Source of the DNA: Microlunatus flavus
GTDB taxonomy: Bacteria; Actinomycetota; Actinomycetes; Propionibacteriales; Propionibacteriaceae
Direction of reading: 5' to 3'
Length of the DNA: 64,000 nucleotides
Assembly (NCBI RefSeq): GCF_900110855.1
Contig: NZ_FOFA01000009.1
Location: 62,001 to 126,000 of the forward strand
Part shown: one piece after another, positions 1-64,000 of the stretch
Position numbering within the stretch: position 1 is the stretch's first letter
Layout of the letters: the number at the start of each line of letters is the position of its first letter
Notes under the pieces: generated by a model
What the model was told of the DNA's origin: nothing
What the model saw: the letters and a program-made list of their open reading frames with translations, nothing else
Databases searched by the model: none
Made by a program: the position numbers and the translations under genes

Positions 1-941
<941 letters not shown>

Positions 942-1064
942 GAAGTTGGCTACTCAACCTCTCGTGTGTGCTCGTGTGCCGTGGTTACGCAGGTATCAGC
1001 AACGCGGAGGCGCTGCTGATTCCCACGACGGCGAAGGAAGAGGGGGCGGGACGACCGCCGCTGG

Positions 1065-1535
1065 TCACCAGCGGTAGTGCGCGAACGCCTTGTTGGCCTC
1101 GGCCATCTTGTGCGTGTCCTCGCGGCGCTTGACCGCGGCACCCAGACCGTTCGAGGCGTCCAGGATCTCGTTCATCAGGCGCTCGGCCATCGTCTTCTCG
1201 CGACGCGCGCGGGAGAAGCTGACCAGCCAGCGCATGGCGAGCGTCGTCGCACGGGCGGGCTTGACCTCGATCGGGACCTGGTAGGTCGCACCACCGACAC
1301 GGCGGCTCTTGACCTCCAGCGACGGGCGGACGTTGTCCAGCGCACGCTTGAGCGTCTGCACCGGGTCGATGCCCGTCTTGGTGCGGGTGCCTTCCATGGC
1401 GGTGTAGACGATGCCCTGCGCGACGGTCTTCTTGCCGTCCTGCAGGATCTTGCTGACGAGCTGGCTCACCAGCGGCGAGCCGTAGACCGGGTCGGCCGGG
1501 AGCGGCCGCTTCGGGGCGGGACCCTTGCGGGGCAT
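1065..1535 (-). CDS. rpsG: 30S ribosomal protein S7
   Basis: Primary 16S rRNA-binding protein that organises the head of the small subunit. The 156-residue length is standard, and the protein begins [20 protein letters not shown] and ends with the usual basic tail. The conserved [16 protein letters not shown] segment is present. Its ATG overlaps the rpsL stop by one base (TAATG), which indicates translational coupling within the str operon; fusA follows. Nothing unusual was seen in the sequence. Confidence 0.98.
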
Positions 1536-1906
1536 TACTTCTCCTTCTTGGCGCCGTAGCGGCTGCGGGCCTGCTTGCGGTTCTTGACGCCCTGGGTGTC
1601 GAGCGTGCCGCGGATGATCTTGTAACGGACACCCGGCAGGTCCTTCACGCGGCCGCCGCGCACGAGCACCATCGAGTGCTCCTGCAGGTTGTGGCCGACG
1701 CCGGGGATGTACGCGGTGACCTCGACACCCGAGCTCAGCCGGACACGAGCGACCTTGCGGAGCGCCGAGTTCGGCTTCTTCGGGGTGGTCGTGTACACCC
1801 GGGTGCAGACGCCCCGGCGCTGGGGCGAACCCTTGAGGGCCGGGGTCTTGGTCTTCGCGACCTTGTCCTGGCGGCCCTTGCGGACGAGCTGGTTAATGGT
1901 GGGCAC
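1535..1906 (-). CDS. rpsL: 30S ribosomal protein S12
   Basis: Decoding-centre protein of the small subunit, 123 residues. The start is GTG at 1906 ([15 protein letters not shown]), chosen because family members begin exactly here and because AGAAAGAGAAA lies just upstream; the frame stays open further upstream but with no family similarity. Both loops that carry streptomycin-resistance changes look wild type: [11 protein letters not shown] keeps its lysines and [12 protein letters not shown] keeps Lys88. First gene of the str operon, with a promoter at 2114-2142 and a leader of about 200 nt. Confidence 0.98.
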
Positions 1907-2014
1907 CGCGTCGTTTCTCTTTCTGTCTTCCAGCCTGGTGGTCTGTGTTCCTCGCGTGCTCCAGGGTCGTCCCCGGGGCACGGGTGCGACCACCTGCGCT
2001 GGTCGAGCACCCGC

Positions 2015-2049
2015 CGAGGACCGCCGATCAGGGATCTGATCGGTCCTCG
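2015..2049 (-). terminator. Hairpin in the MOSC gene-rpsL spacer
   Basis: CGATCAG pairs with CTGATCG around a GGAT loop, extended outwards by GAGGAC/GTCCTC with a small bulge. On the minus strand it lies downstream of the str promoter at 2114-2142, so it is in the rpsL leader. It could be an attenuator or a terminator for read-through from the MOSC gene. No U-tract follows. Confidence 0.4.
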
Positions 2050-2113
2050 TGCAGGAGGTCGCAGCCATGGAGCTCGCGCGAGAGGTCGGGCGCGCCCGAA
2101 CACACAAGGGATT

Positions 2114-2142
2114 AGGTTATCCCGCCGACCCAAAGGGGTCAA
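2114..2142 (-). promoter_or_regulatory. str operon promoter (rpsL)
   Basis: Reading the minus strand, TTGACC (-35, at 2137-2142), a 17-base spacer and TAACCT (-10, at 2114-2119) make a near-consensus housekeeping promoter. It lies about 210 nt before the rpsL start. The same TTGACN-17-TAACCT pattern precedes rpoB at 13209-13237. The rest of the 1907-2232 spacer holds only the hairpin at 2015-2049. Confidence 0.75.
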
Positions 2143-2232
2143 AAGGGTGCCATGCCGACCCGGGTCCGCGCACGTCCCGACGCGCGGCGCGTCGGGTGCC
2201 GGCGTCCGGGACGCGGCAGCCGCACCGAGCCC

Positions 2233-2928
2233 TCAGGCGTCGTCGAGGACGAGCTGGCCGTGGCGCTCGACGACCTCGAGCGTCTCCGCGTCGAGGTAGG
2301 CGCGGGCCGCCAGCAGGCGGGGAAGGAGCTCGCGCTGCGTGGTCGTCGCCCGGAACACCAGCCCCGAGGTGACGTCGTGGTCGGGGACGAACGTCCGCAC
2401 GATCTCGTCGCCCGCGCGCACGGTCCCGGCCCGCACCACGGCGAGGTAGGTCCCGGTCCGGGCCTCCGCCGTGAACCGCCTGACCCAGCCCCGCTCGGCG
2501 AGCCAGCCGGCGAAGGTGCGGCACGGGACGCGCGGGTCGGTGACCTCGAGCTCCACCGAGCGCTCCGGGTCGTCGGGGTCGCCCACGACCCAGCGCTCCC
2601 CCACCAGGGCGTCGGCGAGGTCGATCCCGACGGTCGTGAGGTTCTCCCCGAACGAGCCGTCGGACAGGCTGCGCCCGAGCTCGGGCTCCCAGCGGTCGAG
2701 GTCCTCGCGCGCGAAGGCGTACACGGCCTGCCGGTCGCCGCCGTGGTGGCGCGCGTCCCCGATGTAGTCCCCCACCAGCCCGCTGCCGAGCCCGCCCTTC
2801 TTGGGCCCCGGGGGCCGCACCTCGACCGGACCCGTGACCGGGCGCTTGTCGATGCCGGTCCGGCCGGTCTTGGTGCTGAACGGCTGGTCGATGCCCTTGC
2901 CGACGTTGACCGAGCAGACCCTGGGCAC
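2233..2928 (-). CDS. MOSC domain-containing protein
   Basis: MOSC domains bind sulfur or molybdenum cofactor; stand-alone members such as YiiM act on N-hydroxylated compounds with molybdenum cofactor. This 231-residue protein shows the family landmarks: an N-terminal strand region (PRVCSVNVGKG), HHGGDRQAVYAF near residue 61, GSFGENLTT near 91 and the candidate sulfur-binding Cys136 in DPRVPCRTF. The GTG at 2928 is preceded by a TAGCCT hexamer with a 6-nt spacer, indicating a leaderless transcript. It sits divergent to an ABC exporter and upstream of the str operon; no functional link to either is evident. The substrate cannot be told. Confidence 0.85.
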   Translation of the reverse strand: MPRVCSVNVGKGIDQPFSTKTGRTGIDKRPVTGPVEVRPPGPKKGGLGSGLVGDYIGDARHHGGDRQAVYAFAREDLDRWEPELGRSLSDGSFGENLTTVGIDLADALVGERWVVGDPDDPERSVELEVTDPRVPCRTFAGWLAERGWVRRFTAEARTGTYLAVVRAGTVRAGDEIVRTFVPDHDVTSGLVFRATTTQRELLPRLLAARAYLDAETLEVVERHGQLVLDDA

Positions 2929-2934
2929 GGGGAA

Positions 2935-2940
2935 AGGCTA
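2935..2940 (-). promoter_or_regulatory. Leaderless -10 element of the MOSC gene
   Basis: TAGCCT on the minus strand, separated by 6 nt from the GTG at 2928, so transcription would begin at or next to the start codon. No ribosome-binding site is present between them. Confidence 0.6.
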
Positions 2941-3068
2941 GTGGGTCCGGGCAGGTGCCGATGACCTGTTTCCCACCCTGGCACGGGTCCGCCGATGAGT
3001 CGGCGGCCCCGGGCGGGTCTGAGCGGCGTGCAGAGGACCGAGCAGGCGGAAGTGTCAGGGCCCGCGGC

Positions 3069-3074
3069 TAGCGT
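3069..3074 (+). promoter_or_regulatory. Leaderless -10 element of the ABC exporter operon
   Basis: TAGCGT followed by 7 nt and then the GTG start at 3082. There is no purine-rich ribosome-binding site before this GTG, which supports leaderless translation and decides the start over the upstream ATG at 2995. Confidence 0.6.
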
Positions 3075-3081
3075 TCGCGCC

Positions 3082-4080
3082 GTGGACCTGGGGATCGAGG
3101 CGTCCGGCCTCACGAAGCGGTACAAGGACGTGGTCGCGCTCGACGGGGTCGACCTCGCGGTCCCCCGCGGGACCGTGCTGGGCCTGCTCGGGCCCAACGG
3201 CGCGGGCAAGACGACGACCGTGCGCGTGCTGACCACGCTGCTCCAGCCCGACGGCGGCAGCGCGCGCGTGGCCGGCGTCGACGTCGTGGGCGACCCCGCC
3301 GGCGTGCGCAGCCGGATCGGGCTGTCCGGGCAGTACGCGGCCGTCGACGAGTACCTCACCGGCTACGAGAACCTCGAGATGGTCGGGCGGCTCTACCACC
3401 TCGGCCGGCGGCGGAGCCGGGACCGGGCACGTGAGCTGCTCGACCAGTTCGGCCTGGGCGACGCGGCCAACCGCCCGGCCAAGACGTACTCCGGCGGCAT
3501 GCGCCGCCGCCTCGACCTCGCCGGCGCCCTCGTCGCCGACCCCGAGGTGATCTTCCTCGACGAGCCGACGACCGGCCTCGACCCGCGGGCCCGGCTGGAC
3601 ATGTGGGAGGTCATCGCGTCGCTCGTCGCGGGCGGCACGACCCTGCTGCTCACCACGCAGTACCTGGAGGAGGCCGACCGCCTGGCCGACGAGATCGTCG
3701 TCATCGACCACGGGCGGGTGATCGCCCAGGGCACCTCGAGCCAGCTCAAGTCGCAGATCGGCGGCGAGCGGGTCGAGCTCACGGTCCGCGACGGCGCCCA
3801 GGTCGAGCAGGCCGTCGCGGCCCTCGCCGACCTCGCCACCGGCGAGACCGGCTCCGACGTCGCCAGCCGCTCGGTGGTGGTTCCGGTGACGGGCGGCGCC
3901 CCCGCCCTCGCGGAGGCCCTGCGCCGCCTCGCGGAGGCCGGGGTCGACCTCGAGGACGTGGGCCTGCGGCGCCCGACGCTCGACGAGGTGTTCCTCACCC
4001 TGACCGGTCACGCCAGCACCGGCGACGACCGGCCCGACCGGGGCGGCCAGGGCCGCACCACTGCAGGAGGAGACCGATGA
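3082..4080 (+). CDS. ABC exporter ATP-binding protein (DrrA-like)
   Basis: ATPase of a two-component exporter of the daunorubicin-resistance type, expected to work with the permease that follows. In the 332-residue protein Walker A is GPNGAGKTT (37-45), the signature is YSGGMRRRL, and Walker B is VIFLDEPTTGLDPRAR, followed by the H-loop region TTQYLEEAD. The C-terminal about 90 residues match the DrrA-type accessory domain (LRRPTLDEVFLTLTG). The GTG at 3082 is chosen because a TAGCGT hexamer lies 7 nt before it; the open frame extends to an ATG at 2995 without similarity. The stop overlaps the permease start (ATGA). The exported compound is unknown. Confidence 0.93.
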   Translation: MDLGIEASGLTKRYKDVVALDGVDLAVPRGTVLGLLGPNGAGKTTTVRVLTTLLQPDGGSARVAGVDVVGDPAGVRSRIGLSGQYAAVDEYLTGYENLEMVGRLYHLGRRRSRDRARELLDQFGLGDAANRPAKTYSGGMRRRLDLAGALVADPEVIFLDEPTTGLDPRARLDMWEVIASLVAGGTTLLLTTQYLEEADRLADEIVVIDHGRVIAQGTSSQLKSQIGGERVELTVRDGAQVEQAVAALADLATGETGSDVASRSVVVPVTGGAPALAEALRRLAEAGVDLEDVGLRRPTLDEVFLTLTGHASTGDDRPDRGGQGRTTAGGDR

Positions 4081-4877
4081 GCCTGGCCACCACGCTCACC
4101 GACGGCGCGATCGTCGCGAGGCGCAACCTCATCAAGATCAAGCGGGTGCCCGAGCTGCTCGTGTTCACGACGCTGTCGCCGATCATGTTCGTGCTGCTCT
4201 TCGCCTACGTCTTCGGCGGCGCGATCGCCGGGGGCGACCCGCAGCAGTACCGCGAGTTCCTGATGGCCGGGATCTTCGCCCAGACCGTCATCTTCGGGGC
4301 GACGACCACGGGGGCCGGGCTCGCCGACGACGTGCAGAAGGGGATCATCGACCGCTTCCGGTCCCTGCCGATGGCCCCGTCGGCCGTTCTCACCGGTCGC
4401 ACCCTCTCCGACGTCATCAACAACGTCATCGTGCTCGTGGTGATGTCGCTGACCGGGCTGCTCGTGGGTTGGCGGATCCACACCTCCGTCGGCGAGGCGC
4501 TGGCCGGCTACCTGCTGCTGCTCCTCTTCGCGTACGCCATCTCGTGGGTGATGGCGTGGGTCGGCCTGCTGATCCCGAGCGTCGAGGTGCTCAACCAGGC
4601 GTCGTTCATCGTCATCTTCCCGCTGACGTTCCTGGCGAACACGTTCGTGCCGCTGCAGTCGCTCCCCGGGCCGCTCGAGGCCTTCGCGGAGTGGAACCCG
4701 GTCTCGGCCATCACCCAGGCCGCGCGGGAGCTGTTCGGCAACACCGCCCTCGTCGCGCCGAGCGACGCCTGGCCGCTGCAGCACCCGGCGCTCTACACGC
4801 TGATCTGGACCGTCATCATCCTGGCGGTCTTCGTGCCGCTGACCAACCTGCAGTACCGGCGCGCAGCCAGCCGCTGA
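4077..4877 (+). CDS. ABC-2 type exporter permease (DrrB-like)
   Basis: Membrane half of the exporter encoded with the upstream ATPase. The 266 residues contain about six hydrophobic segments and the ABC-2 signature region near the end (NPVSAITQAARELFGN). The ATG at 4077 overlaps the ATPase stop as ATGA, and AGGAGG at 4065-4070 is a strong ribosome-binding site at ideal spacing. DrrAB-type pairs export drugs, lipids or polyketides; nothing in the neighbourhood shows which. The 74 bases after it hold no recognisable feature. Confidence 0.92.
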   Translation: MSLATTLTDGAIVARRNLIKIKRVPELLVFTTLSPIMFVLLFAYVFGGAIAGGDPQQYREFLMAGIFAQTVIFGATTTGAGLADDVQKGIIDRFRSLPMAPSAVLTGRTLSDVINNVIVLVVMSLTGLLVGWRIHTSVGEALAGYLLLLLFAYAISWVMAWVGLLIPSVEVLNQASFIVIFPLTFLANTFVPLQSLPGPLEAFAEWNPVSAITQAARELFGNTALVAPSDAWPLQHPALYTLIWTVIILAVFVPLTNLQYRRAASR

Positions 4878-4951
4878 GCCCTGGAGCGGCGGCCGCGAAG
4901 GGGGCCTAAGAGGCGGGAGCGTCGGAGCCCGAGCGGGCGCGCGCAGGAGGC

Positions 4952-5401
4952 TCAGTGGCCGCTGACGCGCTCGTAGCGGCCGCGGAGGAAGGGCGTCCGC
5001 GGCTGGTCCGCCAGCTCGAGGTCGATGGCGTACGCCAGCCGCCGGCCGTCGAGCCGGAAGTCGTGGTGGGCGCTGCCCCGCGGGCTGCGGCGGACGAGGG
5101 CGAGGTGCCGGCCGGCCCAGGTGCCGGGTGCGGGCTCAGGCGCCTGCGCCGCGGAGTCGAAGAGCCACCACAGGACCGCGTCCGGCGACGACGGACCGGC
5201 GAGGAAGACCCCGTGGGCCAGGAACTCGGCGCCGTCGTCACGCACCTGGCGGTAGTCCTGCAGCACGGCCGTGCCGGCGAGGTCCTGCTTGAACGTGAGC
5301 ATCGCCCGCGTCGTGGCGGCCGGGGCGAACGGCGAGGCCGACTGCTCCTCGACCCCCTGCCAGTTGCCCAGGAGGTCCCACAGCAGCTCGGCGACGCTCA
5401 C
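4952..5401 (-). CDS. Small DUF1579-like protein
   Basis: A 149-residue soluble protein without signal or membrane segment. The pattern LLGNWQGVEE near the N-terminus, then alternating short strands with VLQDYRQVRDDG and a final AYAIDLELADQPRTPFLRG, suggests a small beta-barrel like DUF1579 or other lipocalin-like families; I do not recognise it firmly and give no function. The GTG at 5401 is preceded by TACCGT with a 6-nt spacer, a leaderless start; the frame is open far upstream but without coding character. It follows rpoC on the same strand beyond the rpoC terminator. Confidence 0.65.
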   Translation of the reverse strand: MSVAELLWDLLGNWQGVEEQSASPFAPAATTRAMLTFKQDLAGTAVLQDYRQVRDDGAEFLAHGVFLAGPSSPDAVLWWLFDSAAQAPEPAPGTWAGRHLALVRRSPRGSAHHDFRLDGRRLAYAIDLELADQPRTPFLRGRYERVSGH

Positions 5402-5497
5402 AGCGTCACGGTAGCCATGCCCGTCTGCCCAGGAGTACCGGGCTGACAGCGGCGGCACGAGGTCCGGAAGGCGCACGGGCACGCCGATCCCGCTCGA

Positions 5498-5517
5498 GGG
5501 CCCTTCGACGAGCTCGG
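5498..5517. repeat. Copy of dispersed CTTCGACAAGCTCAGG-type repeat
   Basis: GGGCCCTTCGACGAGCTCGG, a diverged copy of an intergenic repeat that also occurs at 22105-22125 and 58778-58796. It lies between the DUF1579-like gene and the rpoC terminator. Confidence 0.5.
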
Positions 5518-5548
5518 GGGGCGATCCCGAGCGGCATGTCCGGGGACG

Positions 5549-5588
5549 CCGAAGGGCGGGTCTGGCCGGAGCCGGACCCGCCCTTCGG
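5549..5588 (-). terminator. rpoBC terminator hairpin
   Basis: Two 14-base arms (5549-5562 and 5575-5588) are perfectly complementary around a 12-nt GC-rich loop, 20 nt beyond the rpoC stop codon. No U-run follows, as is common in high-GC actinobacteria. Confidence 0.8.
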
Positions 5589-5607
5589 GGTCGTGCAGGT
5601 GGTGCGA

Positions 5608-9462
<3,855 letters not shown>

Positions 9463-9525
9463 GTTGTTGGTTCTCTCTTCTCGTTACGCGCGTGGTTCAC
9501 AGAACGTGTGACTGGTGCCGGTCCC

Positions 9526-9561
9526 CCGGCGGGCTCGCGAGCAGTGCCGCGAGCCCGCCGG
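9526..9561 (-). promoter_or_regulatory. Perfect hairpin between rpoB and rpoC
   Basis: Arms 9526-9539 and 9548-9561 are perfect 14-base complements around the 8-nt loop AGCAGTGC, placed after the rpoB stop and before the rpoC ribosome-binding site. It could be a processing site, a partial terminator or an mRNA stabiliser; the sequence alone does not decide. Confidence 0.6.
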
Positions 9562-9574
9562 AGGGAGGCCGACC

Positions 9575-12500
9575 TCAGACTTCTTCGACGGCCCCGAAGC
9601 CCTCACCGGGGCGGCGGGACAGGTCGATGCCGAAGTCCTCGCTGCTGCGGTAGTCGTCCTCGGAGTCGCGGAGCTCCACCTCGGTGCCGTCGGAGGAGAG
9701 CACCTCGACGTTCAGGCAGAGGGACTTCATCTCCTTCACCAGCACCTTGAAGGACTCCGGGATCCCGGGCTCGGGGATGTTCTCGCCCTTGACGATGGCC
9801 TCGTACACCTTCACGCGGCCGGGGACGTCGTCGGACTTGATGGTGAGCAGCTCCTGCAGGGCCCAGGCCGCGCCGTACGCCTCGAGGGCCCACACCTCCA
9901 TCTCGCCGAACCGCTGGCCACCGAACTGCGCCTTACCACCCAGCGGCTGCTGCGTGATCATCGAGTACGGGCCGGTCGAGCGCGCGTGGATCTTGTCGTC
10001 GACCAGGTGGTGCAGCTTGAGCATGTAGATGTAGCCCACGCCGACGGGCTCGGGGAAGGGCTCCCCGGAGCGGCCGTCGAACAGGTGCGCCTTGCCGTCG
10101 CCGTTCACGAGACGGTCGCCGTCGCGCGTCGGGAGCGTCTGGCTGAGCAGCCCGGTGATCTCCTCCTCGGTCGCGCCGTCGAAGACCGGCGTGGCCAGGC
10201 GGGAGTTCGCCTCGACGTGACCGACACCGACGTCGCGCAGGCGGGCCGCCCACTCGCCCTCGACACCCTCGAGGTCCCAGCCGGTCTTGCCCAGCCAGCC
10301 GAGGTGCGTCTCCAGCACCTGGCCGACGTTCATCCGGCTCGGCACACCCAGCGGGTTGAGCACGATGTCGACGGGGGTCCCGTCCTCGAGGAACGGCATG
10401 TCCTCGACGGGCAGGATCTTCGAGATGACGCCCTTGTTGCCGTGCCGGCCGGCGAGCTTGTCGCCGTCCTGCACCTTGCGCTTCTGGGCCACGTAGACGC
10501 GGACCAGCTGGTTGACCCCGGGGGCCAGCTCGTCGTCGGACTCGCGGTCGAAGACCCGGACGCCGATGACGGTCCCGGACTCGCCGTGGGGCACCTTGAG
10601 GGAGGTGTCGCGGACCTCGCGCGCCTTCTCGCCGAAGATCGCGCGCAGCAGCCGCTCCTCCGGCGTCAGCTCGGTCTCGCCCTTGGGCGTGACCTTGCCG
10701 ACGAGGATGTCACCGGTCGAGACCTCGGCGCCGATGCGGATGATGCCGCGCTCGTCGAGGTCGGCCAGCATCTCCTCGCTGACGTTGGGGATGTCGCGGG
10801 TGATCTCCTCCGCCCCCAGCTTGGTGTCGCGGGCGTCGACCTCGTGCTCCTCGATGTGGATCGAGGTGAGGATGTCGTCCTGGACGATCCGCTGGCTGAG
10901 GATGATCGCGTCCTCGTAGTTGTGGCCCTCCCACGGCATGAAGGCGACCAGCATGTTGCGGCCGAGCGCCATCTCGCCGTTGTCGGTGCAGGGACCGTCG
11001 GCGAGCGGCGACCCCTTCTCCACGCGCTGCCCCTCGCTCACCAGCGGGCGCTGGTTGATGCAGGTGCCCTGGTTGGAGCGCTTGAACTTCGACAGCCGGT
11101 AGGTCGTGTAGGTGCCCTCGTCCTCGGCGATCTCGACGAGGTCGGCGGACACGGCGGTGACCACACCGGGCTTCTTGGCGACGGTCACGTCACCGGCGTC
11201 GACGGCCCCGCGGTACTCCATGCCGGTGCCCACGTACGGGGCCTCGGAGCGGAGCAGCGGCACGGCCTGCCGCTGCATGTTCGCGCCCATCAGGGCACGC
11301 GACGCGTCGTCGTGCTCGAGGAACGGGATCATCGCGGTGGCGACCGAGACCATCTGGCGCGGCGAGACGTCCATGTACTGGATGTCGTTGGCCGGCACGG
11401 TGTCCGGGTCGGCCTTGCGGCGACGGGCGAGGACCCGCTCCTCCGCGAAGTGGCCGTCCTCGGTCAGGGCCGCGTTCGCCTGGGCGATCGTGTAGCGGTC
11501 CTCGACGTCGGCGGTCAGGTAGTCGATCTGGTCGGTGACCTGACCCTCGACGACCTTGCGGTACGGCGTCTCGACGAAGCCGAACGCGTTGACCCGCGCG
11601 AAGGACGCGAGCGAGCCGATGAGGCCGATGTTCGGGCCCTCGGGCGTCTCGATCGGGCACATGCGGCCGTAGTGCGACGGGTGGACGTCACGGACCTCCA
11701 TGCCGGCGCGGTCGCGGGACAGACCACCCGGGCCGAGCGCGTTCAGACGCCGCTTGTGCGTCAGGCCGGCGACCGGGTTGGTCTGGTCCATGAACTGGCT
11801 GAGCTGCGAGGTGCCGAAGAACTCCTTCAGCGCCGCGACGACCGGGCGGATGTTGATCAGGGTCTGCGGCGTGATGGCCTCGACGTCCTGGGTCGTCATC
11901 CGGTCGCGGACCACGCGCTCCATGCGGCCGAGGCCGGTGCGCAGCTGGTTCTGGATCAGCTCGCCCACGGTGCGCAGGCGACGGTTGCCGAAGTGGTCGA
12001 TGTCGTCCTCTTCGACCAGCAGCTCGCCGCGCGGGGACTCGAGGGTCTCCTTGCCCTCGTGCAGCGCCACGATGAAGCGGATGGCGGCGACGATGTCCTC
12101 GGTCCGCAGCACCTGCTGGTCGAACGGCGCGTCCAGGCCCAGCTTCTTGTTGATCTTGTACCGGCCGACCTTGGCGAGGTCGTAGCGCTTCGGGTTGAAG
12201 TAGTAGTTCTCCAGCAGCGCCTGAGCGGCCTCGCGCGTCGGCGGCTCGCCCGGGCGCAGCTTGCGGTAGATGTCGAGGAGCGCCTCGTCCTGGGTGGTGA
12301 CGTGGTCCTTCTCGAGCGTGAGCCGCATGGACTCGTACTCGCCGAACTCCTCGAGGATCTGCGCGTCGGTCCAGCCGAGCGCCTTGAGCAGGACGGTGAC
12401 GTTCTGCTTGCGCTTGCGGTCCAGGCGGACGCCGACCATGTCGCGCTTGTCGATCTCGAACTCGAGCCACGCACCGCGGCTCGGGATCATCTTGCAGGTG

Positions 12501-13060
12501 AAGATGTCCTTGTCCGAGGTCTTGTCGGTGGTCTGCTCGAAGTAGACGCCCGGCGAGCGGACGAGCTGGGAGACCACGACGCGCTCGGTGCCGTTGATGA
12601 CGAAGGTGCCCTTGTCGGTCATGAGCGGGAAGTCGCCCATGAAGACCGTCTGGCTCTTGATCTCGCCGGTCTCGTTGTTCATGAACTCGGCCGTGACGAA
12701 GAGCGGGGCGGCGTACGTGACGTCGCGCTCCTTGCACTCGTCGACGGAGTTCTTGGGCGGCTCGAAGCGGTGGTCGCGGAAGGACAGCGACATCGTGCCG
12801 CTGAAGTCCTCGATCGGGGAGATCTCCTCGAAGATCTCCTCCAGGCCGGACTTGTTGTTCACGTCGGTCTTGCCCTCGGCGAGGGCGGAGTCCACCCGCT
12901 CGCGCCAGTCGGCGTTACCGACCAGCCAGTCGAACGCGTCGACCTGCAGGTCCAGCAGGTCGGGGACTTCCATGGGTTCGGCGATCTTCGCGAACGAGAT
13001 CCGGCCGGTGGTCGAGATGACCGGGTTGATGTTCTTCGAGGCGGTGCGCGAGGCGGCCAA
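9575..13060 (-). CDS. rpoB: DNA-directed RNA polymerase subunit beta
   Basis: Second-largest RNA polymerase subunit, 1161 residues, forming the other half of the active cleft and the rifampicin pocket. The start is an unusual TTG at 13060, supported by GGAAGGA 8 nt upstream. The rifampicin region begins [19 protein letters not shown] and continues [20 protein letters not shown]: the residue equal to E. coli Ser531 is Asn440 (codon AAC at 11741-11743) and that equal to Ser522 is Ala431, while Asp516 and His526 equivalents are kept. Two promoters lie upstream. Asn at position 531 is known in naturally rifampicin-resistant spirochetes; resistance here is an inference. Confidence 0.99.
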
Positions 13061-13208
13061 CTGCTGTGTCCTTCCGAGGCACTCGGGTGCTGTTGAGCTG
13101 TTGTCTCAGCCCAGGTGTCGAGCTGGTGCTGAGCTGCTGCCCGCGCGCATGGCAAGCGACCCGAGACAAACCGGTCCGGGTCGAAGGAGATGGCGAGGGC
13201 AAACCCCA

Positions 13209-13237
13209 AGGTTAGCCGCTACAACCGCGCACGTCAA
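13209..13237 (-). promoter_or_regulatory. rpoB promoter P1
   Basis: On the minus strand TTGACG (13232-13237), 17 nt, TAACCT (13209-13214). This is the strongest promoter-like sequence before rpoB and gives a leader of about 140 nt. Confidence 0.75.
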
Positions 13238-13289
13238 GGCACGGGAGCAGGCCAAACCGAACCACGCAAATCTGCGCGGCTCGGTGAAG

Positions 13290-13317
13290 AGCATACCGCC
13301 GGGAGGCGGTCTGACAA
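13290..13317 (-). promoter_or_regulatory. rpoB promoter P2 (upstream)
   Basis: On the minus strand TTGTCA (13312-13317), 16 nt, TATGCT (13290-13295), about 80 nt upstream of P1 and in the same direction. It is a plausible second housekeeping promoter; the spacer contains a short CCGCC/GGCGG inverted repeat. Confidence 0.55.
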
Positions 13318-13559
13318 GGAGCGACGCGAAAGTCGAGGCGGGGGTGGCGGGCGCGCGTCGTCAGGCGGGACGCGCCGGCGTGACGCGGCCCCCGCGCGGC
13401 CGCCGGTCTCCTGGACGAGGGCCCGGCCGGTACGCCTTCCCGGTCCAGGTCGCGCCGGGATCGGGAACACCGGCCGCTCGGCCCCGCCGCGTACCGCTCG
13501 CGGTTGCCGCACCACCCCGGCGCCTGGGTCTGCGCGCGACCCGCGCCCCTTCCCCGGCC

Positions 13560-13619
13560 GACCAGTGGTCACCGGTCGGCGACCTCCACGGCGGGTCGCG
13601 CCACTGCTGACCACTGGTC
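13560..13619. repeat. Paired palindromes, operator-like
   Basis: GACCAGTGGTCA at 13560-13571 is the exact inverse of TGACCACTGGTC at 13608-13619. Each arm is itself a palindrome around one central base (GACCA-N-TGGTC), 48 nt apart centre to centre. Found about 250-300 nt upstream of rpoB P2. It could be two binding sites for a dimeric regulator or a hairpin. The rest of the spacer from 13318 to 13675 shows nothing else that I can name. Confidence 0.5.
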
Positions 13620-13675
13620 GCGGCCGGTGGAGAGCCGGGCGCCTGGCGAGGCGGCGTCGGCAGACGGACGGGCCC

Positions 13676-13744
13676 GTGCAGGCCCTCGTCAAGGGCGCCG
13701 ACCGCGACTTCGCCGTGCAGTTCATGCGGGGGCTCCGCCGCTGA
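13676..13744 (+). pseudogene. Fragment of the yajQ 3' end
   Basis: The frame reads [16 protein letters not shown] and then MRGLRR before a TGA. Bases 13676-13724 match 38996-39044 inside the intact yajQ gene with 2 differences in 49; similarity then stops, and upstream of 13676 only scattered bases agree. No start codon or upstream domain is present, so it is a remnant duplication rather than a gene. It lies between rpoB and rplL on the opposite strand; no flanking insertion sequence is visible. Confidence 0.7.
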
Positions 13745-13923
13745 AAGCGGGTCTCTGGATCGCGCAGGAGCCGGAGCTCCACGCTCAGCGCGACCGCCCA
13801 GCCGGATCGAGCGACCCGCTCTCAGTAGACGCGTACCTCGCCGAGGGGAGATCACGCGCCCGTGCCGACGGTCGTCTCGCGCCGCCTGCCGGGGCCGACC
13901 GGCTGCTCGGGTCCCCGGACGCG

Positions 13924-13960
13924 CCGAGGCCCGGCCCCCTGTACGGGGACCGGGCCTCGG
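13924..13960 (-). terminator. rplJL terminator hairpin
   Basis: CCGAGGCCCGG (13924-13934) pairs perfectly with CCGGGCCTCGG (13950-13960), with further CCCC/GGGG pairing inside. It lies 44 nt beyond the rplL stop on the minus strand, separating rplJL from rpoBC transcription. Confidence 0.8.
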
Positions 13961-14003
13961 TGGTGGTGCAGCGTGCTCTCCCCCGGCGGACCAGGGGATC
14001 AGC

Positions 14004-14396
14004 TCACTTGTAGGAGACGGTGGCGCCGGCGGCCTCGAGGGCAGCCTTGGCCTTGTCCGCGGTCTCCTTGTTGACGCGCTCCAGGACGGCCTTCGGCGCG
14101 GCCTCGACCAGGTCCTTGGCCTCCTTGAGACCGAGGCTGGTGAGGGTGCGCACCTCCTTGATGACCTGGATCTTCTTGTCGCCGGCCGCCTCGAGGATGA
14201 CGTCGACCTCGTCAGAGGCCTCCTCCTCCTCGGCAGCGCCGCCGGCGCCGCCGGCCGCGGGGGCCGCGGCAACGGCGACCGGAGCGGCCGCGGTGACGCC
14301 GAACGTGGTCTCGAACTCCTTCACGAACTCGCTGAGCTCGATGAGGGTGAGCTCCTTGAACGCGTCGAGGAGCTCGGCGGTGCTGAGCTTCGCCAT
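14004..14396 (-). CDS. rplL: 50S ribosomal protein L7/L12
   Basis: Multi-copy stalk protein that recruits translation factors. It has 130 residues: an N-terminal dimerisation helix ([20 protein letters not shown]), an Ala/Gly-rich hinge, and the globular C-terminal domain with EKTEFDVIL replaced by the normal variant [14 protein letters not shown] and the factor-binding [13 protein letters not shown]. The start lies 15 nt after the rplJ stop with GAAGGGAC as ribosome-binding site. A terminator hairpin follows at 13924-13960. Confidence 0.98.
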
Positions 14397-14411
14397 GATG
14401 GCAGTCCCTTC

Positions 14412-15089
14412 TTAGTTGTTGTCCGCAGCAGGAGCTGCCGTCTCGGCGGAGTCCTCCGCCTGGGGTGCAGCGGCTGCTGCGGTGCCGGCCTCGTCGTCGA
14501 CGGGGCTGGCGGTGGTGTCGGGCTCCGGATCGGTGCTCGCGGCGGGCGTCCCGGCCCCGGCGATGACCGCCGGGTTCTCGGTGGCGGCCTGCTCCAGCGC
14601 CGCCAGCAGACGGGCGGCCTGGGAGAGCGGGGCGGAGACGAGGCCGATGGCCTGCTGCAGGACACCCTGCATGCCACCGGCGACCTTGGCCAGGAGGACC
14701 TCGCGGGACTCCAGGTCGGCCAGCCGGCGGAACTCGTCGGACGTCATGGACTTTCCGTCCAGGACGCCACCCTTGATGATCAGGAGCGGGTTGGCCCGTG
14801 CGAAGTCGCGCAGCCCCTTCGCGACGGCGACGGCGTCGCCCTCGATGAAGGCGATCGCCGTCGGCCCGCTGAGGTGCTCCTCGACGCCGGGGACTCCGGC
14901 GTTGCGGGCGGCGATCGTGGTGAGCGTGTTCTTCGACACGGCGTAGGTGGCGTCCTCACCGAGTGAACGGCGCAGGTCCTTCAGCGCCTTCACGGTGAGT
15001 CCGCGGTACTCGGTCAGCACGGCGCCCTGCGAACCCTGGAACTTCTCCGTGAGCTCGGCGACCGCGGCTGCCTTGTCCGGCCTCGCCAT
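14412..15089 (-). CDS. rplJ: 50S ribosomal protein L10 with extended C-terminal tail
   Basis: Stalk base protein that anchors L7/L12 dimers and represses its own operon. Residues 1-170 match L10 throughout ([46 protein letters not shown]). The total of 225 residues exceeds the family's usual ~175: about 50 extra residues from 175 are Ala-, Asp/Glu- and Pro-rich and look disordered. Its promoter (15306-15335) and an L10-type leader lie upstream, and rplL follows after 15 nt. The tail is in frame with the conserved part, so it is real coding sequence. Confidence 0.97.
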
Positions 15090-15149
15090 GGATCTCCCTC
15101 CACTTCGTCACGCTACGGTGCGTAGCGCTTCCGAAGGAGCTGGACCCGG

Positions 15150-15299
15150 CGCGGGATGGTCACGCGCAGCGAGGTCGTGCAGCCGTGTTCCGCGCATCGG
15201 GTGCGCGCTCCGGCTGGTCGGTCTCACCTGCGCGGGCCACCCGGCGTACGGGCTCTTCGGGCACCTCCGCGAGGAGGCGCCGACCAGCGGTCTTCGGCG
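15150..15299 (-). ncRNA. L10-type ribosomal protein leader of rplJL
   Basis: The minus-strand leader contains CCGAAGACCGCTGGTCGGC near 15280-15300 and GCGCAGGTGAGACCGACCAG near 15215-15235, resembling the conserved blocks of the bacterial L10 leader that binds L10(L12)4 for autoregulation. The segments can pair (CTGGTCGG with CCGACCAG). The call rests on motif resemblance and position between promoter and rplJ; ends are approximate. Confidence 0.55.
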
Positions 15300-15305
15300 T
15301 CCGCC

Positions 15306-15335
15306 ATCGTACGCGGCCCGCACCCCTGGCCCCAA
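15306..15335 (-). promoter_or_regulatory. rplJ promoter
   Basis: On the minus strand TTGGGG (15330-15335), 18 nt, TACGAT (15306-15311). Transcription would begin just before the L10-type leader, giving a leader of about 210 nt. Confidence 0.55.
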
Positions 15336-15489
15336 ATCGTCGGACGGCGGCCGTCGGTGGGGGCAGATGTTCTGCCCGCCGGCCGATATCTCGGCCAGAT
15401 CACGGTAACGGTGATCCATTTCACGACGACTTCACAGGTGTATCTCAAGTTGATAACGTCCGGCACTCCGCTCGACGAAGGAGTTTTGC

Positions 15490-16077
15490 GTGAAGGTTCA
15501 GACGTCCCGCCTCGTGACCGCGCTGGTCGCGCTGGCGGTGTCCCTCGGCCTCCTGGTGGGGAGCTCCGGTTCCGCGTCCGCGGACGAGCCGGTCCCGTCG
15601 AGCGGCGCCACGGCGGTGAGCAGCGCCCCGGTCCCGAGCACCACGACCCTCGCCAGCGCCACGGTCACGGCGCAGGACGTCGCCGTGAAGAGCACCGCCA
15701 AGGCCAGCACCACCAAGAAGAAGAAGAAGACCAAGGGCGAGAAGGCGCTCGCCTTCGCCAAGAAGCAGCTGGGCGAGAAGTACAAGTACGGCGCCGCCGG
15801 CCCGAACCGCTGGGACTGCTCCGGGCTGACGATGAAGGCCTGGGGCGCGGCGGGCAAGAAGCTGCCGCACAGCGCGAAGGCGCAGTACAAGAAGGGCAAG
15901 AAGATCAAGAAGTCGAAGCTCCGCAAGGGCGACCTCGTCTTCTTCTACTCCGGGCCCTCCCACGTGGGCATCTACGCCGGCGGCGGCAAGGTCATCCACG
16001 CGCCGAAGCCCGGCTCGAAGGTCAGCTACATCAAGATGAAGTACATGCCGTTCAAGGGCGCGCGCCGACCGGGCTGA
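15490..16077 (+). CDS. Secreted NlpC/P60 family peptidoglycan endopeptidase
   Basis: Extracytoplasmic cysteine peptidase expected to cleave stem peptides of peptidoglycan. The 195 residues comprise a signal peptide (hydrophobic 9-24, likely cut after ASA at 31), a low-complexity Ser/Thr linker, a Lys-rich stretch (TKKKKKTKGEK) and a C-terminal NlpC/P60 domain. The catalytic residues appear as Cys110 in RWDCSGL, His158 in PSHVGIY and His170 in KVIHAP. The start is GTG at 15490 with AAGGAG 6 nt before it. It is divergent from rplJ and stands alone. The basic linker may bind anionic wall polymers; that is an inference. Confidence 0.93.
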   Translation: MKVQTSRLVTALVALAVSLGLLVGSSGSASADEPVPSSGATAVSSAPVPSTTTLASATVTAQDVAVKSTAKASTTKKKKKTKGEKALAFAKKQLGEKYKYGAAGPNRWDCSGLTMKAWGAAGKKLPHSAKAQYKKGKKIKKSKLRKGDLVFFYSGPSHVGIYAGGGKVIHAPKPGSKVSYIKMKYMPFKGARRPG

Positions 16078-16121
16078 GCCCTGGTGGCGGCCCGGTGAGG
16101 CTGGACGGGCACAGTACGGGC

Positions 16122-16658
16122 ATGTCCGTCCAGCACTCCGCCGCCCCGTTCGAGCCCACCGCCACCGTCCGTGAGGGACGCCCCGACGACGTGGGCACGG
16201 TCGTGGACATGGTCCGCGAGCTCGCCGAGTACGAGCGGGCGGCCGACCAGGCGCGCATCACGCCCGAGCAGCTGCACCGCGCGGTGTTCGAGGGCGCGGC
16301 CCCGGGCGGGCACCCCGCCGCCTACCTGCTCGTCGCCGAGGAGCCCGGCGCCGACGGTCCCGTGGTCGTCGGCTTCGCGCTGTGGTTCCTGAACTACTCC
16401 ACCTGGGAGGGCGTCCACGGGATCTACCTCGAGGACCTCTACGTCCGTCCCGCCTCCCGCGGCACCGGAGCCGGCCGGGCCCTGCTGACCGCCCTCGCCC
16501 GCACCGCCGTCGAGCGGGGCTACGCCCGGGTGGACTGGTCGGTCCTCACCTGGAACGAGCCGGCGATCGGCTTCTACCGCCGCATCGGCGCGATCCCGCT
16601 CGAGGAGTGGCGCACCTACCGCTTGACGGGCTCGGCGCTCGCGTCGCTGGCCCGCTGA
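16122..16658 (+). CDS. GNAT N-acetyltransferase (diamine acetyltransferase-like)
   Basis: Acetyl-CoA-dependent acetyltransferase of 178 residues. The core shows VRPASRGTGAGRALLTALAR (acetyl-CoA-binding R-x-x-G-x-G/A) and a C-terminal NEPAIGFYRRIGA typical of spermidine/diamine acetyltransferases; the middle segment LNYSTWEGVHGIYLEDLYV is also typical of that subgroup. The ATG at 16122 is preceded by CACAGT with a 6-nt spacer and no ribosome-binding site, suggesting a leaderless start. The 3' end overlaps the convergent MFS gene by 43 bases. The substrate is not certain. Confidence 0.88.
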   Translation: MSVQHSAAPFEPTATVREGRPDDVGTVVDMVRELAEYERAADQARITPEQLHRAVFEGAAPGGHPAAYLLVAEEPGADGPVVVGFALWFLNYSTWEGVHGIYLEDLYVRPASRGTGAGRALLTALARTAVERGYARVDWSVLTWNEPAIGFYRRIGAIPLEEWRTYRLTGSALASLAR

Positions 16659-18031
16659 ACCCGCGCGCCGCGACCCAGCCCGAACCAGCTGACCCCGGCT
16701 CCGACGAGCAGGGCGGCGGCCCCGGCGAGCATCGCCGTGGGGAAGCCGTGCTGCAGCGCCGTGGGGTCCTCGGTGCTGGCCGTGGAGAGCCCGGCCAGCG
16801 CGGGGATCACCGCGACGGCCAGCAGCCCCGCCGTACGCGCGACCGCGTTGTTCACCCCGGACGCCGCGCCGGACAGCTGCTCGGGGGCGGCCGCGAGGAC
16901 GGTGGCGGTCAGCGGCGCCACGGCGAGCGAGAGCCCGAGCCCCAGCAGGACGGCCGAGGGCGCCAGGTCGGTCAGCCAGTGCACGTCGGCGTCCAGCCGC
17001 GCGGCGAGCGCGAAGGACGCGGCCGCCAGCAGGCTCCCGGTCGCCATCAGGACCCGTGGCCCGGTGCGGACGGCCAGGGCCCCCATCCGCGACGACAGCA
17101 GCAGCATGAGCACCGTGGCCGGCAGCATCGCCGTGCCCGCGGCCAGCGGTGACCAGCGGGCTACCACCTGCAGCTGCAGGACCACCAGGAACCCGTAGAC
17201 GCCCAGCCCGCCGTAGATGAAGAACGTGGCGGCGTTGGTGGCGGTGAAGACGCGGTCGCGGAAGATCCGCAGCGGCACGAGCGGGTGCGAGCTGCGGTCC
17301 TCCACGACGACGAACGCGACCCCGGCGGCCAGCCCGACCACGCCGGCGGCGACGACCGGGGCCGTCCAGCCCCGGCTGCCAGCCTCGGTCAGGGACCAGG
17401 TCAGCCCGGACAGGCTCACGACGACCGCGACCGTCCCGAGGAGGTCGAGCCGGCTCGTGGCGTCGAGGGTGTCGCGCGTCTCGGGGACGTGGCGGAGCGT
17501 GCCGAACAGCACCAGCGCGGCGAGCGGGAGGTTGATCAGGAACACCAGGCGCCAGTCGAGCGCGACCAGCCAGCCGCCGAGGAACGGGCCCACCGCCCCG
17601 GACAGCCCGCTGAGCCCGGCCCACAGCCCGACCGCCCGCGGCTGGTCGCGCGGGACGAAGGCCGAGGACAGGATGGCCAGGCTGCCCGGGGTCAGCAGGG
17701 CGGCCCCCACCCCCTGCAAGGCGCGGGCGCCGATGAGGACCTCCGACGACGGGCTGGCCGCACACAGCGCGGACGCGACCGCGAACCACACGACCCCGGC
17801 GAGGAAGACGCGGCGCCGGCCCAGACGGTCGCCGAGGACGCCGCCGAGCAGGATCAGCGCCGCCAGCGTCAGCGTGTAGGCGTTCGTGATCCACTGCAGC
17901 GCCACGAAGCCCGCGTCGAAGTCCTCGCCGATCCGGGCGAGCGCGACGTTCACCACGGTCGAGTCGAGGAAGGCCATCCCGGAGCCGGCGATCGTCGCCG
18001 CGAGCACCCAGCGACCCTGCGCCGTCCCCAT
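16616..18031 (-). CDS. MFS drug:H+ antiporter (DHA2 type)
   Basis: Proton-driven multidrug efflux permease of 471 residues with about 14 hydrophobic segments. The family motifs are visible: LDSTVVNVALARIGEDF in the first segment, GDRLGRRRVF (motif A) after the second and GPFLGGWL in the antiporter motif C region. The ATG at 18031 starts directly before the first conserved segment. It lies 65 nt after the EamA gene on the same strand behind a small hairpin. Its last 43 bases overlap the end of the convergent GNAT gene. Confidence 0.92.
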   Translation of the reverse strand: MGTAQGRWVLAATIAGSGMAFLDSTVVNVALARIGEDFDAGFVALQWITNAYTLTLAALILLGGVLGDRLGRRRVFLAGVVWFAVASALCAASPSSEVLIGARALQGVGAALLTPGSLAILSSAFVPRDQPRAVGLWAGLSGLSGAVGPFLGGWLVALDWRLVFLINLPLAALVLFGTLRHVPETRDTLDATSRLDLLGTVAVVVSLSGLTWSLTEAGSRGWTAPVVAAGVVGLAAGVAFVVVEDRSSHPLVPLRIFRDRVFTATNAATFFIYGGLGVYGFLVVLQLQVVARWSPLAAGTAMLPATVLMLLLSSRMGALAVRTGPRVLMATGSLLAAASFALAARLDADVHWLTDLAPSAVLLGLGLSLAVAPLTATVLAAAPEQLSGAASGVNNAVARTAGLLAVAVIPALAGLSTASTEDPTALQHGFPTAMLAGAAALLVGAGVSWFGLGRGARVQRASDASAEPVKR

Positions 18032-18053
18032 GCGTACGGACCCGGCCACGTCC

Positions 18054-18069
18054 CAACCCCCTGGGGTTG
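18054..18069 (-). terminator. Small hairpin between EamA and MFS genes
   Basis: CAACCCC and GGGGTTG form a tight 7-bp stem. It lies 28 nt beyond the EamA stop on the minus strand and may partly terminate the rplA-EamA transcript. Confidence 0.4.
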
Positions 18070-18096
18070 CCGGTGCCGGCGCGGCGTGCCCCGCGC

Positions 18097-18909
18097 CTAC
18101 TCGGCGAACCTCACCAGGGAGACCGTACCGGCGACGGCGAGGACGAAGCCCAGACCCGCGAGCGGGAGCTGCCCCGGGAGCACGCCGTCGCCGAAGAGGA
18201 CGACCCCGAGCAGCGACGGCACGAGCAGCTCGAGCATGAAGGTCACCGCCGTCACGGTCGTGACGTCGCCGCGCTGCAGGGCGAGCGCGAAGAAGATCGT
18301 GCCCAGGACGCCCTGCACCACGACCGTCCACACGAGCGGGTGGGCGAGGGCGGACCAGCTCAGGTGCTCGGCGGAGAAGGCGCGGGAGGCCAGCGCCACG
18401 CCCGTCCAGGCGAGCCCCGCCGCGGCCGCGAGGACGACAGCGGCCGTCTTGCCCCGGAGCCGGAGCCCTACCAGGCCGACGGCGACCGGCACGACCGTGG
18501 CCGCGAGCAGCAGCCACTGCCCCGGCGGCAGGAGCGGCGCGGCCGGCGCGGGGTCGGCCGTCACGCAGAGCAGGACCAGGCCGGCGGCGAGACCGCCCAA
18601 CGAGGCCCAGTCCCGCCAGTCCAGGCGCTGGCCCCGGAGCGCGGCGACGAGCGCGGTGACCCCGACGCTGCCCACGAGGATCGACTGCACGAGGAACAGC
18701 GGCAGCCGCTGGAGGGCGACGACGTTGCCGACGAAGCCGACCCCGTCGAGCCCCAGGCCCACGAGGTACGGCAGCTGCCGCAGGATGCGCCCCACCCCGC
18801 CGAGGCCGCTCACCTCACCGGTGGAGTTGGCCCCGACCGACTGCAGGACCGAGCCGAGGCCGTAGCCCACGCACGCGACGAAGGCCGCCACCCAGCTCAG
18901 AGCGAGCAC
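18097..18909 (-). CDS. EamA/DMT-type membrane transporter
   Basis: Integral membrane protein of 270 residues with about nine or ten hydrophobic segments in two similar halves, as in drug/metabolite transporters. Conserved points are LPLFLVQSILVGSVG in the first half and VTTVTAVTFMLELLVPSLLG in the second. The GTG at 18909 lies only 34 nt after the rplA stop with no terminator between, so it may be co-transcribed with the ribosomal genes. Related DMT proteins occur beside many actinobacterial genes; the substrate is unknown. Confidence 0.87.
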   Translation of the reverse strand: MLALSWVAAFVACVGYGLGSVLQSVGANSTGEVSGLGGVGRILRQLPYLVGLGLDGVGFVGNVVALQRLPLFLVQSILVGSVGVTALVAALRGQRLDWRDWASLGGLAAGLVLLCVTADPAPAAPLLPPGQWLLLAATVVPVAVGLVGLRLRGKTAAVVLAAAAGLAWTGVALASRAFSAEHLSWSALAHPLVWTVVVQGVLGTIFFALALQRGDVTTVTAVTFMLELLVPSLLGVVLFGDGVLPGQLPLAGLGFVLAVAGTVSLVRFAE

Positions 18910-18943
18910 GGGTGACGGCCTTCGGGGACGAGACGGGGAGCTT

Positions 18944-19648
18944 CTACTGCTCCACGTCCGCCTTGACGCGGTTCGGGTCGACCGGGATGCCCGGGCCCAT
19001 CGTGGTGGAGAAGGTGATCTTCTTGAGGTAGCGGCCCTTGGACGCGCTCGGCTTGAGCCGGAGCACCTCGTCGAGCGCGGCGAAGTAGTTCTGCTGCAGC
19101 TGCTCGGTCGAGAAGGAGGCCTTCCCGATGATGAAGTGCAGGTTGGCGTGCCGGTCGACGCGGAACTCGATCTTGCCGCCCTTGATGTCGGTCACGGCCT
19201 TCGCCACGTCGACGGTCACGGTGCCGGTCTTCGGGTTGGGCATCAGGCCGCGCGGGCCGAGGACGCGGCCGAGGCGACCGACCTTGCCCATGAGGTCCGG
19301 CGTCGCGACGACGGCGTCGAAGTCGAGGTAGCCGCCGGCCACCTTGGCGATGAGGTCGTCCGAGCCGACCTCGTCGGCGCCGGCGTCCAGCGCCTGCTGC
19401 GCCCGGTCCCCGGTCGCGAAGACGAGCACGCGGGCGGTCTTGCCGGTGCCGTTCGGCAGGTTCACGGTGCCGCGGACCATCTGGTCGGCCTTGCGCGGGT
19501 CGACACCCAGCCGCATGGACACGTCGACGGTCTCGTCGAACTTCGCCTTGATGTTCGCCTTGGCGAAGTCCAGGGCCTCGCCCGGACCGTACAGCTTGTC
19601 GGCGTCGACCTGCTCGGCGACGGCGTTGTAGTTCTTGCTGCGCTTCAT
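18944..19648 (-). CDS. rplA: 50S ribosomal protein L1
   Basis: L1 stalk protein of the large subunit and, in E. coli, translational repressor of its operon. It has 234 residues; the ATG at 19648 is preceded by AAAGGA 6 nt upstream. Conserved segments include [29 protein letters not shown] and [12 protein letters not shown] at the end. It follows rplK after 233 nt that contain a large hairpin (19761-19847). In this genome rplA is separated from rplJ by two transporter genes. Confidence 0.98.
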
Positions 19649-19760
19649 CTCTGGTCCTTTCACTGGCCAGTTCTGGTACGAGCTGCGCGCTCTCCCAGGT
19701 ACTTCGTGGTGTGGGTGCTCAACCCCGGGTGTCGGTGGGCGCATTCCCACCGGTCACCGA

Positions 19761-19847
19761 GGACCGCCCGGCCTGTCTGGACGAGTCGCTGACGAACACG
19801 CCTTTCGTTCGTCAGCGGCGAGGAAGACAGGCCGTGGAGGGCGGTCC
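19761..19847 (-). promoter_or_regulatory. Large three-part hairpin between rplK and rplA
   Basis: Three perfectly paired blocks stack into one structure: GGACCGCC/GGCGGTCC, GGCCTGTCT/AGACAGGCC and CGCTGACGAA/TTCGTCAGCG, separated by internal loops of 1 and 6 nt and of 8 and 7 nt, with an 11-nt apical loop. It lies in the rplK-rplA spacer on the sense strand. Possible roles are attenuation, RNase processing or binding of L1; the sequence alone cannot separate them. The spacer shows no other feature. Confidence 0.65.
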
Positions 19848-19881
19848 GAGCGCGATCCGCGAGCTTGCGAGCGGGCGCCGA

Positions 19882-20313
19882 TCACTCAGCGACGGTGACG
19901 CCCATCGAGCGGGCCGTGCCCTCGACGATCTTCATCGCGGCGTCGACGTCGTTCGCGTTGAGGTCCGGCAGCTTGGTCGTCGCGATCTCGCGGACCTGGT
20001 CGCGCGTGAGCTTGCCGACCTTGGTGGTCTGCGGGACGCCCGAGCCCTTGGCGATGCCGGCGGCCTTCTTGATGAGCTCCGCAGCCGGCGGCGTCTTGGT
20101 GATGAACGTGAACGAGCGGTCCTCGTAGATCGTGATCTCGACCGGGATCACGGTGCCACGCTGGGCTTCCGTCGCGGCGTTGTACGCCTTGACGAACTCC
20201 ATGATGTTGACGCCGTGCGGGCCGAGAGCCGTACCGACGGGCGGCGCGGGCGTCGCGGAACCGGCGTTCAGCGCGACCTTGACGAGCGCGGCGACCTTCT
20301 TCTTGGGAGGCAT
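19882..20313 (-). CDS. rplK: 50S ribosomal protein L11
   Basis: GTPase-centre protein, 143 residues, that binds 23S rRNA with the L10 stalk. The N-terminal proline-rich switch ([20 protein letters not shown]) and the C-terminal rRNA-binding domain with [18 protein letters not shown] are intact. It lies 61 nt downstream of nusG on the same strand. Thiopeptide-relevant prolines are present, so no resistance change is suggested. Confidence 0.98.
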
Positions 20314-20374
20314 TGCGTGTGGGTCCTTCGTGGGTGGGTTGGTGCTGTGCCCGGCGACAGGCTCGCGGGACGGG

Positions 20375-21262
20375 TCAGATCTTCTGGATCTGCGGGAAGG
20401 TCAGGTCGACCGGGGTCTCACGACCGAGGATCTCGACGAGGGCCTTGAGCCGCTGGTTGTTGACGTTGATCTCGGTGATGGTGGCGTGCACGCCGGCGAA
20501 CGGCCCGTCCACGACCATCACGGAGTCGCCCACCGCGAAGTCGGCGACCTCGATCTTCTTCTTGCGGCGCTGCGGGACGTCGGCACCGGCGGTCGCCGCG
20601 GCGACGACGGACGGGGCCAGCATCTTCTCGACCTCGTCCAGGCTCAGCGGCACGGGCGAGTTCGAGTGGCCGACGAAGCCGGTGACCGACGGCGTGTGCC
20701 GCACGGTCGACCAGGACTCGTCGGTCAGGTCCATGCGGACGAGCACGTAGCCCGGGAGCACCGTGCGACGGACCTGCTTGCGCTGGCCGTTGCGGATCTC
20801 GGTGACCTCTTCGGTGGGCACCACGATCTCGTAGATGTAGTCCTCCATGTTCAGCGAGGACACCCGGTTCTCCAGGTTCTGCAGCACACGGTTCTCCATC
20901 CCGGAGTACGTGTGGATGACGTACCAGTCGCCGAACTTCGCGCGGAGCTCCGTGCGGAACGTCTCGAGCGCTGCGGCACCGACGTCGGTCTGGTCGTCGT
21001 CACCCTCGTCCTCGTCCTCCTCCGGCTCGCTGGAGGCGCCGAAGTCGAGGTCGATGTCGTCGGTGTCGCTCTCCTCCGGGGCGCTCGGGCCGCCGAAGTC
21101 GAGGTCGATGTCCACGTCGCTGTCGGTGCTCGACGCGGTGGTGGGGCCGAGGTCGATGTCGAAGTCGGCGTCGTCCGTGGTGCTCGCGTCGGCGGTCGTG
21201 GGGGCAGAGCCTTCTGCCGACCCCGCCTCAGGGCGCGTGTCGTCGTCGAAGGTGTCGGGCAC
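20375..21262 (-). CDS. nusG: Transcription termination/antitermination protein NusG with acidic repeat extension
   Basis: RNA polymerase-associated factor that couples transcription to translation and Rho. The conserved NGN domain starts near residue 111 ([17 protein letters not shown]) and the KOW domain is near the C-terminus ([19 protein letters not shown]). The 295 residues exceed the E. coli length of 181 because of about 100 acidic N-terminal residues in which DIDL occurs three times (35-38, 51-54, 69-72), the last two as DIDLDFG. N-terminal extensions are known in actinobacterial NusG; the repeated motif here is distinctive. It follows secE after 36 nt. Confidence 0.97.
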
Positions 21263-21298
21263 GTCAGTCGTCTCCAGTGTTCTCGGGTGCGGGCGGGT

Positions 21299-21733
21299 TC
21301 AGCTGAAGATCGCGAAGATCAGCTTGCCGATGCCCAGGTCGAGCAGGCTCACGAACGCGATGACGAACAGCACGAACACCAGCACGACGAGGAAGTAGTT
21401 GCCGAGCTGCTGCCCGGTCGGGTAGACGACCTTGCGCAGCTCGCCGACCGACTGCCGGACGAACGCCGCAGGCGTGGTGCGCCCGGGCGTCTCCGCCACG
21501 TCGCGCTTGGCCGTCGGGGTGCCCTTGGGCACCGGAGCGGTCTTGGAGCCGCGCGCCACCGCGCTGCTGCCGGCACCGGCTGCGACCCCGACGCCGGCGG
21601 TCTCGAGCTCAGCCGGCTCGAGGTCGTCGGACGCGACGCGCTCGGAGTCCGACGCGTCGGACTCGGTCAGCTCCGCCGGGAGGTCGGCGTCCGACGAAGG
21701 GTCCGAAGCCGCTGCCTCGTCCTTGTCTGCCAC
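21299..21733 (-). CDS. secE: Preprotein translocase subunit SecE
   Basis: Membrane subunit that stabilises SecY in the translocon. The C-terminal part carries the family signature (RQSVGELRKVVYPTGQQ) followed by one transmembrane helix (LGNYFLVVLVFVLFVIAF). The protein has 144 residues, with about 85 N-terminal residues that are acidic, Ser/Ala-rich and probably disordered. The start GTG at 21733 has GGGAGGA just before it. It is flanked by tRNA-Trp upstream and nusG downstream, the usual bacterial order. Confidence 0.95.
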   Translation of the reverse strand: MADKDEAAASDPSSDADLPAELTESDASDSERVASDDLEPAELETAGVGVAAGAGSSAVARGSKTAPVPKGTPTAKRDVAETPGRTTPAAFVRQSVGELRKVVYPTGQQLGNYFLVVLVFVLFVIAFVSLLDLGIGKLIFAIFS

Positions 21734-21763
21734 GTGTCCTCCCGGTCGTCTCGTTCGCGTTCG

Positions 21764-21836
21764 CAGGGCAAGAGGGACTTGAACCCCCAACCTTCGGTTT
21801 TGGAGACCGATGCTCTGCCAGTTGAGCTATTGCCCT
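21764..21836 (-). tRNA. tRNA-Trp (anticodon CCA)
   Basis: A 73-nt cloverleaf: acceptor AGGGCAA/TTGCCCT with discriminator G, D-arm TAGCTCAACTGGCAGAGC, anticodon loop CTCCAAA and T-arm GTTCAAGTCCC. Its position just before secE is conserved in actinobacteria. CCA is not encoded after the discriminator base. Confidence 0.97.
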
Positions 21837-21909
21837 CCGGCGCTCCGCCCTCGCGACGACGTACCCGGTCTCCGGGCACGGCGGGGCAGGGGTGCAGCGC
21901 CAAGAGTTC

Positions 21910-21939
21910 ATAGTAGTCGAGGTCGGAGGACGGGTCGAA
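21910..21939 (-). promoter_or_regulatory. Promoter of tRNA-Trp-secE-nusG
   Basis: On the minus strand TTCGAC (21934-21939), 18 nt, TACTAT (21910-21915), about 75 nt before the tRNA. The remaining bases up to 22104 show no further signal. Confidence 0.55.
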
Positions 21940-22104
21940 CGCGCATGTTCTCTGTCCTCGCTCCGCTCAGACGCGGACCAGGCTCTGGTCCCCCGCCTTC
22001 CTCGTCGAGGCTGACGACGAGAAGCGTGTCGTCATCCTCTCCTCGTCCAGGCAGGGGCGCCTGGTCCGGCGGTGGTCCGGCTCAGAACCCGCCGACCTCT
22101 TCGA

Positions 22105-22186
22105 GGCCCTTCGACAAGCTCAGGGAGCGTTTCACCGCGCTCAGGGAGCGTTCCTCGCTGATTCCCCAGCGAGCTCAGGGAGCGTT
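22105..22186. repeat. Dispersed repeat plus three GCTCAGGGAGCGTT copies
   Basis: GGCCCTTCGACAAGCTCAGG (22105-22124) leads into three exact copies of GCTCAGGGAGCGTT at 22118-22131, 22139-22152 and 22173-22186. Read on the other strand it is the AACGCTCCCTGAGCTTGTCG element. It lies just beyond the aminotransferase stop. Related copies are at 5498, 26304 and 58778. Confidence 0.7.
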
Positions 22187-22194
22187 CCGGGCGC

Positions 22195-25091
<2,897 letters not shown>

Positions 25092-25118
25092 CGCCTCCCC
25101 CGCGCACGGGGCGAGGCG

Positions 25119-26171
25119 TCAGCCCTTGTGCGGGTGGTACAGCCACTCCAGCGCCTGCGGCACGAAGGCGGCGTAGTTGCGGTAGTTGTGCCCGCCCGTG
25201 GGGAACACGACCGAGGAGACCCCGGGGTCGGTGCCGACCAGGTTCAGGAACGCGCGGGACATCGCGTACGAGTCGCGGTCCTGCTCGCCCGTCACGACGA
25301 GGAGCCGCCGGCCCTTCATGCCGTCCTCGTGCTCGTACAGCCAGGTCGGCGAGTTCTCCTCGCGCAGCTTGGGCCGGTTGCCGAAGAGGTTGCCGGTGGT
25401 GTGGTCGGTCAGCGGCGTGTAGTAGCCGCCGAGCCCGACCGCGGCGCTGAACTGCTGGGGGTGGCTGAGCATCAGCTTCGCGGCGCAGAAGGCCCCGGTG
25501 CTCCAGCCGATCTCCGTCCACGGCCGGTGGTCCGTGCGCAGGTCGCGGTCGACGGCGGAGTACACGTCCTGGTCGAGCCAGTTCTCCGCCTGCGGGCCGC
25601 CGGGGACGTTCGTGCACTCGGTGTCGCGCGGCGGGTCCGTCATCAGCGGCGGGAAGACGGCGACGAACGGCGCGACCTTCCCGCTCTGGATCTCCTGCAC
25701 CGCCGCGTCGGCGAAGCCGAAGTGGCTGAAGGTCGTCGACGGGTCGGAGGGCTGGCCGGGGAGGAACATCAGCACCGGGTAGCGCCTCTGCGCGTTCTGC
25801 GGGGCGTCGTAGCCCGGCGGCAGCCAGACGAGCACCTGGTGGCTGCCCTCGTTCGTCGGGCCGCCCGCGACGGCGAGGGTCTTGATCGTGCCCTGCCCGT
25901 TGCGCACCAGGCCCGCGGTCCGGATGCCCGGCGCGGGGGCGGAGCGGCCGAACAGGTCGGCCCACGAGCTGTAGAAGCTGTACTGGTCGTTGACGTAGAA
26001 GAACAGCGAGAAGACCGCGAGGACCTGGCAGAGGAGCACCGCGACCAGGCGGGTGGCGGTGCCCAGGACCCGTCCGTGCGGCCGGGACCGCCACAGCAGC
26101 GCCAGCCCGACCGGGGCCAGGCAGGCCAGCACGATCGAGAGCACGAGCAACGAGTGGCTGGTCAGGCCCAT
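25119..26171 (-). CDS. Membrane-anchored esterase (antigen 85/esterase D-like fold)
   Basis: Alpha/beta hydrolase of 350 residues. Two hydrophobic segments within residues 8-60 anchor it, leaving the catalytic part probably outside the membrane. The nucleophile elbow is GWSTGAFCAAKL, the catalytic acid region VVTGEQDRDSY and the histidine region FPTGGHNYRNY, the layout of the putative esterase family that includes mycolyltransferases. The ATG at 26171 follows GGAGGAGGAC, a strong ribosome-binding site. The acyl substrate is unknown. It is convergent with the acyl-CoA synthetase and downstream of the sensor kinase. Confidence 0.85.
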   Translation of the reverse strand: MGLTSHSLLVLSIVLACLAPVGLALLWRSRPHGRVLGTATRLVAVLLCQVLAVFSLFFYVNDQYSFYSSWADLFGRSAPAPGIRTAGLVRNGQGTIKTLAVAGGPTNEGSHQVLVWLPPGYDAPQNAQRRYPVLMFLPGQPSDPSTTFSHFGFADAAVQEIQSGKVAPFVAVFPPLMTDPPRDTECTNVPGGPQAENWLDQDVYSAVDRDLRTDHRPWTEIGWSTGAFCAAKLMLSHPQQFSAAVGLGGYYTPLTDHTTGNLFGNRPKLREENSPTWLYEHEDGMKGRRLLVVTGEQDRDSYAMSRAFLNLVGTDPGVSSVVFPTGGHNYRNYAAFVPQALEWLYHPHKG

Positions 26172-26303
26172 GGGTCCTCCTCCGTACGCCGGACCCGCAC
26201 CGGTCCAGCACACCGACGGTGCCGCCGAGCACTGAGCCAGCGCTGTGCACGGCTCCTGCCTCCCGGACCCGCAGCCGCCGACCTCTTGAAAGCCCACCGG
26301 CAG

Positions 26304-26316
26304 GCTCAGGGAGCGT
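26304..26316. repeat. Partial dispersed repeat at the sensor kinase stop codon
   Basis: GCTCAGGGAGCGT, equal to the first 13 bases of the triple repeat at 22118-22186. On the minus strand its CCTGAGC supplies the TGA stop of the histidine kinase gene. Confidence 0.55.
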
Positions 26317-27763
26317 CCACCTCCACCACCGGCAGCACGACGCTGAAGCGGCACCAGCCCTCGGGCGTGGCCCCGGTGCTGATCGTCCCGCCGTGCAGAC
26401 GGACCACCGCCGCGCTGATGGCGAGGCCGAGACCCGTGCCGCCGGCCTCGCGGGCCCGGCCCGGCTCGAGCCGGACGAAGCGCTCGAAGACGCGCTCGCG
26501 GTCCTCGGCGCGCACGGGCGGGCCGTCGTTGTCGACGTCGACGCGCACCTCCGACTCCCCCGGCCGGAGCGTGACCGCGACCTCGGCCACGGCGTGCCGT
26601 ACGGCGTTGTCGAGCAGGTTCCGGAACACCTGCCCCAGCCGGCCCGCGTCGCCGCTGACCTGGGCGGGCGGCAGCTCGGCGCGGACGACGGGTCCGCCGA
26701 GGGCGCGCAGCCGGCGCACCTCGCCCTCCAGCACGTCGTCGAGGTCGACGTCGCGCAGCACCGGGAGCAGCGTGTGCGCGTCGGCCTTGGCCAGCGTCAG
26801 GAGGTCCTCGACGAGGCCCTGCAGCCGCTGCACCTCCGCACGGACGACCGGCGCCAGCTCCAGGCGGGCCGCGGCGCCGGGGTCGGCCGCGGTGAGGTCG
26901 AGCGCCGCGACGAGGGTCGCGAGCGGGCTGCGCAGCTCGTGCCCCGCGTCGGAGAGGAAGGCGCGCAGGGCCTCGTCGGAGTCCTCGAGACGGCCGAGCA
27001 TCGCGTTCATCGTCTGGGCGAGCAGCGCGACCTCGTCGCCGGTCGGCGGCACCGGGACGCGGGCCGAGAGGTGCGCCGCGTCGACGGCCTCGACCTGCCG
27101 CCGGATGCGTTCCACCGACTGCAGCGAGCGCCCCACGAGGAACCGCACGGCCAGCCCGACGAGCACCAGCAGCAGCGGCAGGGCGAGGAGCAGGAAGAGC
27201 GCGACCGTACGGACGGTGTCGGCCTGCACCTGGACCGGTGAGGCGACCAGCACCCAGACGGGCCCGCGGTCGGCGACCACGCGCCGGACCGCGACGAGGT
27301 GGTCGTCGGGGTCGTCGAGCAGGGGCAGCTCGGGCAGCGTCGTGATGACCGTGGAGTCCGTCGTCGGCCGCAGCGACGACAGCGGGGTCCCGGCGAGGCG
27401 CGGGTCCGAGGTGGCGAGGACGTCGCCGGCGGCCCCGACCACCTGGGTCACCTCGCCGCGCCGGCCGCCACGCTGCACGGCGAGCTCGGCCGCCGCGAGC
27501 CCGTCGCTGCGCACCAGCGCCGTGATGTCGCTGGCCCGGTTGGACACCTCGGTCCGCTCGGTCGTGACCAGGGCGGCCTGGAGCAGGACCAGCAGCACGG
27601 CCGAGCCGGCGAGCAGGGCCACGCCGACGACGACCACGGCCGTCACCACCGAGCGGCGCCGCAGGCCCCAGCGCGCCGGCCCCCAGATCCGTACGGCGTC
27701 GCGCCCCCCGTCGTCGGCGGCGGCCTGCCCCGGCTCGCGGCGGGGTGGGGACGCCCGGGTCAC
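26306..27763 (-). CDS. Two-component sensor histidine kinase
   Basis: Membrane sensor of 485 residues. Helix 1 at about 39-64, an extracytoplasmic loop of about 120 residues, helix 2 at about 186-208, then HAMP, the HisKA box with His275 in SDAGHELRSP, the N-box NLLDNAVRHA and the G-box GGTGLGLAI. The GTG at 27763 overlaps the stop of the PAP2-like gene (GTGA), so the two are translationally coupled. The divergent OmpR-type regulator at 28712 is its likely partner. The signal is unknown; an isolated loop without a named domain was seen. The stop codon lies inside a copy of the dispersed repeat. Confidence 0.92.
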   Translation of the reverse strand: MTRASPPRREPGQAAADDGGRDAVRIWGPARWGLRRRSVVTAVVVVGVALLAGSAVLLVLLQAALVTTERTEVSNRASDITALVRSDGLAAAELAVQRGGRRGEVTQVVGAAGDVLATSDPRLAGTPLSSLRPTTDSTVITTLPELPLLDDPDDHLVAVRRVVADRGPVWVLVASPVQVQADTVRTVALFLLLALPLLLVLVGLAVRFLVGRSLQSVERIRRQVEAVDAAHLSARVPVPPTGDEVALLAQTMNAMLGRLEDSDEALRAFLSDAGHELRSPLATLVAALDLTAADPGAAARLELAPVVRAEVQRLQGLVEDLLTLAKADAHTLLPVLRDVDLDDVLEGEVRRLRALGGPVVRAELPPAQVSGDAGRLGQVFRNLLDNAVRHAVAEVAVTLRPGESEVRVDVDNDGPPVRAEDRERVFERFVRLEPGRAREAGGTGLGLAISAAVVRLHGGTISTGATPEGWCRFSVVLPVVEVDAP

Positions 27764-28557
27764 CAGCGGGGTGCGGAGCCGCCGTCGCGGGCGTGCTCCT
27801 CCTCGTCCCCGCGACCGGTCGGCGGGGCCGAGGTCGGCAGGACCGGCCAGGCCGCGACCAGCGCGGCCGCGACGCCGGCGGCGGCGAGGCCGAGCAGCCA
27901 CCCGCCGAGCACGTCGGTGGGCCAGGCGTGCGCCCGGTCGAGCTGGCCCCAGGCCACGCCGGCGCTCAGCAGGAGGCCGGCGACGAGGCAGGCGGCCCGG
28001 GCGCTCCCACGGTGCACCAGCAGGACGCCCGCCAGGGCGAGCACGCCCCACAGGGCCTCGGCGTCGGCGGTGCGGACGGACGGGAACGAGCCGTCGAAGA
28101 GCGGCACCCCGAGCATCACCGCCGGCGCGGGCCGGACGGTGCCCAGGGCGAGCGCGAGCAGCTGGACCAGCGCGGCGGTGGCCACGGCCACTCCCAGGAC
28201 GGCGGCCCCCAGCAGCGGCCGGTGGGCCCAGCGCCACAGCAGCACGACCGCCACGACCGTGACCAGCACGAGCACCAGCGGCGTTGCCAGGCCGACCGCG
28301 ACGCGGGCCACCTCCGAGCCCACCGGTCCCCCGCCGTGCCCGAGGTCGCGGCGCACCGCGGCGTCCCAGCGGTCCCGGCCGTCGCTGCGCAGCACCACGG
28401 CCGCGACGACGCCGAACAGCGCGAGCGCGGCCGCGGCGACCGTCGCGCCGCCGACCGCGACGACCCGGTGCGGCAGCACCTGGGGGGTCGGCGGCGGGGC
28501 GGGCGGGCCGGCACCCGCGCGGCGGCGCCGCCCGAGGAGGGGGACGGGAGCAGGCAT
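27760..28557 (-). CDS. PAP2-like membrane protein with degenerate catalytic motifs
   Basis: Membrane protein of 265 residues with about six hydrophobic segments resembling type 2 phosphatidic acid phosphatases. The motif regions are recognisable but altered: GTVRPAP keeps Arg-Pro of motif 1 but lacks its lysine; motif 2, normally PSGH, reads PSVR (159-162); motif 3 reads DRAHAWPTDVLGG, with Asp215 kept but the usual His position occupied by Ala. It may therefore be inactive. The ATG at 28557 was chosen as the first start after the non-coding upstream region. It overlaps the sensor kinase by GTGA, suggesting a shared role in signalling. Confidence 0.78.
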   Translation of the reverse strand: MPAPVPLLGRRRRAGAGPPAPPPTPQVLPHRVVAVGGATVAAAALALFGVVAAVVLRSDGRDRWDAAVRRDLGHGGGPVGSEVARVAVGLATPLVLVLVTVVAVVLLWRWAHRPLLGAAVLGVAVATAALVQLLALALGTVRPAPAVMLGVPLFDGSFPSVRTADAEALWGVLALAGVLLVHRGSARAACLVAGLLLSAGVAWGQLDRAHAWPTDVLGGWLLGLAAAGVAAALVAAWPVLPTSAPPTGRGDEEEHARDGGSAPRW

Positions 28558-28711
28558 GGGCCATGGTCCGCACGACGGGCTGTGGTCAGACTGAGCACGT
28601 CGAGCCACCTCCGCCCGCCTGCACAGCGTGCGCACAGCCCGGTGCCCGAGCCTCGTGCGAGGCGGGCCCGGACGAGGCGGCTGCGCCGTGCGAGGAACGG
28701 GAGAGGCGGAC

Positions 28712-29443
28712 ATGCGGGTGCTGCTGGTGGAGGACGAGCCGCTGCTGGCGCGCACCCTGGTGGCCGGGCTGGGGGCCGAGGGCTTCCGGGTCGACCACCA
28801 GGCCGACGGGGTCGACGGGCTGTGGGCAGCGACCGAGCACGCGTACGACGTGATCGTCCTCGACATCATGCTGCCGCGCCTCAACGGCTACGACGTGCTC
28901 AAGCAGCTGCGGGCGCGCGAGATCTGGACCCCCGTGCTGATGCTCACGGCCAAGGACGGCGAGTACGACCAGACCGACGCCTTCGAGCTCGGCGCCGACG
29001 ACTACCTGACCAAGCCCTTCGCCTTCTCGCTGCTCGTCGCCCGGCTGCACGCGCTCGCGCGGCGCGGGCCGGGCACCCGGCCGGTGGTGCTCAAGGTGGG
29101 GTCGCTGGCGCTCGACCCGGTGCGGCGGACCGTGCACCGCGGGTCGACCGAGGTGCCGCTGACCGCCCGCGAGCTCGGCCTGCTGGAGTACCTGGTCCGC
29201 AACGCCGGCGCGACGGTGACCAAGGGCCAGATCCTCGACAACGTCTGGGACCCGGCCTTCGAGGGCGGCACCAATGTGGTCGAGATCTACGTCGGCTACC
29301 TGCGCCGCAAGATCGACGAACCGTTCGGCCTCACGACGCTCACCACCGTCCGGGGCGTCGGCTACCGCCTCGTCCCCGACTCGGGGGCCGAGCCCGTGCG
29401 GGTGCCGACCGGCCCCGTCCGCGCCCGCGGCCCGCGCCGCTGA
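28712..29443 (+). CDS. OmpR/PhoB-type response regulator
   Basis: DNA-binding transcription regulator of 243 residues. The receiver domain has the acidic pocket EDE at 7-9, phospho-acceptor Asp51 in VLDIMLPRL and Lys101 in YLTKPF; the winged-helix domain follows from about 130 (TARELGLLEYLVRNAGATV, then VGYLRRKI and TVRGVGYRL). The ATG at 28712 has GGGAGAGG upstream. It is divergent from the PAP2-like/sensor kinase pair, 154 nt apart, and is presumably phosphorylated by that kinase. Confidence 0.94.
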   Translation: MRVLLVEDEPLLARTLVAGLGAEGFRVDHQADGVDGLWAATEHAYDVIVLDIMLPRLNGYDVLKQLRAREIWTPVLMLTAKDGEYDQTDAFELGADDYLTKPFAFSLLVARLHALARRGPGTRPVVLKVGSLALDPVRRTVHRGSTEVPLTARELGLLEYLVRNAGATVTKGQILDNVWDPAFEGGTNVVEIYVGYLRRKIDEPFGLTTLTTVRGVGYRLVPDSGAEPVRVPTGPVRARGPRR

Positions 29444-29448
29444 GCGCG

Positions 29449-29464
29449 GACCGCCCGTGCGGTC
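29449..29464. terminator. Bidirectional hairpin between regulator and treZ
   Basis: GACCGC and GCGGTC around CCGT form a short stem between the convergent stop codons of the response regulator and treZ. Confidence 0.45.
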
Positions 29465-29486
29465 GGACTGATCGGGCGCCGGGGCC

Positions 29487-31307
29487 CTAGCCGCCCGGCG
29501 TGTACGAGGTCGGCAGCGTCGGCAGCTCGACGCGGGCCACGAGGGCGCTGGTCGGGCCGAGGTGCACGGTCGCGTCGCCGAGCTCGACCTTGCCGACGCT
29601 CAGCAGCTCGCCCACCACCGGGTGCTCGAGCTCGACGTCGGCGGGCTGCTGGCCGAAGTTCACGACGACGACCGTGTCGTCGCGCGTCATCAGCAGCCAG
29701 CCCTCGTCGTCGTCGGACTGCGCGTGGCCGGCCTCGAAGCGCGGGTCGGTGAAGGCGGGCTCCGTCCGGCGGATCTCCAGCAGGCGGCGGTAGAGGTCGA
29801 GCAGCTCGGCGTGCCCGTCGGAGTCGACCTCGTCCCACGCCAGCTTGGAGCCGTAGAAGGTCTCGGGGTCCTGCGGGTCGGGGATGTTCGAGGTGTCCCA
29901 GTCCATCGCCTTGAACTCCTCGATCCGCCCCTCCTGGACGGCCGTGGCGAGCTCGGGCTCGGGGTGGGAGGTGAAGAACCGCCAGGGCGTGCTCGCGCCC
30001 CACTCCTCGCCCATGAAGATCATCGGCGTGAAGGGGCTGAGCAGCGTGACGACCGCGGCGATGGAGAGCTGGTCGGTGCTCAGCCGCGCCGAGAGCCGCT
30101 CGCCGGTGGCCCGGTTGCCGATCTGGTCGTGGTTGTCGCTGCAGACGACCAGGCGCCAGGTGCGGGTCCGCAGCGTGTCGATCGGGCTGCCGTGGCTGCG
30201 CCCGCGGAACGACGAGCGCGTACCGGTGTGGAAGAAGCCCGCCTCGGTGACCTTGCCGAGCGCGTCGAGGGAGTCGAAGTCGGCGTAGTAGCCGCTCGTG
30301 TCGCCGGTGAGGCTGACGTACAGGGCGTGGTGGAAGTCGTCGCTCCACTGCGCGTCGAGCCCGTAGCCGCCGCCCTCGCGCGAGGTGATGAGGCGGGGGT
30401 CGTTGAGGTCGGACTCGGCGATCAGGGTCAGCGGGCGACCGACGAAGGCGCTCAGCACCTCGGCCTCGATCGCCAGCTCCTCGAGGATGTGGATGGCGCG
30501 GGTGTCGTGCAGCGCGTGCACGGCGTCGAGGCGCAGGCCGTCGACGTGGTAGTCGCGCAGCCACTGGTGCACGTTGTCGACGATGTAGGCGCGGACCTCG
30601 TCGGAGTCCTCGCCGTCGAGGTTCGGCGACTCGCCCCAGGTGTTGGTGCCGCCGGCGTTGAGGTACGGGCCGAACTCGGGCAGGTAGTTGCCGCTCGGGC
30701 CCATGTGGTTGTAGACGACGTCCTGGATGACGCCCATGCCCCGGGCGTGGCAGGCGTCGACGAAGCGCTGGTAGGCGACCGGGCCGCCGTACGCCTCGTG
30801 GACGGCGAACCAGAGCACGCCGTCGTAGCCCCAGTTCCAGGTGCCGTTGTAGTCGTTGACCGGCATGATCTCGACGAAGTCGATACCGAGCTCGACGAGG
30901 TGGTCGAGCCGCCCGGCGGCCGCGTCGAGGGTCCCCTCGGGCGTGAACGTCCCGACGTGCATCTCGTAGATCACGCCGCCCGGCAGCTGCCGGCCGGTCC
31001 AGCGCTCGTCGGTCCAGCCGAAGGCGAAGGGGTCGTAGGTGCGCGACCAGCCGTGCACGCCCTCGGGCTGCCGGCGCGAGCGGGGGTCGGGGCGGACCTC
31101 GCCGGAACCGTCGAGCTCGTAGCCGTAGTCGAACTCCCCCACGCCGGGCTCGCCGGAGGGGCCGGACGGCAGCGCGCCGTCGACGGTCCACCAGCCCTCG
31201 TCGTCGCGCGTCATCGGCACGGTGGTCGCGGTGCCGCCGACGGGGCGGACGTGGAGGGTCACCGAGGAGGGGATCGGCGCCCACACGGCGAACGGGGGGA
31301 TGCTCAC
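29487..31307 (-). CDS. treZ: Malto-oligosyltrehalose trehalohydrolase
   Basis: GH13 enzyme that releases trehalose from maltooligosyl-trehalose, the second step of the TreY-TreZ route from glycogen. The 606 residues begin with the N-terminal beta domain ([15 protein letters not shown]) and then the barrel: [13 protein letters not shown], nucleophile Asp261 in [11 protein letters not shown], acid Glu298 in [11 protein letters not shown] and Asp394 in [10 protein letters not shown]. The start is GTG at 31307. The usual neighbours treX and treY are not in the window, so the route must be completed elsewhere. Confidence 0.95.
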
Positions 31308-31507
31308 GGCGTCGTCTCTCTGATCAGGCGCACGGTCTACGAAGGGCCGCGCGTCGCGGTGACGCTACCGGCCCGGGAGCCGGAGTGGCTGCGGGTCTTG
31401 CCCGGCACCCGCTGGGATCGACCCGCTCGATGCGCGGCCGGCCCCGGGTCCCCGCCCGGCCGCGGCCGCCGACGCCATCGAGTGGGGGGAGGACGGCGAG
31501 CCGTCGC

Positions 31508-32569
31508 TCAGAGCTCGCAGCCGACCAGGACCGGCTCGGGCTCGAGGGTGATGCCGTACGCGCGGCGGACCCCGTCGCGGACCTCGCGGGCCAGGGCCAG
31601 GACGTCGGAGGCGTGCGCCGACCCGCGGTTGGTCAGGGCGAGCGTGTGCTTGGTCGAGAGCCGGGCCGGCCCGTCGCCGAACCCACGGCCGAAGCCGGCA
31701 CGCTCGATGAGCCAGGCGGCACTGGTCTTGACCTGCCCGTCGGGCTGCGGGTAGCGCGGCGCGCCCTCGGGTAGCCCCGCTGCGGCGGCCTCGTCGAGGA
31801 CGGGGTTGGTGAAGAACGACCCGGCCGACCAGGTGTCGGGATCGACGTCGTCGAGCACCATGCCCTTGGACGAGCGCAGCCGGAGCACCGCCTCGCGCAC
31901 CTCGGCGGCCGGCACCCGCGCGCCCGCCTCGACCCCCAGGACGCGCGCGAGCTCGGCGTAGCGCACCGGCGCGGACAGCGAGCCGAGCCGCAGCTGGAAG
32001 GTCACGTCGAGCACCACGTAGCGCCCGGGGTGGGCCTTGAACACCGAGCTGCGGTAGCCGAAGCCGCACTCCACCGCGAAGAGCGTGCGCACCTTCCCGG
32101 TGCTGCGGTCGAGCGTCCGCACGGTGGTGATGTGCTGGCCGACCTCGGCCCCGTACGCGCCGACGTTCTGGATCGGCGTCGCGCCGACGGAGCCGGGGAT
32201 GCCGGACAGCGCCTCGAGCCCGCTGAAGCCGCGCTCGACGGTCAGCGCGACGAACGGGTCCCACGGCTCCCCGGCGGCCACGGTGAGGACCGCGCCGGAG
32301 CAGGCGGCCACGTCGTCGGCGACGCCGCGCGTCGCCACCTTGACCACGGTGCCGTCGAAGCCGGCGTCGCCGACGAGGAGGTTCGACCCGCCGCCGAGCA
32401 CCAGGACGGGCTCGCCGGCCGCGTCGAGGGCGCGGACGACCGCGACGAGCTCGGTGGCGGAGGTGACCTCGACGTAGTCGCGGGCGGGGCCACCGACGCG
32501 GAGGGTGGTCTGCGTCGCGAGGGGCACGCCGTGGCGGGCGGGGAGCCCGCCCAGCACCGCCGCCGTCAC
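31508..32569 (-). CDS. murB: UDP-N-acetylenolpyruvoylglucosamine reductase
   Basis: FAD enzyme that makes UDP-N-acetylmuramate for peptidoglycan. In 353 residues the FAD-binding segments LGGGSNLLVGDAGFDG and SGIPGSVGATPIQNVGAYG are clear, as is YRSSVFK with the catalytic-site residues and SAGSFFTNPV carrying the proton-donor serine. The GTG start at 32569 overlaps the hadB-like stop by GTGA, so murB is the third gene of a coupled operon. This had-murB arrangement near rpmG and secE is common in actinobacteria. Confidence 0.97.
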   Translation of the reverse strand: MTAAVLGGLPARHGVPLATQTTLRVGGPARDYVEVTSATELVAVVRALDAAGEPVLVLGGGSNLLVGDAGFDGTVVKVATRGVADDVAACSGAVLTVAAGEPWDPFVALTVERGFSGLEALSGIPGSVGATPIQNVGAYGAEVGQHITTVRTLDRSTGKVRTLFAVECGFGYRSSVFKAHPGRYVVLDVTFQLRLGSLSAPVRYAELARVLGVEAGARVPAAEVREAVLRLRSSKGMVLDDVDPDTWSAGSFFTNPVLDEAAAAGLPEGAPRYPQPDGQVKTSAAWLIERAGFGRGFGDGPARLSTKHTLALTNRGSAHASDVLALAREVRDGVRRAYGITLEPEPVLVGCEL

Positions 32570-33003
32570 GCGGGGTCCCGGGCGAGGACGACGCGGGCCG
32601 CGCCGAGCACCTTCTCGCCGCCGCAGGTGACCTCGAGGGTCACCGTGGTGGTCTCCTCGTCGGCGGCGGTGACCGTTCCGGAGACGAGCAGCTCGGCGCC
32701 GACCCCGTCGTCGGGCACGGGCACCGGACGCGTGAACCGCGCCCCGTACGACACGAGCCGCGCGTCCGGGCCGGCCCAGGCGGTCACCGCCCGCGCGGCG
32801 ACGGCCATGGTGAGCATGCCGTGGGCGACGACGCCGGGCAGCCCCAGCGAGGTCGCCGCGTGGTCGGAGTAGTGGATGGGGTTGAAGTCGCCGGACGCGC
32901 CGGCGTAGCGCACGAGCGACTCACGCGTCAGGTGGGCGGTGAGGGGCGGCAGGACCGTCCCGGTCCCGACGGTCCCAGCGGTCTCCGTGGTCTCGGTGGT
33001 CAC
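32566..33003 (-). CDS. MaoC-type (3R)-hydroxyacyl dehydratase, HadB-like subunit
   Basis: Hot-dog-fold dehydratase subunit of 145 residues carrying the catalytic hydratase 2 motif (DFNPIHYSDHAATSLGLP), with the Asp and His expected for water abstraction. In mycobacteria HadB pairs with HadA or HadC in type II fatty acid synthesis; here it overlaps the HadA-like gene upstream and murB downstream by GTGA on both sides. The exact chain type processed is unknown. Start at the GTG at 33003. Confidence 0.92.
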   Translation of the reverse strand: MTTETTETAGTVGTGTVLPPLTAHLTRESLVRYAGASGDFNPIHYSDHAATSLGLPGVVAHGMLTMAVAARAVTAWAGPDARLVSYGARFTRPVPVPDDGVGAELLVSGTVTAADEETTTVTLEVTCGGEKVLGAARVVLARDPA

Positions 33004-33422
33004 GCGGCCTCCTCGCGGGTGTGCACGAACGTGGACGCGGCGCTGAGCACCGGGGCGCCGAGGACGTCGGCGACGTCGACCGTCACCGAGACGATCTCGG
33101 TCGCCCCGCGCACCCGCACCTTGTCGATCCGCAGCGTGGCCGTGACCAGGTCGCCGGCGCGCAGCTCGCGGGTGTAGCGGAACTGCTGGTCGGCGTGCAC
33201 GACGCGCTCCAGGCTGAGCCCGAGCTCGGGGTCGGTGAACAGCGAGCCCCAGGCCGCGTTGGTGACGACGGCGGCGAAGGTCGGCGGCGCCGCCGGGTGC
33301 GCCTCCTCGACCAGCGCGGGCTCGCCGACGGCCGCCGCGAACTCCGCCAGCTTGACGCGCGTGACCTCGTACGGCTCGGTGGGTGCGTACGCCTTGCCGG
33401 CGTGGTCGGGCGTGATCGGCAC
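33000..33422 (-). CDS. MaoC N-terminal-type dehydratase, HadA-like subunit
   Basis: Non-catalytic hot-dog partner of HadB, 140 residues, with the FAS1-like dehydratase pattern: YEVTRVKLAEFAAAVGEP, PPTFAAVVTNAAW and VVHADQQFRYTRELRAGD. The GTG at 33422 is chosen because TAGCCT lies 7 nt upstream, a leaderless signature; the open frame continues upstream without similarity. It begins the hadA-hadB-murB operon. Confidence 0.9.
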   Translation of the reverse strand: MPITPDHAGKAYAPTEPYEVTRVKLAEFAAAVGEPALVEEAHPAAPPTFAAVVTNAAWGSLFTDPELGLSLERVVHADQQFRYTRELRAGDLVTATLRIDKVRVRGATEIVSVTVDVADVLGAPVLSAASTFVHTREEAA

Positions 33423-33429
33423 GGGGACG

Positions 33430-33435
33430 AGGCTA
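33430..33435 (-). promoter_or_regulatory. Leaderless -10 element of hadA-hadB-murB
   Basis: TAGCCT on the minus strand, 7 nt before the GTG at 33422, with no ribosome-binding site between. Confidence 0.6.
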
Positions 33436-33492
33436 GCCGGGAGCGGGCCGGCCCCGCCTGCTGAGCGGGGACGGCACGCGCCGGGCCGGCAC

Positions 33493-34248
33493 CTACCGGC
33501 CGAGCGCCGCTGCGTAGCGCGCGAGCACGAGCGGTGCGGCGAAGGCGCCGAGCGGCTCGACGACGGGCCAGCCGCGCTCCTCGAACCGGGCGCGGACCGG
33601 GTCGAGCAGCAGCCCGTCGGCCAGGAACAGCGGCCAGAGCGCGACCGGCTCGCCCAGGTCGCCCAGGACCTGGTCCACCCGCGGGTCGCAGGTGCCGAAG
33701 GCGGCGCGGACGCGGCCGCGGCGGCCGTCCGACAGCCGGGCGGCGAGGTCGGCGACCGCCTCGTTGGCCTCGGCGCGCGACGAGCCGACCGCGAGCAGCA
33801 CGGCGTCGAGGTCGCCGTCGACGCCGGCCCCGTCCAGCGCGCCGCGGAGCACGTCGCCCACGTCGTCGCCGGTCCCGAGGACGTCGGCGACGACGAGGTC
33901 GAGCCCGCTGGACGCGGACGCGGCCGCGACCGCCTCGGGAACGTCGACCCGGGCGTGGAACGCCTGCGTGAACAGCAGCGGGACGACCACCGCACGTTCG
34001 TGGCCCTCCTCGGCCAGGAGGGCGGCGACGGCGCCGAGGTCCGGCTCGGCCAGGTCCAGGTACGCCGCGTGCGCCGGGACGCCGGCCGCGGCCCCGACGG
34101 CGATCATCAGCGCCTCGATGGCGTCGGACCCGCGGGGGTGGCGGCTGCCGTGGGCGAGCCCGACCACGGGGACCACGTCGGCGGCCGCGACGGAGGAGGA
34201 AGCAGACGAGCCGCCCGCGGTGGCGGGCGGCTCGTGGAAGAACGTCAT
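33493..34248 (-). CDS. CbiX/SirB-type sirohydrochlorin chelatase
   Basis: Chelatase family that inserts Co2+ or Fe2+ into sirohydrochlorin. The 251 residues form two similar halves; the first has the metal-binding histidine in LAHGSRHPRGSDAIE and PLLFTQAFHARVDVP, the second has LWPLFLADGLLLD. Length and two-domain layout match the longer CbiX forms. The ATG at 34248 is preceded by CATGAT and a 6-nt spacer. No other tetrapyrrole genes are near, so iron or cobalt use cannot be decided. Confidence 0.85.
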   Translation of the reverse strand: MTFFHEPPATAGGSSASSSVAAADVVPVVGLAHGSRHPRGSDAIEALMIAVGAAAGVPAHAAYLDLAEPDLGAVAALLAEEGHERAVVVPLLFTQAFHARVDVPEAVAAASASSGLDLVVADVLGTGDDVGDVLRGALDGAGVDGDLDAVLLAVGSSRAEANEAVADLAARLSDGRRGRVRAAFGTCDPRVDQVLGDLGEPVALWPLFLADGLLLDPVRARFEERGWPVVEPLGAFAAPLVLARYAAALGR

Positions 34249-34281
34249 GCGGGGATCATGCGGGCGCAGGCCCCGCGGACC

Positions 34282-34449
34282 TCAGCGGGTCTCGCGGTGG
34301 ACCGTGTGACGCCGGTCCTTGGGGCAGAACTTCTTCAGCTCCAGGCGGTCGGGGTCGTTGCGCCGGTTCTTCTTGGTGATGTAGTTGCGCTCCTTGCACT
34401 CGGTGCAGGCGAGCGTGATCTTCGGTCGGACGTCCGAGGACTTGGCCAT
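34282..34449 (-). CDS. rpmG: 50S ribosomal protein L33
   Basis: Small large-subunit protein, 55 residues ([20 protein letters not shown]). The first zinc pair is CTEC, but the second reads CPKD, so only three of the four cysteines of zinc-type L33 remain and Asp replaces the last. The ATG at 34449 has AGGAAG upstream. It lies downstream of tRNA-Met and tRNA-Thr on the same strand, a conserved position before had-murB and secE. Confidence 0.95.
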
Positions 34450-34522
34450 GGTGGTGCTTCTTCCTGGTGGGGTGCCCGGACCGACTGTGTGATGCCCGAG
34501 CCCTGTGTCTCTCACGAGACGT

Positions 34523-34552
34523 GCCCCTGACGGGGCGCGCCCCTCGCGGGGC
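34523..34552 (-). terminator. Tandem GC hairpins after tRNA-Met
   Basis: Two successive stems, GCCCC-TGAC-GGGGC (34523-34536) and GCCCC-TCGC-GGGGC (34539-34552), lie between tRNA-Met and rpmG on the minus strand. Confidence 0.5.
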
Positions 34553-34580
34553 GGTGCTGCTGCCGTGCTGGTCGTGCGCG

Positions 34581-34653
34581 TAGCGGGAGCGGGACTCGAA
34601 CCCGCGACACAGCGATTATGAGCCGCTTGCTCTACCGCCTGAGCTATCCCGCC
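34581..34653 (-). tRNA. tRNA-Met (anticodon CAT, elongator)
   Basis: 73 nt with acceptor GGCGGGA/TCCCGCT (last pair G-U), discriminator A, anticodon loop CTCATAA and T-arm GTTCGAGTCCC. The paired first base argues against an initiator tRNA. Confidence 0.95.
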
Positions 34654-34741
34654 GTGGTCGGCTACCGGTGACCGGTCGGTCCAACGAGGCGCGAACCCCG
34701 GATGTTCCGCCGGTGCGCGGCGGCACCGGAGCGTCTGACCG

Positions 34742-34814
34742 AGCCCCCATGCGGAATCGAACCGCAGACCTTCTCCTTACCATGGAGACGCTCTGCCTAC
34801 TGAGCTATAGGGGC
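34742..34814 (-). tRNA. tRNA-Thr (anticodon GGT)
   Basis: 73 nt with acceptor GCCCCTA/TGGGGGC, discriminator T, anticodon stem TCTCC/GGAGA with loop ATGGTAA and T-arm GTTCGATTCC. It lies 88 nt upstream of tRNA-Met on the same strand. Confidence 0.96.
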
Positions 34815-34925
34815 ACTTCCCTGCTGGTCGGCGCCTGACCCTGGGGCCCGGCACCGGCGCACAAATGTACACAGACCTGACCCCCGGAAGCGAACCGGAA
34901 CGAGACGTGGTCCCCCGGCGCCCGC

Positions 34926-35564
34926 TCAGTCCGCCGCCCGCAGCGCCGACGGGTGCAGCAGGGGGACGTAGCCGGCGGCGAGCGCGGCGACGGTGGGGGC
35001 CGGCGTACGAACGGTGACGATGCCCGGCAGAGACTCGCGGACGAGGGGCTCGCCGTAGCCCTCGAACGACCAGCGCAGCACCCGCTTCCCCGCGACGAGC
35101 CAGGCTCCGTCGTCGTGCTCGACCAACGTCCCGTCGGGCAGGGTGGCCAGTGGCGCCTCGTACGTGCGGTGCACCCCGGGAGCGACGAGCCGGGCGGCGT
35201 GCAGGCGGCGGTCGACCAGGGCCGCGGTCGTGTCGGCCGGGAAGGTCTGCGTCCACGCCTCACGGAACCGCCGGTGGTCGGCGGACCGGCACTCGCCGCA
35301 CGGCCGGTGACCGGCGGCCAGGGCCGTCGGCTCGTCGAGCACGTAGAGCTCCGTGAGCCGACCAGGGCGCCACTGATCCCGGTGCCGACCGTGGAACTCC
35401 AGCACGCAGCAGACCCAGCCCAGGCCGCGGGCGTGACGGGCGAGCCGCCCGCGCTCGTCGAGCAGCGCGCCGCGGTTGCCCCACAGGATGCCGCGGGCCG
35501 CGACGGCGTGCAGCGAACCGTCCGGTGCGACCCGGTTCGCACGACCGCTGGCGTTCGGCGTCAC
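34926..35564 (-). CDS. Uncharacterised protein with a GHRPCGECR motif
   Basis: Soluble protein of 212 residues that I do not recognise as a named family. The middle holds AAGHRPCGECRSADHRRF, a Cys-x-x-Cys with adjacent His and Arg that could bind a metal; flanking segments are CCVLEFHGRHRDQWRPGR and LLHPSALRAAD at the end. No signal or membrane segment is present. The GTG at 35564 has CACCCT with a 7-nt spacer upstream, overlapping the -10 of the divergent dienelactone hydrolase. Coding character is good throughout; no function is proposed. Confidence 0.75.
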   Translation of the reverse strand: MTPNASGRANRVAPDGSLHAVAARGILWGNRGALLDERGRLARHARGLGWVCCVLEFHGRHRDQWRPGRLTELYVLDEPTALAAGHRPCGECRSADHRRFREAWTQTFPADTTAALVDRRLHAARLVAPGVHRTYEAPLATLPDGTLVEHDDGAWLVAGKRVLRWSFEGYGEPLVRESLPGIVTVRTPAPTVAALAAGYVPLLHPSALRAAD

Positions 35565-35570
35565 GTGCCC

Positions 35571-35577
35571 TAGGGTG
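35571..35577. promoter_or_regulatory. Overlapping divergent leaderless -10 elements
   Basis: On the plus strand TAGGGT (35571-35576) lies 7 nt before the GTG at 35584; on the minus strand CACCCT (35572-35577) lies 7 nt before the GTG at 35564. The start codons are only 19 nt apart and the two hexamers share five bases within the CCCTAGGG palindrome. Confidence 0.55.
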
Positions 35578-35583
35578 CCGCGC

Positions 35584-36315
35584 GTGAAGACCCGGGAGCA
35601 CCGCATCGTCATCCCTGCCGCCGACGTCGAGATCCAGGCCGTCGTCATCGAGCCGGTGGGCGCTCCGGCACGGACCGGGGTCCTCTACTTCACCGACATC
35701 TTCCAGGTCACGGAGTCGACGCTGCGGACCGCGCGCCGGCTCGCCGCCGAGGGCTTCCTGGTCTGCCTGCCCGAGATCTACCCGCGCGACTTCCCCGGCG
35801 TCGCGCTGGAGTTCGACGACGCCGGCAAGGCCGACGGGCTGGAGGGGGCCGCGCGGACGACCACCGCGCAGTTCGACGCGGACGCCGCCGTCGTCCTGGA
35901 CCACCTCGCCGCGCGGGAGGACCTCGACGAAGTGGTGGCCGTCGGCTTCTGCCTCGGCGGCCACCTGGCGTTCCGGGCCGCCTTCGACCCGCGGGTCGCG
36001 GCGACCGTCTGCTTCTACCCCACCGGCCTGCACGACGGAAAGCTCGGCGCCGACGTGGCCGACTCGCTCGAGCGGGCCGCCGACGTGCAGGGCCGGCTGA
36101 TGGTGATCTTCGGCAGCGCCGACCCGCACGTCCCGGCGCCCGCGCGGCTGCGGACGATCACCGCCCTGTACGAGGCCGGGCACGAGCACCTGGAGCTGCA
36201 CGTGTTCGCCGGCGGGGAGCACGCCTTCATGCGCGACGTCGGCGCGCGGCACGACCCGGAGCTCACCGACCGGGCGCTGGTGGAGGCGGTGTCCTTCCTG
36301 CACGGCCGCTCCTGA
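35584..36315 (+). CDS. Dienelactone hydrolase family protein
   Basis: Alpha/beta hydrolase of 243 residues. The triad typical of dienelactone hydrolases is visible: Cys123 in GFCLGGH, Asp180 in FGSADPHVP and His213 in AGGEHAFMRD. The N-terminal part carries PEIYPRDF. The GTG at 35584 is fixed by TAGGGT 7 nt before it. In actinobacteria such proteins often act on unknown lactones or esters rather than chlorocatechol products; no pathway genes are near. A strong hairpin follows at 36436-36480. Confidence 0.9.
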   Translation: MKTREHRIVIPAADVEIQAVVIEPVGAPARTGVLYFTDIFQVTESTLRTARRLAAEGFLVCLPEIYPRDFPGVALEFDDAGKADGLEGAARTTTAQFDADAAVVLDHLAAREDLDEVVAVGFCLGGHLAFRAAFDPRVAATVCFYPTGLHDGKLGADVADSLERAADVQGRLMVIFGSADPHVPAPARLRTITALYEAGHEHLELHVFAGGEHAFMRDVGARHDPELTDRALVEAVSFLHGRS

Positions 36316-36435
36316 CCATCGCGCCACCGAGGGAAGTGGTCGTCCGCAGCGGGTCGCACGGTGTGTCGGAGCCCCGGACCGGCCACTGCCCGGGCGCACG
36401 CCGGACCGGACGCGTCGTACGCCGGCGGCCGGGGG

Positions 36436-36480
36436 ACGACGAAGGCCGACGTTCCCGGTGGGAGCGTCGGCCTTCGTCGT
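36436..36480. terminator. 16-bp hairpin between dienelactone hydrolase and tRNA-Tyr
   Basis: Arms 36436-36451 and 36465-36480 are perfect complements around a 13-nt loop. It lies between two convergent units and can serve both. Confidence 0.75.
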
Positions 36481-36484
36481 GGTG

Positions 36485-36567
36485 TGGCAGGTGTTGGGTT
36501 CGAACCAACGTAGGTGTACACCGGCAGATTTACAGTCTGCTCCCTTTGGCCGCTCGGGCAACCTGCC
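36485..36567 (-). tRNA. tRNA-Tyr (anticodon GTA)
   Basis: 83 nt, class II with a variable arm (CGGTGTACACCTACG). Acceptor GGCAGGT/ACCTGCC with discriminator A, anticodon loop CTGTAAA and T-arm GTTCGAACC. The flanking 36316-36675 stretch otherwise holds only the terminator and the start signal of the next gene. Confidence 0.96.
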
Positions 36568-36675
36568 ATCGCCGGCGGACCGGCGCAGCGGAACACTACC
36601 AACGCCGGGCGGCTGCCGCGAAACCGTTCACGACCGCGGGACGGTCGGTTCGCCCGACGGTGGAAGGCTGGGGCG

Positions 36676-37710
36676 GTGCACGTGGTCACCGAACCGCCGC
36701 GTCCCGGCTGCCCGAAGCGGATGCACCACGGGCCGTGCGGGGGCGTCCGGGCCGACGGGTTGTGCGAGATGGCGGCGACGCCGTGCGTGTTCCTCGAACC
36801 GCCCGACTGGCCCTCCGCCCCGGAGCCCGCGACGACGCGGACCGCCGTCCGCGCCCCGCTGGTGCTCACCGACCTCAGCGCGCCACCCGCCGACGCGGCG
36901 ACCCTCGCCCGCGTGGTCGAGGTGCTCGCCCCCACCTGCGACGCCGTCCTGGTGGGCGACCACCAGGACCGCCCGGACTTCCCGCCGAGCACGCTGGCCC
37001 GCCTCGTCGACGCCGCGGGCGGCGTGCCCTGGGTGACGATCGCCTGCCGCGACCGCAACCGCGTGACCCTCGAGCAGGAGCTGCGGGCCCTCGCCCTCGA
37101 CGGCCTGGCGACGGTGCTCTGCGTCACCGGGGACGGGCGCGCGTACGACGTCCGCCCCGACGTCACGCAGGTGTTCGACCTCGACGGCACCCGCCTCGCC
37201 TCCCTGGCGGCGGCCCTGGGCCTGCCCGTGGCGGTGCCGGAGACGCCGACCGCGCCGCCGCGACGGTTCCGGCCGGCCCGCCTCGTCCACAAGCAGCGAG
37301 CCGGCGCCGGGGTCGCGGTGCTCAACCACGTGCCCCGTACGGCCGACGTCGCCACGTTCGTCGGCGAGGCCCGGCGCCTCGGGCTCTGGATGCCGGTCGT
37401 CGCCTCGGTGCCGGTCTTCACCGACGCCCGCTCGGCCGCGGTCCTGCGCGCCCTGCCCGGCCTCGAGATCGACCCCGACCAGGTCGAGGAGGTCCTCGGC
37501 GCCGACGACCCCGTGGCGGCGGGCATCGACCGCGCCGTCCGGGAGGCCGAGGCGCTGCTCGCCGTCCCGGGCGTCGCCGGCGTGAACCTGTCCGGCATGG
37601 CCTCGGCGCGCGGGGTCCTCGAGGCGGCGGAGATCCAGGCGGAGACGGGTCGGGCGGTCCGCGCGCGGGTAACGCAGGCGCGTGGAGCGAGCCCCGAGAC
37701 CAGCCGCTGA
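36676..37710 (+). CDS. MTHFR-family protein with N-terminal Cys-rich motif
   Basis: Protein of 344 residues combining a Cys-rich start (Cys12, Cys21, Cys30 and Cys37; motif CPKRMHHGPCGG) of the kind found in the methylenetetrahydrofolate reductase C-terminal-like domain with a barrel resembling methylenetetrahydrofolate reductase: LVLTDLSAPP, VLVGDHQDRP, VTIACRDRNR, VLCVTGDGRAYD and WMPVVASVPVFTD. The short length and domain order differ from canonical MetF. The GTG at 36676 has AAGGCT 6 nt before it. A role in one-carbon metabolism is likely but not proven; the Cys motif suggests a metal or cluster. Confidence 0.8.
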   Translation: MHVVTEPPRPGCPKRMHHGPCGGVRADGLCEMAATPCVFLEPPDWPSAPEPATTRTAVRAPLVLTDLSAPPADAATLARVVEVLAPTCDAVLVGDHQDRPDFPPSTLARLVDAAGGVPWVTIACRDRNRVTLEQELRALALDGLATVLCVTGDGRAYDVRPDVTQVFDLDGTRLASLAAALGLPVAVPETPTAPPRRFRPARLVHKQRAGAGVAVLNHVPRTADVATFVGEARRLGLWMPVVASVPVFTDARSAAVLRALPGLEIDPDQVEEVLGADDPVAAGIDRAVREAEALLAVPGVAGVNLSGMASARGVLEAAEIQAETGRAVRARVTQARGASPETSR

Positions 37711-38533
37711 CGAGCGCACCGTGAAGCAGGAGGCGACCGACGTCGACGGCCAGGGCGAGTCGGCCGCGATGGACGCCGAGTTCGACACGGTCGCCGCCTG
37801 GACCGCCGACGTCGCGCTCGACCTCGGGCCCGAGCACCACGTCCCGGCGGGCTGCCGGGGCAGCGGCGGCCCGGCGGCGCTGCACTGGTTCCTCGACCGG
37901 CTCGCCCCGGAGCCGCGCGCAACGTTCCTCGACGTGGGCGCCGGGGTCGGCGGGCCGGCCGGCTTCGCGGCCCAGGAGGCCGGCGTACGCCCCGTCCTCA
38001 CCGAGCCGCAGGCGGGCGCCTGCCGGGCGGCGCGTCGGCTGTTCGGGGTGCCGGTCGTGCAGGCGGGCAGCGCGCTGCCCGTGCGGGACGCGAGCGTCGA
38101 CGTCGGGTGGTGCCTGGGCGTGCTGTGCACGGTCGCCGACCAGCCGGCCTTCGTCGCCGAGCTGCGCCGGGTGCTCGCGCCGGGCGCCCGCCTGGGGCTG
38201 CTCGTCTACGTGGCGGAGCGGGCGGACGTGGCCGACGCACCCGAGGGCAACCACTTCCCCACCGCTGACGGACTGGCGCGCCTGCTCGACGGAGCCGGGC
38301 TGGACGTGGAGGACAGCGCCCACCTCGCCGACTTCGCCGGCACCCCGGCCCTGTGGCAGGAGCGGGCCGACGCCGTGGACGCCGAGCTCGAGCGGCGCCA
38401 CGGCGACGACCCGCGCTGGCGGACGGCCGAGGAGCAGTCGGGCCGGATCGGTCGCCTGATCGCGTCGGGCGAGGTGCGCGGGACGATGCTCGTCGTCCGC
38501 CCGCGCCCCGTACGGACCTCCCGGCCCGCCTGA
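37682..38533 (+). CDS. Class I SAM-dependent methyltransferase
   Basis: Methyltransferase of up to 283 residues with the SAM-binding motif I FLDVGAGVGGPAGFAA, an acidic strand end (VLTEPQ) and the motif IV region VDVGWCLGVLCTV. The C-terminal half carries a histidine (EGNHFPTADGLARLL) and a long helix. The GTG at 37682 overlaps the end of the MTHFR-like gene by 29 nt; alternatives are GTG 37721 and ATG 37769 (MDAEFDTVAAW), where strong conservation would begin. The substrate is unknown; coupling to a folate-type gene is suggestive only. Confidence 0.82.
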   Translation: MERAPRPAADERTVKQEATDVDGQGESAAMDAEFDTVAAWTADVALDLGPEHHVPAGCRGSGGPAALHWFLDRLAPEPRATFLDVGAGVGGPAGFAAQEAGVRPVLTEPQAGACRAARRLFGVPVVQAGSALPVRDASVDVGWCLGVLCTVADQPAFVAELRRVLAPGARLGLLVYVAERADVADAPEGNHFPTADGLARLLDGAGLDVEDSAHLADFAGTPALWQERADAVDAELERRHGDDPRWRTAEEQSGRIGRLIASGEVRGTMLVVRPRPVRTSRPA

Positions 38534-38566
38534 GCCCGCGGACCGCGAACGGGGCAGGATGGGGCC

Positions 38567-39058
38567 GTGGCTGCGGAGAGCTCGTTCGACATCGTCAGCA
38601 AGGTCGACCGCCAGGAGGTCGACAACGCCCTCAACCAGGCGGCGAAGGAGATCCGGCAACGGTTCGACTTCAAGAACGCCGAGGCGTCCATCGCCTGGTC
38701 CGGCGAGGCCATCGAGATGGAGGCCGTCTCGGAGGAGCGCGTGAAGGCGGTGCTGGACGTCTTCGAGTCCAAGCTCGTCCGCCGCGGCGTGAGCCTCAAG
38801 TCGCTGGACGCCGGCGAGCCACGCTCCTCCGGCAAGGTCTACAAGATCACCGCGACGACGACCGAGGGCATCAGCACCGAGAACGCCAAGAAGGTCGCCA
38901 AGCTCATCCGCGACGAGGGCCCCAAAGGCGTCAAGACGCAGGTCCAGGGCGAGGAGCTGCGCGTGAGCAGCAAGAGCCGCGACGACCTGCAGGCCGTGCA
39001 GGCCCTCGTCAAGGGCGCCGACTACGACTTCGCCGTGCAGTTCACCAACTACCGCTGA
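38567..39058 (+). CDS. yajQ: YajQ-family nucleotide-binding protein
   Basis: Two-domain protein of 163 residues; family members bind RNA or nucleotides and a Xanthomonas member binds cyclic di-GMP. It opens [20 protein letters not shown], with [13 protein letters not shown] in the middle and ends [15 protein letters not shown], the family's conserved C-terminus. The GTG at 38567 is preceded by CAGGAT with a 6-nt spacer. The last 49 conserved bases are duplicated at 13676-13724. It leads into the acidic protein and oxidase genes after 28 nt. Confidence 0.95.
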
Positions 39059-39086
39059 CCACCACCGCAGACTCAGGAGCGCAGCC

Positions 39087-39788
39087 ATGGGGATCCTCGA
39101 CGACCTGAAGCACAAGGCCGAAGCGCTGGGCGAGAAGGCCCGCGAGGGCCTCGACGTCGCCCGCGACAAGGCCGGCGACCTCGTCGACGACGTGAAGGAG
39201 CGCGTCGGCCAGCACGAGGGCGACCACGCCCCGACCGGCGAGAGCAGCGACATCGGCCCCGACTCCAGCAGCACCGACGCGGTCCAGCCCGGCTACGTGA
39301 CCGGCGAGGACGACGTCGTGGGCGCCGGCACCGGCGAGGACGCCCTCGACGACGAGACCGACGCCGACGAGGCCGAGGCCGACCCGGACGCGCAGGACCC
39401 GGCAGCCGCTGCCGACGACGCCGTCGTCGAGGAGGAGGCCCTCGTCGCCGAGCCGGACAGCGCGACGACCACCGAGACCGACGCCGCTGACGCCGACGGC
39501 GCCGCCGGTTCCGCCGACGCGCTCGACACCGTCGACCCGGCGGGCGCCGAGGGCGTCGACCACGGTGCGGACGCCTCGAGCGACGACGCGGGCGACGACG
39601 CGACGTCGGGGACGGTCGGTGACGACGCGGCCGACGAGGCGCCGTTGGAGCCGCTCGCGACCGAGGTCGACCCGTACGACGAGCCGCTGTCGGAGTCGAT
39701 CGGTGCGGAGCTGTCCGACGCGGACCGCGAGGCGCTGACCGAGGCGGTCGAGGGCGGGTCGTCCGGCCGCCCGGGGCAGGACTCCTGA
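39087..39788 (+). CDS. Acidic, probably disordered protein with amphipathic N-terminal helix
   Basis: Protein of 233 residues that I do not assign to a family. Residues 1-41 (MGILDDLKHKAEALGEKARE onwards) form a Lys/Glu/Ala helix like those of small antitoxin- or LEA-like proteins; from about 48 to 190 almost every residue is Asp, Glu, Ala, Gly, Ser, Thr or Val, and the end has YDEPLSESIGAELSDADREAL. Predicted charge is strongly negative. AGGAG lies just before the ATG. It sits 28 nt after yajQ and 8 nt before the oxidase gene, so the three are likely co-transcribed. Confidence 0.75.
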   Translation: MGILDDLKHKAEALGEKAREGLDVARDKAGDLVDDVKERVGQHEGDHAPTGESSDIGPDSSSTDAVQPGYVTGEDDVVGAGTGEDALDDETDADEAEADPDAQDPAAAADDAVVEEEALVAEPDSATTTETDAADADGAAGSADALDTVDPAGAEGVDHGADASSDDAGDDATSGTVGDDAADEAPLEPLATEVDPYDEPLSESIGAELSDADREALTEAVEGGSSGRPGQDS

Positions 39789-39796
39789 CCGCGGGG

Positions 39797-40900
39797 GTGC
39801 GCGGCCCGGAGGACGCCGCGCGCGCCGGGACGGCGGTCGACGACCCGGCCACGACGGGGGCCGAGCCGCTCGACGAGGCGCTGCCGGACGTCGACGGCCT
39901 CGAGGCCGAGGCGGCCGAGGTCCTCCCGGACCACGTCGTCGGCTACTTCCGCGGGCCGACGGGCGCGTACGGGATCGCGACCGACGCCGACCGGTGGTCG
40001 CAGGTGCGGTTCCGGCCGCACGTGCTGCGGGACACGAGCGGTCTCGGTCTGGCGACGACGGTGCTCGGCACGCCGGTCGCCAGCCCCGTGCTGGTGGCGC
40101 CGATGGCGCAGCAGCGGGCGGCGCACCCCGACGGTGAGGTGGCCACGGCCCGGGCCGTCGGGCGCCGCGGCACCCTGCTCGGGGTCTCGAGCAACACCGG
40201 GGTGCGCTTCGCCGACATCGACGCGGTGGGCGCTCCGTGGTGGTTCCAGGTGTACGTGATGGACGACCGCGAGGCGACCGCCGAGCTCGTCACCCGCGCG
40301 GCGCAGGCGGGGGCCCGCGCCCTGGTCCTCACCGTCGACACGCCGGGCGTCGACCCGCGCCGGCCCCGGTTCGAGCCGCGGTCGTGGCCGGAGCGCTACG
40401 GCATGCAGGTGAACATCCCCGGCGGCGAGGACGGACGGCGCGTGTTCCGCGGGACGCGGGACCTCTCCGTGCGCGACATCGGGTGGCTGCGCGAGCTCAC
40501 CGGGCTGCCGGTGGTCGTCAAGGGCGTGCTGCGCGGGGACGACGCCCGCGCCTGCGTCGACGCGGGAGCGGTCGGTGTCGTCGTCTCCACCCACGGCGGC
40601 CGCTGCCTCAACCAGACGGTCCGCTCGGCGGACGCCCTGCCCGAGGTCGTGGCGGCGGTAGGCGACCAGGCCGAGGTCTACGTCGACAGCGGCCTGCGCA
40701 CGCCGGAGCACGTGGCGGCGGCGCTGTGCCTGGGCGCCCGGGCGGTGTTCCTCGGCCGGCCGGTGCTCTGGGCGCTGGCGACCGGCGGCGACCGCCGCGT
40801 CGAGCAGCTGCTGGAGGGCTTCGAGACCCAGCTCGAGCGGGTGCTGCGCTCCCTGGGCGTCAATGCCCTGGCCGAGCTCGGACCCGATCTGGTGGTGTGA
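39797..40900 (+). CDS. FMN-dependent alpha-hydroxy acid oxidase/dehydrogenase
   Basis: Barrel flavoenzyme of 367 residues that oxidises L-2-hydroxy acids (lactate or similar) to keto acids. Family points are LVAPMAQQRAAHPDGEVA, WWFQVYVMDDRE with the active-site Tyr, LVLTVDTPGVDPRRPR, VVVKGVLRGDDA with the FMN lysine, and the catalytic histidine and arginine in STHGGR; the usual SNHGGR has Thr for Asn here. The final phosphate-binding segment is VYVDSGLRTPEHV. GTG start at 39797, 8 nt after the acidic protein. Electron acceptor and exact substrate are open. Confidence 0.88.
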   Translation: MRGPEDAARAGTAVDDPATTGAEPLDEALPDVDGLEAEAAEVLPDHVVGYFRGPTGAYGIATDADRWSQVRFRPHVLRDTSGLGLATTVLGTPVASPVLVAPMAQQRAAHPDGEVATARAVGRRGTLLGVSSNTGVRFADIDAVGAPWWFQVYVMDDREATAELVTRAAQAGARALVLTVDTPGVDPRRPRFEPRSWPERYGMQVNIPGGEDGRRVFRGTRDLSVRDIGWLRELTGLPVVVKGVLRGDDARACVDAGAVGVVVSTHGGRCLNQTVRSADALPEVVAAVGDQAEVYVDSGLRTPEHVAAALCLGARAVFLGRPVLWALATGGDRRVEQLLEGFETQLERVLRSLGVNALAELGPDLVV

Positions 40901-40904
40901 GGCC

Positions 40905-41312
40905 ATGGCCCTGCGCATCAGCCACCTCAGCGTCGACTCGCACGACGCGCACGCCCAGTCCCACTGGTGGTCGGAGGTGCTCGGCTGGTCGGAGGACCCC
41001 GAGGACCCGAACCTGCCCGGCCACGAGGAGTGCATGATCTTCTCCCCGGACGGGCGCCGACGGCTGCTGTTCATCGAGGTGCCCGACGCCAAGGCCGTCA
41101 AGAACCGGCTGCACCTCGACCTCGTGCCCACCGACCGCAGCCGCGAGGAGGAGGTCGAGCGCCTGCTCGATCTTGGCGCGACGCAGCTGGCCGACCACCG
41201 CCGGCCCGACGGCACCGGCTGGATCACGCTCGCCGACCCGGAGGGCAACGAGCTCTGCGTCCTCACCTCGGAGCTCGACCGACCGGACCCGTACGCGCAC
41301 CTGGTGCGCTGA
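40905..41312 (+). CDS. VOC-fold (glyoxalase-like) protein
   Basis: Small metal-binding-fold protein of 135 residues with the paired beta-alpha-beta modules of the vicinal oxygen chelate superfamily: ISHLSVDSHDAHAQSHWWSE at the start, RLHLDLVPTDR in the middle and WITLADPEGNELCVLTSE at the end, the glyoxalase-like signature. The ATG at 40905 lies 4 nt after the oxidase stop, so it belongs to the same unit. Substrate unknown. Confidence 0.87.
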   Translation: MALRISHLSVDSHDAHAQSHWWSEVLGWSEDPEDPNLPGHEECMIFSPDGRRRLLFIEVPDAKAVKNRLHLDLVPTDRSREEEVERLLDLGATQLADHRRPDGTGWITLADPEGNELCVLTSELDRPDPYAHLVR

Positions 41313-41353
41313 GGCGGGTGCCGTCGGTGAGCCGGGGCCGGTCCCGGATCGCC

Positions 41354-41359
41354 TAGCCT
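41354..41359 (+). promoter_or_regulatory. Leaderless -10 element at 41367 gene
   Basis: TAGCCT, 7 nt before the GTG at 41367, with no ribosome-binding site. Confidence 0.6.
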
Positions 41360-41366
41360 TCGGCCC

Positions 41367-41810
41367 GTGGTGATGAGCGCGAAGGTCGACGGCACCGAGC
41401 TGGAGATCGCCCGCCTGTGGTCCCGGCGCCCGGTGATCACCGCCGGCGGGCGCGAGCTGCCCAAGGACGAGCTCGGGCACTACCAGCTGCGCGACCGGCG
41501 CGGGGTGCGCACCGTGACGACCACGTTCGACTGGCGCCAGTTCGGCCCGCGCCTGCGCGTCGGCGACACCGACGTCCTGCTCGGTCGCCCCATCCCGGGC
41601 TGGGTGCGGGTGGCGTACCTCGTGCTGCTCGTCGTCGGCGTCGGGCTCGGCGGCGCGCTCGGGGGCCTGGTCGCCGTGGCCAGCGCGATGGGCAGCGCCG
41701 CGCTCCTGCGCCGCGAGGACCGGCCGGCCTCGATCGTGGTCGCCGCCGCCCTCGTCCCGCTGGCAGGCGTGGTCGTCTACCTCGGCCTGGCCACCGCGCT
41801 CGCCCGCTGA
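41367..41810 (+). CDS. Small membrane protein of unknown function
   Basis: Protein of 147 residues, not recognised. Residues 1-75 are soluble and basic (FDWRQFGPRLRVGDTDVLLG); two hydrophobic segments follow (VRVAYLVLLVVGVGLGGALG from about 80, and PASIVVAAALVPLAGVVVYL from about 119) with a charged LLRREDR turn between them. This layout suggests a cytoplasmic domain on a two-helix membrane anchor. The GTG at 41367 is fixed by the TAGCCT hexamer 7 nt upstream. Confidence 0.7.
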   Translation: MVMSAKVDGTELEIARLWSRRPVITAGGRELPKDELGHYQLRDRRGVRTVTTTFDWRQFGPRLRVGDTDVLLGRPIPGWVRVAYLVLLVVGVGLGGALGGLVAVASAMGSAALLRREDRPASIVVAAALVPLAGVVVYLGLATALAR

Positions 41811-41885
41811 TCTCCCTCGCAGCGGAACGTGCGCCTCGGCTGAATCCCGTTGCGCCGCCCCACGCCGCGACGGAACGTGGGTCTC

Positions 41886-42413
41886 GTGCCCGCCGAACCC
41901 CACCTGCGCCGACCCAGCACCCGCTTCCGCGCCTCCTTCGTCGACGCGGTCGCCGAGTTCCGGGCCGAGGGACTGAGCGACCGCACCCGCAGCGACCAGG
42001 ACCTGCACGGCGACTGGGCCTCGCCGACCGGCTTCGCCGCGTACGTCCGCGCGGTCACCACCGACGCCGTCGACGAGTCACGGGTCGCGCCGGGCCGGGT
42101 GCCGAGCACCCGGCTGTGGTGGACCCACGGCGAGCGCTACCTCGGGCGGATCGACGTGCGGCACCGGCTCACGCCGGCGCTGACGGAGGTGGGTGGGCAC
42201 ATCGGCTACGCCGTCCGGCCCAGCGCGCGGCGGCAGGGCCACGCCACGGCGATGCTGACCGAGGCGCTCGTCGTGGCGCGTGCGCTCGGCGTCGAACGCG
42301 CGCTCGTCACCTGCGACGCCGACAACGTCGGCTCGCGCCGGGTGATCGAGCACAACGGGGGCCGGCTGGAGGACCAGCGCGGGTCCAAGCTCCGCTTCTG
42401 GATCGAGACCTGA
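41886..42413 (+). CDS. GNAT-family acetyltransferase
   Basis: Acetyltransferase of 175 residues whose second half holds GGHIGYAVRPSARRQGHATA (acetyl-CoA-binding loop), VERALVTCDADNVGSRRVIE and HNGGRLEDQ, as in predicted acetyltransferases of the YoaP/YhhY-like group that act on small molecules. The GTG at 41886 is the best start; the frame is open 12 codons further up. It ends convergent with nuoI across the hairpin at 42426-42464. Confidence 0.85.
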   Translation: MPAEPHLRRPSTRFRASFVDAVAEFRAEGLSDRTRSDQDLHGDWASPTGFAAYVRAVTTDAVDESRVAPGRVPSTRLWWTHGERYLGRIDVRHRLTPALTEVGGHIGYAVRPSARRQGHATAMLTEALVVARALGVERALVTCDADNVGSRRVIEHNGGRLEDQRGSKLRFWIET

Positions 42414-42425
42414 CGCCGAGTGCGC

Positions 42426-42464
42426 GGAAAGCAGGCGACGCACCCGGCGCGTCGCCCGGTTTCC
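42426..42464. terminator. Hairpin between GNAT gene and nuoI
   Basis: GGAAA and GGCGACGC on one side pair with GCGTCGCC and TTTCC on the other, with small internal loops. It separates the two convergent units. Confidence 0.65.
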
Positions 42465-42506
42465 GGGCAGTCGAGGTACGACGGCCTCCCGCCGCAAGGA
42501 ACGAGG

Positions 42507-42842
42507 TCAGGCGAGCTCGGCGATCCCGTGGTGCAGGTCCGCGGAACCGTCCGCCGCGGCCGGGTGGGCCGTGTCCCACTCGAGCGCGTCGAAGGGGCAC
42601 TCCTCGACGCAGATGCCGCAGTACATGCAGGTGCCCCAGTCGATCTCGAAGCGGTCCAGGACGTTGACCATCCGGGGCCGCGCGCCGGTGGGGACGTCGG
42701 GGTCGGGCTCGGTGTGGGAGTCGAGCGAGATGCACCAGACCGGGCACTCGCGGACGCAGAGCATGCAGGAGGTGCAGGCGGGTTCGATGAGCCGGATCCG
42801 CCCGTGGACAGGCTGCTGAGCCTCGTCCGGCGCGCCGCTCAT
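42507..42842 (-). CDS. NuoI-like 2x[4Fe-4S] ferredoxin subunit
   Basis: Small iron-sulfur protein of 111 residues with two complete 4Fe-4S motifs, CTSCMLCVRECP and CMYCGICVEECP, and the spacing and PVWCISLDSHTEP strand typical of complex I subunit I. It starts RIRLIEPACTSCM after a short tail, without the longer N-terminal part of NuoI. The ATG at 42842 overlaps the NuoC stop (ATGA). It is the last gene of the nuoB-nuoC-nuoI trio. Confidence 0.9.
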   Translation of the reverse strand: MSGAPDEAQQPVHGRIRLIEPACTSCMLCVRECPVWCISLDSHTEPDPDVPTGARPRMVNVLDRFEIDWGTCMYCGICVEECPFDALEWDTAHPAAADGSADLHHGIAELA

Positions 42843-43411
42843 CGTGCCCTCCGGCGTACGCGCCCGCCGCTCGTCGCGGCCGCCACCTCGCCCGGGTCCG
42901 GGGGCGGCTCGGCCGGGTCGCGGTCGCCCCACACCTCCGGGGCGGGGACCCCCGGCGGAACCATCCGGCGCCGGCTCGGTGACCGCCCGCCCGCGCCGGC
43001 GTCGCTCTCCCCCGGCTCCTTCGCCCCCGGCCACGGCTGCGCCGTCCGGGACGCGAGCACCTCGTCCTTGCGCAGCGGCGCCCCGGTGAACGAGGGGTCG
43101 AGCAGCAGCCGGCGCCGGTCGCCGCCGACCACGTCGAGCCCGAACTCCTCCGCCGCCTCCCGCTCGTGCCAGGCCGCGCCGGCGAAGACGTCCCGGACGC
43201 TGTCGATGCGGGGTTCGGAGCGCGGCAGCCGGCACTGCAGCAGCAGCTCGGGCGCGCCCGGGTCGTCGAGGCGCCGCAGCGACAGCACCACCCGCAGCTC
43301 GTCGGCGACGCCGATCTCGTCGACGCAGCCCAGCCAGTCGAACCACCCATGACCGTCCTCGCGGGCCGCCACCACGGCCGCGTGCCAGTCCTGCGGCGGC
43401 ACGTCCCTCAC
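42839..43411 (-). CDS. NuoC-like complex I subunit with extra C-terminal tail
   Basis: 190 residues resembling the 30-kDa subunit of complex I: DGHGWFDWLGCVDEIGVADE, VRDVFAGAAWHEREAAEEFG and LLDPSFTGAPLRKDEVLAS are diagnostic. After this the protein continues for about 65 Pro/Arg-rich residues with no NuoC counterpart and no fused NuoD. The GTG at 43411 overlaps the NuoB-like stop by GTGA. Only NuoB, C and I are present; the NADH-binding and membrane subunits are not in the window. Confidence 0.88.
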   Translation of the reverse strand: MRDVPPQDWHAAVVAAREDGHGWFDWLGCVDEIGVADELRVVLSLRRLDDPGAPELLLQCRLPRSEPRIDSVRDVFAGAAWHEREAAEEFGLDVVGGDRRRLLLDPSFTGAPLRKDEVLASRTAQPWPGAKEPGESDAGAGGRSPSRRRMVPPGVPAPEVWGDRDPAEPPPDPGEVAAATSGGRVRRRAR

Positions 43412-43815
43412 GCCACGCCCCCGCGGTCGGCGACCGTGTCGAGCACCTCGCGCAGCGCGGCGGGCGTGGGCGGGCAGCCGGGCACGTAGACGTCGACGGG
43501 CACGAGCGTGTCCACGCCCTTCGTCACCGCGTAGGAGTCCCAGTAGGGACCGCCGGTGCAGGCGCAGACCCCGTACGCGACCACGACCGGCGCCACCTCC
43601 TGCCGGGCGCGGAGCCCGTCCACCACCGCCGCGACGGCGGGCGCGAGCCGGTCGGTCACGGTGCCGGAGACGACGACCGCCGTCCGCGCGTCCGGGGACG
43701 GTTCAGCGACCAGCGCGGCCCCGCGCGCCGCCGCGTCGAACTCCAGCGAGCAGCAGGCGAGGGCGACGTCGAGGACGTGCAGGGACCCGTCGGAGTACCA
43801 GTCCACCCAGCGCAC
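43408..43815 (-). CDS. NuoB-like [4Fe-4S] subunit
   Basis: 135 residues matching the 20-kDa subunit that holds cluster N2. All ligands are visible: the tandem cysteines in DVALACCSLEF, the cysteine in YGVCACTGGPYW and the cysteine in VPGCPPTP. It is shorter than a usual NuoB (about 160-180) and lacks the N-terminal helix. The GTG at 43815 has TACGGT with a 6-nt spacer before it, a leaderless start, so this unit can be transcribed independently of the fibril genes 44 nt upstream. It begins the nuoB-nuoC-nuoI operon. Confidence 0.9.
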   Translation of the reverse strand: MRWVDWYSDGSLHVLDVALACCSLEFDAAARGAALVAEPSPDARTAVVVSGTVTDRLAPAVAAVVDGLRARQEVAPVVVAYGVCACTGGPYWDSYAVTKGVDTLVPVDVYVPGCPPTPAALREVLDTVADRGGVA

Positions 43816-43821
43816 GGCCAC

Positions 43822-43827
43822 ACCGTA
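43822..43827 (-). promoter_or_regulatory. Leaderless -10 element of nuoB-nuoC-nuoI
   Basis: TACGGT on the minus strand, 6 nt before the GTG at 43815, within the 44-nt gap behind the fibril gene at 43860. Confidence 0.55.
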
Positions 43828-43859
43828 CGCGGGCCGGGCGGCCGGACCAGGTGCCCGCC

Positions 43860-45377
43860 TCAGCCGACCGTCACGGTCAGCGTCGAGGTGAAGGGGGTGT
43901 GGACCACCCGGCCGTCGGTGCGGGTGACGGTGTCGCGGGCGGAGCAGGTGATCGGCGACGCCCGCCCGACCAACCCCGCCGCCGGGCGGAACGTGACCTT
44001 GCCCGTCGCCCGGTCGGCCACGTAGACCCCCTGGCCCGGCACCGTCAGCGTCCGTGCGTACGCGGACACGACCGCACCGGAGGGCTGCCCGTCGGTCGGG
44101 AACCGGACGTACGTCTGGTCGAGGGACCCCGCCGTGCCGTCGGCGTCCCGCCCGGAGACGTCGTTGGCGAGCACGGCCGCCGTGACCGCGACGCCCCGCG
44201 GCGTGGTGGCCGTGTCCGGGGTGCCCTTCGGGCCCGGCTGGACGACGACGACGAGCTCCTCGTAGCCGTCCTCGTGGCTGTCGTCGACGACCCGGAGGTT
44301 GACGGCGTCCCGGCCGACGAAGCCCCGGCGGGGCACGTAGAGGACCGAGCCGTCGGGGTTGATCGTCCAGGTGCCGCGGCCCGGGTAGCGGATCTTGCGC
44401 TTGTCCGACGAGAGGGACGCGTCGGGCGCGACCGCCCCGACGTCGAACGTGCTCCACCGGGGCACGATCGTGGCCCCTGCCCGATAGGGGTGGTCGTTCA
44501 CGCCGCCGGGCAGGGTCACCGAGGCGTTGTAGGGCGTGCTCGCACGGTCGTCGGTGGTTCGGACGCGTTCGGGGTTCGAGTTCGGGTAGCCGCCCACGTT
44601 GACGGTGCTGTCGTACGCGTGGTGCTCGATCGAGCCGTCGGCGGCCCTCGTGGTGTCTCGCGCGGTGTAGGCGAGCCCGGCGCCGAGCCCGTACGGCGAG
44701 GACGAGGGGTTCGCCCGCCAGGTCAGCAGGCCCTGGCCGTCGAGGGTCGCGACCCCGACGGTCCCGACGGTGGCGGTGCGCCCGTCGTCGGTGATGGTGG
44801 CGGCGTACTGATCCGGCTGGAAGCGGACCGACGTCCGGTCGAGGGTGCCGAACGTCTGGTCGGCGTTCCGGCCGGGGGTGTCGTTCGCGAGCAGGTCGGT
44901 GACCGCCAGCTCGGTGCCGAACTCCGTCAAGGCGTCGTCTCCGGTCCCGCCCCCGGTGACGACGGCGGTGAGCAGCCCGTCGTCGGTCGCGCCGGCGGCG
45001 TCGGTGATCCGGTAGCGCACGGAGGCGGTGCCGGTCAGACGCGCCCAGGACGTGAAGCCCACCGTCCCGTCGCCGGCCAGCTGGAAGGTCCCGTGCTTGG
45101 GCACCTGGATCGTCCGGCCGGCGTCGCTGATCGTCGAACCGGCGGGCTGCCCCTCGGTCGGGAAGACCGTGAGCCCGGGCTGGATCGCCGCCGACCCCGG
45201 CCTGTCGTTCTTGGCACCCGCCAGCACCGCGAACCCGCCGCTCGGCAGGGTCGCGGTGTCGTCCACCGCGGTCGGTCCGGTCGCCGCGGAGGCGACCTGC
45301 GCCCCCAGCGTCAGCGGAGCCGCGACGAGGACCGCCGCGAGCAGGAGCACCGGCCCGCGTCGGGTCAGCACGGTCAT
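43860..45377 (-). CDS. Secreted CshA-type fibril repeat protein A
   Basis: Exported protein of 505 residues with a signal peptide (VLLLAAVLVAAPLTLGA, cut after ASA near 32) and then repeated beta-rich modules of about 100 residues. Each module shows the CshA-type pattern: a V-x-x-L-x-NDxPG linker (VTDLLANDTPG, AAVLANDVSG), then TLTVPGQGVY and G-x-V-x-FxP. Residues 30-270 are colinear with the N-terminal third of protein C. The protein ends TSTLTVTVG without LPXTG or a membrane anchor. The ATG at 45377 overlaps the stop of B (ATGA). Probable surface or matrix protein; ligand unknown. Confidence 0.8.
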   Translation of the reverse strand: MTVLTRRGPVLLLAAVLVAAPLTLGAQVASAATGPTAVDDTATLPSGGFAVLAGAKNDRPGSAAIQPGLTVFPTEGQPAGSTISDAGRTIQVPKHGTFQLAGDGTVGFTSWARLTGTASVRYRITDAAGATDDGLLTAVVTGGGTGDDALTEFGTELAVTDLLANDTPGRNADQTFGTLDRTSVRFQPDQYAATITDDGRTATVGTVGVATLDGQGLLTWRANPSSSPYGLGAGLAYTARDTTRAADGSIEHHAYDSTVNVGGYPNSNPERVRTTDDRASTPYNASVTLPGGVNDHPYRAGATIVPRWSTFDVGAVAPDASLSSDKRKIRYPGRGTWTINPDGSVLYVPRRGFVGRDAVNLRVVDDSHEDGYEELVVVVQPGPKGTPDTATTPRGVAVTAAVLANDVSGRDADGTAGSLDQTYVRFPTDGQPSGAVVSAYARTLTVPGQGVYVADRATGKVTFRPAAGLVGRASPITCSARDTVTRTDGRVVHTPFTSTLTVTVG

Positions 45378-47647
45378 CGGGAGACCACCGCCACGGTGAG
45401 GCTCGAGCGCGCGGTCGTGCCGTTCGCGTCGGCGACCTGGTAGCCGATGGTCGGTACCGGCCCGGTCGACGTGCCGAGCGGCACGAACGTGACCTGCCCG
45501 GTCCCCGACACCAGGAACACGCCCCGGCCGGCGACCTTGAGCGTCTTGGCGTCGCCGTAGAGGACGGAGCCCGCCGGCAGCGAGGAGGTCGTCCGGAGCC
45601 GGACGCTCGAGCCCACGAGCGGGACGGCGGCGGACCCGGCGCTGTCGTTGCCCAGGACCGGCACGGTGACCGGCTGCCCGACGGAGGTCGAGGCGCTGTC
45701 GCCCCGGGCGACCGGGGTGCTGGCCGTGACGGTGACGGTCAGCCTGGTCTCGAAGCCCAGCTCCTCCGACCCGATGTCCGGACGCTGGACCTGGATCCGG
45801 AGCCCGATGCTGGCGGTCGACGCGCCGACGAAGCCCGGCGCCGGGGCGAAGGTGACCGTCCCGCTCCCGGGGTCGACGGTGTAGACGCCCTGGCCCGGGA
45901 CCGTGAGCTTCTCCTGGTAGGTCCCGGACAGGACCGATCCCGGGTTGCCGTGCGTCGTCAGCCGGGGCTCGGTGACCGGGGCCGACGTCCAGGTCCGGTC
46001 GCTCGGACCGAGGTCGTCGTTGGCCCGGACGTCGACGGTCACCGGGCGGCCCTGCGCGGTCCCCTTGAAGTCGGCACGCTCGGTGATGCCGGGCAGCACC
46101 GTCACCGACAGGGTCGCCCGTGCGGTGTTCCCCGCGGTGTCGGTCACGCGGTACTGCACCGGGGCGGCGTCCCCGACGAAACCGGCCTTGGGCGTGAACA
46201 GGACCTGCTGGGTGCCGAACTGGGTCTGGTAGACGCCCTGCCCGGGCACGGTCAGCGTGACGCCGTCGCGGTAGACGATCGTGCTGCCCGCCGGGAGCCT
46301 CGAGAGCTGGTCGCCCGGGAAGGTCAGCTTGGAGTTGACGAAGGGGTTGGCGCCCGGGATGTCGTTCAGCTGGGCGGGCAGGGCGGTGGCGATCTGCGTC
46401 GTGGTGACGACGTGGTCGTCCGTCGCGACCGGGAGCGCCGGGCGGACCAGGGTCGGTCCGCCGGGGACCGCCGTGACGGTGACGTCGAGGGTGCCCGAGA
46501 CCCGTACGCCCGAGGTCGTCGTCGCGAGGTAGGACACCGACGCCTTCCCGACGAAGCCCGTGACCGGGGTGAAGACGACCTTGCCCGAGTCGACGACGAA
46601 GCGACCCACGAGGCCGAGGTCGACGCTCTTGCCGTCGAGGCCGTTGGTCGTGGGGTACGGCGGCGGGAAGCCCCCGGCGTTCACCTTGAGCGAGGTCGGC
46701 TCGAAGGAGCTGGGTGAGCCGTCGGCGTTGCGCCCGGGGTCGTCGGCGCCGAGCGGGTCGAGGGCGACGGCCCTGCCCTGCGGGGTCGTGTAGGCGTGCA
46801 CCGTCGGGCTCGCGGGTCCCGGCTGCACCAGGACCGCCAGCGTGCCGAGCGCGCTCCGCCCCGCCGCGTCGAAGACGCGGTAGTCGATCGTCTGGTTCGT
46901 GAAGGCGGTCTGGTAGCCGGGGCTGAACCGGACCCGGCCGTCCGGCAGGACCGACCAGGTCCCGTTCCCGGCGTTGCTGTCGGCGCGGCGACCGTCGTAG
47001 GAGAGCGTGTACGCCGAGCCGACGAGGACCGTGCGCGCCGGGACGATCGGCGCGCCGCCCGACGGCCCGCGCCGGTCGTCGGACGCCCCGGCCAGGAGGA
47101 CGCTCGGACCGCCGTCGACCGCGCCCGCGGTGTCGTCGGTCGCGACGGGCCGCGCCGTGGCGACGGAGACGGACACGGTGGCCGAGGCGTTGACGGCCGT
47201 CCTGCTGCCCACGGGCACGCCGGTCGCCCGCACCGTGGCGTCCACCTCGGCGCCGCCCAGGTCCTCGAGGCCCACCGTCCGTGATGCCCGGCAGGTCGTG
47301 GTGGCTCCGGCACCGAGCGTCCCGCCGAGCGGCACCGGTGCGCACACCGGCGCGGAGACGCCTCGCGTCGGGAGCGTGACGAGCAGGTCGCGCACGCCCT
47401 GGTCGCCGCGGTTGCGGACGACGACCGTGTAGTCGACGTGGTCTCCGGCCTGCGCGACCGAGGCCGGGCTGGCCGTGGCCGTCAGCGACAGACCCGTCGT
47501 GGCCGCCGACGCACCGGGCGGCGCCGTGAGCAGCGCCGCCAGCGCGAGGCCTGCGGCCAGGGCACCGGGCAGCAGCGCCCTCGCCCGACCCGTACGCCTC
47601 GCGGCCGCTCCGGTCGCCGCCGCAGGCGACCCCACCGTCGTCGTCAT
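45374..47647 (-). CDS. Secreted DUF11/CshA-type fibril repeat protein B
   Basis: Exported protein of 757 residues. After the signal peptide (LPGALAAGLALAALLTAPPG) comes a DUF11-like module (LTATASPASVAQAGDHVDY, then VVRNRGDQGVRDLLVTLP), then five or so CshA-type modules with VPGQGVY at several places and a final GYQVADANGTTARSSLTVAV. It is colinear with the last two thirds of protein C. The ATG at 47647 is chosen for its GAGGAGACGAG ribosome-binding site; an ATG at 47674 shares a base with the stop of C. No sortase signal or transmembrane end is present. Confidence 0.8.
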   Translation of the reverse strand: MTTTVGSPAAATGAAARRTGRARALLPGALAAGLALAALLTAPPGASAATTGLSLTATASPASVAQAGDHVDYTVVVRNRGDQGVRDLLVTLPTRGVSAPVCAPVPLGGTLGAGATTTCRASRTVGLEDLGGAEVDATVRATGVPVGSRTAVNASATVSVSVATARPVATDDTAGAVDGGPSVLLAGASDDRRGPSGGAPIVPARTVLVGSAYTLSYDGRRADSNAGNGTWSVLPDGRVRFSPGYQTAFTNQTIDYRVFDAAGRSALGTLAVLVQPGPASPTVHAYTTPQGRAVALDPLGADDPGRNADGSPSSFEPTSLKVNAGGFPPPYPTTNGLDGKSVDLGLVGRFVVDSGKVVFTPVTGFVGKASVSYLATTTSGVRVSGTLDVTVTAVPGGPTLVRPALPVATDDHVVTTTQIATALPAQLNDIPGANPFVNSKLTFPGDQLSRLPAGSTIVYRDGVTLTVPGQGVYQTQFGTQQVLFTPKAGFVGDAAPVQYRVTDTAGNTARATLSVTVLPGITERADFKGTAQGRPVTVDVRANDDLGPSDRTWTSAPVTEPRLTTHGNPGSVLSGTYQEKLTVPGQGVYTVDPGSGTVTFAPAPGFVGASTASIGLRIQVQRPDIGSEELGFETRLTVTVTASTPVARGDSASTSVGQPVTVPVLGNDSAGSAAVPLVGSSVRLRTTSSLPAGSVLYGDAKTLKVAGRGVFLVSGTGQVTFVPLGTSTGPVPTIGYQVADANGTTARSSLTVAVVSR

Positions 47648-47673
47648 CTCGTCTCCTCGCTCCTGGCCGGGCA

Positions 47674-50670
47674 TCAGCGAACCGTCACGTCGAACGTCGA
47701 GCGCGCCGTCGTGCCGTTCACGTCGGCGACCTGGTAGCCGACCGGCGGCACGGGACCGGTCGCCGTGCCGGACGGGACGAAGGTGATCTGGCCGCTCACG
47801 GAGACCAGGAAGGTCCCGTGACCGGCGACCGCGAGCGTCTTCGCGTCGCCCGCGAGGACGGATCCGGACGGCAGGCCGGGCGTGGTCCGCAGCCGCACGC
47901 TCGGGGCGACGAGCGGCACCGCGGGTGAGCCGGGCAGGTCGTTCGCCAGCACCGGGACGACGACCGGCTCGCCCGCCGCGGTCGTCGCCGTGTCCGGCTT
48001 CGCGACCGGGTCGGACCCCAGCACGGTGACGGTCAGGGTGGAGGTGAGGTCGAGGACGGCCGGGTTCGCGCCGAGCACGGGCACGCGGTCGCGCAGCGCG
48101 ACGGTGACCGGGCCGGCCGTCCCGCGGAACCCGCGTTCCGGGGTGAAGCCGACCGTCTGGTTGCCGGGGCTCACCGCGTACGAGCCCTGGCCCGGCACGG
48201 TCAGGCGGGAGCCGCCCGCGCTCGTCGTCGACCCGGCGGGGAGGCCACGGGTGGTGAGCCGCGGGTCCAGCCAACGGGACGGCGTGCCGATCTGGGGGCT
48301 CCGGCCCGGGTAGTCGTTCAGGAGCACGTTGACGTCCACGCGCCGGCCCTGCCGCGTGGTCGCGGCGTCCGGCTCCGCGGAGGCGCCCGGCAGGATCGTG
48401 ACGGTCAGGGTGGCGTAGTCGTGGTTGCCGTACGTGTCGGTGATCGAGTAGCCGACCGGGATCGTGTCCCCGACGTAGCCCGCCACCGGCGGCACGGTCC
48501 CCACGAAGTCGGGGCTCGGGGTGAAGACGATCGTCCCGGCCGCGCGACGGGTCTGGTAGACGCCCTGGCCGGGGACGACCAGGCGCTGCTCGCTGCCGAC
48601 GTCCTCGATCCGGGTGCCGGCCGGGAGCAGCGGCACCTGGTCGCGCAGGAAGCCGAGCTTCGCGTTCACGAGCGGGTGGATCCCGGGGACGTCGTTCGAC
48701 TGGGCCGCGAGGGTGACCGGGAGCTGGGTGGTGGTGACGCCGTGGTCGTCGGACGCCTCCGGCAGCGCGGCGGGCGTCGGCGGGACGGGCGTGCCGGGCA
48801 CGGTGACGCTGAGGGTCCCCGTGAGCCGCGTGCCGCCGGTCGTCAGCGCCTCGTAGGTCAGGGTGGGCACCGTGCCGGCGAAGCCGGGGTACGGGCTCGC
48901 GTCGAAGGTGAGCGTCCAGTCCCGCGTCTGGACGAAGTCGCCGACGCCCTGGATCCGGATGCTCGAGCGGTCGGCGACGGTGCTGATCCGCCGCCCGGCC
49001 GTCGGGGACACCGACGCCAGCTCCAGCGTGGTCCGGTCGAACGTGGCGGGCGACCCGTCGGCGTTCAGCCCCGGGTCCGCCTCGGCCAGCACGTCCACCG
49101 TCACCGCCGTGCCCTGCGCGGTCGTCACCGCGATCGGCGCGGCCGTCGGCCCTCGTCGCAGGGGTACGGCCAGCCGGCCGACGGCGCTGCGCCCAGCGAC
49201 GTCGTAGACGCGGTAGGAGAGCTGCGCGGTCGTCCCCGCGTGGCCGCCGGCGGCGGGCGTGAAGCGGACCGAGCCGTCGGGCAGGACGGCCCAGCGTCCG
49301 TCGGCGGTCGTCACCGCCCGGTCCCCGTACGCCGCGTCCGGCGTTCCGCCGACCAGGACCGTCCGGGTCGGGTCGAGCGCCGGTCCGCCGGCCGCGGAGG
49401 GGCGGTCGTTCGTCGCCCCCGGCAGCAGCACCGACGGTCCTCCGTCCACGGCCGGGACGGTGTCGTCGGTGGCGACCGGCGACGCCGCGGCGACGCGGAC
49501 CGAGACGCTGACCACGGCGTTGACGGCGGCGGTGGCGCCGACCGGCACCGCCGAGGCCTTCACCCGGGCGGTGAGCGCAGACGTCGACAGGTGGGCGGGG
49601 ACGACGGTCCTCGTCCCGCGGCAGGTCGTCGCCGCACCCGCACCGAGCGAGCCCCCGAGCGCGACGGGCGAGCAGGTGAGGGCCGGCAGCCCGGGTGCCG
49701 AGACGAGGAGGGCGCGCGCCGCCCGGTCGCCGCGGTTGCGGACGCTCACGCGGTAGCCCACCTGCTGTCCGGCCGTGGCGACCGACGTCGGGCTGGCCGT
49801 GGCCGTGACCGACAGGCCGTCCGCGGCGGCCGGCGCCGGCGTGACCTTCCAGCGCAGCGCGGAGCCGAGCAGGTGGTGCGTGACGTGCCCGTCCGCCGTC
49901 CGCGTCGTGTCCTGCACCTCGTAGGTGAGCGGGTCGCCCTCGTCACCGGTGTCGCCGGTGTACGTGGGGGCGGGCACGTAGGTGACCCGTCGGGTCGTCG
50001 CGTCGATGGTGAAGGTGCCGAGGCTCCCGGACGTCAGGACGAGACCGTCGGCGGACACGACGGCGTGGCTCTGCGCCCTCGACCAGCGCAGGGTCGAGCG
50101 GTCGAGCGTGCCGCGCGTGCCGTCGGCGTCGAAGCCGGGCCGGTCGTTCGCGAGGACGTCCACCGAGGCGGGCGCGCCCTGCACGGTGACCACCTGGTCG
50201 GCCCGGGCGCCCGACGTCGCCGAGACCGTCACGGTGGCGGTCCCCTCGTCGGTCCGCTCCCTGGCGTCGACGACCCGGTAGCGGACCGTCCTGGTTCCCG
50301 CCACGCCCCTGGAGCGGAAGGTGATCTCGCCGCTGGCGTCGTTGAGCGACCAGGTACCGAAACCCGCGTCGACGACCTGGTAGGACGCGACGGAGCTGCC
50401 CGGGGGCAGCGAGGAGAGCTGGTCGGTGGGGAACGAGGTCAGGCTGGGCTGGATCGCCTCCGACCCTGCGGTGTCGTTCCACGAGCCCGGCAGCACGATT
50501 GCGGGGCTCCCGAGGGCCAGGACGGCCGCGTCGTCCACGACCGTGGGTCCGACCCCGGCGGCCGACGCGGTCGACGGTGCCGCGGACAGCAGACCCAGGC
50601 CGGCGAGGAGCACGAGCGGCGCCCCCCAGGTGGAGCGGCGGACGAGCGGGGCGCTGGGACGTGCAGGCAC
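47674..50670 (-). CDS. Secreted fibril repeat protein C (A-like front plus B-like back)
   Basis: Longest member, 998 residues. Signal peptide (VLLAGLGLLSAAPSTASA), then about 280 residues colinear with protein A (VDDAAVLALGS, AIQPSLTSFPTDQ, SVDVLANDRPGFDADGTRG), then a DUF11-like module (LSVTATASPTSVATAGQQV) and CshA-type modules colinear with protein B to the end (GYQVADVNGTTARSTFDVTV). Thus C reads like A and B joined. The GTG at 50670 gives the best signal peptide; it has GAAGGTGG upstream. A consensus promoter (50752-50780) precedes it. No anchor motif at the C-terminus. Confidence 0.8.
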   Translation of the reverse strand: MPARPSAPLVRRSTWGAPLVLLAGLGLLSAAPSTASAAGVGPTVVDDAAVLALGSPAIVLPGSWNDTAGSEAIQPSLTSFPTDQLSSLPPGSSVASYQVVDAGFGTWSLNDASGEITFRSRGVAGTRTVRYRVVDARERTDEGTATVTVSATSGARADQVVTVQGAPASVDVLANDRPGFDADGTRGTLDRSTLRWSRAQSHAVVSADGLVLTSGSLGTFTIDATTRRVTYVPAPTYTGDTGDEGDPLTYEVQDTTRTADGHVTHHLLGSALRWKVTPAPAAADGLSVTATASPTSVATAGQQVGYRVSVRNRGDRAARALLVSAPGLPALTCSPVALGGSLGAGAATTCRGTRTVVPAHLSTSALTARVKASAVPVGATAAVNAVVSVSVRVAAASPVATDDTVPAVDGGPSVLLPGATNDRPSAAGGPALDPTRTVLVGGTPDAAYGDRAVTTADGRWAVLPDGSVRFTPAAGGHAGTTAQLSYRVYDVAGRSAVGRLAVPLRRGPTAAPIAVTTAQGTAVTVDVLAEADPGLNADGSPATFDRTTLELASVSPTAGRRISTVADRSSIRIQGVGDFVQTRDWTLTFDASPYPGFAGTVPTLTYEALTTGGTRLTGTLSVTVPGTPVPPTPAALPEASDDHGVTTTQLPVTLAAQSNDVPGIHPLVNAKLGFLRDQVPLLPAGTRIEDVGSEQRLVVPGQGVYQTRRAAGTIVFTPSPDFVGTVPPVAGYVGDTIPVGYSITDTYGNHDYATLTVTILPGASAEPDAATTRQGRRVDVNVLLNDYPGRSPQIGTPSRWLDPRLTTRGLPAGSTTSAGGSRLTVPGQGSYAVSPGNQTVGFTPERGFRGTAGPVTVALRDRVPVLGANPAVLDLTSTLTVTVLGSDPVAKPDTATTAAGEPVVVPVLANDLPGSPAVPLVAPSVRLRTTPGLPSGSVLAGDAKTLAVAGHGTFLVSVSGQITFVPSGTATGPVPPVGYQVADVNGTTARSTFDVTVR

Positions 50671-50751
50671 GGCGGGCCCACCTTCGAGGAAGTCGCTGGC
50701 CCGGTCCCCGGTCCGGCCGGCTGGCCGGAGCACCGCGGGACAGCAGGCCTG

Positions 50752-50780
50752 ACTCTAAGAAGCATTCTCAGGCTTTACAA
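50752..50780 (-). promoter_or_regulatory. Promoter of fibril genes C-B-A
   Basis: On the minus strand TTGTAA (50775-50780), exactly 17 nt, TAGAGT (50752-50757). It lies 80-110 nt before gene C and in an AT-richer island (GAATGCTTC) that stands out from the surrounding sequence. Confidence 0.7.
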
Positions 50781-50797
50781 GCCCCTTCACGGGAATC

Positions 50798-50821
50798 CGT
50801 CTCGACGTCGCCGACGAGACG
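50798..50821 (-). terminator. Hairpin after fibril gene D
   Basis: CGTCTCG and CGAGACG close a 10-nt GC-rich loop 18 nt beyond the gene D stop codon, just ahead of the gene C promoter. Confidence 0.45.
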
Positions 50822-50838
50822 AACGGGATCCGGTCCGG

Positions 50839-52407
50839 TCAGGGCTGGACGGTCACGGTCAGCGTGGAGCGGGTGGTGGCCCCGGCGGCGTCGGCGACCT
50901 GGTAGCCGACCCGGAGCTCGGGTGCCGGGAAGAACCCGAGCGGCACGAACGTGATCTCGCCGCGGCCCGAGACCAGGAACGCCCCGCCCCCGGCCGTGGG
51001 GGTCAGCGGGCTGTCGCCCGGCTCCGGGACCACCAGCGACTTCGCGTCACCCCAGAGCACCGTCCCGTCCGGCAGCTGCGGGTCCAGCCGGAGGCGCAGG
51101 CTCGACCCGACGAGCGGGGGGCTCGTCGGCCCGACGGCGTCGTTCGCCAGCACCGCGACGACGACCGGTTGCCCGACGTGGGTCGTCACGACGTCGGGCC
51201 GGGCGACCGGCGCCGGCCCGGAGCCCGGGGTCGTGGGCCCGGCCGGTGCCGTCACACCGAGGCCAACGGTGGCGGTCGCGTTGACCCGCTCCCGATAGGT
51301 CCGTGCGGTGGCCTTTCCGGTGTCGGTGAGGGTCCGGCTCCCGAGCTGCGCCGCTCCGAGGACCCGATCGGCGGTGCACGTCGTGGTCTGGCCCGGAGCG
51401 AGCTGCCCGCCCAGCGCGACCGGGGCGCAGACGAGCGCCGACAGCCCCGGGAAGGGCGCCCGGACCAGGAGGTCGCGCAGCGTCTCGTTGCCCTTGTTGC
51501 GCGCCACGAACCGGTACGCCACCACCTGGTCGGCCCGCGTCACCACGGTGGGGGTCGCGCTCGCGGTGAGCGCCAGGCCGGGGGTGGTCACGGGCTTCGA
51601 GGTCGCGGTGGCCGAGGCCGACGCCTTGTAGGTGACGGTCCCGACGGTCGCCTTGCCCGACGCCGTGACCAGGTCGGTCCGGTCGGCGCGCTCGTCGAGG
51701 AAGTCCTGCCAGACCGGCATCGTGCCGGTGCAGGTGGTCGACGCCCCGGCCGCCAGGGTGCCGCCGAGGGGGACCGGGGTGCAGGTGCGCGCCGAGACGT
51801 GGAAGGACGCGTCGGTGACGACGAGCCGGGCCAGGGCCACGTTGCCGGTGTTCCTGACCACGGAGGTCCAGGTCAGCACCTGCCCGGCCCGGTCGAACGT
51901 CGTCGGGCTGACGACCTGGGTGACGCGCAGCCGGGTCCGTACGGCCGGGTCCGGGTCGCCGTCGCGGGGGGCGGAGACGAGCTTGGTCTGCGTGGCCACC
52001 GTCGAGGTGTGGGTGCCGCCGGCGCTGTCGCGGACCCGGAAGGTGTAGCCGCCCACCCCGCCGAACCGGCTCGGGTTGGAGGAGGTGATCGTGCCGTCGT
52101 CGTTCACGACCTTGACGAAGCCGTCGAGCTCGAGCCGCTTCACGCACCCGCCCTGCCACGGGATGCAGACCGACGACCGGTCCCAGGTCGTCCCGGCCGG
52201 CGGGTCGTTGTTGTCGAGAGCCTCGACCGTGAGCACCTCGCTGGCCAGCTGGGTCGCCCGCGACTCGCGCATCACCGCGTCACCCGGCGCGGCCGACGCC
52301 GGCACGCACACCGACGCGACCGGGAGCGCGAGACCGAGCACCAGGCCGAGCCCCGCCATCTGCCGGCCGCGCGGCCTGCCTACCCGGACCCTCCGCAGCT
52401 CCCGCAC
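50839..52407 (-). CDS. Secreted DUF11/CshA-type protein D
   Basis: Exported protein of 522 residues with signal peptide (MAGLGLVLGLALPVASVCV), a first domain containing Cys pairs (SSVCIPWQGGCVK) and GGYTFRVRDSAGGTH, two DUF11-like modules (VVSPTTFDRAGQVLTWTSVV and TASATPTVVTRADQVVAYRF), and a single C-terminal CshA-type module ending GYQVADAAGATTRSTLTVTV, close to those of B and C. The GTG at 52407 is chosen for GAGGGG upstream and a basic n-region; ATG 52359 is possible. It is upstream of C but has its own terminator. No anchor seen. Confidence 0.78.
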   Translation of the reverse strand: MRELRRVRVGRPRGRQMAGLGLVLGLALPVASVCVPASAAPGDAVMRESRATQLASEVLTVEALDNNDPPAGTTWDRSSVCIPWQGGCVKRLELDGFVKVVNDDGTITSSNPSRFGGVGGYTFRVRDSAGGTHTSTVATQTKLVSAPRDGDPDPAVRTRLRVTQVVSPTTFDRAGQVLTWTSVVRNTGNVALARLVVTDASFHVSARTCTPVPLGGTLAAGASTTCTGTMPVWQDFLDERADRTDLVTASGKATVGTVTYKASASATATSKPVTTPGLALTASATPTVVTRADQVVAYRFVARNKGNETLRDLLVRAPFPGLSALVCAPVALGGQLAPGQTTTCTADRVLGAAQLGSRTLTDTGKATARTYRERVNATATVGLGVTAPAGPTTPGSGPAPVARPDVVTTHVGQPVVVAVLANDAVGPTSPPLVGSSLRLRLDPQLPDGTVLWGDAKSLVVPEPGDSPLTPTAGGGAFLVSGRGEITFVPLGFFPAPELRVGYQVADAAGATTRSTLTVTVQP

Positions 52408-52554
52408 GACGCCCCCTCGCGTCCCGCCGGACGTGGCGCCGTCGCTCGACGGGCCGCTCACCGCGGGCAGGGGCACGCTACGGCGGGCACGCGCGCAGGG
52501 GAAGGTCCCGCTTCGCGCACCTTCCCGGCGGGCGCTCGGCGTGCTGTCCGCCGA

Positions 52555-52602
52555 CGTGAGGGTCGAGCGGGCGGTGGAGCCGTTGCCGTCGGCGACCTTG
52601 AG
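52555..52602 (-). pseudogene. Remnant of the C-terminal module of another fibril protein
   Basis: On the minus strand the frame reads LKVADGNGSTARSTLT, matching the final segment of B (QVADANGTTARSSLT), C (QVADVNGTTARSTFD) and D (QVADAAGATTRSTLT). No start, stop or further module of such a gene is left. It lies 150-200 nt upstream of gene D. The rest of the 52408-52930 spacer shows nothing I can name. Confidence 0.65.
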
Positions 52603-52930
52603 CCGACGGTCAGGACCGGGAGCCGGTCGGGACGACGGCGCAACGACCGAAGGCGGTGGGCACCACGGCGGCAGAATCGCCGGGGGTCTGCGGCACCGGT
52701 TGCAGAGGGTCGATGAGTCCCTTCTCACCGCGTGAACGACCCCGGTCCGTGGTTAGGGCCCCCTTATCATGGACGACGGTCCATCGCCAGGAACCCGGCT
52801 CGTGCAGCGAGCTGGACGACGGGCCCGAGGCGGCACCGCCGCCGGCGACCACCCCGGAGCCCATCCGGAGGCGCCCCGGGCCCCGAACCCTGGCCCGTAC
52901 GACCGCTACGAGGAAGAGAGCTCCTGCTCC

Positions 52931-54844
52931 ATGACTGAGGTCCGCACGCTCGACCGGGTGGTCATCCGCTTCGCGGGCGACTCCGGCGACGGCATGCAGC
53001 TCACCGGCGACCGCTTCACCGCCGACTCCGCGACGTTCGGCAACGACATCTCGACGCTGCCCAACTTCCCCGCCGAGATCCGCGCCCCTGCGGGCACGCT
53101 GCCCGGGGTGTCGAGCTTCCAGCTCCACTTCGCCAACTACGACATCATGACGCCGGGCGACCGGCCCGACGTGCTCGTCGCGATGAACCCGGCCGCGCTC
53201 AAGGCCAACGTCGCCGACCTGCCGCGCGGCGGGCTGATCATCGCCGACACCGCGGACTTCACCACCCGCAACCTCGCCAAGGTCGGCTACGCGGCCAACC
53301 CGCTCGAGGACGGCTCGCTGGCCGACTACCAGCTGCACGCCCTCGACCTGACCGGCATGACGGTGGCCGCGGTCAAGGACTTCGGGCTGTCGCGCAAGGA
53401 CGCCTCGCGGGCCAAGAACATGTTCGCCCTCGGCCTGCTGTCCTGGCTCTACCACCGCCCCACCGAGGGCACGCTGAACTTCCTGTCGACCAAGTTCGCG
53501 AGCAAGCCGGCGATCCGCGACGCCAACATCACCGCGTTCAAGACCGGCTACGCCTTCGGCGAGACCACGGAGGTCTTCGCGGTCAGCTACGAGGTCGCGC
53601 CGGCCCCGATGCCCGCCGGTCGCTACCGGCAGATCTCGGGCAACCTCGCGATGTCGCTCGGTCTCGTCGCCGCCGCCCGCAAGGCCGGGCTGCCGATGTT
53701 CCTCGGCAGCTACCCGATCACCCCGGCCAGCGACATCCTCCACGAGCTGAGCAAGCACAAGCGCTTCGGCGTGACGACCTTCCAGGCCGAGGACGAGATC
53801 GCCGGCGTCGGCGCCGCGCTGGGCGCCAGCTTCGCCGGCCACATCGGCGTCACCACGACCTCGGGCCCGGGCATGGCGCTGAAGGCCGAGACCATCGGCC
53901 TGGGCGTGATGACCGAGCTGCCGCTCGTGGTCATCGACGTGCAGCGCGCCGGCCCCAGCACCGGCATGCCGACCAAGACCGAGCAGGCCGACCTGCTGCA
54001 GGTCCTGTACGGGCGCAACGGCGAGTCGCCGGTGCCGGTCATCGCCGCCTCGACCCCGTCGGACTGCTTCGCCACCGCGATCGAGGCCGTACGGATCGCG
54101 GTCAAGTACCGGACGCCGGTGATCGTGCTGTCCGACGGCTACATCGCCAACGGCGCCGAGCCGTGGCAGGTCCCCGACGTCGCCGCGATCCCGCCGATCG
54201 ACCCGGGCTTCGCGACGCAGGCCAACGCCACCGACGCCAAGGGCAAGCCGCACTTCCTGCCCTACCGGCGCGACCCCGAGACGCTCGCGCGCCCGTGGGC
54301 GATCCCCGGCACGGAGGGGCTGCAGCACCGCATCGGCGGCATCGAGAAGGCGCGCGACACCGGCGCCGTCTCGTACGACCCGGCGAACCACGACGAGATG
54401 GTCCGCACCCGCCAGGCCAAGATCGACGGCATCGTGCGCGACATCCCCGACGTCGTCGTCGACGACCCGACCGCGCCGGACGGCAGCCACGCCCGCACGC
54501 TCGTGCTCGGTTGGGGCTCCACGTACGGCCCGATCGCCGCCGCGGTGCGCCGCGTCCGCAACTCCGGCCGCCAGGTCGCGCAGGCCCACCTGCGCCACCT
54601 GAACCCGTTCCCGGCCAACCTCGGCGAGGTGCTGCGGCGCTACGACCGCGTCATCGTCCCCGAGATGAACCTCGGTCAGCTCGCCCTGCTGCTGCGCGGC
54701 AAGTACCTGGTCGACGTCCACAGCTACTCCCGGGTGCGCGGGCTCCCGATCTCGCTCTCCGAGCTGGCCCGCGACCTCGAGCTCGAGATCGACGCCCTGC
54801 CGGCCGTCGAGGAGAGCCCCCTGAAGGAAGGCGCGTTCGCATGA
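52931..54844 (+). CDS. korA: 2-oxoglutarate:ferredoxin oxidoreductase, alpha subunit (KorA)
   Basis: Large subunit (637 residues) of the KorAB enzyme that decarboxylates 2-oxoglutarate to succinyl-CoA with ferredoxin as electron acceptor. The N-terminal gamma-like domain (VIRFAGDSGDGMQLTGDRFT) is fused to the alpha domain, as in mycobacterial KorA; SYPITPASDILHEL, GVTTTSGPGMALKAE and DVQRAGPSTGMPTKTEQADL mark the pyrimidine-binding part. The ATG at 52931 starts before MTEVRTLDRVV. The stop overlaps the korB start by ATGA. Confidence 0.96.
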   Translation: MTEVRTLDRVVIRFAGDSGDGMQLTGDRFTADSATFGNDISTLPNFPAEIRAPAGTLPGVSSFQLHFANYDIMTPGDRPDVLVAMNPAALKANVADLPRGGLIIADTADFTTRNLAKVGYAANPLEDGSLADYQLHALDLTGMTVAAVKDFGLSRKDASRAKNMFALGLLSWLYHRPTEGTLNFLSTKFASKPAIRDANITAFKTGYAFGETTEVFAVSYEVAPAPMPAGRYRQISGNLAMSLGLVAAARKAGLPMFLGSYPITPASDILHELSKHKRFGVTTFQAEDEIAGVGAALGASFAGHIGVTTTSGPGMALKAETIGLGVMTELPLVVIDVQRAGPSTGMPTKTEQADLLQVLYGRNGESPVPVIAASTPSDCFATAIEAVRIAVKYRTPVIVLSDGYIANGAEPWQVPDVAAIPPIDPGFATQANATDAKGKPHFLPYRRDPETLARPWAIPGTEGLQHRIGGIEKARDTGAVSYDPANHDEMVRTRQAKIDGIVRDIPDVVVDDPTAPDGSHARTLVLGWGSTYGPIAAAVRRVRNSGRQVAQAHLRHLNPFPANLGEVLRRYDRVIVPEMNLGQLALLLRGKYLVDVHSYSRVRGLPISLSELARDLELEIDALPAVEESPLKEGAFA

Positions 54845-55920
54845 CGACCCTCGACCGACCCACGATCACCACCGGCGGCCTCGCCGGCGTGCCCCTGTCG
54901 CTGGAGCCGCTGACGCGCAAGGACTTCACCTCCGACCAGGAGGTGCGCTGGTGCCCAGGCTGCGGCGACTACGCCGTGCTGGCCGCGTTCCAGGGCTTCA
55001 TGCCGGACCTCGGCATCAAGAAGGAGAACACCGTCATCGTCTCGGGCATCGGCTGCTCCAGCCGCTTCCCGTACTACGTGGACTCCTTCGGCATGCACTC
55101 GATCCACGGCCGCGCGACCGCGATCGCGACGGGCGTGGCGACGGCGCGGCCCGACACCGCGGTGTTCGTCATCACCGGTGACGGCGACGCGCTGTCGATC
55201 GGCGGCAACCACCTGATCCACGCGCTGCGCCGCAACGTCAACGTGACGATCCTGCTGTTCAACAACCGGATCTACGGCCTGACCAAGGGCCAGTACTCCC
55301 CCACCTCCGAGATCGGCAAGGTCACCAAGTCGACCCCGCTGGGCTCGCTGGACAACCCGTTCAACCCGGTGTCGCTGGCGCTGGGCGCGGAGGCGACGTT
55401 CGTCGCGCGGACCATCGACTCCGACCGCAAGCACCTCACCTCGGTGCTCAAGGCCGCGGCCGCGCACCGCGGGACGTCGTTCGTGGAGATCTACCAGAAC
55501 TGCCCGATCTTCAACGACGACGCCTTCGCCGCCGTCAAGGACCGCGACACCTCGGCCGACGCGATCATCCCGCTGACCCACGGCGAGCCCGTGCGGTTCG
55601 GCGTGGACAACCGCCTCGGCGTGGTCCGCGACCCGCGGACCGGCGAGTTCTCGGTCGTCGACGTCGAGTCGGTCGGGGTCGAGGCCCTGGTCGTGCACGA
55701 CGCGCACATCTCCGACCCGTCGTACGCCTTCGGCCTCTCGCGCCTGACCGACGCCGGTGTCCTGCACCGCGCGCCGATCGGGATCTTCCGCGACGTCGAG
55801 GCGCCCGCGTACGACGACCTCGCCCGCGAGCAGGTCGCCCTGGCCACGAGCGGCCGCAGCAACGACGACGCGGCCCTGCAGGACCTCGTCAACGGCGGCG
55901 ACACCTGGGTCGTCGACTGA
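54841..55920 (+). CDS. korB: 2-oxoglutarate:ferredoxin oxidoreductase, beta subunit (KorB)
   Basis: TPP- and [4Fe-4S]-binding subunit of 359 residues. Cluster ligands are visible in VRWCPGCGDY and SGIGCSSRFPYY plus a later cysteine (YQNCPIFND); the TPP motif is GDGDALSIGGNHLIHALRRN near residue 114. Its ATG overlaps the korA stop. The pair can supply succinyl-CoA independently of, or alongside, the 2-oxoglutarate dehydrogenase route. Followed by a 15-bp hairpin shared with the convergent sigma factor gene. Confidence 0.97.
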   Translation: MTTLDRPTITTGGLAGVPLSLEPLTRKDFTSDQEVRWCPGCGDYAVLAAFQGFMPDLGIKKENTVIVSGIGCSSRFPYYVDSFGMHSIHGRATAIATGVATARPDTAVFVITGDGDALSIGGNHLIHALRRNVNVTILLFNNRIYGLTKGQYSPTSEIGKVTKSTPLGSLDNPFNPVSLALGAEATFVARTIDSDRKHLTSVLKAAAAHRGTSFVEIYQNCPIFNDDAFAAVKDRDTSADAIIPLTHGEPVRFGVDNRLGVVRDPRTGEFSVVDVESVGVEALVVHDAHISDPSYAFGLSRLTDAGVLHRAPIGIFRDVEAPAYDDLAREQVALATSGRSNDDAALQDLVNGGDTWVVD

Positions 55921-55953
55921 GCCTCGAGCTCCCCTGACCTCCCCGACCTCCGG

Positions 55954-56009
55954 CGAGCGGTAGGTTGCGGCGCCTTTCCCACGGAAAAGGCACGGCAACC
56001 TACCGCTCG
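55954..56009. terminator. Bidirectional terminator between korB and the ECF gene
   Basis: Perfect 15-base arms CGAGCGGTAGGTTGC (55954-55968) and GCAACCTACCGCTCG (55995-56009), extended inside by GCCTTT/AAAGGC. The sigma factor's stop codon lies within the right arm. Confidence 0.8.
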
Positions 56010-57280
56010 TCGAGGTTCGAGGGGTTGTCCAGACGCGCGAGCCGGGCGTTGAGGTAGCGCTGCTCCGGGATGCTCGCGGTCATCCGCGCGGCCGTCGCGT
56101 ACGCTTCGCGCGCCTCGTCGCGCCGACCGGCCCGTTCGAGCAGGTGCGCCTGCACCGCGAACGTCCGGTGGTGGCGCCGCATCGTCGGGTCCGCCAGCAG
56201 CGGGTCGAGCACGGCCAGTCCCGGCTCGGGGCCGAAGGCCTCGCCGACCGCGACGGCACGGTTCAGGGTGACGGCGGGGCTCGGCGCCCGTTCGGCGAGC
56301 ATGGCGTAGAGCAGGCTGATCTGGCGCCAGTCGGTCTCCTCCGCGCTCGGCGCCTCCGCGTGGACCGCGGCGATCGCCGCCTGCAGCTGGAACCGCCCGA
56401 CGTGGCCGTGCGGCAGCGCCTCCTCGAGCAGCGCGACCCCCTCGGCGACCATCGCACGGTCCCAGCGGCCGCGGTCCTGCGCGGCCAGCGGCACCAGGTC
56501 CCCCGCCGCGTCGACGCGCGTGCCCTCGCGGGCCGCCGTCAGCAGCATCAGCGCGAGCAGGCCGGTGGCCTCGTCGTGGTCGGGCAGGGACGCGTGCAGC
56601 CCGCGGGCCAGGCGGACGGCCTCGGCGGTCAGCGACACGTCGAGCAGCGCGGCGCCGGCGCTGGCCGCGTACCCCTCGTTGAAGAGCAGGTGCAGCACGT
56701 CGAGGCACGCCGCGACCCGGGCGGGCAGCTCGGCCGGCCCGACCTCCACGAACCGTGCCCCTGCCGTACGCAGGGTCGCCCGCGCGCGGCTCAGGCGCTG
56801 GCCCATCGTCGTCTCGGGCACGAGGAAGGCGGCCGCGACCTGCGTCGTGCTCAGCCCGGCCACCGCGCGCAACGTCAGCGCGACCTTCGACGACGCGGAC
56901 AGCGCCGGGTGGCAGCAGAGCAGCAGCAGCTGGAGGCTGTCGTCGACCTCGGCCGGGTCGTCGGCGTCGGCCGACGGTGCGGTGGGGTCGGCGCCGTGCG
57001 GCTCGGCGACCGCGACGGCCACCTCCCGGGCGGTGCGCGAGCGTTCGGCGCGGACCTGGTCGACCAGGCGCCGCGAGGCCACCGTGACGAGCCAGCCGCG
57101 CGGGTGGTCCGGCACCCCGTCGCGCGGCCACTGCACAGCAGCGGCCGCGAGCGCCTCCTGGGCGGCGTCCTCGCAGTCGGCGAGGTCGCCGTGCCGGCGC
57201 AGCAGGGCGGCCAGGACGTGCGGCGACTCCCGCCGCCACACGTCCTCGACCAGCGCCTCCAGCGCCCGGCCCGTCACCAC
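56000..57280 (-). CDS. ECF42-type RNA polymerase sigma factor
   Basis: Sigma factor of 426 residues with region 2 (VLAALLRRHGDLADCEDAAQ), region 4 (VAGLSTTQVAAAFLVPETTM) and a long C-terminal helical extension of TPR-like type (LARGLHASLPDHDEATGLL, VTLNRAVAVGEAFGPE, AGRRDEAREAYATAARM), the layout of group ECF42. Its genetic neighbour is a DGPF-domain protein, the known companion of this group; no anti-sigma gene was seen. The GTG at 57280 lies 4 nt after that partner's stop. A promoter with the group's motif lies upstream of the pair. Confidence 0.92.
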   Translation of the reverse strand: MVTGRALEALVEDVWRRESPHVLAALLRRHGDLADCEDAAQEALAAAAVQWPRDGVPDHPRGWLVTVASRRLVDQVRAERSRTAREVAVAVAEPHGADPTAPSADADDPAEVDDSLQLLLLCCHPALSASSKVALTLRAVAGLSTTQVAAAFLVPETTMGQRLSRARATLRTAGARFVEVGPAELPARVAACLDVLHLLFNEGYAASAGAALLDVSLTAEAVRLARGLHASLPDHDEATGLLALMLLTAAREGTRVDAAGDLVPLAAQDRGRWDRAMVAEGVALLEEALPHGHVGRFQLQAAIAAVHAEAPSAEETDWRQISLLYAMLAERAPSPAVTLNRAVAVGEAFGPEPGLAVLDPLLADPTMRRHHRTFAVQAHLLERAGRRDEAREAYATAARMTASIPEQRYLNARLARLDNPSNLDER

Positions 57281-57284
57281 GCGC

Positions 57285-57677
57285 TCAGGCCTCCTCGGCC
57301 CTCACGGTCATCGTGGGCCGCAGCTCGACCGTCTCGCCCGGTCCGGAGAAGTGCCGCACGACCTCCTCGGCGCGCTCCTGGCTCTCGACGTCGATGAGGA
57401 AGAAGCCGGCGAGGTGCTCCTTGGCCTCGGCGTACGGGCCGTCGGTCACCACGGGCGACCCGCCCTCCCAGCGGTAGAGCCGCGCACTGCCCGGGTCGGC
57501 CAGCGCCTCGCCGCCGACGAGCTCGCCGCGCTCGGACAGCTCGGTGAGGACGGCCTCGAAGCCGGCGTTCATCGCCCGCCGCTGCTCGGTGGGCAGCGCC
57601 TGCTGCTCGGCGATGAAGTCGCCGGTCGGGTGGCCCCACGGCTGGGGGTTGGAGTGGATGAGGATGACGTACTTCAC
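57285..57677 (-). CDS. YCII/DGPF-domain protein, partner of the ECF sigma factor
   Basis: Small protein of 130 residues, MKYVILIHSN at the start and the DGPF-type signature SPVVTDGPYAEAKEHLAGF near the middle. These proteins are almost always found beside ECF42 sigma factors; their biochemical role is unknown. The GTG at 57677 has GAGGGAG upstream. It precedes the sigma gene in one operon and is preceded by an ECF42-like promoter at 57729-57755. Confidence 0.92.
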   Translation of the reverse strand: MKYVILIHSNPQPWGHPTGDFIAEQQALPTEQRRAMNAGFEAVLTELSERGELVGGEALADPGSARLYRWEGGSPVVTDGPYAEAKEHLAGFFLIDVESQERAEEVVRHFSGPGETVELRPTMTVRAEEA

Positions 57678-57728
57678 GGTGGTGCTCCCTCTCGTCGCGG
57701 CGGGCCCGGGTGGCCCTCCACCCGAGAC

Positions 57729-57755
57729 GTCGGAACCGGACGTGCGATCTCGACA
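57729..57755 (-). promoter_or_regulatory. ECF42-like promoter of the DGPF-sigma operon
   Basis: On the minus strand TGTCGA (57750-57755), exactly 17 nt, CGAC (57729-57732), about 50 nt before the DGPF start. TGTCGA with CGA/TC is the published target motif of ECF42 sigma factors, so the operon is probably autoregulated. Confidence 0.65.
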
Positions 57756-57848
57756 CGGCAGCCCGATCCCACCATCTCGTCCTGGCTGGGAACCAGGGTG
57801 GTGAGCGCATAGAGCGGCTAGCCTCCTCAGCGACGAGAGGGAGGGCCT

Positions 57849-58781
57849 GTGTCCGACGAGGGGGCCGACCAGGGCAGCCGCGGGATCGGCTTCGGCCTGG
57901 CGGCGTACGGGCTGTGGGGCGCGGTCCCGCTGTTCTGGCCGCTGGTGGCGCAGGCGGGGTCGCTCGAGATCCTGGCGCACCGGATCGTGTGGTCCTTCGT
58001 CATCTCCGTGGTGCTCGTGCTCTTCGCCGTGCGCCGGGGGTTCTGGACGAGGATGGGCAACCGCCGCAGCCTGCTGCTGCTCGGTGCCGCCGCCGCGATC
58101 GTCTCGGTGAACTGGGGCACCTACATCTGGTCGGTCAACCACGGCCACGTCGTGGAGACCGCGCTCGGCTACTACATCAACCCGATCCTCTCGATCGTCC
58201 TCGGCGTCGTCGTGCTGCGCGAGAAGCTGAGCCGGGCCCAGTGGGCCAGCCTCGGGCTCGCCGTCGCGGCCGTCGTCGTGCTGACCGTCGACTACGGGAC
58301 GCTGCCCTGGATCGCGCTCGTGCTGGCGGTGAGCTTCGCGACGTACGGCTTCATCAAGAACCGCCTCGGCGCCGGCGCCGTCGACAGCCTTGCCGTCGAG
58401 TCGGCGCTGCTGACGCCCGTCGCGCTGGTCTACCTCGGGTTCCTCGAGGTCACCGGGCGCGCGACGTTCGGCCACCTGGGCTGGGGCTTCAGCCTGCTGC
58501 TCGTCGCGACCGGCCTGGTGACGCTGGTCCCGCTGCTCTTCTTCGCCGGCGCCGCGACCCGGCTGCCGCTGAGCACGCTCGGCCTGCTGCAGTACCTCGC
58601 GCCGACGCTGCAGTTCGTCCTGGGCATCACGTACTTCGGCGAGTCCATGTCGACCGGTCGCTGGGTGGGCTTCGGGCTCGTCTGGCTCGCCCTCATCGTC
58701 ATGACCGCCGACGGCCTCCTGCGGGCCCGCCGCAACCGCGCCACCAGCCGCCAGGCCCAGGCGGAGCCGGCCGCGGTCTGA
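57849..58781 (+). CDS. rarD: RarD-type EamA family permease
   Basis: Membrane protein of 310 residues with about ten hydrophobic segments in two EamA repeats. RarD features are GIGFGLAAYGLWGAVPLFWP at the start, EILAHRIVWSF, NWGTYIWSVNHGHVVETALG and YYINPILSIVLG. The GTG at 57849 follows GAGAGGGAGG. RarD proteins are named for chloramphenicol sensitivity; the substrate is not established. Its TGA stop is part of the dispersed repeat copy at 58778-58796. Confidence 0.92.
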   Translation: MSDEGADQGSRGIGFGLAAYGLWGAVPLFWPLVAQAGSLEILAHRIVWSFVISVVLVLFAVRRGFWTRMGNRRSLLLLGAAAAIVSVNWGTYIWSVNHGHVVETALGYYINPILSIVLGVVVLREKLSRAQWASLGLAVAAVVVLTVDYGTLPWIALVLAVSFATYGFIKNRLGAGAVDSLAVESALLTPVALVYLGFLEVTGRATFGHLGWGFSLLLVATGLVTLVPLLFFAGAATRLPLSTLGLLQYLAPTLQFVLGITYFGESMSTGRWVGFGLVWLALIVMTADGLLRARRNRATSRQAQAEPAAV

Positions 58782-58796
58782 GCTTGTCGAAGGGCC
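58778..58796. repeat. Dispersed repeat copy supplying the rarD stop codon
   Basis: CTGAGCTTGTCGAAGGGCC, the same element as at 22105-22125 in reverse orientation; its first TGA is the rarD stop. Confidence 0.7.
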
Positions 58797-58827
58797 CGAA
58801 GGGGTTGGCGTCCCTCTTCCCCTCGAG

Positions 58828-58876
58828 AACTTCTGCTGCGTTGACCACCTCACAGGTGGTCAACGCAGCAGAAGTT
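58828..58876 (+). terminator. 23-bp perfect hairpin after rarD
   Basis: Arms 58828-58850 and 58854-58876 are exact complements around a 3-nt loop CAC. Unusually long and perfect for a terminator; no other feature was seen in the 58797-58946 spacer. Confidence 0.75.
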
Positions 58877-58946
58877 GAGCCAGGCTCCCCGGCCGCTGCC
58901 TCTGCACCGTTCTAGACCCGCCCAGAACCGCGCCAGGAACGGCACG

Positions 58947-58952
58947 TATAAC
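58947..58952 (+). promoter_or_regulatory. Leaderless -10 element of the aldo/keto reductase gene
   Basis: TATAAC, 7 nt before the ATG at 58960, in a locally AT-rich stretch. Confidence 0.6.
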
Positions 58953-58959
58953 GGAACCT

Positions 58960-59964
58960 ATGCAATTTCGTTACCTGGGCCGCTCCGGCCTCAAGATCTC
59001 CGAGATCACGTACGGCAACTGGCTGACCCACGGGTCCCAGGTCGAGAACGAGATCGCGACGCAGTGCGTGCGCGCCGCGCTCGACGCCGGGATCACCACG
59101 TTCGACACCGCCGACGCGTACGCCAACACCAAGGCGGAGGTCGTGCTCGGTGACGCCCTCAAGGGCGAGCGGCGCGAGTCGCTCGAGATCTTCACCAAGG
59201 TCTACTGGCCGACCGGGCCCGGCGGGCCCAACGACTCCGGGCTGTCGCGCAAGCACATCATGGAGTCGATCAACGGCTCGCTGAGCCGCCTGGGCACCGA
59301 CTACGTCGACCTCTACCAGGCGCACCGCTTCGACTTCGAGACGCCGCTCGAGGAGACGATGCAGGCCTTCGCCGACGTCGTCCGCCAGGGCAAGGCGCTC
59401 TACATCGGCGTCAGCGAGTGGACCGCGGACCAGATCCGCCAGGGCCAGGAGCTGGCCCACGGCCTCGGCTTCTCGCTGATCTCGAACCAGCCGCAGTACT
59501 CGATGCTGTGGCGCGTCATCGAGAGCGAGGTCGTTCCGACCTCCGCCGAGCTCGGCCTCAGCCAGGTCGTCTTCTCCCCGATCGCCCAGGGCATCCTGAC
59601 CGGCAAGTACGTGCCGGGCCAGCCGCTGCCGGAGGGTTCGCGGGCGACGGACGAGAAGGGCGGCGCCGACATGATCAGCCGCTTCATGAACGACGACCTC
59701 CTCGGCCGCGTGCAGGAGCTCAAGCCGGTCGCGAGCGACCTCGGCCTGTCCATGGCGCAGCTCGCCGTGGCCTGGGTGCTGCAGAACGAGAACGTCGCCA
59801 CCGCGATCATCGGCGCCTCCAAGCCCGAGCAGGTGAACGACAACGCCGGCGCCAGCGGCGTCACGCTCGAGGCCGACGTGCTCAAGCGCATCGACGAGGT
59901 CCTCGGCGACATCCCCGAGACCGACGCGAGCAAGACCCGCTCGCCGGAGTCCCGCCCCAGCTGA
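58960..59964 (+). CDS. Aldo/keto reductase (Kv-beta/YghZ-like)
   Basis: NADPH-dependent oxidoreductase of 334 residues. The catalytic tetrad of the superfamily is present: Asp49 and Tyr54 in TFDTADAYANTK, Lys80 in IFTKVYW and His122 in LYQAHRF. The C-terminal GASKPEQVNDNAGAS binds the nucleotide. The Gly-rich LTHGSQ near residue 23 and VYWPTGPGGPNDSGLSRKHI match the potassium-channel beta-subunit-like branch. The ATG start is fixed by TATAAC 7 nt upstream. Substrate unknown, possibly methylglyoxal-like carbonyls. Confidence 0.92.
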   Translation: MQFRYLGRSGLKISEITYGNWLTHGSQVENEIATQCVRAALDAGITTFDTADAYANTKAEVVLGDALKGERRESLEIFTKVYWPTGPGGPNDSGLSRKHIMESINGSLSRLGTDYVDLYQAHRFDFETPLEETMQAFADVVRQGKALYIGVSEWTADQIRQGQELAHGLGFSLISNQPQYSMLWRVIESEVVPTSAELGLSQVVFSPIAQGILTGKYVPGQPLPEGSRATDEKGGADMISRFMNDDLLGRVQELKPVASDLGLSMAQLAVAWVLQNENVATAIIGASKPEQVNDNAGASGVTLEADVLKRIDEVLGDIPETDASKTRSPESRPS

Positions 59965-60023
59965 GCGAGGCCCCGCTCGGCGCCGCTCGCCCACCCCGAG
60001 CAGCACCCCGAGCAGCACCCCCG

Positions 60024-60082
60024 CGAAACGCTGAAGGACGACAGCCCGATCACGCTCCGGGCTGTCGTCCTTCAGCGTTTCG
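60024..60082. terminator. 25-bp perfect hairpin between convergent units
   Basis: Arms 60024-60048 and 60058-60082 are exact 25-base complements around a 9-nt loop, between the aldo/keto reductase and the ABC permease genes. Two 12-base copies of GAGCAGCACCCC precede it. Confidence 0.8.
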
Positions 60083-60122
60083 TCGGGGTGGAGTGAGCTC
60101 GGCAAGGGCTCGTGGGCGACGC

Positions 60123-61028
60123 TCAGCGACGCGTCGAACGTCCCGCGTCCGGGCCCCAGGCGGCGAGCGCGGCGGCCTCGACGACGGCCGCCACGGCGTA
60201 GCCGACGATCGAGGTGACGACCGAGACGACGACGATGGCCCAGACGCCGGAGAAGTTGCCGCGGCCCTTGTAGGCGTTGAGGATCCCGCCGAGCCCGGTG
60301 AACCCGGACAGCCACTCCGCGAGCATCGCCCCGACGATGGCCCCGGGCACCGAGATCCGCACCGAGGCGAAGAACGCTGGCAGGGCCGACGGGACGCGGA
60401 CGAGCAGCAGGCTCTTCAGCTCCCCGCCGCCGTTCACCTTCACCAGGTCGAGCGCGAGCGGCGAGGCCGAGCGCAGGCCGAGCACGATGTTCACCAGGGC
60501 CGGGAAGAGCACGACGATGGCGCCGATCGTGGCCACGCCGAGCTTGCCCTGCCCGAAGATCAGCAGCAGCACCGGCGCCATCGCCACGAGCGGGACCGAG
60601 CGCAGCAGCATGGCGATCGGCATGAACGCGAACTCGAACGGCCGCACCACCACGAACAGCGCCGCGACCACGATCGCCACGACGAGCCCGGTGACGAAGC
60701 CGATCGCCGCGTCCGCGAGGGTGACCAGCCAGGCGCCGAGCAGCTGCGAGCGCGCGGCGTCGGCCGTGATCGACGACGCCCGTACGGCCCGGGGCGGCGC
60801 GTCGGCGAAGAGGTAGGACCACACGTCGAACGGCGTCTTGCCGACGAAGGTCGACACGTCGAACAGCCGCAGCAGCGCCACCCAGAGCACCGCGAGCACG
60901 ACCAGCGCGACGACGACCACGAGCAGCGAGGCCCCGAGGCGTCGCACCGCGGCAGCGGCGACCCCGCCGCCCGGCACCCGCGAGGTGCCGGCGGCCTCGC
61001 CGACCGACGGCACGGCGGCCGCGGTCAC
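60123..61028 (-). CDS. ABC importer permease 2 (SsuC/ThiX-like)
   Basis: Binding-protein-dependent permease of 301 residues with about six hydrophobic segments and the EAA-type loop (VKVNGGGELKSLLLVRVPSA) that contacts the ATPase. Conserved end: AMLAEWLSGFTGLGGILNAY. The GTG at 61028 overlaps the stop of permease 1 by GTGA. It is the last gene of the four-gene importer and ends near a long hairpin. Confidence 0.92.
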   Translation of the reverse strand: MTAAAVPSVGEAAGTSRVPGGGVAAAAVRRLGASLLVVVVALVVLAVLWVALLRLFDVSTFVGKTPFDVWSYLFADAPPRAVRASSITADAARSQLLGAWLVTLADAAIGFVTGLVVAIVVAALFVVVRPFEFAFMPIAMLLRSVPLVAMAPVLLLIFGQGKLGVATIGAIVVLFPALVNIVLGLRSASPLALDLVKVNGGGELKSLLLVRVPSALPAFFASVRISVPGAIVGAMLAEWLSGFTGLGGILNAYKGRGNFSGVWAIVVVSVVTSIVGYAVAAVVEAAALAAWGPDAGRSTRR

Positions 61029-61870
61029 GGCTGCCTCCCGTCGGAACCCGACGACCACGGCGTGACGAGCCGGCCGACCAGGCCGATCAGCGCGTACGCG
61101 AGCCCCGCGACCCCGCCCGACACGAGCGCCAGGAACCAGAGCTGCGGCGCGTCGGAGTTGCTCTGCGCCGCGATCAGCGCGCGGCCGAGGCTCTTGTCGC
61201 CGCCGCTGCCGAGGTACTCGGCGAGGACCGCCCCGAGGAACGCGGCCGGAGCGGCGATCTTGAGCGCGGCGAAGAGGTTCGGCAGGGCCGCGACGAGCTG
61301 CACCATCCGCAGCTGCGTGAAGCGCGTGCCCCCGTACGCGGCCACGACGTCCAGCGTGGTGCGCGGCGCCGCGCGCAGCCCGAGCAGCGCCCCGACGACG
61401 GTGGTGAAGAAGACGCTCAGCGCGGCGAGCGCGACCGACGCCCCGGCGGGGGCGTCGCGCCCGGCGACGATGACCAGGATCGGGCCGACGGCCACGAGCG
61501 GCAGGCAGTAGGTGACGATCGCCATCTGCGTGACGACCTGCTCCAGCCGCGGCACCAGCAGCACGAGGGCGGCGAGCACGAGCGCGACGACGTTGCCGAT
61601 GAGGTAGCCCTCGGCCGCCGCCAGCAGCGTGCCGGACAGGTTGCCGAGCGTGGCGGCCCAGGTCGGCCCGGACACGAGCTTGGCGACGACGGCGCCCGGC
61701 GGCGGGATCGCGCCGCTCGCGGTGAACAGCGTCCGCGACGCCACCCACCAGACGACGACGATGACGACCACGCCGACGACGCCGCCGACCCAGGAGGGGA
61801 CGCCGCCCGTACGGCCCCGCGGGACGGGCACCGGGCCCGCGCCCACGGCAGCCGTCGCAGGAGCGCTCAC
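61025..61870 (-). CDS. ABC importer permease 1 (SsuC/ThiX-like)
   Basis: Second permease of the importer, 281 residues, with the coupling loop [20 protein letters not shown] and [18 protein letters not shown]. The two permeases are related but not identical, so the transporter is probably a heterodimer. The GTG at 61870 overlaps the ATPase stop by GTGA. Confidence 0.92.
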
Positions 61871-62712
61871 CCGTCGGCCCCGCCCTTGCCGAACAGCACC
61901 TCCGAGAGCCGGTCGTGGTAGGCGTGGAACTCCGGGGTCCGCATCAGGTCCGGCGTGCGGGGCCGCGGCAGGTCGATGGTGACGACCTCGACGACCCGGC
62001 CAGGGCGCGGGCTCATCACGGCCACCACGTCGGACAGGAACACCGCCTCCGCGATCCCGTGCGTGACCATCAGCGTGGTCGCGGGCTTCTCGGTCCAGAT
62101 GCGCAGCAGCTCGACGTTCAGCCGCTGGCGGGTCATGTCGTCCAGGGCGCCGAAGGGCTCGTCGAGCAGCATCACCGACGGCTTCACGACCAGGCACCGG
62201 GCGATGGCGACGCGCTGCCGCATGCCGCCGGACAGCTGGGCGGGCTTGGCCTTCTCGAAGCCCTGCAGTCCGACGAGCGCGATCAGGTCGTCGACCAGGC
62301 CGGGTTCGGGCTTGATGCCGGCCACCTCGAGCGGCACGCGGATGTTGCTCTCGACGGTGCGCCACGGCAGCAGCGCGGCGTCCTGGAAGGCGATGCCCAG
62401 GTGGTGCTCGCGCTGCACCTGGCCGGTCGACATCCCGTTGATCAGCGCCGTGCCCGAGGTCGGGGACTCGAGCCCCGCGAGGATCCGCAGGATCGTCGAC
62501 TTGCCGCAGCCCGACGGGCCCAGCAGCGACAGGAACGTCCCCTGCGCCGTGCCCAGGTCCGTCGGGGCGAGCGCGTGGACCTGGTTGCGGCCCAGCGTGA
62601 ACGTCTTGCTCAGTCCCTGCAGGTTCAGCCCGGTGGCCGCGCCCGGCACGCCTGCCGGGTCACGGGTGGCCAGGACGTCGTCGTGCGCCCGCGTGGTCGG
62701 CCCGGCGGTCAC
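61867..62712 (-). CDS. ABC importer ATPase (SsuB/ThiZ-like)
   Basis: Nucleotide-binding subunit of 281 residues: Walker [10 protein letters not shown] (65-73), Q-loop [11 protein letters not shown], signature [15 protein letters not shown], Walker [19 protein letters not shown]-loop [13 protein letters not shown]. The sequence is of the nitrate/sulfonate/taurine type. GTG at 62712 lies 3 nt from the binding-protein stop and the gene overlaps permease 1. Substrate is set by the binding protein. Confidence 0.94.
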
Positions 62713-62714
62713 GC

Positions 62715-63821
62715 TCAGGCCTTCAGGCTCGGGTCGCCCGCGTAGACCTCGTCGAGCAGGCTCATGTCGAAGAGGTCGGCGGCGCTGATCTGGGTGCCCA
62801 ACGCGCCGATGGCCGCGACGATCTTGTCCTGGAACTCCGGCGTCAGGGTGAACAGGCCGTTGGCCTTGGTGTCGTCGGACACCACCAGCTTCAGCTGCGC
62901 CTCGAGCTGCTCGGTCTGCCCGGCCACGTCGAGGCCGAGACCCTTGCCGTACGTCTCGGCCGCGAGCTTGGCGCCGGCGGCGGGGTCGGCGACGGCGTCG
63001 CTCCAGCCCTTGATCTCCGCGGCGAGGAACGCCTTGAGCTTGTCGCGGTCGTTCTCGATCGTGTCCTGCAGGACGCAGAAGGTCTCCGACGCCAGCGGCA
63101 GCCCGTTGTCGGCGAAGCTCAGCGTGACCGGGGTGAAGCCCTTGGCCTTGACGATGAAGGGCTCGTTGGTCAGGTAGGCCATGAAGCCGTCGATCTTCTT
63201 CTCGGTCAGCGGCGTCGGCTCGTACTGCACCACCGTCGTCTTGATCGTCGACGGGTCGATGTTGTTGGCCTTGAGCAGGCCCTCGAAGATCGACTGGTTG
63301 GTGCCCGCCTGGATGCCGATCGTCTTGCCGCCGAGGTCGGCGAGCGTCCGGATCGGCTTGCCCTCCTCCAGCGACAGGATGCAGAACGGGTTCTTCTGGA
63401 ACGTCGCTCCGATGATCTTGAGCGGCGCCCCCTGCTCGGCGACCAGGCGGGCCGTGGCGTCGGGCGCGGAGAGGCCGACGTCGACGGTGCCGGCGACGAC
63501 GAGCGCGTCGGCGCTGTCCACCGGACCCGTCACGAGGTCCACGCTGTCGAAGCCCGCGTCCTTGTAGTAGCCCTTCGAGTCGGCGAAGAACTCACCGGCG
63601 AACTCGATGTTCTTGATCCAGGACAGCTGCAGCGAGAGCTTGCCGTACGTCCCGGGGGCGACCGAGCTCGGCGCGGCGGCCGCGCTGCTGGCCCCGGCGC
63701 TGCCGGCGCTGCCCGCGCTCCCCCCACCGCCGCAGGCGGCGAGGGCACCCAGCCCGAGGGCACCGAGCCCCGCGGAGGTGAGGAAGCCACGACGGGTGGA
63801 CGGGCGGTCGAACCAGGACAC
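62715..63821 (-). CDS. NMT1/THI5-like ABC substrate-binding lipoprotein
   Basis: Exported binding protein of 368 residues. The signal has the twin-arginine pair at 10-11 ([11 protein letters not shown]) followed by the lipobox LAAC with Cys30, so it is probably Tat-exported and lipid-anchored. The mature part begins after a Gly/Ser/Ala-rich linker with [20 protein letters not shown], the THI5/NMT1 opening found in carriers of thiamine-precursor pyrimidines, riboflavin-type compounds and similar; the ligand here is open. The GTG at 63821 follows GGAGG. Upstream 63822-64000 shows no TPP-type or other riboswitch that I can recognise. Confidence 0.9.
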
Positions 63822-64000
63822 GGTGGCCTCCAGGGCGCTGCTCGAGCAGGGTGTGCGAGGTGGGGCACGAGGGCGGGCCCTCCCCTGAGAGGCCCGCGCA
63901 CACCGTCTCAACCGGTGTTGGCGGTGCCGTTCCAACCGTGTGACGGCGAGGTTTCGGCGGAGTCGGTGAGTATCGCCGGAAGGTGCCGGAAACCGCCTCC

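Follow-up and report, generated by a model that had tools for sequence, protein, structure and literature searches.

The window, by which we mean the whole 64,000-nucleotide stretch of Microlunatus flavus DNA that was analysed, carries an rpoB gene in the ordinary rplJ-rplL-rpoB-rpoC arrangement. The genes of this cluster and the two codons of the rifampicin pocket that concern us here are:

14412..15089, minus strand: rplJ, ribosomal protein L10 (Pfam)
14004..14396, minus strand: rplL, ribosomal protein L7/L12, upstream of rpoB (Pfam)
9575..13060, minus strand: rpoB, RNA polymerase beta subunit, 1161 aa with a TTG start as listed, six Pfam Rpb2 domains, over the NCBIfam rpoB cut-off
11768..11770, minus strand: codon GCC for Ala431 (E. 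coli position 522), read directly; the usual residue (201/240 rows, see below)
11741..11743, minus strand: codon AAC for Asn440 (E. coli position 531), read directly; the same codon in two sister genomes
5608..9462, minus strand: rpoC, downstream of rpoB (Pfam Rpb1 domains)

The nearest named RpoB proteins are those of Friedmanniella and Microlunatus, of the Propionibacteriaceae, and the 20 window proteins that were scanned proved to be ribosomal, transcription, transport, regulatory, surface and metabolic proteins. Between rplA and rplJ lie a small NlpC/P60 protein (15490-16077, plus strand) and a DHA2-type (EmrB subfamily) efflux MFS transporter (16616-18517, minus strand), and both were matched in the two sister genomes with Asn, in G140 and in G130. 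In G059 and G135 the stretch covers the rplA-rplJ gap and gave no MFS match; several other stretches stopped short of it. The transporter may at most be a candidate for rifamycin export. Elsewhere in the window (47674-50733, minus strand) a large protein combines Ig-like domains with adhesin repeats of the CshA type.

The first-pass annotation had placed Asn at the Ser531 position and Ala at the Ser522 position of the pocket, with the Asp516 and His526 equivalents intact. Direct reading of the minus strand gave AAC at 11743-11741 and GCC at 11770-11768, and confirmed that the equivalents of Asp516 and His526 (the latter His435) are unchanged. A sequencing or assembly error at 11741-11743, which that annotation had itself raised, would gain some credit from the fact that Asn lies two base changes from the serine codons (TCN) used in the family; however, two sister assemblies of the genus, with RpoB proteins 98% and 96% identical to that of the window, agree with it both in the pocket and in the AAC codon. 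Since two separate genomes carry the same AAC, we regard an error as very unlikely indeed, the least probable of all the explanations considered.

The annotation had also stated that the window holds a single rpoB, and this holds for the whole genome (4.79 Mb in 26 contigs, rated 100% complete), in which genome-wide searches returned one rpoB match and no second copy. This bears on the possibility that the gene is an extra copy with a specialised role, like rpoB(R) and rpoB2, a reading that could draw on the S431N substitution also carried by Nonomuraea rpoB(R) (PMC3536979). Yet the rpoB of the window is the only one in its genome, stands in the normal gene order and retains His435 (E. coli 526), which is Asn in genes of that type, and the reading is accordingly highly improbable. 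A second rpoB was also sought behind the pocket HRRRLS of the named Micromonospora loci, and was rejected when each of the 6 genomes asked, among them 2 of the three Micromonospora, had one copy.

Nor do we find much to recommend the proposal, likewise made in the first-pass annotation, that the substitution is the self-protection of a producer of an ansamycin of the rifamycin type. An altered pocket in a single rpoB would fit this proposal, and Amycolatopsis mediterranei carries, next to its rif cluster, an rpoB whose pocket is mutated (PMC7283461). The genome, however, which is rated 100% complete for all its 26 contigs, gave one ketosynthase (PF00109) match and no modular polyketide synthase, and no ansamycin-type enzymes were seen among the 20 window proteins scanned. 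The best-scoring description of the PF00109 match is FabF; it reaches 480 bits for the fabF model, just under the cut-off of 494, passes the beta-ketoacyl-ACP synthase II model PRK07314 (477 vs 387), and adjoins a gene that passes the FabH model. Ansamycins require modular polyketide synthases. Since the one ketosynthase match is of FabF type, the strain is not a producer by a known route; that the genome gave no ketosynthase match of the polyketide-synthase type contradicts the proposal, to which we give the same very low probability as to a specialised second copy.

To place the two residues among relatives, pockets were counted from alignments in three sets of rows. The family rows are 132 pockets from 133 loci, which represent 130 of the 152 genomes searched (147 plus 5 more); among the 22 other family genomes, 14 were without a match and 8 had fragments lacking the pocket. 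The class rows (n = 108), made up of the 28 best-scoring loci outside the family and 80 further matches picked by hand, were drawn from 246 genomes searched, with nearer relatives over-represented, and the named rows are 79 of 80 loci, some of them from non-actinobacteria. With G002 and G045, which have two contigs each, counted twice, Asn at 531 was found in 8/132 family rows and 22/108 class rows (30/240 together), and in 3/79 named loci. Ser or Asn stood at this position in all 319 rows, and nothing else. Ala at 522, by comparison, was present in 121/132 family rows, 80/108 class rows and 54/79 named loci. Therefore, although the first-pass annotation was right about the residue at 522, it is not noteworthy, being shared by 201 of the 240 family and class rows, and its candidacy as a second resistance residue was rejected as that of the majority residue in actinobacterial rows.

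Within the genus of the window's genome, Asn forms two groups, one consisting of this genome and two relatives and the other of a separate pair; the Asn440 of the window is thus shared, in the same codon, by two sister genomes and is not genus-wide, since 14 of the 19 genus genomes with the pocket read have Ser. An RpoB tree was built from 257 rows after removal of the pocket columns; it omits nine rows of <900 columns, each of them with Ser, and 51 named rows out of 79 (at most 70% identical, or short). The distribution of Ser and Asn at 531 on this tree required at least 17 state changes, compared with 28-33 after shuffling of the labels on the same tree (n = 50). Asn531 is therefore inherited within clades, yet recurrent. 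It is a recurrent natural variant among actinobacteria, known before from Streptomyces lividans. A family-stratified scan of RpoB columns for residues that accompany Asn531 scored positions 362, 319, 657 and others, with within-family relatedness uncontrolled, and we base no claim on it.

Several individual rows may be recorded here. In one family of the class sample, f21, which has large genomes (e.g., L235, L264-L266, L268-L271), Asn531 occurred in 14/19 rows, and an Arr match in 0/19 genomes. L099, from a genome of the same genus as the window's (G125), reads Met511, Asn517, Ser522, Ala523, Gln526 and Ser531, and that genome carries Arr. L315 (genome G272) has an altered pocket in which L511S occurs with H526N, and L044 (Actinomadura formosensis) combines D516Q with S522D in the only rpoB found in its genome.

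The codons bear on how Asn may have been reached. All 124 Ser codons at 531 in the family rows are TCN, from which AAC requires two base changes, while a single change leads to Leu (from TCG or TCA), Trp (from TCG), or Phe or Tyr (from TCC). These one-step alleles were never present at 531 in the rows read. Leu from TCG is an example of a clinical-type allele. Clinical selection is described as favouring changes at site 531 (PMC7073797). Since the one-step alleles are absent and Asn lies two steps off, these results suggest that Asn is a residue which the structure tolerates and which was reached slowly, over long periods, and not one produced directly by strong selection with the drug, although a mild benefit against the drug would be compatible with this. 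The argument is limited to the family, since AGC and AGT, which lie one step from Asn, encode serine in 1/86 class Ser rows and 17/76 named Ser rows.

We also asked whether the genomes carry Arr, Rox, Rph or HelR. None of the four was found over its curated cut-off in the window's genome. Arr was absent, and the best stretches resembling Rox (161 bits vs a cut-off of 800), Rph (251 vs 999) and HelR (236 vs 750) probably belong to other members of large superfamilies. In the genus (19 genomes with the pocket read; G144, without a pocket, is omitted), Arr or HelR over cut-off was present in 0/5 Asn and 11/14 Ser genomes (Fisher p 0.005, by genome counts that ignore relatedness, with G135 counted as lacking HelR although a 371-bit HelR-like fragment lies at the end of one of its contigs). 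When Rox was added, the counts became 2/5 and 12/14 (p 0.08), and the five Asn genomes represent only two origins, with only two independent pairs in the genus. Rph was over cut-off in 0/20 genus genomes. Over the wider sets of rows, and again by genome counts that ignore relatedness and include a few partial matches over cut-off (G002 and G045 now counted once), Arr was found in 0/8 Asn vs 39/122 Ser genomes of the family (p 0.10), in 1/22 vs 14/86 of the class rows (p 0.30), and in 1/30 vs 53/208 when both were pooled (p 0.004). In 14 independent pairs from family and class, Arr went with Asn in 1.0, against it in 4.3 and showed no difference in 8.7 (median p 0.375). Since the direction is retained under this control but is not significant, the inverse trend for Arr is a lead and not a result, and the inverse relation between Asn531 and Arr or HelR in the genus is suggestive but unproven.

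These counts are the main support for a rival explanation, in which Asn531 is an adaptive, target-based defence against rifamycins that in this clade replaces the Arr and HelR used by relatives. The lack of Arr from Asn genomes in family and genus, and the distance of the window genome's own Rox-, Rph- and HelR-like stretches from the cut-offs, are what such a defence would lead one to expect, and of some 1500 soils about half are reported to hold rifamycin-like clusters (PMC6175910). Nevertheless, the trend loses significance once relatedness is controlled, with only 2 pairs in the genus, and exceptions occur in both directions. Rox reaches or just exceeds its cut-off in two Asn genomes, G147 and G151 (contamination 7 and 8%), and in two Ser genomes, G140 and G150 (G150 being 83% complete), no enzyme of the set passes its cut-off; Rph-like proteins of ~600 bits (cut-off 999) occur in four genus genomes, and G284, an Asn genome outside the family, has Arr. 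We therefore consider an adaptive defence in this clade unlikely, though it has clearly more in its favour than the readings dismissed above. Marginally more doubtful is its extension to environmental actinobacteria at large, in which Asn531 would be a low-cost, long-standing defence at the target that has repeatedly replaced Arr and HelR or made them dispensable, this clade having none of the four tested enzymes and a polymerase that would itself be protective. As to the frequency of target changes in general, rifamycin target alleles have been put at 0.49% on average in metagenomes (PMC4494058).

The explanation that we favour, and think probable, is that the window holds the ordinary, single rpoB of a member of the Propionibacteriaceae, in which the Ser531 equivalent is Asn in a small clade of this genome and its two close relatives. 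No residue other than Ser and Asn was seen at this site in the rows read, and Asn has been gained or lost many times. The effect on rifamycins expected under this explanation ranges from none to modest; for the strain itself we infer that effect from the pocket and from the comparators discussed below. With Asn in the wall of the rifamycin pocket the polymerase would stay functional, this residue being sufficiently small and polar. Asn would remove the Ser hydroxyl that hydrogen-bonds the drug and would add some bulk, so that the rifamycin MIC might be unchanged or rise modestly, and would not reach the high-level resistance conferred by bulky residues at 531. Counting against our explanation, the Asn genomes of the genus lack Arr and HelR over the cut-off, whereas 11/14 Ser genomes carry at least one of the two, as if Asn had made both dispensable.

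Two consequences follow. Resistance codes for Ser531 that were drawn up for clinical use may be misapplied to environmental actinobacteria, in which Asn is a common natural state, and caution is called for. The idea worth keeping from the adaptive rival is the testable inverse relation between Asn531 and Arr or HelR: should it prove true in a larger, phylogeny-controlled survey, it would show that, in nature, alteration of the target is traded against defences that destroy or displace the drug.

Known systems point both ways on what Asn531 does. In E. coli, deep mutational scanning found that S531N, the same substitution at the same site as in the RpoB of the window, gave resistance to higher rifampicin concentrations, and according to its discussion that study did not identify S531L itself (PMC7073797). 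This result speaks for the adaptive rival and against our explanation. The E. coli change, however, was an introduced single mutation in a gammaproteobacterial polymerase, whereas the Asn of the window is a long-standing natural residue. Treponema stands on the same side of the argument: N531 reportedly correlates there with natural rifampin resistance, a correlation said to have been published by Stamm in 2001, and the first-pass annotation had rightly named Asn as the explanation given for spirochetes. Treponema RpoB resembles that of the window in having Asn at 531, but it is a spirochete polymerase and the resistance is a published correlation from outside the actinobacteria. Among solved polymerases, 7vpd chain C, which we take to be that of S. 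coelicolor, has Asn at the 531 site, and 8dy7 chain C has Ser. S531N and S522A have also been listed in tuberculosis samples, among so many other substitutions that the list is uninformative for a single change (PMC11123600).

The second-copy genes, Nonomuraea rpoB(R) and Nocardia farcinica rpoB2, provide a further comparison. In Nonomuraea rpoB(R), H426N and S431N are accompanied by three other changes (PMC3536979), and by the offset that makes H426 equal to H526, which is our own mapping, S431 would correspond to E. coli 531 and its replacement would be equivalent to that in the window. The difference is that these are second copies, with His526Asn and other changes. Reversion of N426 to His alone abolished the rifampicin resistance conferred by rpoB(R) in S. 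lividans (PMC5431353), so the remaining Asn of rpoB(R) did not suffice there. For rif cluster II the same paper cites a serine-to-tyrosine change, 'S531Y', a label at odds with the numbering used here.

S. lividans itself is an actinobacterium whose RpoB naturally has Asn, N442, at the Ser531 position; the serine found there in Saccharopolyspora erythraea is the one altered in the rifampicin-resistance mutation S444F (PMC2667423). Its antibiotic-activating rpoB mutations include N442Y, R440H and R440C (PMC2667423), of which N442Y appears from the context to have been selected on rifampicin, and the rpoB mutants S433L and S433P were obtained through rifampicin resistance (PMC3536979). No rifampicin MIC of a wild-type actinobacterium with Asn531, S. 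lividans and relatives of the strain included, was found in a partial survey of the literature. Since rifampicin-resistant mutants can be selected in S. lividans, a polymerase with Asn is still inhibited enough for selection. This counts against an adaptive defence, and the statement in the first-pass annotation that the essential copy would itself be resistant is not established. By analogy, high-level resistance would not be expected in the window's strain, in which the effect of Asn531 is probably modest or nil; by itself, Asn531 is weak evidence for drug resistance. S. lividans belongs to another family and is a host for selecting rifampicin-resistant rpoB mutants (PMC3536979), but the rpoB of the window resembles its gene in having Asn531 in the primary rpoB, present as a single copy within the ribosomal protein-rpoBC cluster.
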